Of a stretch of 32,231 nt of DNA, positions 1 through 32,231 are shown one piece after another. The translations under genes and the position numbers were made by a program. A model generated the notes under the pieces. It ran no database searches and was not told the origin of the DNA. It saw only the letters and a list, made by a program, of their open reading frames with translations. The stretch spans positions 1 to 32,231 of the forward strand of contig CAJFVS010000066.1 in assembly GCA_904420505.1 (NCBI GenBank). The letters are read 5' to 3'. This DNA is from Candidatus Alloruminococcus vanvlietii (GTDB lineage Bacteria > Bacillota > Clostridia > Oscillospirales > Ruminococcaceae). Within the stretch, counting starts at the first letter, position 1. Each line of letters opens with the position of its first letter.

Positions 1-507
1 AAGGCCATCCCTGAGCCGCGTAAGGAAGTTTCCAAATACGCGCCCAAGATGCAGAGCTTGCAGATTGACGTGGACAAAATCCGCGAGGTTATTGGGCCTG
101 GCGGCAAGATTATTCAAAGAATCTGCGCTGAGTGCGATGTAAAAATCGACATCGAGGACGACGGGCGTGTGTTTGTATCCGCTGTGGATATTGACAATGT
201 ACGCCGCGCAGTTTCCATGGTGGAGACCATCGCCAACGACCCGGAGGTAGGCGCCATCTATTCGGGGCGCGTTACCCGCTTGATGACCTTTGGCGCGTTT
301 GTGGAAATTGCCCCCGGCAAGGAAGGCTTGGTGCATATCTCCAAGCTGGACAAAGAGCGCGTAGAAAAAGTGGAGGACGTTGTAACCGTGGGCGACCAGC
401 TGCTGGTAAAAGTGCTGGAAATCGATTCCCAGGGCAGAATCAACCTCTCCAGAAAAGATGCACTGCTGGACATGGAAGCCAAACGCCATAAATCCGAACA
501 ACATTAA
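1..507 (+). CDS. pnp: Polyribonucleotide nucleotidyltransferase (PNPase), C-terminal part
   Basis: This is the 3' end of a gene whose start lies before the window; the frame is open from base 1 and 168 residues are visible. PNPase degrades mRNA 3' to 5' by phosphorolysis and works with the RNA degradosome. The visible part begins in the linker after the second RNase PH domain ([12 protein letters not shown]). It continues into the KH domain, with the GxxG loop in IGPGGKIIQ, and then the S1 RNA-binding domain ([44 protein letters not shown]). Both RNA-binding domains look intact and the protein ends at the usual place, shortly after S1. A strong intrinsic terminator follows the stop codon. Identification rests on the KH-S1 order and near-consensus motifs, so it is secure. 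Confidence 0.96.
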
Positions 508-521
508 TTTTGCCAAACAGG

Positions 522-553
522 GCCGCAGCAATGGGTTTGCTGCGGCTTTTTTT
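522..553 (+). terminator. Intrinsic terminator of pnp
   Basis: A 9-bp perfect stem (522-530 with 538-546, GCCGCAGCA/TGCTGCGGC) has a 7-nt loop and is followed by seven T residues. It starts 14 nt after the pnp stop codon. Confidence 0.95.
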
Positions 554-648
554 GTTATGTATATGTGCGTAAATGCCAATATAGCCGCCATTGCTTTTAA
601 AAGGCGCCAAAACTGCCTGGGCAAGCGGCAAACGCCGGGCGGTTTTAG

Positions 649-678
649 TTGATTGTACCGGTGTGTTTGTGCTATAAT
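649..678 (+). promoter_or_regulatory. Promoter of proBA
   Basis: TTGATT (649-654) is separated by 18 bp from TATAAT (673-678). The -10 box is preceded by TGC, an extended -10 element. It lies about 50 bp before the proB start. Confidence 0.75.
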
Positions 679-729
679 CAATGTATATTTGGCTCTTTGG
701 CCGCATTTGTTTGGAAAGAGAGGAAACCT

Positions 730-1518
730 TTGGTGGAAAACAGCAAACACTATTCGCGCGTTGTGGTAAAAATCGGCAGTTCTACGCTTACCCATTCCAC
801 AGGCCATATCAATATCCGGCGGGTAGAAGAATTGGTAAAGGTGCTTTCGGACGTCAAAAACTCCGGGTGCGAGTTGATTGTGGTTTCGTCGGGTGCGGTG
901 GCGGTAGGCGTTGGCAAATTGGGGCTGAAGCGCCCTTGCGATATGCCGACCAAACAGGCGGCGGCTTCGGTGGGCCAGTGCGAATTGATGTATTTGTACG
1001 ACAAATTGTTTGCGCAGTACAACCACACCGTTTCCCAGGTTTTGCTCACGCGCGACGAGGTGGAAATCCCCAAGCGCAACGAGCATATTGTCAACACCAT
1101 GCGCAGGCTGTTGGAACTGGGGGTTATCCCCATTGTAAACGAAAACGACACCGTTTCGGTGGAAGAGATTGAATTTGGCGATAACGACACTTTGTCGGCC
1201 ATTGTTTCTTCCATTGTGGGGGCGGATTTGCTTATTTTGATGTCGGACATCGACGGGCTGTACGATAAAGACCCGCACAAATACCCGGACGCCAAGCGCA
1301 TTTATGAGGTAAACGCCATCACCGATGAAATCCGCGCTTTGGCTGGCAGTGCCGGCAGCAGTTTGGGCACCGGCGGGATGATTACCAAAATTGCGGCGGC
1401 CCAAATCGCCATGCAAAACCACACCGATATGGTGATTATCAACGGCGAACGCCCGCAGAATTTATACGATGTAATGGAAAAAAAGGCCATTGGCACATGG
1501 TTTGTGCGAAAGGGGTAA
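730..1518 (+). CDS. proB: Glutamate 5-kinase
   Basis: Phosphorylates L-glutamate with ATP to gamma-glutamyl phosphate, the first step of proline synthesis, in the cytoplasm. About 262 residues show the amino acid kinase fold: VVVKIGSSTL at the N-terminus (phosphate loop), the VSSGAVAVG segment, INENDTVS-like VNENDTVSVEEIEFGDNDTLSA for glutamate binding, LLILMSDIDGLYDKDP, and GTGGMITKIAAA. The length fits the short form without the C-terminal PUA domain found in E. coli ProB. A longer ORF opens at 649, but that would overlap the promoter. The TTG at 730 lies 6 nt after an AGAGG site, and a GTG follows at 733, so the exact start is one of these two. The gene is 6 bp upstream of proA, in the classical proBA order. 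Confidence 0.95.
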   Translation: MVENSKHYSRVVVKIGSSTLTHSTGHINIRRVEELVKVLSDVKNSGCELIVVSSGAVAVGVGKLGLKRPCDMPTKQAAASVGQCELMYLYDKLFAQYNHTVSQVLLTRDEVEIPKRNEHIVNTMRRLLELGVIPIVNENDTVSVEEIEFGDNDTLSAIVSSIVGADLLILMSDIDGLYDKDPHKYPDAKRIYEVNAITDEIRALAGSAGSSLGTGGMITKIAAAQIAMQNHTDMVIINGERPQNLYDVMEKKAIGTWFVRKG

Positions 1519-1524
1519 AACGAT

Positions 1525-2769
1525 ATGACCGCTTTGCAGCAGCAGGCCCAGCGGGTAAAAGAAGCATCTTTTACGCTGGCGCTTTGCACTACCGAACAGA
1601 AAAACAACGCGCTTTTGGCCATTGCCGATGCACTTTTGGCCCAAAGCGGCGCGATTTTGCAGGCAAATGCCAGGGACATTGAAAACGCCCAGCAAGAGGG
1701 GATTGCCCCGGCCATGGTTGACCGGCTGCGCCTGACAAGCGAGCGGCTGGGGGCAATTGCCCAGGCCGTGCGCGATGTAGCGCGCCTGCCCGACCCGATT
1801 GGCGAAGTGATGGAGGGCTTTACCCGGCCAAACGGGTTAAAAATCCAAAAGGTGCGCGTGCCATTGGGGGTTGTAGGCATGATTTTTGAAGCGCGCCCCA
1901 ATGTTACGGTGGATGCGGCGGTGCTTTGCTTAAAAACCTCCAATGCGTGTTTGCTGCGCGGGGGGAAAGAGGCGTTTTTGTCCAACAAGGCCCTTGCCGT
2001 CGCTATGCAGCAGGCGCTTGCCAGCCAGGGCCTGCCGCGCGACTGTATCTCGTTAATTGAAGATACCTCGCGCGAAAGCGCAAACGAGATGATGCATTTG
2101 AACAACTACCTGGATGTGCTTATCCCCCGCGGCGGGGCAGGGCTTATTGACGCGGTGGTGAAAAACGCAACCGTGCCGGTGATTCAAACCGGGGTGGGCA
2201 ACTGCCACATTTTTGTGGATGAAAGCGCCGATTTACAACAGGCGGTAAACATTGTGGATAACGCCAAAACCTCCCGGCCTTCGGTGTGCAACGCCTGTGA
2301 AACCGTGCTGGTGCATGCAAAGGTTGCCAACGATTTTCTGCCCATGATGCAAAAGGCTTTGCAGGCCCACCATGTGCAAATCCGCGGATGCGAGCGCACC
2401 CGTGCGATTTTGGAGCAAGCGGTGCCCGCTACCGAGCAGGATTTTGCCACCGAATTTAACGAGTATATCCTGGCGGTAAAAGTGGTGGATTCGTTTGAAG
2501 AAGCCATTTTGCATATACGGCGCTATTCCACCGGCCACAGCGAGGCCATTTTAACCGAAAACTACGCCCATGCCATGGCGTTTTGCGCCAATATCGACGC
2601 TGCGGCGGTGTATGTCAACGCCTCCACCCGCTTTACCGACGGCGGGGAGTTTGGCTTTGGCGCCGAGATTGGCATTTCCACCCAAAAGCTGCATGCGCGC
2701 GGGCCTATGGGGTTAAAGGAATTGACCAGCAGCAAGTATATCATCTTTGGCCAAGGCCAAATTCGATAA
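1525..2769 (+). CDS. proA: Glutamate-5-semialdehyde dehydrogenase (gamma-glutamyl phosphate reductase)
   Basis: Reduces gamma-glutamyl phosphate with NADPH to glutamate-5-semialdehyde, the second step of proline synthesis. The 414 residues match the usual ProA length. Visible motifs are the aldehyde-dehydrogenase-like segment VPLGVVGMIFEARPNVT, LIPRGGAGLI, the catalytic Cys region SRPSVCNACETVLVH, and the C-terminal NASTRFTDGGEFGFGAEIGISTQK (quoted here only in part: STRFTDGGEFGFGAEIG), which is diagnostic of ProA. The ATG at 1525 has an AAAGGGG site about 8 nt upstream. It is co-transcribed with proB and followed 14 bp later by a small membrane-protein gene. The third enzyme of the pathway (ProC) is not in the window. 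Confidence 0.97.
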   Translation: MTALQQQAQRVKEASFTLALCTTEQKNNALLAIADALLAQSGAILQANARDIENAQQEGIAPAMVDRLRLTSERLGAIAQAVRDVARLPDPIGEVMEGFTRPNGLKIQKVRVPLGVVGMIFEARPNVTVDAAVLCLKTSNACLLRGGKEAFLSNKALAVAMQQALASQGLPRDCISLIEDTSRESANEMMHLNNYLDVLIPRGGAGLIDAVVKNATVPVIQTGVGNCHIFVDESADLQQAVNIVDNAKTSRPSVCNACETVLVHAKVANDFLPMMQKALQAHHVQIRGCERTRAILEQAVPATEQDFATEFNEYILAVKVVDSFEEAILHIRRYSTGHSEAILTENYAHAMAFCANIDAAAVYVNASTRFTDGGEFGFGAEIGISTQKLHARGPMGLKELTSSKYIIFGQGQIR

Positions 2770-2783
2770 GGAGATACATCTAT

Positions 2784-3491
2784 ATGCAGAAAAAATCTTT
2801 TCTCACACGGGGCAAGCACCGCTATGCCACGCTGGTAGGGGCAATTTTTATAATTTTTGCCATTATCGGCATTATAACGGTTACGGTGTTTACCTTTAAC
2901 CTTACCGGCCGGATTTTTGACAATTCCAGCCAAAAGGAAGAGTTTGAATCGTTTTTGTTGCCGGTGGTGATGCTGGACCCGCCCCCGTTTGAAAAACCGG
3001 AAAATTTGGATGAATTGTTTTTGCTGCAGTCGTCGATGTGGTCGACACTGCTTACCAAAGACCGTTCTGCCTATGCAAAAGACGATTTTGGGTATTTGCT
3101 GGTGCCTTCCAGCGATATAGAAGCAAGCGCTTTGGCGCTTTACGGGCCGGATGTAAAACTCAACCACCAAACCTTTGGGGATTTTGAGGTGAGCTATTTA
3201 TACGATGAAGAGCTGAAGGTTTACCATGTGCCAATGGTAGGGCAGTCGGCCACCTATACGCCCAAAGTAACCAAAATTGAAGACAAGGGCGATTATTATG
3301 TGTTGACCGTGGGGTATGTGCCGCCGGGCAACTTGTGGACGCAGACCGTTAACGGCCAGATGATTGAGCCCGAACCCACCAAATATATGCAGTATAACTT
3401 AAAAAAATACAAAGGCGGCTATTATTTGGAGAGCATGCAGGACGTGCAGGAAAGTTCTTCGCCTGCACAGGGAATACCGGTACAACAATAG
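2784..3491 (+). CDS. Membrane-anchored protein of unknown function in the proBA operon
   Basis: Not recognised as a named family. The 235 residues begin with a basic stretch (MQKKSFLTRGKHRY) and then one strongly hydrophobic segment at about residues 17-40 (LVGAIFIIFAIIGIITVTVF). The rest, about 190 residues, is a soluble domain rich in aromatic and acidic residues, so a single-pass protein with an extracytoplasmic domain is likely. There is no lipobox Cys. The ATG at 2784 has a good AAGGAGAT site 8 nt upstream. The same frame extends back into proA without a start that makes sense. It follows proA by 14 bp with no terminator, so it is probably co-transcribed. No link with proline metabolism can be read from the sequence. 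The tail (QESSSPAQGIPVQQ) is low-complexity. Confidence 0.8.
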   Translation: MQKKSFLTRGKHRYATLVGAIFIIFAIIGIITVTVFTFNLTGRIFDNSSQKEEFESFLLPVVMLDPPPFEKPENLDELFLLQSSMWSTLLTKDRSAYAKDDFGYLLVPSSDIEASALALYGPDVKLNHQTFGDFEVSYLYDEELKVYHVPMVGQSATYTPKVTKIEDKGDYYVLTVGYVPPGNLWTQTVNGQMIEPEPTKYMQYNLKKYKGGYYLESMQDVQESSSPAQGIPVQQ

Positions 3492-3498
3492 CCAGGCC

Positions 3499-3528
3499 TT
3501 GACAAATGGGTATAAAATCCAGTATAGT
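3499..3528 (+). promoter_or_regulatory. Promoter of the riboswitch and decarboxylase transcript
   Basis: TTGACA (3499-3504) is separated by 18 bp from TATAGT (3523-3528). The expected transcription start near 3535 places the riboswitch at the very 5' end of the RNA. Confidence 0.85.
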
Positions 3529-3533
3529 TAACC

Positions 3534-3627
3534 ATATAAAGGGAGTAGCTTGCGGGGCTTACCCGTAGTAAACTGCGTCAAGACGGTTTGAGAAAACCCG
3601 CATTTACTTGAAAAAGCGAGACTTTTG
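3534..3627 (+). ncRNA. yybP-ykoY-type (Mn2+) riboswitch aptamer
   Basis: The conserved features of the yybP-ykoY aptamer appear in order: AAAGGGAGTAGC at 3538-3549, a P2 hairpin CGGG/CCCG (3553-3556 with 3562-3565), and a long P3 arm. P3 is AGTAAA/TTTACT (3567-3572 with 3603-3608) plus TGCG/CGCA (3574-3577 with 3599-3602). It then has an internal loop containing GTCAA (3578 onward preceded by G) and a GGTTT-GAGA-AAACC tip with a GNRA loop. The conserved 3' segment AGCGAGACTTTT is at 3615-3626. The family senses Mn2+ and usually controls metal efflux or TerC-type transporters. The 5' segment has three rather than four G residues before AGTAG and P1 is short (AAAG/CTTT). Assignment is by motif reading, not a covariance-model score. 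Confidence 0.8.
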
Positions 3628-3657
3628 TTGCCATTTTGCAATAGAAGTCTCTTTTTT
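3618..3657 (+). terminator. Riboswitch expression-platform terminator
   Basis: A 14-bp stem (3618-3631 with 3638-3651, two G-U pairs), a 6-nt loop and six T residues. The 5' arm begins with GAGACTTTT, which is also the conserved 3' strand of the aptamer, so aptamer folding and terminator folding exclude each other. This geometry predicts that ligand binding allows read-through (an ON switch). Confidence 0.88.
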
Positions 3658-3709
3658 AAAGCAAATGCAACGTTTTGCGGCAGGAATATACAAAAGAAGG
3701 GGAAAACAA

Positions 3710-4846
3710 ATGGACGCATTGTTTAAGGATTTGCTTTCGGTTACACCGGAGCAATGGGTGCAGATGATTACGATGTGGGTCATCGGAGGGATTTTGATTT
3801 ATCTGGCCATCAAAAAGGACATGGAACCGGCGCTGCTTTTGCCGATTGGCTTTGGTGCCATTTTGGTAAACCTGCCGTTTTCGGGCGCGGTGGACCAGAT
3901 AGTGGACGGCGTAGTGGAAAGCGGCCCGATTGACACGCTGTTTAACGCGGGCATTGCCAATGAATTGTTCCCGCTGTTGCTGTTTATCGGCATTGGCGCT
4001 ATGATTGACTTTGGTCCGTTGCTTTCCAACCCCAAGATGCTGCTGTTCGGCGCGGCGGCCCAGTTTGGTATTTTCTTTACCCTGTCGCTGGCATCGCTGT
4101 TTGGGTTTGATATTAAAGACGCCGCTTCCATCGCCATTATCGGCGCGGCCGACGGCCCAACGGCTATTTTTATCGCCAACTTCTTAAAATCCAACTATTT
4201 GGGGGCCATTATTGTAGCGGCCTATTCGTATATGGCGCTGGTGCCCATTGTACAGCCGCCGGTTATCCGTTTGATTACCACCAAAAAAGAACGTTTAATC
4301 CGCATGCCGTACAACCCCAAATCGGTTTCCAAAACGGTTAAAATTTTGTTCCCCATCATCATCACCGCTGTGGCGGGCTTGGTGGCCCCCCGTTCGGTGG
4401 CGCTTGTCGGCTTTTTGATGTTCGGCAACCTCATCCGTGAATGCGGCGTGTTGGACAACCTTTCCCAAAGCGCCCAAAAAGAGCTTGCCAACCTTATCAC
4501 CTTGGTTTTGGGCCTTTCCATTGCCACCAAAATGCAGGCCGCGCAGTTCTTATCGCCCCAAACCCTGCTGATTATGGTGCTTGGTTTGGTTGCTTTTATC
4601 TTCGATACCGTTGGCGGCGTGCTGTTTGCCAAGTTCTTAAACCTGTTTTCCAAAAACAAAATCAACCCCATGGTGGGTGCGGCAGGTATTTCTGCGTTCC
4701 CGATGTCGGCGCGTGTCATCCATAAAATGGGCCTGAAAGAAGACCCGCATAACTTCCTGCTTATGCATGCAGCAGGCGCAAACGTATCCGGGCAGATTGC
4801 TTCGGTTATTGCAGGCGGCATGCTGTTAAGCTTGATTGCGGGCTAA
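3710..4846 (+). CDS. Sodium ion-translocating decarboxylase, beta subunit (OadB/GcdB/MmdB family)
   Basis: Integral membrane subunit that couples decarboxylation of carboxybiotin to export of Na+. The family includes the beta subunits of oxaloacetate, glutaconyl-CoA and methylmalonyl-CoA decarboxylases. The 378 residues fit that family. Around ten hydrophobic segments are visible. Diagnostic motifs are IGAADGPTAIF, containing the Asp known to bind Na+ in the Klebsiella enzyme, and the C-terminal AGANVSGQIASVIAGG. The ATG at 3710 follows AAGGGGA by 6 nt; an upstream in-frame ATG at 3608 would start inside the riboswitch and is rejected. A gamma-like subunit gene follows 18 bp later. Substrate specificity cannot be decided because alpha and biotin-carrier genes are absent here. 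Confidence 0.93.
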   Translation: MDALFKDLLSVTPEQWVQMITMWVIGGILIYLAIKKDMEPALLLPIGFGAILVNLPFSGAVDQIVDGVVESGPIDTLFNAGIANELFPLLLFIGIGAMIDFGPLLSNPKMLLFGAAAQFGIFFTLSLASLFGFDIKDAASIAIIGAADGPTAIFIANFLKSNYLGAIIVAAYSYMALVPIVQPPVIRLITTKKERLIRMPYNPKSVSKTVKILFPIIITAVAGLVAPRSVALVGFLMFGNLIRECGVLDNLSQSAQKELANLITLVLGLSIATKMQAAQFLSPQTLLIMVLGLVAFIFDTVGGVLFAKFLNLFSKNKINPMVGAAGISAFPMSARVIHKMGLKEDPHNFLLMHAAGANVSGQIASVIAGGMLLSLIAG

Positions 4847-4864
4847 AGAAAGGAGAGGGAACAG

Positions 4865-5014
4865 ATGAATATCAATGTACAAGCCATGTTGGATACGCTG
4901 CCCATTATGGGGCTGGGTATGGCCGGCATTTTCCTCGTAATCCTTATTATTTTTGTTTTTGTCAAGCTGCTTATGAAAACTTTCCCCGAAAAGAAAGACG
5001 CGCAGGATAAATAA
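4865..5014 (+). CDS. Small gamma-like subunit of Na+-translocating decarboxylase (OadG-like)
   Basis: A 49-residue protein starting at an ATG preceded by AAAGGAGAGGG. It has one transmembrane helix at about residues 14-37 (LPIMGLGMAGIFLVILIIFV) followed by a short charged tail (KKDAQDK). This is the layout of OAD gamma / GcdD / MmdD subunits, which anchor and stabilise the pump. OadG proteins are usually somewhat longer and carry a Pro-rich or metal-binding tail, which is missing here. The position 18 bp after the beta-subunit gene, with a terminator straight after the stop codon, supports a dedicated two-gene unit. Function is inferred from size, topology and neighbour; sequence similarity alone would be weak. 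Confidence 0.8.
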   Translation: MNINVQAMLDTLPIMGLGMAGIFLVILIIFVFVKLLMKTFPEKKDAQDK

Positions 5015-5019
5015 AAAAG

Positions 5020-5056
5020 CAATCCCCCGGAAGAGCAATCTCCGGGGGATTTTTAT
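5020..5056 (+). terminator. Intrinsic terminator after the decarboxylase beta-gamma genes
   Basis: A 10-bp perfect stem ATCCCCCGGA/TCCGGGGGAT (5022-5031 with 5041-5050), a 9-nt loop and a short T-tract. Confidence 0.92.
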
Positions 5057-5161
5057 TGGCTTATTGCAAGGCGGCCCCGCCCAATGGCGGAAAAGAAAGG
5101 GAAAAACCGGCCGCTTTCCATACGCGCTTGCAAAGAGGGTGTGAAAACAAATTTAACCACA

Positions 5162-5201
5162 AAAAAGCCGGCAAGGGGAGCAAACCCTCTGCCGGCTTTT
5201 A
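5162..5201 (-). terminator. Intrinsic terminator of the DUF362 gene
   Basis: AAAAGCCGGC/GCCGGCTTTT (5163-5172 with 5191-5200). It lies 9 bp beyond the DUF362 stop codon and is flanked by A/T runs, so it can act in both directions. Confidence 0.88.
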
Positions 5202-5209
5202 AAATCGCT

Positions 5210-6343
5210 TTATTTCATAACAACCAATTCGTACTGGCGGCTGCCCAGGCCGATTTTTTCGGCGTGTTCTAAGCAGGTTTCCCATTCCGAATCGGGGGTG
5301 GAATTGGTAAAATGATCGTGATGGTCAACAAATCCGGGCTTTTGCATGTTGCGCGCCAGCTGGCTGCCGGGCATGGGGGAAGCTTTCATACAGGCGTCCA
5401 CACAGGCCTGGTCAAGCGCCAGCGGGTCAAAGGAAGCGAACATGCCTAAATTGGGCAGAATCGGCACGTCGTTTTCGCCGTGGCAGTCGCAGTTGGGGGA
5501 GACGTCCACCACCAGCGAGATATGAAACTGCGGGCGGCCGTCCACCACCGCTTTGGCGTATTCAGCCATACGGCGGTTGAGCATGGCGTTGGCAGCCGAA
5601 TCTTTAAAAGCAATGGCGTCAAAATTGCAGGAGCCCACGCAGCGGCCGCAGCCCACGCAGTTTTCCTGGTTTACATGCATTTTGCGGGTTTGTTCGTCAA
5701 ACACCAGCGCATTGTTGGCGCATTCGCGCAGGCAGCGCTTACAGCCGCGGCACAAATCGGGATCAATGTCCGGGTGGCCGTTGCGGTGCTGTTCGTTTTT
5801 GCCCGCACGCGAGCCGCAGCCCATGCCGATATTTTTAATCGCCCCGCCAAAGCCGGTCATCTCATGGCCTTTAAAATGGGTTAAGCTAATGAATACATCC
5901 GCATCCATCACCGCACGCCCGATTTTGGCGCTTTTTAGGTATTCGCCGCCCACCACCGGCACTTCGATGTCATCGGTGCCCTTGAGCCCGTCGCCAATAA
6001 TCACCGGGCAGCCGGCCGAAAGGGGGGTAAAGCCGTTTTCCCAGGCGCATTCCAAATGTTCCAGCGCGTTTTTGCGTTTGCCGGGATACAGGGTATTGCA
6101 GTCGGTTAAAAAGGGCTTGCCGCCCAGTTCTTTTACAACGTCCACCACCGCTTTGGCATAATTGGGCCGCAGGTAGCTGACATTGCCAAGCTCGCCAAAA
6201 TGCATTTTAATGGCTACAAATTTGCCATCCATATCCAGCTGGCCAATGCCGGCTTTTTTGATGAGCTTTTTGAGTTTTTGCGGCAGACTGTCGCCAAAAG
6301 GCGGGGTGTGAAAATCGGTAAAATACACAGTTGCTTTTTGCAT
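5210..6343 (-). CDS. DUF362 domain protein with two [4Fe-4S] ferredoxin motifs
   Basis: A 377-residue cytoplasmic iron-sulfur protein of the DUF362 family; its reaction is unknown. The N-terminal half carries the DUF362 core (KMHFGELGNVSYLRP, LTDCNTLYPGKRKNA, FISLTHFKGHEMTGFGGAIKN). The middle has two classical CxxCxxCxxxC clusters (CRGCKRCLREC and CVGCGRCVGSC), as in 8Fe ferredoxins. The last third (DVSPNCDCHGENDVPILPN) completes the domain. The start was set at 6343 because AGAGGTG lies 7 nt upstream; a longer ORF begins 9 codons earlier without a good site. A consensus promoter sits directly upstream, just past the lysR stop codon. Such proteins are common in anaerobes and may act in electron transfer, but no partner is visible here. 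Confidence 0.92.
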   Translation of the reverse strand: MQKATVYFTDFHTPPFGDSLPQKLKKLIKKAGIGQLDMDGKFVAIKMHFGELGNVSYLRPNYAKAVVDVVKELGGKPFLTDCNTLYPGKRKNALEHLECAWENGFTPLSAGCPVIIGDGLKGTDDIEVPVVGGEYLKSAKIGRAVMDADVFISLTHFKGHEMTGFGGAIKNIGMGCGSRAGKNEQHRNGHPDIDPDLCRGCKRCLRECANNALVFDEQTRKMHVNQENCVGCGRCVGSCNFDAIAFKDSAANAMLNRRMAEYAKAVVDGRPQFHISLVVDVSPNCDCHGENDVPILPNLGMFASFDPLALDQACVDACMKASPMPGSQLARNMQKPGFVDHHDHFTNSTPDSEWETCLEHAEKIGLGSRQYELVVMK

Positions 6344-6386
6344 ACTTTTCACCTCTTCTGTTTTTTTCAATCTTACACATGCCTTC

Positions 6387-6415
6387 AGTATAACAAATTT
6401 TTAAAAACGTGCCAA
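6387..6415 (-). promoter_or_regulatory. Promoter of the DUF362 gene
   Basis: On the minus strand TTGGCA (6410-6415) is separated by 17 bp from TATACT (6387-6392). It lies in the 76-bp gap after lysR, so the DUF362 gene is probably transcribed separately. Confidence 0.8.
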
Positions 6416-6419
6416 GGGT

Positions 6420-7310
6420 TTAGCCCTGCAGCATGGTAAACAGGCGTTGGATTTCCTTTAATACCTCGGTGTGGGTAAAATCGTGGTGGTACACCAAATT
6501 GATTTCCCGAATCATTTTGCAGTCCTGTACGGGAATCATCACCAGCTGTTTGTTGGCAATTTCTTCTTTGCAGGCGCTGTGCGCCATCACCGAAAGGCCG
6601 AAATTTTGCATCACCAGGTCTTTGGTGGCAGCAACGTCGTCGATTTCAATCACCACGTTAAAATCCTCAATGCTTTGCGAATGCGCAAACAAATAGCTTT
6701 CAAACAAAGCGCGCGTGCCGGTGGACTGGGGGCGTAAAATCAAACGTTCCCGTTTAAGCTGGTCGAGCCCAACGGTGCTTTGCTTTGCAAAAGGGTGCTG
6801 CGGCGAGGCGACCACGCACAAAAAGTCAGTATCCAACAGGATGCTGCGGCAGCTTTTGGAGGCGATACTGCCTTCTACAATGGCCCAATCCAGCTCGAAA
6901 GAACGCAGCTTATTATCAATATTTTGAATGGTATCTGTTAAAATTTGAATATGTGTATCGGGGTGTTCGTTGCAATAAGCAACCAGCACTTTGGATACCA
7001 CAAAGTTGGAAATGGTAGGCGTTACCCCCACCACAAAACGCCCGATGTGGCGTTTTAAATCCTCCAGCGCCTGGCGGGCAGCAGCGGAAATGGAAGCCAC
7101 CCGTTTGGCATATTTGTATAAAATTTCCCCTTCCGGGGTTAAGGTAAGCACGCTGCGGTAAGGGTAGAAAATCTTGATGGAAAACTCCTCTTCCAGCAGC
7201 TTGATTTGATGGCTTACCGCCGGCTGGGATAAATTCATGGCTTTGGCGGTTTTGGTAAAATTGCCGATTTCGCACAGCTTCAAAAAGGTTTCAATCTTAG
7301 GGTCAATCAC
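6420..7310 (-). CDS. LysR-family transcriptional regulator
   Basis: About 296 residues with the LysR layout. The N-terminal winged helix-turn-helix is ETFLKLCEIGNFTKTAKAMN followed by LSQPAVSHQIKLLEEEFSI. A linker helix follows, then a substrate-binding domain (GVTPTISNFVVSKVL, LDWAIVEGSI, FGLSVMAHSACKEEI). The GTG at 7310 is taken as start because GAGGTG lies 7 nt upstream; a TTG at 7334 gives a longer form without a good site. It is divergent from a monovalent cation/proton antiporter gene, the usual arrangement of a LysR regulator and its target, and the spacer contains an inverted repeat over the antiporter's -35 box. The effector is unknown. The stop codon is followed within 5 bp by the next promoter. 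Confidence 0.93.
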   Translation of the reverse strand: MIDPKIETFLKLCEIGNFTKTAKAMNLSQPAVSHQIKLLEEEFSIKIFYPYRSVLTLTPEGEILYKYAKRVASISAAARQALEDLKRHIGRFVVGVTPTISNFVVSKVLVAYCNEHPDTHIQILTDTIQNIDNKLRSFELDWAIVEGSIASKSCRSILLDTDFLCVVASPQHPFAKQSTVGLDQLKRERLILRPQSTGTRALFESYLFAHSQSIEDFNVVIEIDDVAATKDLVMQNFGLSVMAHSACKEEIANKQLVMIPVQDCKMIREINLVYHHDFTHTEVLKEIQRLFTMLQG

Positions 7311-7441
7311 GCCGGAGCACCTCGCTTTTTGCAATTTTTGTGATAGAGCGAAACAGGCAGCCCAACTGTATGTGTTTGTATAAAATACAATTGTTTTTGA
7401 AATATTGGACTTGCCCTAAAGCAAATTATTTATTTAATAAA

Positions 7442-7475
7442 TGATAATACAAATAATTATAATTTGATTTTATCA
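7442..7475. promoter_or_regulatory. Imperfect inverted repeat, candidate LysR operator
   Basis: TGATAATACAAA (7442-7453) and TTTGATTTTATCA (7463-7475) form an imperfect inverted repeat around an AT-rich centre. The right arm overlaps the -35 box of the antiporter promoter. It lies in the divergent spacer between lysR and its neighbour, where LysR regulators normally bind. Assignment is inference. Confidence 0.45.
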
Positions 7476-7492
7476 TAGTTGGTGCATATAAT
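7464..7492 (+). promoter_or_regulatory. Promoter of the antiporter gene
   Basis: TTGATT (7464-7469), a 17-bp spacer and a perfect TATAAT (7487-7492). The surrounding spacer is strongly AT-rich compared with the genes. Confidence 0.8.
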
Positions 7493-7566
7493 CAATCTAT
7501 CACACAAAAAACGGTTTTACACACAGGAATTTTCCTGGGTGCTTATGAGAAAAGTAGGTGTTAGAC

Positions 7567-8868
7567 TTGTTGTTTGAATCGTTGGGGATGGATTTCCAAA
7601 GCACAACCATTTTATCGCTGGCCGTTATGTTGCTGGTGGCCTTTTTGCTTACGCGCATCACCAAGCGCTGCAAGCTGCCCAATGTAACCGGATACATTTT
7701 GGCCGGCATTTGCATTGGGCCGTATGTACTCCGTTTGGTGCCGCAAAGCACCATCAACGGCATGGAGTTTGTAACCGATGTGGCGCTGGCGTTGATTGCG
7801 TTTGACGTAGGGCGTTACCTGCGCTTAAACACCTTAAAAAGCAACAGCAAACAGGTGCTGCTTATCACCTGTTTGGAGGCCTTGCTTGCCGCTGTGGTGG
7901 TAACATCGGTGATGTATTTTGTATTCCATTTAAGTTTGCCGTTTTCGCTTTTATTGGGGGCCATCGGTTCGGCTACTGCGCCGGCTTCCACCATTATGAC
8001 CATCCGCCAATACAAAGCCAAAGGCATTTTTGTAGATGTTTTGCTGCAGGTTGTGGCGCTGGACGACGTGGTGGCGTTGGTGGCCTTTAGCGTTTGCGCG
8101 GCTGTTTCGCAGGCGTTGGGGCAAAACGGCCATGTGGATACCCAAGTGGTGCTGCTGCCCATTTTGCTGAACCTTTTGGCGGTTGCATTGGGTTTGCTAG
8201 GCGGCTTTTTGCTTTCCAAAATCATCAATGAAAAGCGCACCAGCGACAACCGTTTGATTTTAACTGTTATGATGATTTTGCTTATCACAGGTTTTTGCTG
8301 TTGTTTTTCGGTATCTCCGCTGCTTTCCTGTATGGCAATGGGGGCTGTGTATGCCAACTGTGCCAAAAACGATGCGCTGTTTACACAGGTGCGCGAGTTT
8401 AGCCCGCCAATCTTAACGCTGTTTTTCGTGCTTTCGGGCATGCGGCTGGATTTAAACGCTTTAAAAACCGTTGGGATTATCGGGGTTGCGTATTTCTTTG
8501 TGCGCATTATCGGCAAGTATGCGGGCGCCGCATTGGGCTGCAAGCTGGGGCGCGCCCCCAAAGAGCTTACCCGTTATCTTGGTTTGGCGCTTATCCCACA
8601 GGCGGGGGTCTCTATCGGATTGGCCATTTTGGCACAGCGTATGCTGCCGGATGCAATGGGCAGCATGCTTTCGGCCATCATCCTTTCCTCCTCGGTTTTG
8701 TACGAGATGATTGGCCCGGCATGCGCCAAAATTGCCTTGCATTTGTCCGGGGCGATTCCCGAAGAAATGCGGGGGAAAAAGCCGGACTTTGTGGATGAAG
8801 AAATCGAAGAAGCCCCGCAGCCGGAAGCTGCGCCGCCGCAACTGGCCAAGGTAAGCGCCACAAAATAA
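7567..8868 (+). CDS. Cation/proton antiporter, CPA2 (Kef/NapA-like) family
   Basis: An integral membrane protein of about 433 residues with 12 or so hydrophobic segments, placed in the Na+/H+ or K+/H+ exchanger superfamily. Family signs are LPNVTGYILAGICIGPYVL near residue 40, the ALIAFDVGRYL segment, GAIGSATAPASTIMTIRQYKAKG, and VVALDDVVALVAFSVC with the paired acidic residues expected in the transport core. The C-terminal tail is short and charged, with no RCK/TrkA-N nucleotide-binding domain, unlike KefB/KefC. The start is uncertain. TTG at 7567 has AGGTG 6 nt upstream; a GTG at 7558 would add three residues. It is divergent from lysR, which probably controls it. The transported ion cannot be told from sequence. 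Confidence 0.9.
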   Translation: MLFESLGMDFQSTTILSLAVMLLVAFLLTRITKRCKLPNVTGYILAGICIGPYVLRLVPQSTINGMEFVTDVALALIAFDVGRYLRLNTLKSNSKQVLLITCLEALLAAVVVTSVMYFVFHLSLPFSLLLGAIGSATAPASTIMTIRQYKAKGIFVDVLLQVVALDDVVALVAFSVCAAVSQALGQNGHVDTQVVLLPILLNLLAVALGLLGGFLLSKIINEKRTSDNRLILTVMMILLITGFCCCFSVSPLLSCMAMGAVYANCAKNDALFTQVREFSPPILTLFFVLSGMRLDLNALKTVGIIGVAYFFVRIIGKYAGAALGCKLGRAPKELTRYLGLALIPQAGVSIGLAILAQRMLPDAMGSMLSAIILSSSVLYEMIGPACAKIALHLSGAIPEEMRGKKPDFVDEEIEEAPQPEAAPPQLAKVSATK

Positions 8869-8895
8869 AAAGGGAAGCGTATCGCTTCCCTTTTT
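8867..8895. terminator. Bidirectional terminator after the antiporter gene
   Basis: A 13-bp stem AAAAAGGGAAGCG/CGCTTCCCTTTTT (8867-8879 with 8883-8895) with a 3-nt loop. It overlaps the stop codon and has A and T runs on both flanks. Confidence 0.92.
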
Positions 8896-8897
8896 GC

Positions 8898-9248
8898 TTT
8901 ATATTCATTTTTTAAGCGGCCCATTTGCCGCCAAAGATGCATGTACAAATCCATTTTCCCGCACAGCCAAACACCCACGCGTGTTTTTGCCGCCAATGCC
9001 CAAGGGGTGAATTGTGTTTTTTGGCTTGCGGCCAATGTTGCCAACGGTTTTTGGCGCATTTGGCATAAGGCCAAATGGAAAACCAAAACGGCGATGCCAT
9101 AAAATCTTTTGCAAAGGCGTGGCATAATATGCACAGCACGCAAAGCCAATAGCGGCAAACATCCCCCAAAAAAATTTTGCCCAAACGGCAAGCGCACAGG
9201 GCCAAAAACAACGTTTTTCCAGGCAGCCCGCCTGTGGGGAGCGGGGGG
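8898..9248. other. Gene-free spacer of about 350 bp
   Basis: This lies between two convergent genes. ORFs on the minus strand here have no ribosome binding site and encode Cys/Trp-rich, low-credibility proteins. The segment is rich in GCCAAA/TTTGGC and TTTGC/GCAAA words, like two other long spacers in the window. A weak hairpin CCCGC/GCGGG just below 9248 could end rluA-type transcription. Nothing else was recognised. Confidence 0.6.
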
Positions 9249-10169
9249 TTAAAATACCTGTTCCCCTTGCAAAATGGGTAAGCCGTGCTTTTGCAAAACG
9301 GTTTGCAAATCCTGCGCAAAGGGCGCATAAACGGCAAGGGGCGCGCGGGAAATGGGATGCAAAAAGGCTACTTTTGCGCAGTGCAGCCCCTGGCGTGAAA
9401 GCTCGTTTGTATTTCCTCCATACAAAGCATCGCCCAAAAGCGGATGGCCCAGGTGCGCAAAATGCACCCGGATTTGATGGGTTCGTCCGGTGCGCAGCAC
9501 ACAGCGGACCAGGCTTATTTGGCCATCGCTTGCCAGGGTTTGGTATTCGGTAACCGCCCTTTGCCCATCGGGGGAGGTTATGCGTTTTAGTTCAAAGGGG
9601 CGTTCGCGTTCAATGGGGATATCGATGGTGCCTGTTTGCGGGGAAAGCACCCCTTGCACCAAAGCGAAATATTCCTTTTGAATGCAGCCTTTTAAACGGG
9701 CGGCGGCAATTTGGTGTTTGGCAACCACTACCGCCCCGGAAGTATCTTTGTCCAGCCGGTTGAGTGCGCGCAGCGGGGAAACGGTTTGCCCCCTTTTTGC
9801 GCAATGGGCTGCCCAGACATTGGCCAAAGTATCGTTTATATGCATGCCGGATGGGTGGCAGGGCATTTGGGCAGGTTTGTCAAACACCAGGATGTCGGCG
9901 TCTTCATACAAAATGGGCACGCTTTTTTCGCTTTGGCGCAAATGCGTTGCCTTGGGGGCGATGTACAGGCAAATTTGGTCGCCCGTGCGCACCCGGTCGA
10001 TGCTGCGCGCATGCACGCCGTTTTTTCGAATATCGTTTGGCGATTGTTTAAGCTTAATAAGCGCCCGGCGGGAAATGCCGTTGGCCAGCAAAAATTTTTC
10101 CACCGTGGTTTGGTCAAACGCTTTTTCCACCGTAAAAAGCAATGTGCGCCCATCCAAGGTTTTACACAT
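9249..10169 (-). CDS. RluA-family 23S rRNA/tRNA pseudouridine synthase
   Basis: Isomerises specific uridines to pseudouridine in RNA. The 306 residues start with an S4-like N-terminal region (VEKFLLANGISRRALIKLKQ) and continue into the catalytic domain: ILVFDKPAQMPCHPS (motif I), RALNRLDKDTSGAVVVAKH (motif II with the catalytic Asp of RLDKDTSG), EYFALVQG, and LRTGRTHQIRVHFAHLGHPLLGD (motif III, quoted in part: GRTHQIRVHFAHLGHPLLGD). The residue before RLD is Asn instead of the more common His. The ATG overlaps the end of nrdG by 8 bp (ATGTGTAA), suggesting translational coupling. Target position in RNA cannot be assigned. Confidence 0.94.
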   Translation of the reverse strand: MCKTLDGRTLLFTVEKAFDQTTVEKFLLANGISRRALIKLKQSPNDIRKNGVHARSIDRVRTGDQICLYIAPKATHLRQSEKSVPILYEDADILVFDKPAQMPCHPSGMHINDTLANVWAAHCAKRGQTVSPLRALNRLDKDTSGAVVVAKHQIAAARLKGCIQKEYFALVQGVLSPQTGTIDIPIERERPFELKRITSPDGQRAVTEYQTLASDGQISLVRCVLRTGRTHQIRVHFAHLGHPLLGDALYGGNTNELSRQGLHCAKVAFLHPISRAPLAVYAPFAQDLQTVLQKHGLPILQGEQVF

Positions 10170-10662
10170 CCGCCAGCACCACTTGGCCCGCTTTGCGGGT
10201 TTTTTCCATATCGATAATCCGCTGGTTGGAGCTGCCGCGAAAACGCAGGGTTAAATCGCGCTTTTGTATCTCAAACCGCCCGTCAATAAGCAAATCGGTG
10301 TTATCCAAAAGCTGGCCGATTGCCGGGCGCTGTTGCTGCATATCCAGCAGTTCTTCGTAGGTATAGCCGGTGTAAACCACCACGTTTTTGCCCACATCCT
10401 TTACCTTTTTTACAAGCTCTACCAGTTCTTCGGCCTGCAAAATCGGGTCCCCGCCGGATAGCGTAATGCCCTGCAAAAGCGGGTTTTTTTGAAATTCCGC
10501 AAAGATTTTGTCCACCGAGCAGGGGTATCCCCCCTCCAAAGGATGGCTTTGCGGGTTGTGGCAGCCCGGGCAGTGGTGCAGGCACCCCTGTGTAAACACC
10601 ACAAAACGGATACCGGGGCCGTCTACAATAGATTCGCGGATAACCCCGCAGATTTGTACCAT
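10162..10662 (-). CDS. nrdG: Anaerobic ribonucleoside-triphosphate reductase activating protein
   Basis: A radical SAM enzyme that installs the glycyl radical on NrdD. The 166 residues contain the family Cys motif CLHHCPGC (CX3CX2C, ligating the [4Fe-4S] cluster) after FVVFTQG, the ITLSGGDPILQ glycine-rich SAM-binding motif, and VVVYTGYTYEEL. Length is typical for NrdG. The ATG at 10662 has TAGGAGGA 8 nt upstream; the ORF extends further but has no site. Unlike in many bacteria it is not directly joined to nrdD. A strong terminator and about 350 bp separate it from the nrdD unit upstream. It overlaps the next gene (pseudouridine synthase) by 8 bp. Confidence 0.96.
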   Translation of the reverse strand: MVQICGVIRESIVDGPGIRFVVFTQGCLHHCPGCHNPQSHPLEGGYPCSVDKIFAEFQKNPLLQGITLSGGDPILQAEELVELVKKVKDVGKNVVVYTGYTYEELLDMQQQRPAIGQLLDNTDLLIDGRFEIQKRDLTLRFRGSSNQRIIDMEKTRKAGQVVLADV

Positions 10663-11009
10663 ATCGATTCCTCCTAATCCTGCCTGCCCTTTGGGCAAGC
10701 GGCCCAAACGCCAACCCAAAAACAAGTGCAGGCCGGTTTATAAAAGCAAAATGGCGCTGAAAACAAAGGCCCTTTTTTGTGGCAAACAGCTGTTGAAAGG
10801 CCCACAAAATAGGGGCCGGCCGGCAAACCATCTGCCCGCCGGGGAATTTTTACCGCCGCTTTAGCTTTTTAGCGCCCGTTTTTTGCGCGGCGCCTGTGCG
10901 CCCAAAACTATGTACGCGGGCTGGCAGCAAGTGCATATGCAGGCGCAAAGCAAAAACAAGCGCGTTTTGATAGCAAAAAACATGCCTATATACCAAACAT
11001 TTTAACATA
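10663..11009. other. Spacer of about 350 bp upstream of nrdG
   Basis: Lies between the nrdD-unit terminator and nrdG on the minus strand, so it should hold the nrdG promoter. No convincing TTGACA/TATAAT pair was seen; TGGTATAT near 10990 is the closest -10-like element. A 40-codon Cys-rich minus-strand ORF (10861-10983) has no ribosome binding site and was not called. A small hairpin (TGCCC/GGGCA) lies near 10685. The composition is rich in GGCCGG and GCAAA words. Confidence 0.55.
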
Positions 11010-11047
11010 AACCAAACCCGCCTAAGATGGGTTAGGCGGGTTTGGTT
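11010..11047 (-). terminator. Intrinsic terminator of the nrdD unit
   Basis: A 16-bp perfect stem (11010-11025 with 11032-11047) with a 6-nt loop, followed on the minus strand by TTATGTT. It lies 21 bp after the small glycyl-radical gene. Confidence 0.93.
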
Positions 11048-11067
11048 GGTTTACCAAAAGCAAGGCG

Positions 11068-11232
11068 TTACAGTTTTTCCAGACCGGTTTGCACCGAATG
11101 CTTCACCCTGTCGCGTTCTTCGGCGCGTTTGCCGTTGTTAAAGCGGTCTAGCGTGCCAACCAAATAGCCGGTAATGCGGCGGATTCTTTCAAACTTTACG
11201 CCTTCGCCAATCATTTTTTCCTGTGTACCCAT
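11068..11232 (-). CDS. Stand-alone glycyl-radical domain of class III ribonucleotide reductase
   Basis: A 54-residue protein (56 if the first of two ATGs, at 11238, is used). Its core, FERIRRITGYLVGTLD followed by RFNNGKRAEERDRVKH, is the glycyl-radical C-terminus normally fused to NrdD; the radical Gly is the one in RITGYL. The preceding GEGV also resembles the residues before this motif in fused NrdD proteins. GGAGG lies 8 nt before the second ATG, so it is translated on its own. It begins 13 bp after the nrdD stop codon, in a different frame. The large NrdD lacks a radical motif, so this small protein must supply it in trans. Comparable logic is known for GrcA/YfiD, the spare radical domain of pyruvate formate-lyase. 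Confidence 0.88.
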   Translation of the reverse strand: MGTQEKMIGEGVKFERIRRITGYLVGTLDRFNNGKRAEERDRVKHSVQTGLEKL

Positions 11233-11245
11233 TTTCATGTCCTCC

Positions 11246-13579
11246 TTATTCCGACAAATCCACCGTGTTGGTGTTCATCTGCCGGTCGTGTTCTTCGTTG
11301 ATATCCCCGCAATAGCCGCAGGTTTCGGTGTTGCCGGTGTATACGCCCAGCTTTTTCAGCAGCTCTTCGCTTACCGCTTCGCCGTCGCGCCGGCCGCAGC
11401 GGGGGCAAACCTCGTCGATGATGCCGGTGTAGCCGCAAACCGGGTCGCGGTCAACCGGGTGGTTGATGGAACCATACCCAATGCCCGCTTCTTTCATGCA
11501 GCGCACCACCGCTTCAAAGGCGTCTAGGTTTTTCAGCGGGTCGCCGTCAAGCTCAATGTAGGAGATATGCCCGCCGTTTGTAAGCGCATGGTAAGGGGCT
11601 TCCAAACGGATTTTATCAAACGCGCTAATTTCGTAGTAAACCGGCACATGGAACGAATTGGTGTAATATTCGCGGTCGGTCACGCCGGGGATTACGCCGA
11701 ATTTTTGTTTATCAATGCGCACAAAGCGCCCGGATAAACCTTCTGCCGGGGTGGCGATGAGCGAATAGTTAAAGCCGGTTTTCTGGGTGGCTTCGTCCAT
11801 GCGCTTGCGCATAAAGCCGATGATGTCCAGCCCCAGGTTCTGCGCCTCCTGGCTTTCGCCGTGGTGCTTGCCGATTAAGGCTTTCAAGCATTCGGCCAGG
11901 CCAATAAAGCCAACGGTAAGGGTGCCGTGCTTGAGCACCTCGCCCACCTCGTCGTCGGGCTTTAATTTGTCCGAATCCAGCCAGATGCCCTGGCCCATCA
12001 AAAACGGGTAGTTGCGCACCTTTTTGGCCGCCTGGATTTTGTAGCGGTCCATCAATTGGGCGGTAACCAGCGAAAGCTTGCGGTCAAGCTCTTCAAAGAA
12101 AAAGTCCACATTGTGGTTGGCTTTTATGGCAATGCGGGGCAGGTTGATGGAGGTAAAGCTTAAATTCCCCCTGCCGCCTACCACCTCGCGGGTGGGGTCG
12201 TAATGGTTGGCCATCACCCTGGTGCGGCAGCCCATGTAAGCCACTTCGGTGTTCGGGTCGCCGGGCTTGTAGTATTGCAGGTTAAAGGGTGCGTCAATAA
12301 ACGAGAAGTTTGGGAACAGCCGTTTGGCCGAAACCTTACAGGCAAGCTTAAACAAATCGTAATTGGGCTCGCCGGGGTTGTAGTTGATGCCATCCTTTAC
12401 TTTGAAAATGTGGATGGGGAAGATAGGGGTTTCGCCGTTGCCCAGGCCCGCGTCGGTTGCCAGCAGCACGTTGCGGATCACCATGCGCCCTTCCGGGGAG
12501 GTATCCATCCCGTAGTTGATGGAGCTAAACGGGATTTGCGCGCCCGCACGCGAATGCATGGTGTTTAAGTTGTGCACCAGCGCTTCCATCGCCTGGTAGG
12601 TGGCGCGGTCGGTCTCCTTTGCCGAATAGGAACGGGAAAACACAATGGCTTTTTGGGTATTTTCCTGTCCAACTAATTCTGCCAGCTTGGGGGATAGCAA
12701 CTCGTCAAACGCGTTGGAGTTTGCCAAATCGGGCGAAATGCCGTTTTCGTTTTCCAGGGCGGTTACCATGGATTTGATGGTATCTTCTGCGTTTTCAACC
12801 CCTGCCAGAATATCGCAGGCTTTGGCCAGGTTTTTGATATACAGTTTGCGGAAAGTTTTTTTCACGCCCAGCGCCATGGCATAATCAAAGTTGGGGATGC
12901 TCTGTCCGCCGTGCTGGTCGTTTTGGTTGGACTGGATGGCGATGCAGGCCAATGCCGAATAGCTTTGGATATCGTTGGGTTCGCGCAAAAAGCCGTGCCC
13001 AGTGGAAAACCCGCCTTTAAACAGCTTGATAAGGTCAATTTGGCAGCAGGTGGTGGTTAAGGTTAAAAAGTCCAAATCGTGGATGTGGATATCGCCCTCT
13101 GCATGCGCGGCGGAATATTTGGGGTCTAACACAAACATCTGGTAAAACTGTTTGGCGCCTTCCGAGCCGTATTTGAGCATGGTGCCCATGGCGGTGTCGC
13201 CATCGATGTTGGCGTTTTCGCGCTTGATGTCGTTGTCCGAAGCATCTTTAAAGGTCAAATCTTCGTACACCTTCATCAAACGGGTGTTCATATCGCGCAC
13301 GCGGGTGCGTTCGGCACGGTAGAGAATATACTCTTTGGCGGTGCGTGCATGGCCGTTTTCAATGAGCGTACGCTCCACAGCATCTTGTATTTGCTCAACG
13401 GTGGGGTTTTGGATTTTCAAATCGTTTTCGATGTAGGCAATCACCTGTTCGGCAAGCGATTGCGCCATTTCCAAATCGTTGCCGCCCAACGCCTGTGCCG
13501 CTTTGAAAATCGCATTGGTGATTTTGGAGATGTCAAAATCCACCACGCGCCCATCGCGCTTTGTAATTTTCTCAATCAT
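11246..13579 (-). CDS. nrdD: Anaerobic (class III) ribonucleoside-triphosphate reductase, large part without radical domain
   Basis: Reduces ribonucleotides to deoxyribonucleotides under anoxia. The 777 residues start with an ATP-cone regulatory domain (about 1-95, KITKRDGRVVDFDISKI). The catalytic barrel follows (LTTTCCQIDL with active-site Cys, GHGFLREPND, AIQSNQNDQHGGQS, STEGRM-like SPEGRM, YMGCRTRV, GRGNLSFTSINLPRIA). Near the end is the Zn-type region VCGYTGIIDEVCPRCGRRDG. In typical NrdD proteins the glycyl-radical motif follows here; instead this one continues for about 40 residues with ETCGYCGDINEE and stops. The radical motif is in the next gene. The ATG at 13579 has TGGAGG 8 nt upstream. 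The promoter carries two NrdR-like boxes. Confidence 0.95.
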   Translation of the reverse strand: MIEKITKRDGRVVDFDISKITNAIFKAAQALGGNDLEMAQSLAEQVIAYIENDLKIQNPTVEQIQDAVERTLIENGHARTAKEYILYRAERTRVRDMNTRLMKVYEDLTFKDASDNDIKRENANIDGDTAMGTMLKYGSEGAKQFYQMFVLDPKYSAAHAEGDIHIHDLDFLTLTTTCCQIDLIKLFKGGFSTGHGFLREPNDIQSYSALACIAIQSNQNDQHGGQSIPNFDYAMALGVKKTFRKLYIKNLAKACDILAGVENAEDTIKSMVTALENENGISPDLANSNAFDELLSPKLAELVGQENTQKAIVFSRSYSAKETDRATYQAMEALVHNLNTMHSRAGAQIPFSSINYGMDTSPEGRMVIRNVLLATDAGLGNGETPIFPIHIFKVKDGINYNPGEPNYDLFKLACKVSAKRLFPNFSFIDAPFNLQYYKPGDPNTEVAYMGCRTRVMANHYDPTREVVGGRGNLSFTSINLPRIAIKANHNVDFFFEELDRKLSLVTAQLMDRYKIQAAKKVRNYPFLMGQGIWLDSDKLKPDDEVGEVLKHGTLTVGFIGLAECLKALIGKHHGESQEAQNLGLDIIGFMRKRMDEATQKTGFNYSLIATPAEGLSGRFVRIDKQKFGVIPGVTDREYYTNSFHVPVYYEISAFDKIRLEAPYHALTNGGHISYIELDGDPLKNLDAFEAVVRCMKEAGIGYGSINHPVDRDPVCGYTGIIDEVCPRCGRRDGEAVSEELLKKLGVYTGNTETCGYCGDINEEHDRQMNTNTVDLSE

Positions 13580-13606
13580 GCCGTTTATCCTCCAAATATG
13601 TAAAAT

Positions 13607-13622
13607 ACACTATAAATTGATG
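13607..13622. promoter_or_regulatory. NrdR-like box (proximal)
   Basis: ACACTATAAATTGATG matches the NrdR consensus ACACWATATATWGTGT at about 12 of 16 positions. It is the weaker box of a pair whose starts are 32 bp apart, the usual three-turn spacing of NrdR sites. Confidence 0.6.
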
Positions 13623-13638
13623 ATAGCTTTTATACAAT

Positions 13639-13654
13639 ACACTATATCTAGTAT
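13639..13654. promoter_or_regulatory. NrdR-like box (distal)
   Basis: ACACTATATCTAGTAT matches the NrdR consensus at about 14 of 16 positions. It lies just downstream of the expected transcription start of nrdD, where bound NrdR would block RNA polymerase. Confidence 0.75.
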
Positions 13655-13674
13655 CTTGCTTCAAGACAATTCTT

Positions 13675-13703
13675 ATTATAGAACACATGGGATATACTGT
13701 CAA
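13675..13703 (-). promoter_or_regulatory. Promoter of nrdD
   Basis: On the minus strand, a perfect TTGACA (13698-13703), a 17-bp spacer and a perfect TATAAT (13675-13680). Such a fully consensus promoter fits a gene held down by a repressor. Confidence 0.9.
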
Positions 13704-13888
13704 TGAATATAAGCCATATTTTGCAACAAAAAAGAAACAGAATTTTGGTAGCTTTTTTATTTAAGTATACAAAGTTGGTATATTATTTTTCAAAGTTTAC
13801 CAATTTCGGCAAAAACAGCAGAAAAAGCGGTTATCTTGCCCCACTATATCTTGTGGTTGGCTGTATGGCTTACCCGCCGTATAAAAAG

Positions 13889-13928
13889 CCAAAAAACAGC
13901 CCCTACGGGTTTTACCGTAAGGGCTGTT
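13889..13928 (-). terminator. Intrinsic terminator of the metG-tatD-membrane protein operon
   Basis: Stem 13895-13908 with 13915-13928 (AACAGCCC.TACGG type, one wobble/mismatch), 6-nt loop, then a run of T on the minus strand. It lies 16 bp after the small membrane-protein stop codon. Confidence 0.9.
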
Positions 13929-13944
13929 ATCGGTTGCAAAAGGG

Positions 13945-14169
13945 TTATTCTTTGGGGGATTGGTCCGCTCGGTGGGACACAGTGCGAAAGTGCTTGGCAA
14001 TTTTAAACACATACAGCACATAAAAAAACGAGAACACAACAATAAGCGCCACATACACCCAAGGGGAAAACTGAAGCTGCATGCCTGCAAAAATAATAAG
14101 GAACAAAACGATAACGGGTAGAACAATAAGGCTTACAAACGCTAAAAGAAAGGAACGAACGTTTTTCAT
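13945..14169 (-). CDS. Small two-helix membrane protein, unknown function
   Basis: A 74-residue protein that was not recognised. It has two hydrophobic segments, about residues 6-28 (SFLLAFVSLIVLPVIVLFLI) and 36-55 (VYVALIVVFSFFYVLYVF), with a short connecting loop. The basic-polar tail ends in HRADQSPKE. The start at 14169 is preferred over 14175 because AGAGGTG is 8 nt upstream of it. It lies 27 bp after tatD on the same strand and is followed by a terminator, so it is probably the last gene of the metG-tatD operon. No function can be inferred from this context. Confidence 0.75.
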   Translation of the reverse strand: MKNVRSFLLAFVSLIVLPVIVLFLIIFAGMQLQFSPWVYVALIVVFSFFYVLYVFKIAKHFRTVSHRADQSPKE

Positions 14170-14196
14170 AAACATAACACCTCTTTATGGTTAGGC

Positions 14197-14979
14197 CTAT
14201 TGGCCCAAAATACGAAAAACCTTTTTGGCGTTTTGGCAGGTAATATCCACCAACTGTTGGGGCAAAACGCCTTTTATCTGGCAAAGTTTTTCCACAATAT
14301 AAGGCAGATAGGTCGAATCGTTGCGTTTGCCGCGCATAGGGGTTGGCGCCATATACGGGCAGTCGGTTTCAATGAGCATGCGCTCGGGCGGCACAGCCGC
14401 GGCGGCCTCCAGCACTTTTTTGGCATTTGGGAAGGTGACAACCCCTGTAAAGCCGATAAAATAGCCCAAAGCCAGATATTCCTGCGCGGTTTGCGCGCTG
14501 CCCGAAAAACAGTGCACCACCCCTTTTACCCGGGGAAAGGCTTTTACAATGGCCAGCGTGTCGGCCGTGGCCTCACGCGAGTGGATGATGATGGGCATAT
14601 CAAGCTCCTGTGCCAATTGCATCTGCTCCTGGAACACGCGCCTTTGCACATCGCGGGGGGAAAAATCGTAATGGTAGTCCAGCCCGATTTCCCCAATCGC
14701 ATGCACGCGCTCGTCGCCTGCCATCTCTTTAAGCCGGCAGATATAAGCGCCCTGGCTGTCGCATTCGCCGGCGCTGTGGGGATGCACCCCGCAGGTGGCG
14801 TACACAAACGGATATTGGTGCGCAAGCGCAATGGCGGCTTTGGAAGACGCCAAGTCCGACGCAGCGTTCATCACAAGCGAAACCCCGTGCGCGTTTAAAG
14901 AGGATAACAGCGCGTCGCGGTCGGGGTCAAAGCGCCCGTCATCGTAATGGGCGTGGGAGTCAAAAATTCCGTTTAGCAT
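14197..14979 (-). CDS. tatD: TatD-family metal-dependent hydrolase (deoxyribonuclease)
   Basis: A 260-residue TIM-barrel hydrolase of the TatD/YcfH family, with Mg2+-dependent 3'-5' DNase activity known for E. coli TatD. Metal-binding motifs are present in order: FDSHAHYDD (HxH), HAIGEIGLDYHYD (Glu), IIHSREATADTL (His), VVHCFSGSAQTA (His) and LIETDCPYMAPTPMRGKRN (Asp). The ATG at 14979 lies one base after the metG stop codon and has no clear Shine-Dalgarno sequence of its own, so translation is probably coupled to metG. The longer ORF start at 15012 would overlap metG and add residues foreign to the family. metG-tatD adjacency is common in Firmicutes. Confidence 0.96.
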   Translation of the reverse strand: MLNGIFDSHAHYDDGRFDPDRDALLSSLNAHGVSLVMNAASDLASSKAAIALAHQYPFVYATCGVHPHSAGECDSQGAYICRLKEMAGDERVHAIGEIGLDYHYDFSPRDVQRRVFQEQMQLAQELDMPIIIHSREATADTLAIVKAFPRVKGVVHCFSGSAQTAQEYLALGYFIGFTGVVTFPNAKKVLEAAAAVPPERMLIETDCPYMAPTPMRGKRNDSTYLPYIVEKLCQIKGVLPQQLVDITCQNAKKVFRILGQ

Positions 14980-14980
14980 A

Positions 14981-16960
14981 TTAGCGAACCCGTGCCCCGC
15001 AGGGAACCGCATCGTCTACAAATACCACCTGTGCGTCGCCATTGGGTAAGGTGGCGGCCAAAATCATGCCGTTGGATGTAATGCCGCGCAGCTTGGCGGG
15101 GGCCAGGTTTTTCACGCACAGCACTTTTTTGCCAATTAACTCTTGCGGGGTGTACCATTTGGCAATGCCTGCCACCAGCTGGCGGCGGCCTTCGCCGTCG
15201 TCCACAATGAGCTTGAGCAGCTTGTCGGCCTTTTCAATTTTTTCACATTCTAGAATTTGCACCACCGAAAGATGTACTTTCATAAAATCGTCAAAAGTGA
15301 TGACGCCTTCGGGGGTTTCCTCTTTTTTGGCAGGGGCTTTGGCCTGTGCTTTGGCGGGAGCCTCTTCTTTGTGCTCAACGCCGTTTGCCTTGTCCATCGC
15401 CGCTTGCAGCTCTTCAAGCTCCTTGGCCATGTCAATGCGCGGGAAAAGCGTTTCGCCCTTGTGCACGGTTAAGGTGTGGGGCAAACGCCCAAACTGCGCG
15501 GCACTTGACCATTCGGTCAGCTCCTGCGGGCAGCCGATTTGCGCAAAAATTTTGGGCGAGGTTGCGGGCATGAAGGGCGAAAGCAGCACCGCGGCAATGC
15601 GGATGGATTCGCAAAGGTTGTACAAAACGCAGGCCAGGCGGGCGCGCTTGGTTTCGTCTTTGCCCAGCACCCAGGGCGCGGTTTCGTCAATGTATTTGTT
15701 GGTGCGGGAAATGAGCTTGAAAATTTCGGTAAGCGCGTTGGGAAATTGCAGGTGCTCCAGGTAATTTTCCACCTTGGGCTTTAACTCGTTTGCCATCGCG
15801 ATAAGCTCGCCGTCCAGCGCATCGGTTTCAAAATCTTCGGGCAAAGTGGAGCCAAAATATTTGTCAATCATCGAAACCGTGCGGGAGACCAGGTTGCCCA
15901 AATCGTTTGCCAAATCCGCGTTGATGCGGTTGATGAGCGATTCGTTGGAGAAAATGCCGTCTGCCCCAAAGGGGATTTCGCGCAGCAGGTAGTAACGCAC
16001 AGCGTCCACCCCGTAGCGGTTGCACAAAACCACCGGGTCTACCACGTTGCCTTTGGATTTGCTCATCTTGCCGCCTTCTAAGAGCAGCCAGCCGTGGCCG
16101 AAAATCTTTTTGGGCAGCGGCAGCTTGAGCGCCATGAGCATAGCGGGCCAGATGATAGAATGGAAACGCACGATTTCTTTGGCCATTAGGTGGATGTCCG
16201 CCGGCCAGTAGCGTTCAAAATCGTGGTATTGCTCGTTTTCATACCCCAAAGCGGAGATGTAGTTGGAAAGCGCGTCCACCCAGACGTACACCACATGGCC
16301 GGGGTCAAATTCCACCGGTACGCCCCAGTCAAAGCTGGTGCGCGAAACGCACAAATCCTCCAGCCCGGGCTTGATGAAATTGTTGATCATCTCGTTCATG
16401 CGGGTGTGGGGCTCTATAAAATCGGGGCGCTCTTCGTACAATTTTAAAATACGGTCCGCATAGGCCGAAAGCCTGAAAAAGTACGCTTCTTCTTCGGCTT
16501 CTATCACGTCGCGCCCGCAGTCGGGGCATTTGCCGTCTACAAGCTGGCTTTCGGTCCAGAACGATTCGCAGGGGGTGCAGTATTTGCCCTTGTAGGTGCC
16601 TTTGTAAATATCGCCCTGTTCGTACAGGCGCCGGAAGATTTTTTGCACCGTCTGAATATGGTAAGGGTCGGTTGTGCGCACAAAGCGGTCGTTGGAGATG
16701 TTGAGTAACTTCCACAAATCCTGGATGCCCGCCACAATTTTGTCCACATATTCCTTGGGGGTTACGCCTTTTTCGGCGGCCTTGTCCGCAATTTTTTGGC
16801 CGTGTTCGTCGGTTCCGGTTAAAAACATCACATCAAAGCCCTGCATTCGTTTGTACCTAGCCATCGTGTCCGCTGCAACGGTGGTGTACCCGTGGCCGAT
16901 ATGCAGCTTGTCCGACGGGTAATAGATGGGGGTAGTGATGTAAAAAGGCTGTTTGCTCAT
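14981..16960 (-). CDS. metG: Methionine-tRNA ligase
   Basis: Charges initiator and elongator tRNA-Met. The 659 residues match dimeric bacterial MetRS. Class I synthetase signatures are visible: HIGHGYTT (HIGH) near residue 20 and KMSKSKGN (KMSKS) near 295. A Cys pair region, CTPCESFWTESQ then CPDCGRDV, is the zinc knuckle. The C-terminus (about 550-659) is an EMAPII/Arc1p-type tRNA-binding domain (HLSVVQILECEKIEKADKLL, VAGIAKWYTPQELIGKKV). An Ala/Lys-rich linker (APAKAQAKAPAKKEE) joins it to the core. The ATG at 16960 has AGGAGGA 7 nt upstream. No T-box leader was found in the short spacer above it. Confidence 0.97.
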   Translation of the reverse strand: MSKQPFYITTPIYYPSDKLHIGHGYTTVAADTMARYKRMQGFDVMFLTGTDEHGQKIADKAAEKGVTPKEYVDKIVAGIQDLWKLLNISNDRFVRTTDPYHIQTVQKIFRRLYEQGDIYKGTYKGKYCTPCESFWTESQLVDGKCPDCGRDVIEAEEEAYFFRLSAYADRILKLYEERPDFIEPHTRMNEMINNFIKPGLEDLCVSRTSFDWGVPVEFDPGHVVYVWVDALSNYISALGYENEQYHDFERYWPADIHLMAKEIVRFHSIIWPAMLMALKLPLPKKIFGHGWLLLEGGKMSKSKGNVVDPVVLCNRYGVDAVRYYLLREIPFGADGIFSNESLINRINADLANDLGNLVSRTVSMIDKYFGSTLPEDFETDALDGELIAMANELKPKVENYLEHLQFPNALTEIFKLISRTNKYIDETAPWVLGKDETKRARLACVLYNLCESIRIAAVLLSPFMPATSPKIFAQIGCPQELTEWSSAAQFGRLPHTLTVHKGETLFPRIDMAKELEELQAAMDKANGVEHKEEAPAKAQAKAPAKKEETPEGVITFDDFMKVHLSVVQILECEKIEKADKLLKLIVDDGEGRRQLVAGIAKWYTPQELIGKKVLCVKNLAPAKLRGITSNGMILAATLPNGDAQVVFVDDAVPCGARVR

Positions 16961-17024
16961 AATGCGTCCTCCTAAAAATGAATTGGGGCCCAAAGGGCCG
17001 ATGTGATGATGATTTCAATGTCTT

Positions 17025-17033
17025 ATTATAGCA
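17025..17033 (-). promoter_or_regulatory. Extended -10 promoter of metG
   Basis: Minus strand TGC followed by a perfect TATAAT (17025-17030). No good -35 box was seen. It lies in the 96-bp gap between the SDR gene and metG, about 65 bp before the metG start. Confidence 0.65.
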
Positions 17034-17056
17034 GACAATCCGCGAAAATAAAAGGG

Positions 17057-17794
17057 TTATATCACAAAACCGCCGCTGGGGCTTAACACCTGCCCGGTAA
17101 TAAAAGAAGCCTGTTCGCTTGCCAAAAAATATACCGCATTCGCCGCTTCCGCCGGGGTGCCGATGCGCCCCAAAGGGGTTTCTTCCTGCAAATCGTGGAT
17201 GGCCTGGGAATCCAGATGGGCGTTTATGTCGGTGTCAATCACGCCTGGGGCCACGCAGTTTACCCGGATATGGCTTGGGCCCCATTCCTTGGCAAGCGAA
17301 CGGCTGAACCCAATCACCGCCGCTTTGGAAGCGGCGTACAGCGCCTCGCACGAAGCGCCAACAAGCCCCCAAACCGAGGAAACGTTCACCACCGCGCCGC
17401 CCCCTTGCTTAAGAAAATACGGCAGAACGCTTTGGCAGGCCACCATGGTGCTAATCAAATTGACGTTGAGCACCTTTTGGATTTCTTCCAAGGTAACATC
17501 GTTTATGGGCGCTTGTAAGGGCGCGATGCCGGCGTTGTTGACAAGCGCGTCGATGCGCCCGAAAACGCGCGCAGCCTGGTCGATTAAAAAACGGGCCTGT
17601 TCGGGGTTTGTAAGGTCCGCCTTTAGGCAAAAGGCGTCCTGCCCCTGGGATAAAAGCTCCTGCTGCAAGGCACTTGCCATAGCGGCGCTTTGGTTGTAAT
17701 GGATGAGCACCCGCCATCCGTTTTGCGCAAATACCCTGGCGCACGCGGCGCCTATCCCGCGCGAAGCCCCTGTAATCAACACCACTTTGTCCAT
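17057..17794 (-). CDS. SDR-family NAD(P)-dependent oxidoreductase (FabG-like)
   Basis: A classical short-chain dehydrogenase of 245 residues. Rossmann motif TGASRGIGAACA is near residue 8. NNAGIAPL follows, then the catalytic Ser in NVSSVWG and the YxxxK pair in YAASKAAVIGF. The C-terminal FITGQVLSPSGGFVI is typical of FabG-like proteins. The substrate is unknown: 3-oxoacyl-ACP reduction is possible, but with no fatty acid genes nearby a dedicated FabG role is not supported. The ATG at 17794 is preferred; AAAGGATGG lies about 8 nt upstream, whereas earlier ATGs are too close to the site or overlap the promoter. It is divergent from an AAA ATPase gene. Confidence 0.93.
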   Translation of the reverse strand: MDKVVLITGASRGIGAACARVFAQNGWRVLIHYNQSAAMASALQQELLSQGQDAFCLKADLTNPEQARFLIDQAARVFGRIDALVNNAGIAPLQAPINDVTLEEIQKVLNVNLISTMVACQSVLPYFLKQGGGAVVNVSSVWGLVGASCEALYAASKAAVIGFSRSLAKEWGPSHIRVNCVAPGVIDTDINAHLDSQAIHDLQEETPLGRIGTPAEAANAVYFLASEQASFITGQVLSPSGGFVI

Positions 17795-17821
17795 GTTTGT
17801 TGCCATCCTTTCTGTATGTTT

Positions 17822-17830
17822 AGTATACCA
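17822..17830 (-). promoter_or_regulatory. Extended -10 promoter of the SDR gene
   Basis: Minus strand TGGTATACT: -10 box TATACT at 17822-17827 with TGG in front. No clear -35 box. Confidence 0.6.
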
Positions 17831-17904
17831 AAATATGGGGCAAAAAACAGCCCGCTGCACGTTTTTTTTACAGTATGGTGCGGCTTTTCGCCAAAGGTTT
17901 TTGG

Positions 17905-17913
17905 TGGTATACT
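17905..17913 (+). promoter_or_regulatory. Extended -10 promoter of the AAA ATPase gene
   Basis: TGGTATACT ends at 17913 (TATACT 17908-17913). It is the same nine bases as the divergent SDR promoter 80 bp away. Confidence 0.6.
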
Positions 17914-17994
17914 GTTTTTAAAACCGCCCTGCCAAAGCAGCGTATGCCTGGCGCGGCGGGAAAAATCAACCCAAAACGCAAAGGAGGGGTGTGC

Positions 17995-18744
17995 ATGAAC
18001 GGCAATTACATAGCGCGTGTAAGCCTAAAATATCCGGTGGACCCGCGCAGCTACCTTGCGCGCCTGCCGGTGGTGCAGTATTTGATGAAAACGCCTTATT
18101 TGGAATTTTCCCGCCCGGTTACCTTTTTGGTGGGGGAAAACGGCACGGGCAAATCCACGCTGCTGGAGGCCATTGCCGTGGCCTATGGTTTTAACGCCGA
18201 AGGAGGCAGCCGCAATTTTTCCTTTTCCACCCGCGATACCCACTCCAAGCTGTATGAATCCATCGCCATATCCCGCCGGCGCTACCCCAAGGATACGTTT
18301 TTTCTGCGGGCGGAAAGCTTTTACAATGTGGCCTCCCAGGTGGACGATTTGGAAAATGATGGCCCGCCGGGGTTTTTGCAGGGCTTTGGCGGGCGCTCGC
18401 TGCATGCGCAGTCGCACGGGGAGAGCTTTTTGGCGCTTGTGCAAAACCGGTTTCGCGGCCAGGGGCTGTATCTGCTCGACGAGCCGGAGGCCGCGCTTTC
18501 GCCCAGCAAAATTTTAACCTTGATAGCGCAGATAGATTATCTGGTGAAAAACGATTCGCAGTTTCTCATCGCCACCCATTCGCCCATGTTGATGGCCTAC
18601 CCCAACGCGCAGATTTACGTGTTAAGCGGGCAGGGCATAGAAGAAACGCCCTATAAGCAAACCGAGCATTATCTGCTGACCAAGCGCTTTTTGGACAACC
18701 CCGAGCGTATGCTGCGGTATCTACTGGAGGAGGGCGAAGAATAA
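17995..18744 (+). CDS. AAA-family ATPase (predicted ABC-like ATPase, COG3910 type)
   Basis: A 249-residue soluble ATPase with ABC/SMC-like motifs. Walker A GENGTGKST is at about residues 47-55. The signature-like SHGESFLALVQ follows in the second half, then Walker B with LYLLDEPEAALSP and the switch His in LIATHSPMLMAYP. There is no transmembrane segment and no coiled-coil arm, so it is not a transporter subunit or full SMC protein. Proteins of this type occur widely in bacteria without a known role. The ATG at 17995 has AAAGGAGGGG 6-8 nt upstream. It has its own promoter and is followed by the galM promoter, so it is probably monocistronic. Confidence 0.9.
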   Translation: MNGNYIARVSLKYPVDPRSYLARLPVVQYLMKTPYLEFSRPVTFLVGENGTGKSTLLEAIAVAYGFNAEGGSRNFSFSTRDTHSKLYESIAISRRRYPKDTFFLRAESFYNVASQVDDLENDGPPGFLQGFGGRSLHAQSHGESFLALVQNRFRGQGLYLLDEPEAALSPSKILTLIAQIDYLVKNDSQFLIATHSPMLMAYPNAQIYVLSGQGIEETPYKQTEHYLLTKRFLDNPERMLRYLLEEGEE

Positions 18745-18771
18745 ATGTTAAAAAATTCACACGCCTTTTGC

Positions 18772-18800
18772 TTGACCTGACAAGAAAGGTTGGGTACAAT
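18772..18800 (+). promoter_or_regulatory. Promoter of galM
   Basis: TTGACC (18772-18777), a 17-bp spacer and TACAAT (18795-18800), about 45 bp before galM. Confidence 0.85.
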
Positions 18801-18844
18801 AAAACTATATGGGTTTGCCCATGAAAAAGGAGGGATATGGGGTT

Positions 18845-19888
18845 ATGAAGATACAGAAAAAAGAAACCCCCTATGTGTTCAATTCCCGCCCGGTTTGCGT
18901 ATACGAACTGGAGAACCAAAACGGGATGAAAATGAGCGTGACCAACGCCGGCTGCAGCGTGCTGACACTGCTTGTGCCGGATAAAAACGGCAATTTGGCC
19001 GACGTGATGTTGGGCTACCGCGACATGTTCGACTACGCGTATAACAAAAACCACTTCGGCGCGGTAATCGGCCGGGTGGCCAACCGCATAGCGGGCGGCA
19101 AATTTACCTTAAACGGCAAGGAATACCACCTGCAGGTGAACAACCTGGGGGTAAACAACCTGCATTCGGGCGACACCGGGTTTGACAAAGTGGTGTTTGA
19201 TTCGCACATAGAAGGGGACAAGATTGCCTTCACCACCCGCCTGCTGGACAACGAGGGCGGCTTCCCCGGCAACATGGATGTGAAAATCTCCTACCAGCTG
19301 ACCGACGACAACGAATGGGTGCTGGAATACGAGGGCGTGTGTGACCAGGATACCATCGTCAACATGACCAACCATTCGTTTTTCAATTTGGCGGGCGCCG
19401 CTTCGGGCAGCATTGAAAACCATGAGTTGATGCTGTGCGCAGACCAATACGTGCCGGTAAACGAAAACCTCATCCCCACCGGGGAACTGGTAGATGTAGC
19501 GGGCACCCCGTTTGATTTTCGTTCCTTCAAGCGCATTGGGCAGGATATTGGCGCCGATGACGGGCAGATTGTACGCTGCGGCGGATACGACCACAGCTTT
19601 GTGCTAAAGGGCGAGGGCTACCGTAAGGTGGCCGAGGTGTACGAGCCAAGCTCCGGGCGCGTAATGGAGGTGATTACCACCAAACCGGCCCTGCAATTTT
19701 ATTCGGGCAACTTTTTGGACGGCACCCCCCGCGGCAAAGACGGGGTAAACTACCAAAAACGCGGCGGGCTGTGTTTGGAAACCCATTACCTGCCCAACGC
19801 TATCAACGAGCCGAATTTCGACAGCCATATTCTAAAAGCCAATGAACGCTATTACCACAAAACCGCGTACCGCTTTGGCGTACGCTAA
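18845..19888 (+). CDS. galM: Aldose 1-epimerase (galactose mutarotase)
   Basis: Interconverts alpha and beta anomers of aldoses such as galactose and glucose. The 347 residues match GalM. Motifs present are FGAVIGRVANRIAGGKF, NLHSGDTGFDKV, NMTNHSFFNLAG with the catalytic His, GGYDHSFVL, LQFYSGNFLDG and GLCLETHYLPNA with the catalytic Glu. The start is set at ATG 18845, about 10 nt after AAGGAGGG; an ORF extension to 18809 would include that site inside the gene. A gene for an RpiB-like isomerase follows 22 bp later, so the pair may serve one sugar route, but the sugar is not identifiable. Confidence 0.95.
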   Translation: MKIQKKETPYVFNSRPVCVYELENQNGMKMSVTNAGCSVLTLLVPDKNGNLADVMLGYRDMFDYAYNKNHFGAVIGRVANRIAGGKFTLNGKEYHLQVNNLGVNNLHSGDTGFDKVVFDSHIEGDKIAFTTRLLDNEGGFPGNMDVKISYQLTDDNEWVLEYEGVCDQDTIVNMTNHSFFNLAGAASGSIENHELMLCADQYVPVNENLIPTGELVDVAGTPFDFRSFKRIGQDIGADDGQIVRCGGYDHSFVLKGEGYRKVAEVYEPSSGRVMEVITTKPALQFYSGNFLDGTPRGKDGVNYQKRGGLCLETHYLPNAINEPNFDSHILKANERYYHKTAYRFGVR

Positions 19889-19910
19889 AATAAAAAGAGA
19901 GGGATTTTTT

Positions 19911-20534
19911 ATGAAAATTGCTGTATTAGTGGAACTGAGCACCGCACACCGCGCACAAGTGGTGATGGAAGAAGTGAAAAAAACCGGCCATGAGGTGTAC
20001 AACGCCAGCATGTCTTCGCCGGAGGACGAGTTGCAGCTCAATTACCTGCAAACCGGCCTGATGAGCGCCATTTTATTGAACACCCATGCGGTGGATTTTG
20101 TCATCGGCGGCTGCGGCACCGGCCAAGGCTACTTGATTAGCGCCAACCAGTACCCCAATGTATACTGCGGGCATATCCTTTCACCGCTGGATGCCTTTTT
20201 GTTCTCCCAAATCAACGGGGGCAACTGCGTGTCGCTGGCCTTTAACGAAGGCTGGGGCTGGGGCGGCGAGGTCAACCTCCAGTACATTTTGGAAAAACTG
20301 TTCTGCTGCCCGGTTGGCGGCGGCTTCCCGCGCGAGCGCGAAGTGCCCCAGAGAACGTTCCGCGAAAAACTGTGCAACGTATCGGTTGCTACCCACAAGG
20401 ATATGGAGCAGATTGTAAAAGATTTGGACCAGGATATGGTAAAAGACTGCTTTAAACAACCGGTATTCTGCCAGCTGTTAAAAGATGCGCATGACCCGCT
20501 GGCCGACCGTTTGCTGGCTACATACGCAAAATAA
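19911..20534 (+). CDS. RpiB/LacA/LacB-family sugar-phosphate isomerase, long divergent form
   Basis: A 207-residue protein related to ribose-5-phosphate isomerase B and galactose-6-phosphate isomerase. The family's CGTG motif is clear in FVIGGCGTGQGYLISANQYP, where the Cys acts in catalysis in RpiB. The N-terminal SDHAG motif of classical RpiB is missing; the equivalent region reads AVLVELSTAHRA. It is also about 55 residues longer than usual RpiB, with a C-terminal part containing CNVSVATHKDMEQIVKDL. It may therefore act on a different sugar phosphate. The ATG at 19911 has AGAGAGGG about 7 nt upstream. It lies 22 bp after galM and is followed by a terminator. Confidence 0.87.
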   Translation: MKIAVLVELSTAHRAQVVMEEVKKTGHEVYNASMSSPEDELQLNYLQTGLMSAILLNTHAVDFVIGGCGTGQGYLISANQYPNVYCGHILSPLDAFLFSQINGGNCVSLAFNEGWGWGGEVNLQYILEKLFCCPVGGGFPREREVPQRTFREKLCNVSVATHKDMEQIVKDLDQDMVKDCFKQPVFCQLLKDAHDPLADRLLATYAK

Positions 20535-20550
20535 AAACAAGCTTTTTGCT

Positions 20551-20582
20551 AAGTGGCGCCGTGTAAAGCGGCGCCATTTTGT
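20551..20582 (+). terminator. Terminator of the galM-isomerase unit
   Basis: TGGCGCCG/CGGCGCCA (20554-20561 with 20569-20576) with a 7-nt loop, followed by TTTTGTTTTG. Confidence 0.92.
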
Positions 20583-20674
20583 TTTGCTTTTTTGCGGGTT
20601 TTCTCAAAACAAAAAGAGGGATACCGCTGCCCGTTATCTGTGCGCTAGGGCATATTGGGCAAAAGCAAGGGGAA

Positions 20675-20703
20675 TTGACATTTGGATAGCGGTTTGGTAA
20701 AAT
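20675..20703 (+). promoter_or_regulatory. Promoter of the ECF S component / methyltransferase unit
   Basis: A perfect TTGACA (20675-20680), a 17-bp spacer and TAAAAT (20698-20703). Confidence 0.85.
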
Positions 20704-20707
20704 ACAC

Positions 20708-20800
20708 CTATGCCCAAGAAGGGTGTGAAAAAACCGGAATGTTAGCCAAGAAGGCACAGGCGGCTTTAGGCGGCCTTGTTTTCTTGGCTTCTTTTTTGGG
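20708..20800 (+). promoter_or_regulatory. Structured leader with attenuator hairpin (candidate riboswitch)
   Basis: The leader starts just after the promoter. It contains a small hairpin ACACC/GGTGT (20704-20708 with 20721-20725 approximately), an A-rich stretch with ACCGG, and then a large hairpin closed by AGCCAAGAA/TTCTTGGCT (20744-20752 with 20781-20789). A T-rich tract (20790-20797) follows. A terminator before the first gene means transcription is probably attenuated. No known riboswitch consensus was recognised; preQ1-I was considered because of the small hairpin and A-tract but its conserved loop is absent. Confidence 0.55.
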
Positions 20801-20817
20801 AAAAAAGGGGTAGAAAT

Positions 20818-21342
20818 ATGAAAAAAAGTACTGTAAAACCGTTGGTATTTGCAGCGGTTTGTTTGGCCATTGGGCTTATTTTGCCCACCGTTTTCCACAC
20901 GCTTGCCATCCCGGGCACCATTTTTTTGCCCATGCATATCCCGGTGCTGCTGTGCGGGCTTTTGTGCGGCTGGCAGCTGGGCGGGCTTATCGGCGTGATT
21001 GTTCCGCTGTTGTGTTCGGCCCTTACGGGCATGCCGCCTATTTTCCCCACAGGGGTTGCCATGGTGTTTGAATTGTGCACTTATGGCTTGCTTGGCGGGC
21101 TGTTTTATCGTAAACTAAAATGGAACGTATATTTGGCGCTTATTGGCGGGATGGTGTGCGGGCGTGTGGTATCGGGCGTTGCCAATGCCGTATTTATGGG
21201 CATGGCAAACCAAACCTATGGGCTGCAGGCATTTGTATCGGGCGCGTTTGTTACCGCTTTGCCCGGCATTGCTATACAAATTGTGCTTATCCCGCTTATC
21301 ATCATCGCTTTGGAAAAATCCAAGCTGAGCGAGCGCCCATAA
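20818..21342 (+). CDS. ECF transporter S component (substrate unknown)
   Basis: A 174-residue membrane protein with about five or six hydrophobic helices. It fits the substrate-binding (S) component of energy-coupling factor vitamin transporters, which use a shared ATPase/T module encoded elsewhere. The LPMHIPVLLCGLLCGWQLGG segment and GMPPIFPTGVAMVFELCTYG are characteristic of a clostridial S-component family. The ligand is not known to me. The ATG at 20818 has AAAAGGGG about 9 nt upstream. It is followed 15 bp later by a methyltransferase gene, and preceded by a leader with a terminator, consistent with regulation by a small molecule. It differs from ThiW and BioY elsewhere in this window. 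Confidence 0.85.
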   Translation: MKKSTVKPLVFAAVCLAIGLILPTVFHTLAIPGTIFLPMHIPVLLCGLLCGWQLGGLIGVIVPLLCSALTGMPPIFPTGVAMVFELCTYGLLGGLFYRKLKWNVYLALIGGMVCGRVVSGVANAVFMGMANQTYGLQAFVSGAFVTALPGIAIQIVLIPLIIIALEKSKLSERP

Positions 21343-21357
21343 AAAGGAGTAAACGTT

Positions 21358-21933
21358 ATGCAGCAAATTCGCCAGTATTTTGATAACCTGGCCCCCCAAT
21401 GGGACGCTATGTGCCATCACGACGATCAAAAAGTAGAAACCATCGTCACCTTGCTAGGGCTCAAGAAGGGCAGTAAGGTAGCGGATATCGCCTGCGGCAC
21501 AGGGGTTTTGTTCCCCTTTTTGCTTGCGCGCGAGCCTTTGGGTGTGTATGGAATTGATTTATCCCCCAATATGATTGCCATAGCGCGCCAAAAACACGCC
21601 GACAAACGGCTGCATCTCACCGCGGGGGATGTGTTGGATTGGGATGAAAGCGGGTTTGATGCGGCCATTGTTTACAGCGCGTACCCGCATTTTGCCGATA
21701 AAGCCGCGCTGGCCCAAAAACTGAAGGACATCTTAAAGCCCGGCGGCCGGTTTATGGTGGCCCACAGCGAAAGCCGGCAGGTGATTGATGCGCGCCACCA
21801 AAACGGGGCGCAGGCCGTATCGGTGGGGTTAAAACCCGCAAAAGAGGAAATGCACTGGTTTGAAGCCGGTTTTTCCATCGATATTGTGGCGGACACCGAC
21901 CAGATATACATCCTTTCAGGCACCAAAAAATAA
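21358..21933 (+). CDS. Class I SAM-dependent methyltransferase
   Basis: A 191-residue protein with the SAM-binding Rossmann motif VADIACGTGVLFPFLL (motif I, about residues 42-57), acidic loop YGIDLSPNMIAIARQK, and post-motif DVLDWDESGFDAAIVYSAYPHF and LKPGGRFMVAHSES (quoted in part). The motifs give the fold but not the acceptor. It follows the S-component gene by 15 bp, with AAAAGGAG 8 nt before its ATG, so both are in one operon. The methyl acceptor could be related to the transported compound; this is inference. No metal-binding or RNA-binding domain is attached. Confidence 0.9.
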   Translation: MQQIRQYFDNLAPQWDAMCHHDDQKVETIVTLLGLKKGSKVADIACGTGVLFPFLLAREPLGVYGIDLSPNMIAIARQKHADKRLHLTAGDVLDWDESGFDAAIVYSAYPHFADKAALAQKLKDILKPGGRFMVAHSESRQVIDARHQNGAQAVSVGLKPAKEEMHWFEAGFSIDIVADTDQIYILSGTKK

Positions 21934-22058
21934 ATGCGCGGCAGCAAAAAAGCTTCGGAAAACGCCCGGCCTGTTTGGAAAAGCCGGACAAAATGGCCAA
22001 GCTGCAAAGCCGGCGTTAGGCCGTTCTTTTGCGCATTTTATAAGAGGAGGCATTGGAA

Positions 22059-22415
22059 ATGGCGGATAAAGCCGATAAAAAACAAAAAATAGCCCAGTAC
22101 AAAGCACGCAAAATCACCGGCGGGGTGTTTTGCATACGCAATACCCAAACCGGCAAGAGCCTTCTTATGGCCGAGCGGGATGTAAAAGGCAGCCAAAACC
22201 GGTTTGCGTTTTCCCAAATGACCGGAAGCTGCGTGCATATGGTTTTGCAGCAGGATTGGAAAACCTATGGCGCCCAGGCGTTTGCATTTGAAGTGCTGGA
22301 GGAGCTGGAAAAAAAGGAAGACCAGACCGACCGGGAATTTGACCAGGATTTGCAAACCTTGCTGGAGATGTGGCGCGAAAAATTTTCAGGGGAAGAATTG
22401 TATAATAAGGTTTGA
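22059..22415 (+). CDS. Small GIY-YIG nuclease-fold protein
   Basis: A 118-residue protein. The N-terminal GGVFCIRNTQTGKSLLMAE corresponds to the first strands of GIY-YIG domains. It is followed by GSQNRFAFSQMTGSCVHM and QQDWKTYGAQAFAFEVLEEL, which carry the Arg and Glu expected in the fold. Small proteins of this kind are frequent in Firmicutes and usually annotated as GIY-YIG nuclease family; their biological role is not established. The ATG at 22059 has GAGGAGG 8 nt upstream; a TTG two codons earlier is too close to the site. No nuclease partner or mobile element is near. The cupin promoter begins inside its last codons. Confidence 0.82.
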   Translation: MADKADKKQKIAQYKARKITGGVFCIRNTQTGKSLLMAERDVKGSQNRFAFSQMTGSCVHMVLQQDWKTYGAQAFAFEVLEELEKKEDQTDREFDQDLQTLLEMWREKFSGEELYNKV

Positions 22416-22440
22416 CGAAACGAAAAAATTTTGTTATCGT
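22412..22440 (+). promoter_or_regulatory. Promoter of the cupin gene
   Basis: TTGACG (22412-22417), a 17-bp spacer and TATCGT (22435-22440). The -35 box overlaps the stop codon of the preceding gene. The -10 match is moderate. Confidence 0.5.
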
Positions 22441-22501
22441 TTAAGTAATACGGCAGCGGGGAACTCTTCCGCTGTATTTTGCTGGAAATGAGGGAAACAG
22501 A

Positions 22502-22837
22502 ATGAAAGAAGTAGAAATCAAACAAAACCTGGCCGGCGGCCAAGGGCAGGTAACGCTGAATAAACTGCTGAGCATGGAACAGATGGACGGCAAAGCCCGT
22601 ATGTTTGCCCACGTGGTTATCCCCAAAGGCAGCTCGATTGGCTACCATGAGCATGTAAATGAAAGCGAAACCTATTATATTTTAAAGGGCAAGGGCCTTT
22701 ACCAGGATGACGGCAAGGAATATGAAGTCCACCCGGGCGATGTAACCTTCTGCGGCAGCCACCATCATCACGGCATCCAGAACACCGGCGATGAGGATTT
22801 GGAATTCATGGCGCTTATTTTGCTGGGCGGCCAATAA
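22502..22837 (+). CDS. Cupin domain protein
   Basis: A 111-residue single-domain cupin. Motif 1 is GYHEHVNESETYYILKGKG, with two His and one Glu as metal ligands. Motif 2 is HPGDVTFCGSHHHHGIQNTG, with the further His. A run of four His in motif 2 is slightly unusual. Small cupins bind a metal and a small ligand, often a sugar or keto acid, but the substrate here is unknown. The ATG at 22502 has a weak GAGGGAA site 6 nt upstream. It has its own promoter and ends before a shared bidirectional terminator. Confidence 0.92.
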   Translation: MKEVEIKQNLAGGQGQVTLNKLLSMEQMDGKARMFAHVVIPKGSSIGYHEHVNESETYYILKGKGLYQDDGKEYEVHPGDVTFCGSHHHHGIQNTGDEDLEFMALILLGGQ

Positions 22838-22920
22838 TGCAGAAGTTTACAGCATGCGCCCGGCGTTTTGCAGGATGACTTTTTTGCAAACATAAGCCTT
22901 TTGGCGCGGTATAAGCATAC

Positions 22921-22957
22921 AAAAAAGAGCTTTGGCAAATTGCCAAGGCTCTTTTTT
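22921..22957. terminator. Bidirectional terminator between cupin and M20 genes
   Basis: A nearly perfect inverted repeat AAAAAAGAGCTTTGGCAA/TTGCCAAGGCTCTTTTTT (22921-22938 with 22940-22957), flanked by A and T runs. It serves the two convergent genes. Confidence 0.93.
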
Positions 22958-23027
22958 GACGGATGGGTGCGTTTGCGCAAAAAGCAGCCCTTTGCCGCCT
23001 GCGCAAAAGAGGAGATATAGCCAAAGA

Positions 23028-24422
23028 TTAAAACAAATCCCTTACCTGGTAGGGCGGGATGGAATCGTTTACCGCGCAGACATAAGGCTTGCCGCCGGTG
23101 CCCTGCAAAAATTCCTGTTTGGCGGCTTTTAAAAGCATCGGGTCGCACAGCATATCCAGCCCGGCCGCAGCCATTACCTTTGCGCCGTAAACTGCGCCTT
23201 TTACGCCAATAGAGGTGCCAAAACAGGCCGTTGCCTGCCAGGAATGAATGGGTGCGCCAACGTTGACGCAGGTGGTATACAAAAGCGCCGTAGGGGTGAT
23301 GTAAGAAACATCGCCGATATCGGTCGAACCCCAGAACCCCCCTTTTTCATATGGGAAGATGCCGGTATACAGGTCGGTTTCGGGCGGGCAGCGGTAGTTT
23401 TTGCAGGCCTGGGCCCATTCATCGGGCAAGGTGGCGTTGAGCGCATGGGCAAACTGCAATTCTTCCTGCGTCCATTCGGGCTGCGGAATTTCCGCAAGCG
23501 TTTGCTGCAGCTTTTGCGAAATGGTCTCGTTATACAATGTGGGATAACAGGCGCTTTCCAGATAAATTTCCAACCTGGTACCGGTCATGTTCGCCGCACT
23601 TTGGGCGATTTCGCATATTTTTTGGTGCAGCGCGTCCACCTGCTCGCGGGTGGGCGCTACAATGGCATACCAAACGCTGGCAAAATCGGGCACCACTACA
23701 GGGTTGGCCCCGCCGTTGGGGATCACATAGGGAAAGCGGCAGTCCTGGCTGACATGTTCCCGCAAAAAATGCACCCCGGTGTTCATAAGCTCTACGGCGT
23801 CCAACGCGCTTTTGCCCAAATCCGGGGAAATGCATGCATGGGCGGATTTGCCGTGGAACACAAAATGCACCGAGTTTAACGCCGCCATCGAACGCATAAA
23901 CGCCCCGTTAAAGCGCCCGGAATGGAACGAAAACGCCATATCCAGCTCTTTAAAGCAGCCTGCGCGCGCCATGAACACCTTGCCAAGGTATTGTTCTTCG
24001 GCCGGGCAGCCATAAAACACCAGCGTTCCTAAAAGATGGTGCTCTTCCATTGCGCGTTTTAGCCCCAGTACGGCGCCCAAATGCCCTACGCTTATCAAAT
24101 TATGCCCGCAGCCGTGGCCGTTGCCACCGGGGGTAACCGGCTCTTTATAGGCGCAAGTCTTTTGGCTCATCTGCGGCAGGGCGTCGTATTCGCCCAAAAA
24201 GCCCAGCACCGGCTTGCCTTGCCCCCATTCGGCCCGAAAAGCGGTGGGCAGCCCGGCAATCCCTTTTTGCACGCGAAAGCCTTCTTCGGTTAAAATTTTG
24301 CAAAGCGTATCGCAGGCAAAAAATTCATTGCCATAGGTTTCCGGATGCTCCCACAGCTTAATGGCCAGCTTTTCTAACTGGGCGTAACGCGCGTCGATTT
24401 CCTTGATGGCAGTGGTACGCAA
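23028..24422 (-). CDS. M20-family amidohydrolase (AbgB-like)
   Basis: A metal-dependent hydrolase of about 464 residues, related to the p-aminobenzoyl-glutamate hydrolase subunit AbgB and other M20D amidohydrolases. Motifs visible are LGFLGEYDALPQMSQ, the metal site GGNGHGCGHNLISVGHLGA, the catalytic Glu region FYGCPAEEQYLGK, FHGKSAHACISPDLGKSALD and the C-terminal STDIGDVSYITPTA (metal-binding Asp). Substrate could be an aminobenzoyl-glutamate or N-acyl amino acid; not resolvable here. The start is taken at a TTG (24422) because GAAAGGAA lies about 9 nt upstream; a GTG at 24431 is too close to the site. It is divergent from a VOC gene. Confidence 0.92.
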   Translation of the reverse strand: MRTTAIKEIDARYAQLEKLAIKLWEHPETYGNEFFACDTLCKILTEEGFRVQKGIAGLPTAFRAEWGQGKPVLGFLGEYDALPQMSQKTCAYKEPVTPGGNGHGCGHNLISVGHLGAVLGLKRAMEEHHLLGTLVFYGCPAEEQYLGKVFMARAGCFKELDMAFSFHSGRFNGAFMRSMAALNSVHFVFHGKSAHACISPDLGKSALDAVELMNTGVHFLREHVSQDCRFPYVIPNGGANPVVVPDFASVWYAIVAPTREQVDALHQKICEIAQSAANMTGTRLEIYLESACYPTLYNETISQKLQQTLAEIPQPEWTQEELQFAHALNATLPDEWAQACKNYRCPPETDLYTGIFPYEKGGFWGSTDIGDVSYITPTALLYTTCVNVGAPIHSWQATACFGTSIGVKGAVYGAKVMAAAGLDMLCDPMLLKAAKQEFLQGTGGKPYVCAVNDSIPPYQVRDLF

Positions 24423-24475
24423 AACAAGCACTTCCTTTCAAAAGCGGTTTTCTATTTGCCTAAAACTTTTCTTCT

Positions 24476-24505
24476 ATCATAGCATATTCTGTATGGTTTG
24501 TACAA
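24476..24505 (-). promoter_or_regulatory. Promoter of the M20 gene
   Basis: Minus strand TTGTAC (24500-24505), 18-bp spacer and TATGAT (24476-24481) with TGC in front. Confidence 0.65.
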
Positions 24506-24517
24506 GAAAATTGCCGG

Positions 24518-24545
24518 TTGCATTTTTGCATCCATTTGGTACAAT
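24518..24545 (+). promoter_or_regulatory. Promoter of the VOC gene
   Basis: TTGCAT (24518-24523), a 16-bp spacer and TACAAT (24540-24545), preceded by TGG (extended -10). Confidence 0.7.
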
Positions 24546-24569
24546 AAAAGAAAAAAGGAGAAAAATACC

Positions 24570-24941
24570 ATGCAGTTTCGCTTTGACCATAACAACTACA
24601 ACGTGCGCGATTTGGACAAATCCCTGGCTTTTTACAAAGAAGCCCTTGGCTTGCAGGAAATCCGCCGCAAAGTGGCCGAGGACGGCAGCTTTATTTTGGT
24701 GTATTTGGGCGATGGGATTACCCCGCATTCGGTGGAATTAACCTGGCTGCGCGATTTTGACCGCGCTTACAACCTGGGGGATAATGAAATCCACCTGGCA
24801 ATGAAGGTGGATGATTTTGAAGGGGCCTATCAAAAGCATAAAGAGATGGGGGTTATCTGTTTTGAAAACCCCAAAATGGGCATTTATTTTATTGCCGACC
24901 CCGACGGCTACTGGATTGAAATTGTGCCGCAAAACCGCTAA
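24570..24941 (+). CDS. VOC-family protein (lactoylglutathione lyase-like)
   Basis: A 123-residue single-chain protein with the two beta-alpha-beta-beta-beta modules of the vicinal oxygen chelate fold. Module one is HNNYNVRDLDKSLAFYKEAL followed by VYLGDG and VELTWL. Module two is NEIHLAMKVDDFEGAYQKHKE with IYFIADPDGYWIEIVPQ, where the His/Glu metal ligands of glyoxalase I sit. The length and motifs fit GloA-like proteins; methylglyoxal detoxification is plausible but other VOC reactions cannot be excluded. The ATG at 24570 has AAAAGGAG 9 nt upstream. A terminator follows directly. Confidence 0.92.
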   Translation: MQFRFDHNNYNVRDLDKSLAFYKEALGLQEIRRKVAEDGSFILVYLGDGITPHSVELTWLRDFDRAYNLGDNEIHLAMKVDDFEGAYQKHKEMGVICFENPKMGIYFIADPDGYWIEIVPQNR

Positions 24942-24946
24942 AAAGC

Positions 24947-24978
24947 AAAGCCCTGCTTTTAAATAGCAGGGCCTTTTT
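24947..24978 (+). terminator. Terminator of the VOC gene
   Basis: GCCCTGCT/AGCAGGGC (24950-24957 with 24965-24972) with a 7-nt loop and then CTTTTTG. Confidence 0.92.
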
Positions 24979-25175
24979 GTTTGCCAAAACCGTCAGCTTA
25001 GATGAAAATGAAGAGGAAACAAAACCTTTTTTAGCAAAACTTCTTATTTTCTTCGTAAATTACTTGTTTTCTATAGAAATACAATTGTGTTTGTAGTAAA
25101 ATACAATTGCAAAAACCGTATTTTTACACATGGGATATCTTCTATCTTCTTCCATAGCAAGGCAGCACCCCAATC
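24979..25175. other. AT-rich gene-free island with repeated AAATACAATTG motif
   Basis: No gene. It is bounded by terminators on both sides. AAATACAATTG occurs at 25077-25087 and again at 25099-25109, joined by GTGTTTGTA. The same combination is found upstream of lysR (7372-7393). TACAAT could be -10 elements, but no -35 box at proper distance was seen. Confidence 0.5.
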
Positions 25176-25206
25176 AAAAGCCGGCGTAAATTTTACGCCG
25201 GCTTTT
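25176..25206. terminator. Second hairpin beyond bioY
   Basis: AAAAGCCGGCGTAAA/TTTACGCCGGCTTTT (25176-25190 with 25192-25206). It is symmetrical and could act in either direction, as a backup for bioY or as a plus-strand terminator. Confidence 0.75.
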
Positions 25207-25221
25207 GGCCGGTTATAAAGC

Positions 25222-25250
25222 AAACCGCCGGAATCCTTTCCGGCGGTTTT
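25222..25250 (-). terminator. Intrinsic terminator of bioY
   Basis: AAACCGCCGGAA/TTCCGGCGGTTT (25222-25233 with 25238-25249) with a 4-nt loop, one base past the bioY stop codon. Confidence 0.88.
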
Positions 25251-25251
25251 G

Positions 25252-25773
25252 TTAAAACGATATATTCTTGCGCAGGCGGCGCAGCACAAACGAACCCAGC
25301 GCAATTTTGGCGGCGTCCCCCAGCAAAAAGGGCACTACACAGGCCATTAAAGCGGGCAAAAGCTGCGTATGGGTGGAAAAGCAATACCAGGCCGTGCCCA
25401 GCGCATAGCACGCGGCCAGGCCCACCGCCATGGACAAAGCGCTTTTTAAAAAACTGTCGCCCAGCTTTTGCACCAGCAGCCCGCACAGCAGCGCGGCCAG
25501 CAAATACCCGATGATATATCCCCCCGTAGGCCCTAAAAGGGTGCCCACCCCAGAGCGGAACATGGAAAACATCGGTATGCCCACCAGCCCTAAGCACAGG
25601 TATACCGCCTGGCTAATCAAGCCGCCAACCGGCCCTAACAAGCCGCCGGCCAAAAACACCGACAAAGTAGCCAGGTTAATCGGCACCAGCCCCGGCATGG
25701 GGATGGCAATTTGAGAGAAAATAGCGGTTAACGCAGCAAACAGCGCATAGCCCGCCAGTTTTTTTACGTGCAT
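25252..25773 (-). CDS. bioY: BioY biotin transporter (ECF S component)
   Basis: A 173-residue membrane protein with about six helices that binds biotin for uptake, alone or with the ECF module. The BioY signature is clear: TLSVFLAGGLLGPVGGLIS, YLCLGLVGIPMFSMF and GVGTLLGPTGGYIIGYLLAA (the GPTGGY motif). The ATG at 25773 has GAAGGGT about 8 nt upstream. It has its own extended -10 promoter in the 96-bp gap after the HAD gene. No biotin synthesis genes are in the window, consistent with dependence on uptake. A BirA-type operator was looked for and not found. Confidence 0.95.
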   Translation of the reverse strand: MHVKKLAGYALFAALTAIFSQIAIPMPGLVPINLATLSVFLAGGLLGPVGGLISQAVYLCLGLVGIPMFSMFRSGVGTLLGPTGGYIIGYLLAALLCGLLVQKLGDSFLKSALSMAVGLAACYALGTAWYCFSTHTQLLPALMACVVPFLLGDAAKIALGSFVLRRLRKNISF

Positions 25774-25815
25774 TTTTAAACCCTTCCCATATAAGATGTG
25801 AAAACTTGCTGCAAC

Positions 25816-25824
25816 AGTATACCA
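25816..25824 (-). promoter_or_regulatory. Extended -10 promoter of bioY
   Basis: Minus strand TGGTATACT (TATACT at 25816-25821), about 40 bp before the start codon. It is the third copy of these nine bases used as a promoter in the window. Confidence 0.6.
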
Positions 25825-25869
25825 TAAAATTACAGGGAAACCAACCTTATACAGAAAAATTTGCCGTTT

Positions 25870-26508
25870 TTATAAAAGCTCGGCAAAGCTGCGGATGTAC
25901 ACATCACAGGTTTGCTTTAGCTCCTGCTGGCGCGCTTGGGCGCTTTCATCGTACACGCCCACCACATAAAAACCGGCCTGTTTGGCGGTTTTGGCGGCAT
26001 ACAGCGCGTCTTCATACACGGCAATTTGCAAAGGCGCGGCGCCAAAGTCCCGGGCTGCCTGTAAAAAAATCTGCGGCGAATGCTTGCCAATGCCCAGGGT
26101 TTCGCAGCTGTAAATGCGCGCAAAGTAAGGCAGGATGCCCAAACGGGCAAAACAGCTTTGGCACAGCTCCTCGCTGGAGGCCGTTGCCACGCACATGCGC
26201 ACCCCTTGTTTATGAAGGGCCTGCAAATACGCTTTGGCATGCGGCTTTAAAGGGATGTCGCGGCGGTAGTGGCCTTCTATCATATCGTTTAGCTGGCGCA
26301 TAATGTCTTCTTTGCCAAACGCAACGCCCAGCTCGCTTATAAAATAATCCGCCGCTTCCATAAGGGTCATGGTTTCCAAACGCGCGGATAAATCATGGGG
26401 CGGGGCAATGCCCTGGCTTACAAGATATTCCGCACCCAAACGATGCCAGTAGGGCATGGAGTCAACCAGCGTGCCGTCCATATCAAAAATGGCAAAGGGA
26501 TGGTTCAT
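25870..26508 (-). CDS. HAD-family phosphatase at the end of the thiamin operon
   Basis: A 212-residue haloacid dehalogenase-like hydrolase of the beta-phosphoglucomutase/phosphatase subfamily. Motif I is IFDMDGTLVDSM with both catalytic Asp residues, motif II VATASSEEL, motif III the Lys in GIGKHSPQIFLQAA, and motif IV VYEDALYAAKTAK. A helical cap lies between motifs I and II. Its ATG overlaps the thiE stop codon (ATGA), so it is translationally coupled to the thiamin genes. In a salvage pathway a phosphatase that removes phosphate from thiamin phosphate could be needed before pyrophosphorylation; this role is inference from context. General sugar-phosphate phosphatase activity is the alternative. 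Confidence 0.9.
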   Translation of the reverse strand: MNHPFAIFDMDGTLVDSMPYWHRLGAEYLVSQGIAPPHDLSARLETMTLMEAADYFISELGVAFGKEDIMRQLNDMIEGHYRRDIPLKPHAKAYLQALHKQGVRMCVATASSEELCQSCFARLGILPYFARIYSCETLGIGKHSPQIFLQAARDFGAAPLQIAVYEDALYAAKTAKQAGFYVVGVYDESAQARQQELKQTCDVYIRSFAELL

Positions 26509-27155
26509 TTTACACCGCCTTTTAGCATCTGCCGGCTGAGCGCAAGCAGGTTTCGGGTGGCTTTTTGCACATCGGGGGAAGCAAAAATCGCGGAAATCAC
26601 CGCAATGCCGTTTACCCCGCTGCCACAAAGCTGCATCACGTTTTGTTCGTTGATGCCGCCGATGGCCACCACCGGTATGTGTACGCTTTGGCAGATTTCT
26701 TTCAGGGTTTGCATGCTTAAATGCCCGGCGTCCTTTTTGGTGGAGGTGGAAAACACAGCCCCCACCCCGATGTAATCCGCGCCGCTTTGCTCGGCCTGTA
26801 TGGCCGACTGCACCGTGTTGGCGGAAATACCCAAAATTTTATCCGGCCCAATTAACGCGCGCACATCCTTGTTTTGGATATCCTTTTGGCCCACATGCAC
26901 CCCGTCGGCGCCGCTTTGCAGGGCAACTTCTATGTTGTCGTTGATCACACAGGGCACATGGTAGCGCCGGGCAATGGGCAAAATTTCGTTGGCAAGGGCC
27001 AAAAAGGAGGCGTTGTCCAATTCCTTTTCGCGCAGCTGCAAAAAGGTGGCGCCGCCTTGCAAAACCAGTTCCACCTGGTTGGCAAGGGTGTCGTTTTTCA
27101 GCCAGCTGGAATCGGTAATGGCGTATAAAGTCATGCTTTCAGGCGAGAGTTTCAA
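26505..27155 (-). CDS. thiE: Thiamine-phosphate synthase
   Basis: Joins HMP pyrophosphate and thiazole phosphate to form thiamin phosphate. The 216 residues show the ThiE TIM barrel: LYAITDSSWL, GGATFLQLREKELD with HMP-PP-binding residues, CVINDNIEVALQSGADGVHVGQ (in part: GADGVHVGQKD), DYIGVGAVFSTSTKKDAG (phosphate-binding loop) and VVAIGGINEQN. The start is a TTG (27155) with GGAGG 8 nt upstream; this overlaps the end of thiM by 17 bp and gives the usual short N-terminus before LYAITD. An ATG at 27134 has no site. It overlaps the HAD gene by 4 bp. Confidence 0.95.
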   Translation of the reverse strand: MKLSPESMTLYAITDSSWLKNDTLANQVELVLQGGATFLQLREKELDNASFLALANEILPIARRYHVPCVINDNIEVALQSGADGVHVGQKDIQNKDVRALIGPDKILGISANTVQSAIQAEQSGADYIGVGAVFSTSTKKDAGHLSMQTLKEICQSVHIPVVAIGGINEQNVMQLCGSGVNGIAVISAIFASPDVQKATRNLLALSRQMLKGGVK

Positions 27156-27957
27156 TCTGTATTCCTCCTAACTGTTGTGGGGTAAGGGTGCTCATATAAT
27201 CCAAAAGATAGGTGCGAAACGAGCCGGTGCCGCTGCCTTCTTGCTGCACTTTTTGCGCGGCAAGCTCGCCGCACAGGCCCATAGCGCCCACAGCGGCCAG
27301 CGTGGCATGAAAAAGGTCTTGCGGGTTTGCGCCCACAAACGCGCCGATGAGCGCGGTAAGCATACAGCCGCTGCCGGTGATGCGCGCCATCATGGGATGG
27401 CCGTTGTGGATGGCATAGGCGTTTTGCGCGTCTGCGACAATATCCACCGGCCCGGAAATGGCGACAACCGCCTGGGTGCGCGCGCTTAAAGCCTGCGCAA
27501 GGCGCGCGGTTTTTGAAAGGTTTTGCGCGCTTAATAGGTCTTCATAACTTGCATCCACCCCTTTTACCGAGCTTGTCCCCAGCGCCAGGGCTTTGATTTC
27601 CGAAACATTGCCGCGGATAACCGAAACATGTGCGTTTTGCAGCAGCGTTTTTACAGCGTTGTTGCGCAAGGCGCTGGCGCCTGCCGCAACCGGGTCGAGC
27701 ACCACCGGATGGCCCAGGCGGTTATTTTCCTGCGCAGCTTTTACCATCGCCTCCAAACAGCCGATGGCCCCCATGTTCAAAACCAGGCTTTGGCACATGC
27801 GGGTGATTTCCTCCACCTCGCGGATATCCTGGGCCATGGTGGGCGATCCGCCGGCTGCCAGAATGATGTTGGCGCAGTCGTTGACCGTGACAAAATTGGT
27901 GATGGTATGCACAATAGGGGCGCGCTCTTTTACATTTTGCAAAAGCGAGGAAAACAT
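27139..27957 (-). CDS. thiM: Hydroxyethylthiazole kinase
   Basis: Phosphorylates hydroxyethylthiazole so that it can be used by ThiE; a salvage enzyme. The 272 residues match ThiM: VHTITNFVTVNDCANIILAA and GGSPTMAQD at the N-terminus, LNMGAIGCLEAM, VVLDPVAAGAS, VIRGNVSEIKAL and RITGSGCMLTALIGAF with the conserved GSGC loop near the catalytic Cys. The ATG at 27957 has AAAGGAGGGG about 7 nt upstream. It lies 13 bp after the thiW stop codon. Together with ThiW this indicates uptake and reuse of the thiazole moiety. Confidence 0.96.
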   Translation of the reverse strand: MFSSLLQNVKERAPIVHTITNFVTVNDCANIILAAGGSPTMAQDIREVEEITRMCQSLVLNMGAIGCLEAMVKAAQENNRLGHPVVLDPVAAGASALRNNAVKTLLQNAHVSVIRGNVSEIKALALGTSSVKGVDASYEDLLSAQNLSKTARLAQALSARTQAVVAISGPVDIVADAQNAYAIHNGHPMMARITGSGCMLTALIGAFVGANPQDLFHATLAAVGAMGLCGELAAQKVQQEGSGTGSFRTYLLDYMSTLTPQQLGGIQIETLA

Positions 27958-27970
27958 GCCGGCCCCTCCT

Positions 27971-28477
27971 TTACGATATTCGCATATCCCCTAGCAGTTT
28001 ATCCAGCACTTTGGCTTTTTTCAGCGCCAGCAGCACACCCAAAGCCAGTGCCGCGCCCATCATGGACGAGGGGATGAAAAAGGGGATGTAGTAAAACGGG
28101 GAGGTCAAATCCAGCCCGTAAATCCAAATCATAAACGGGTAAGCCACTAAGGCGCTAATAATGCCGGTGCCGATGACTTCGCCGACAACCGCCGCCCAAA
28201 AGTGTTTCAGCCAGCGGTACAAAAGCCCGGACAAAAACGCGCCGAATATGGCACCGATAACCGCCAGCAGGGTGCTGCCGTTTAGCGCCATGCGCATAAG
28301 CCCGGTGAGCAGTGCCGCCAAAAGCCCGTACCAGGGGCCCACAAATACCGCAGCCAACACATTTATAAAATGCTGGAACGGCGCCATTTGGGGGAAATAT
28401 ACAAAGGTGGACAGCACATAGCCTAAAGTGGCAAACAATGCGGTCAGCACCATTTTGCGCAAAGTGGAATGTTTCAT
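27971..28477 (-). CDS. thiW: ThiW-type ECF S component, predicted thiazole transporter
   Basis: A 168-residue protein with about five helices. The segment FPQMAPFQHFINVLAAVFVG, then PWYGLLAALLTGLMR, GAIFGAFLSGLLYR and AVVGEVIGTGIISALVAYPF are typical of ThiW, the S component predicted to import the thiazole precursor of thiamin. It relies on a shared ECF ATPase module encoded elsewhere. The ATG at 28477 has AAGGAGG about 8 nt upstream, inside the end of thiD, and overlaps the thiD stop codon by one base (TGATG). The longer ORF upstream of this start overlaps thiD and is not real. Neighbouring thiM supports the thiazole specificity. Confidence 0.92.
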   Translation of the reverse strand: MKHSTLRKMVLTALFATLGYVLSTFVYFPQMAPFQHFINVLAAVFVGPWYGLLAALLTGLMRMALNGSTLLAVIGAIFGAFLSGLLYRWLKHFWAAVVGEVIGTGIISALVAYPFMIWIYGLDLTSPFYYIPFFIPSSMMGAALALGVLLALKKAKVLDKLLGDMRIS

Positions 28478-29268
28478 CAAAATGCCTCCTTCAAATTGTA
28501 CAAATGGTCCAAAGGCCCGGGGCCGCGCCCCAAATTCAGGCCCTGTTTCAGTGCCCCGGTTAAATACGCTTTGGCCAGGCGCACGCTTTGTTCCAAGCTT
28601 TCGCCTTTTGCCAAATTGCAGGCAATGGCCGAAGAAAGCGTGCACCCGGTGCCGTGGGTATTGGGGTTATCCACCCGTTTTTCGCACAGCCACACCCCGC
28701 CGCCAGGAGTAACCAAAACATCGTCGGCGTCGTGTACGCCGTGCCCGCCTTTGATAAGCACCGCCTGCGCCCCCAGCGATAAGATGGCCCGGCCCGCCGC
28801 CTGCATGTCCTCTTTGGTATGGATGGACTGCCCGCTTAAAATCTGCGCTTCGGGGATGTTGGGGGTGATAACCGAGCACAAAGGAACAAGCTCTGTTATA
28901 AGCGCGTTTGTGGCACTGGGGTTTAAAAGGCTAGAACCAGAGGTGGAAACCATCACCGGGTCGAGCACCACAAACGGCGGCCGGTAGGTTTTTAACGCCT
29001 GCGCAACAGCGTGTATGGCGTCCTTATCCCCCAGCATGCCGATTTTTACGGCATCCGGGAAAATGTCCTCAAACACGCGGTCAAGCTGTTCGGTGATAAA
29101 TTGCGGCGAAAGCTGCACCACCGAGGAAACCCCCATGGTGTTTTGCGCTGTTAGCGCGGTAAGCACGCTCATGCCGTATACCTTGTGAGCGCACATGGTT
29201 TTTAAATCGGCCTGTATACCGGCCCCACCGCTGGGGTCGGACCCTGCGATGGTTAAAACCGTTTTCAT
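28477..29268 (-). CDS. thiD: Hydroxymethylpyrimidine / phosphomethylpyrimidine kinase
   Basis: Phosphorylates HMP twice to HMP pyrophosphate for thiamin synthesis. The 263 residues are typical for ThiD. Motifs are LTIAGSDPSGGAGIQADLKT, ALTAQNTMGVSSV, LDPVMVSTSGSSLL, VITPNIPEAQILSG, AVLIKGGHG and NTHGTGCTLSSAIACNLAKG with the GTGC anion hole. It is the first gene after the TPP riboswitch; the ATG at 29268 has GGGAGGGG just upstream. No thiC is in the operon, so HMP probably comes from salvage. Confidence 0.96.
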   Translation of the reverse strand: MKTVLTIAGSDPSGGAGIQADLKTMCAHKVYGMSVLTALTAQNTMGVSSVVQLSPQFITEQLDRVFEDIFPDAVKIGMLGDKDAIHAVAQALKTYRPPFVVLDPVMVSTSGSSLLNPSATNALITELVPLCSVITPNIPEAQILSGQSIHTKEDMQAAGRAILSLGAQAVLIKGGHGVHDADDVLVTPGGGVWLCEKRVDNPNTHGTGCTLSSAIACNLAKGESLEQSVRLAKAYLTGALKQGLNLGRGPGPLDHLYNLKEAF

Positions 29269-29287
29269 ACTACCCCTCCCTAGAACA

Positions 29288-29323
29288 ATAAAAAATGGGA
29301 TATACCAAAATAGGTATATCCCA
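29288..29323 (-). terminator. Expression-platform terminator of the TPP riboswitch
   Basis: TGGGATATACC/GGTATATCCCA (29296-29306 with 29313-29323), a 6-nt loop, and on the minus strand a following run of T. It lies between the aptamer and thiD. TTGCGT just before it can pair with ACGCAA at the aptamer's 5' end. Confidence 0.9.
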
Positions 29324-29339
29324 CGCAAATGTACGTTTG

Positions 29340-29438
29340 ATGCAGATGCTTCCCTACGTTGGCATTATCCAAATCAGGTAAGGTCGAGGGGCACACCCCT
29401 CCTCTCAGCCTCCTGTTGGAAGCTCCCTTGCGTATTTT
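29340..29438 (-). ncRNA. TPP riboswitch (THI element)
   Basis: On the minus strand the conserved parts occur in order: AAGGGAGC, then GGCTGAGAGGAGGGG with the CTGAGA motif, a P3 stem GAGGGG/CCCCTC, ACCTGATTTGGATAATGCCA and ACGTAGGGAAGC. These are the thiamin pyrophosphate-binding sequences of the THI element. The predicted transcription start lies directly at the 5' edge. Binding of TPP should favour the downstream terminator and shut off thiD-thiW-thiM-thiE-HAD. Confidence 0.97.
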
Positions 29439-29467
29439 AGCGTATCACACCTGCCATCGTTTGTCAA
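29439..29467 (-). promoter_or_regulatory. Promoter of the thiamin operon
   Basis: Minus strand TTGACA (29462-29467), a 17-bp spacer and a weak -10, TACGCT (29439-29444). Confidence 0.6.
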
Positions 29468-29788
29468 GAAGGGCAAGCAAAACTTAAAAGAGCTCTTTTG
29501 CAATCCCTGTTAGTCTGGCAAGGGCCGCTTTTGGCCGGGCTTTGGGGCGCAAAGGCCTTGGCATAAATGCAAGGCATGTTTTGTCCCCTTAAAAAGCCAA
29601 AAGTTACCCCCGGCATGCCCCTGCTGCCGGCCAAAGCAAGCTGCCCGGTGCACCACAGGCAAATGCAAAATTGCCAAGCATGCACCCGGCTTTTTGAAAG
29701 ATGGGGCGAATCGTATTTTACCGGCCAAATGCGGGCAAAACGAAAAAACGCCCCCCTTGGCAAAACCCAAGGGAGGCGCAATGAGTTA
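29468..29788. other. Gene-free spacer of about 320 bp
   Basis: Lies after the hydrogenase gene and before the thiamin promoter. It is rich in GCCAAA/TTTGGC words. Near 29750-29778 CCTTGG and CCAAGGG can form a hairpin just beyond the hydrogenase stop codon and might serve as its terminator. No credible gene or known RNA was found. Confidence 0.5.
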
Positions 29789-31300
29789 TTAGTCTTCTAC
29801 CAATTCTTCTACTTTGTCCGCATAGGGGTTTTCGTAGGAGTGTTTTTTCTGGGCGTCGGCTTTGTATTTGTTTACCAAAGCGGTGGATTTGGTCACCGGC
29901 TGCAAGGTGCCTGCGCCGGCCACACAGCCGCCCGGGCAGCCCATGCCTTCCAGCAGGTAGCCGTTGAATTTGCCTTGGCGGGCAAGCAGCAGCATTTTTT
30001 TGCAGTCCTGCAGCCCTTGGGCGGATTCCACCTTGACTTCGCGGTCCGGGTCAATCTTTTTAATGCAGTTGACCACCGCCTGGGCAACGCCGCCGGAAAC
30101 CGCAAAGCCTCTGCCGTCGCCGCTGGCGACATTCAGGCTTTCATCCGGGTCAACTTCTTCCAGGTTGATGTCCTTGGCCAGGAACATACCCATAATTTCT
30201 TCAAAAGTAAGCACAAAGTCCACATCGCTGCGCACGCTGCGGCGGGAAGCTTCCAGTTTTTTGGCCGCGCACGGGCCGACAAATACCACTTTGCAGTCCG
30301 GGTCTTGCTTTTTAATCATGCGCGCGGTAAATACCATAGGGGTAAGCGCCATGGAGATATACGGGGCAAATTCCGGGAAGAGCTTTTTGGCCATCATCGA
30401 CCACGACGGGCAGCAGGAAGTTGCCATAAAGGGCTGCTCATCCGGCACTTTTTTCAAAAAGTCTTTGGCTTCATCAATGGTGCAAAGGTCGGCGCCGGTT
30501 GCCACTTCCACCACGTCGGCAAAGCCGAGTTCTTTCATGGCGGCAACCACTTTTTCGGGGGTTACTTTGGGGCCAAACTGGCCTACAAACGCAGGGGCAA
30601 TGGCGGCCACTACGCGGGTGCCGCTTTTAATGGCGTGGATAAGCTGGAAAATCTGGCCTTTGTCGGCAATGGCGCCAAACGGGCAGTTTACCAGGCACAT
30701 GCCGCAGGATACGCATTTATCGTAGTTGATTTTGGCCCTGCCCAATTCGTCGGATTCAATCGCATCCATGCCGCAGGCCTGGGCGCAGGGGCGCTCGAGC
30801 TTCAAGATGGCCTGGTAAGGGCAGGCTTCTTTGCAGCGGCCGCATTTGATGCATTTATCCTGGTCGATAACGCTTTTGCCGTTTACAATGCTAACAGCGC
30901 CTTTGGGGCAAACTTCGGTGCAAGGATGGGCCAGACAGCCCTGGCAGCCGTTGGATACCATAAATTTTTTGGGCGGGCAGGCATTGCAGGCAAATTTGAT
31001 GATATTGATAAGCGGCGGGTCGTAATATTTTTCGGCAATGGCACTTTCGGTAATGCCCTGCGAAACCGGGGCATGCTCGTCCATCGGGCGCAGCGGCAGG
31101 CCAATGGCCAAACGCAGGCGCTCGCCGATGATGGCGCGTTCCAAAAATATGGAATTGCGGTAGGTGGCAACTTCGCCGGGTAAAATTTTATACGGCAGTT
31201 CTTCAATACGCGAATAATCGCCGCCTTCGTAAGCCAAGCGTGCAATTTCGGTAAACACTTTGCGTCGTAAATCGGTTACAGACGAATAAATCCCTCTCAT
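29789..31300 (-). CDS. Monomeric [FeFe] hydrogenase, group B-like
   Basis: A 503-residue iron-sulfur protein. After an N-terminal region of about 100 residues come multiple Cys motifs (CNACPPKK, CQGCLAHPCTEVCP, CIKCGRCKEACP, CVSCGMCLVNCP) for several [4Fe-4S] clusters. The catalytic H-cluster domain then shows the three signatures: TSCCPSWSMMAKK (L1), FVGPCAAKKLEA (L2) and EGMGCPGGCVAGAG (L3), with all cluster Cys residues. The extra Cys-rich block and the overall order fit group B hydrogenases of anaerobic Firmicutes, whose physiological role is poorly known. The ATG at 31300 follows GAAGGA by about 9 nt. No electron-bifurcating partner subunits (HydB/HydC) are adjacent, so it stands alone here. 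Confidence 0.94.
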   Translation of the reverse strand: MRGIYSSVTDLRRKVFTEIARLAYEGGDYSRIEELPYKILPGEVATYRNSIFLERAIIGERLRLAIGLPLRPMDEHAPVSQGITESAIAEKYYDPPLINIIKFACNACPPKKFMVSNGCQGCLAHPCTEVCPKGAVSIVNGKSVIDQDKCIKCGRCKEACPYQAILKLERPCAQACGMDAIESDELGRAKINYDKCVSCGMCLVNCPFGAIADKGQIFQLIHAIKSGTRVVAAIAPAFVGQFGPKVTPEKVVAAMKELGFADVVEVATGADLCTIDEAKDFLKKVPDEQPFMATSCCPSWSMMAKKLFPEFAPYISMALTPMVFTARMIKKQDPDCKVVFVGPCAAKKLEASRRSVRSDVDFVLTFEEIMGMFLAKDINLEEVDPDESLNVASGDGRGFAVSGGVAQAVVNCIKKIDPDREVKVESAQGLQDCKKMLLLARQGKFNGYLLEGMGCPGGCVAGAGTLQPVTKSTALVNKYKADAQKKHSYENPYADKVEELVED

Positions 31301-31350
31301 CTTTTTCTTGTCCTTCCTTGCGTTTTTTTTATCGCAAACATTATAAACAC

Positions 31351-31359
31351 ATTATAGCA
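31351..31359 (-). promoter_or_regulatory. Extended -10 promoter of the hydrogenase gene
   Basis: Minus strand TGCTATAAT (TATAAT at 31351-31356) with no good -35 box. AAATACAATGGTATT (31361-31375), a near-palindrome, sits where the -35 box would be. A second inverted repeat lies at 31407-31427. Confidence 0.65.
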
Positions 31360-31406
31360 AAAATACAATGGTATTGGTTGATGAATATTTTGACTTTTTC
31401 GCGTCA

Positions 31407-31427
31407 TTTATCGGAAAGTTCGATAAA
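31407..31427. promoter_or_regulatory. Inverted repeat upstream of the hydrogenase promoter
   Basis: TTTATCG (31407-31413), 7-nt spacer, CGATAAA (31421-31427): perfect 7-bp arms. It is about 60-80 bp upstream of the expected transcription start, a position used by activators. It does not match the Rex consensus. Confidence 0.45.
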
Positions 31428-31563
31428 AATAACGCCATTTTTACAAATCTCTTCCATGCGGATGCACACAATGCTTCATATCGCTTTACAGCGGTGTTTT
31501 GCCGGCCCAAAAGCCCCTTGGGGCCCCTTGCCCAATGGTGAAAGAATAAGAAAGTTTTCCTGC

Positions 31564-31603
31564 AAAAAAAGAAAACCGCCCGCCAAATATGGGGACGGTT
31601 TTC
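31564..31603 (-). terminator. Terminator of glnN
   Basis: GAAAACCG/CGGTTTTC (31571-31578 with 31596-31603), followed on the minus strand by seven T. A second perfect 10-bp hairpin, GTATAAGCGC/GCGCTTATAC (31613-31622 with 31635-31644), lies between it and the stop codon. Confidence 0.88.
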
Positions 31604-31657
31604 CGGTGCGGCGTATAAGCGCTGTTTGGGGGACGCGCTTATACATAAGGGGGAGTT

Positions 31658-32231
31658 TTATATGCAAAAGAGCAGCTTGCCGTATGTGGGGAAGGGCCAA
31701 TATTCCTCGGACGTAATGGTTTCGAGTTCATCGGCAACGGCGCGCAGCTCCTGCATAGCAGGGAATACCTGTGCACGGTAGTAATCGGCTGTGCGCTGGG
31801 GGTCGCTTTCGTTTTTGGCGCCCAGCAGCGCTTCGTCCAGGGCTTCTATTTTTTTATACAGGCAGCCCGAAAGTTTGGACAGCTTTTGTGCAAGCGTTTC
31901 TTCCACGCCGGTGGGAATTGCCTCCGACAGCGCCTTTTTGGAAAGGGCTGTGTCCACCACTTCCCGGGTGTAGCGCATAACGGCGGGCAAAATGTCTTTT
32001 CTGGCCATATCCAGCATGGTAAGGGCTTCAATATGCAGGGTTTTGCAGTAGTTTTCCAGCAAAATCTCATACCGGGAGTAGATTTCCGACTTGGTGAAAA
32101 TGTGGTGTTTTAAAAACAGCTGCACATTTTTTTCTGCAATGAAATACGGCAGGGCTTCGGGGGTGGAACGCAGGTTCAAAAGCCCGCGGCGCTGGGCTTC
32201 CTGCACCCATTCGTCCGAGTAGTTGTTGCCG
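31658..32231 (-). CDS. glnN: Type III glutamine synthetase, C-terminal part
   Basis: Forms glutamine from glutamate, ammonia and ATP. The gene starts beyond the window; 190 codons are visible. The C-terminal region matches GSIII: GNNYSDEWVQEAQRRGL at the window edge, LPYFIAEKNVQLFLKHHIFT, SRYEILLENYCKTLHIEALT (in part), DILPAVMRYTREV, and the ending MQELRAVADELETITSEEYW followed by PFPTYGKLLF. This tail is specific to GSIII, not to GlnA of types I or II. GSIII is common in clostridia and Bacteroides. It ends before a double hairpin terminator. It lies 357 bp upstream of the hydrogenase gene and appears to be a separate transcription unit. Confidence 0.95.
   Translation of the reverse strand, partial: GNNYSDEWVQEAQRRGLLNLRSTPEALPYFIAEKNVQLFLKHHIFTKSEIYSRYEILLENYCKTLHIEALTMLDMARKDILPAVMRYTREVVDTALSKKALSEAIPTGVEETLAQKLSKLSGCLYKKIEALDEALLGAKNESDPQRTADYYRAQVFPAMQELRAVADELETITSEEYWPFPTYGKLLFCI

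Follow-up and report, generated by a model that had tools for sequence, protein, structure and literature searches.

Small hairpins that share one loop are found in pairs in the guanidine-II (mini-ykkC) riboswitch, where two of them, carrying ACGR tetraloops, lie upstream of a terminator or a start. The leader described here likewise has two small hairpins with a common loop; however, that loop is NGAA or ANGAA and not ACGR. LarR is the DNA-binding regulator of the lar operon and of a nickel ECF transporter in Lactobacillus, and our leader resembles that system in its targets, lar genes and nickel transporters, but differs from it in being an RNA element. With the NiCo and cobalamin riboswitches it shares the property of being a cis-regulatory RNA on metal or corrinoid genes.

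The ANTAR regulators, for example EutV of the eut operon, act at sites that are described in the accessible text of PMC8934654 as two hairpins with hexaloops whose first base is A and whose fourth is G, the second hairpin overlapping a terminator, so that binding blocks termination. Paired hairpins with matching loops, the second overlapping a terminator, are also the plan of our leader, and antitermination through tandem hairpins is already known from ANTAR. The leader nevertheless departs from the ANTAR site of that text in having loops of 4–5 nt (NGAA or ANGAA) instead of A1/G4 hexaloops; its linker ranges in relatives from a few nt up to about 80 nt, and it tracks genes for the uncharacterised protein DUF3842, not ANTAR genes. 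As to the pathway concerned, the accessible parts of PMC11770544 and PMC7583248 have the nickel-pincer nucleotide (NPN) made by LarB, LarE and LarC from nicotinic acid adenine dinucleotide.

The leader of the S-component operon and its relatives

The DNA analysed (the window) is a stretch of 32,231 nucleotides from Candidatus Alloruminococcus vanvlietii. The original prediction had placed a strong promoter, a short hairpin, an A-rich stretch, a large hairpin with a T-tract and a ribosome binding site ahead of an ECF S-component gene, and promoter scanning, RNA folding and direct reading of the sequence found all of these where it had them (Table 1), including the distance of about 35 nt from promoter to terminator arm. 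The predicted RNA begins with hairpin P1 or has it close to its 5' end, and GAAAAAA follows directly 3' of this hairpin. Hairpin P2 sits within the 5' arm of the terminator as an alternative fold to it. The terminator stem spans about 20744–20789 and its T-rich tail TCTTTTTT positions 20790–20797; AAAAGGGG and then the S-component ATG follow. The sequence CCAAGAAGG is present in two identical copies, one in P1 (20714–20722) and one in the terminator 5' arm (20746–20754). The 120-nt leader has a minimum free energy of -45.2 kcal/mol versus -30.6 (sd 4.0) in 200 dinucleotide shuffles (z -3.7), none of which folds as well. A simple terminator scan missed this terminator, which was detected by RNA folding and by R1, a covariance model built on P2 and the terminator.

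Table 1. Features of the leader and its operon in the window, and relatives' loci with a uridine-kinase-like gene
Feature	Position	Strand	Basis and remarks
Sigma-70-type promoter TTGACA-17-TAAAAT, extended -10	20675..20703	+	11/12 matches; TG precedes the second hexamer
P1 hairpin TATGCCC-AAGAA-GGGTGTG	20709..20727	+	Script call; homologues covary
A-rich P1–P2 linker	20728..20744	+	Read from the sequence
P2 hairpin GCC-AAGAA-GGC	20745..20755	+	Script call; homologues covary
Intrinsic terminator	20744..20797	+	Folding; R1 model match 20742–20795
Ribosome binding site region AAAAGGGGTA	20803..20812	+	Read directly
ECF transporter S component, PF12822	20818..21342	+	Pfam, 60 bits (cut-off 30.7)
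SAM-dependent methyltransferase, PF13649	21358..21933	+	Pfam; same predicted operon as S component
Uridine-kinase-like loci	L016, L024, L026, L031, L065, L067, L076, L078, L084, L096, L097, L098, L101, L107		

Comparison with PDB gave no match for the window's S component and only generic methyltransferases for its neighbour. Elsewhere in the window lie an RpiB-like protein gene (19911–20534, + strand; equivalog PRK09273, 225.7 bits against a cut-off of 137) with its own terminator at 20551–20579, a 118-aa open reading frame (22059–22415, + strand) that has no Pfam or NCBIfam match, an open reading frame on the - strand (25252–25773) that by eye resembles a second, BioY-like ECF S component, and a TPP riboswitch (29333–29439, - strand) that scores 60.6 bits, above the gathering score.

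We drew S-component homologues from whole genomes and named contigs and compared their upstream regions, using a script that asks for two hairpins with C-(A)NGAA-G loops at suitable spacing and nothing else, and that was written before DUF3842 was noticed; locus L094, with 71 nt upstream only, was dropped from the counts. Tandem hairpins were found upstream of 30 of the 133 homologues, versus a mean of 0.24 and a maximum of 2 in 50 dinucleotide shuffles. The attenuator-like leader that had been proposed is thus conserved among relatives: in these P1 lies just 3' of the promoter and P2 within the terminator 5' arm, and in the window and relatives alike terminator and P2 are mutually exclusive. 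The loop shared by both hairpins is C-(A)NGAA-G, 4 or 5 nt long. Hairpin number and spacing vary widely, some leaders (e.g. L026, L023) carrying a third such hairpin, and the loop differs in a few variants recognised by eye (L016, L107, L067, L097, L011). The conserved part of the leader is therefore two or more separate 4–5 nt loops at variable spacing, and the small or stem-sharing aptamer that had been envisaged gives way to a leader with no compact aptamer.

Covariation among the homologues' upstream regions, which had been suggested as a check, is present in both stems. All five P2 pairs vary on both sides (21 cells versus 8.6 in shuffles). For P1 we counted 32 cells versus 8.8 in shuffles among 15 pentaloop sequences and 40 versus 13.1 among 16 tetraloop sequences, counts that are biased towards structure because the P1 rows were picked for forming hairpins; the shuffle test on the 133 homologues is free of this bias. 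There can be virtually no doubt that the leader is a genuine regulatory element. No second tandem leader was seen in the window's own genome among the 30 loci and 2 window sites viewed out of 55 CCANGAAGG sites.

The original prediction had made this the leader of an S component and a methyltransferase together. Most leader-bearing loci have no adjoining methyltransferase of this kind, and for this reason we assign the leader to the S component and reject the methyltransferase as the regulated core. Its statement that the leader matches no consensus familiar to it agrees with our searches, in which the window leader and the leaders of 20 relatives' loci all stayed below the gathering score of every Rfam family, guanidine-II and NiCo among them. 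Sub-threshold matches were at chance level, with guanidine-II not among them, and the NiCo and cobalamin riboswitch models had no match over any leader examined. Known riboswitches were rejected on these grounds. A single cobalamin riboswitch (38.7 bits) does occur at L268:5693–5872 (+), near a lar operon of genome G104 and away from the leader.

Co-occurrence with DUF3842

A DUF3842 gene is a neighbour of 11 of the 46 leader-bearing loci, and lies immediately 5' of a leader in genomes G137, G156, G174 and G067. Leader and DUF3842 gene are also both present in Lutispora thermophila and in Clostridium cadaveris. DUF3842 was searched in the same genomes after it had turned up as a neighbour. Among 111 S-component loci from whole genomes, all 23 that the script called are in DUF3842-positive genomes, versus none of the 67 loci in DUF3842-negative genomes (Fisher p 5.5e-12). 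The script left 21 loci of DUF3842-positive genomes uncalled; when calls by eye are included (18 loci, 17 of them listed ahead of the DUF3842 search and one, L103, added after it), the count becomes 41 of 44 versus 0 of 67, the exceptions being L028, L054 and L102. Genome G102 is DUF3842-positive, yet no leader is visible at its S gene or its lar genes.

A tree was built from 88 S components of whole-genome loci, from which the most distant proteins were excluded; on it the leader and DUF3842 are gained and lost together, with 17 changes required for DUF3842 and 18 for the leader. The best tree holds 18 independent pairs, and no random pairing went the opposite way; 3 of the pairs are on strongly supported branches, and in these leader and DUF3842 are never opposed, but they are too few for a sign test there to reach 0.05. 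Model R1, run with stricter filters than in its first run (below), gave 7 matches in 6 of 60 DUF3842-negative genomes, all of them plain terminators without P1, and by the same method 38 matches in 28 of 42 DUF3842-positive genomes.

The predicted structure of DUF3842 (pLDDT 94.7, pTM 0.90) has NAD-dependent dehydrogenases and FtsZ as its closest known structures (Z up to 9.8), and its predicted fold is Rossmann-like; the family begins with an invariant D-G-x-G..G, and its profile had three matches among PDB sequences, the best at E 0.27. No RNA-binding protein is among the structural matches of the model, which carries no weight against RNA binding. DUF3842 tracks LarA, being present in 43 of 55 LarA-positive genomes (p 1e-14). 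From its co-occurrence with the leader and the proximity of the genes we think, on balance, that DUF3842 is the RNA-binding factor that acts on it. Searches of a literature in which most subscription papers lie outside coverage found no description of DUF3842, and none for nickel-pincer with riboswitch.

Leaders upstream of lar and nickel genes

Of the 70 DUF3842-positive genomes of the family, 33 have no S-component match, and 29 of these have LarC. Model R1 was first run on 38 genomes, 35 of them DUF3842-positive without an S locus of the set and 3 controls. It gave 28 matches, of which 23 loci were read, and six have P1 as well: three stand before larE (G164, G175, G082) and the others before a NikM/CbiM-like gene (G156), a NikB-like permease gene (G137) and a gene for a nickel/peptide binding protein (G075). 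Locus L226 (G004) has P2, with P1 not clear, and the remaining loci read look like plain terminators. Later scans found the leader before NikA-like genes in G020, G065 and G152 and before larE in G174. In G137 the DUF3842 gene is flanked by two leaders, one before larE-larB-larC and one before a nik-like transporter, and the G193 operon runs larE-larB-larC-NikM-like with more ECF genes.

The script called a leader directly before larE at 9 of 29 lar loci in DUF3842-positive genomes versus 0 of 13 in negative ones (p 0.038); 4 of the 20 uncalled positive loci have a leader by eye (G174, G014, G008, G150). These counts omit L307 (which duplicates L254), loci that lack LarE or LarB (L256, L261, L262, L271, L273, L287, L290, L297, L306), and partial LarE matches without 230 nt upstream (L263, L288, L298). 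The Lar proteins score above their NCBIfam cut-offs (LarE 240 bits against 150, LarB 292 against 175, LarC 220 against 90), and the NikA/B/D-like proteins belong to the nickel/peptide family, with scores below the curated NCBIfam cut-offs. The leader thus very probably belongs to a nickel or NPN regulon that is wider than the S component. The lar region of the window's own genome, on contig C38, has no script-called leader. On contig C84 of that genome (G000; L261, 1–1151) LarC is split in two overlapping frames, 124–711 and 705–1112; frameshifting in larC is known in Lactobacillus.

Proposed antitermination, its rivals and the transported substrate

On present evidence we lean towards the leader being a protein-dependent transcription antiterminator of this regulon, with DUF3842 as its probable RNA-binding sensor. 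By default the RNA would fold into the terminator and the operon would be off. A trans factor, most probably oligomeric DUF3842, would bind the C-(A)NGAA-G loop of P1 as it exits from the polymerase, and the same factor would next bind the matching loop of P2, which in the window is weak on its own since it has only three pairs. Holding P2 would keep its bases from the terminator and so allow read-through into the S-component gene. The signal would probably be too little nickel or too little NPN, with the Rossmann-like DUF3842 as sensor; a nucleotide-binding fold could recognise NPN, given its origin from nicotinic acid adenine dinucleotide. The signal may be something other than NPN, because 18 of the 70 DUF3842-positive genomes are without both LarA (E below 1e-8) and LarC.

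The original prediction read the leader as a possible riboswitch for the S component. What stands of this is a conserved attenuator outside Rfam that is tied to the S component; the riboswitch part is only partly supported, because protein-dependent antitermination is the best explanation of separate, variably spaced loops in a leader that is limited to DUF3842 genomes. A guanidine-II-like riboswitch of two small hairpins, with NPN, a precursor or nickel as its direct ligand, would account for the whole regulon (lar genes, nickel transporters and S component) by one ligand, its same-loop hairpins have the guanidine-II precedent, and DUF3842, if merely a co-occurring pathway protein, would be expected to track LarA as it does. 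Indeed the fold of DUF3842 suggests nucleotide binding or an enzyme, and co-occurrence would be expected of a pathway enzyme too. We consider this explanation unlikely, however, since a self-sufficient riboswitch would not require DUF3842 and the leader is absent from 13 lar and 67 S loci of DUF3842-negative genomes, and since loops of 4 or 5 nt, with variable hairpin number and spacing, are unusual for an aptamer.

It is less probable still that the hairpins are the target of another RNA-binding protein, such as an ANTAR regulator, and that DUF3842 just belongs to the same pathway. The architecture with its second hairpin inside a terminator is shared with the ANTAR sites of PMC8934654, and ANTAR genes are common (42 of 61 genomes, including one in the window's own, G000), but the A1/G4 hexaloop rule given in the accessible text of that paper is not obeyed by 4–5 nt loops ending in GAA. 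Moreover, two leader-bearing genomes, G038 (95% complete) and G001 (84%), gave no ANTAR match, although in these genomes missing sequence may be the cause, and many ANTAR-bearing genomes have no leader. ANTAR regulators were rejected as the trans factor on this loop rule and distribution. Finally, NGAA-type apical loops occur in plain terminators as well, as would suit an ordinary constitutive attenuator or terminator that answers to no specific signal; we regard this as highly improbable for a paired, spaced and covarying element that recurs so far beyond shuffled expectation and that is associated with DUF3842 as well as with lar and nik genes.

The regulon also bears on what the S component may carry. 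DUF3842-positive genomes have the S component only (29), LarC only (29), both (8) or neither (4; p 1.7e-8), which looks as if import had replaced synthesis. The S component is present in 18 of 24 LarA-positive LarC-negative genomes versus 5 of 31 that have both; it is also common where LarA and LarC are lacking (77 of 122 genomes), so that NPN salvage is one possible role for it among others. A uridine-kinase-like enzyme (PF00485 in L031) is encoded 3' of the S component in 14 of the 46 leader loci, which suggests salvage of a nucleoside. The S genes of the methyltransferase type (window, G020, G084, G102) are all in LarC-positive genomes. Nickel, NPN and a precursor nucleoside are possible cargoes. 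A bolder proposal, which we offer tentatively and think rather doubtful as a whole, is that DUF3842 is the founder of a new group of RNA-binding antiterminators whose Rossmann-like pocket senses NPN, a niacin-derived mononucleotide, and whose RNA targets are tandem C-(A)NGAA-G hairpins, and that the S component of the window, partnered by a uridine-kinase-like enzyme or a methyltransferase, takes up NPN or a precursor nucleoside, which would make it the first salvage system for this cofactor.

What was an orphan leader is thus defined as an RNA family whose regulon can be tested, and a function is predicted for DUF3842. For gut and anaerobic Clostridia the family offers a first clue to the control of nickel-pincer cofactor genes, as well as one to the possible cargo of this class of ECF S components, and the alternation of LarC and S component makes cofactor salvage directly testable.
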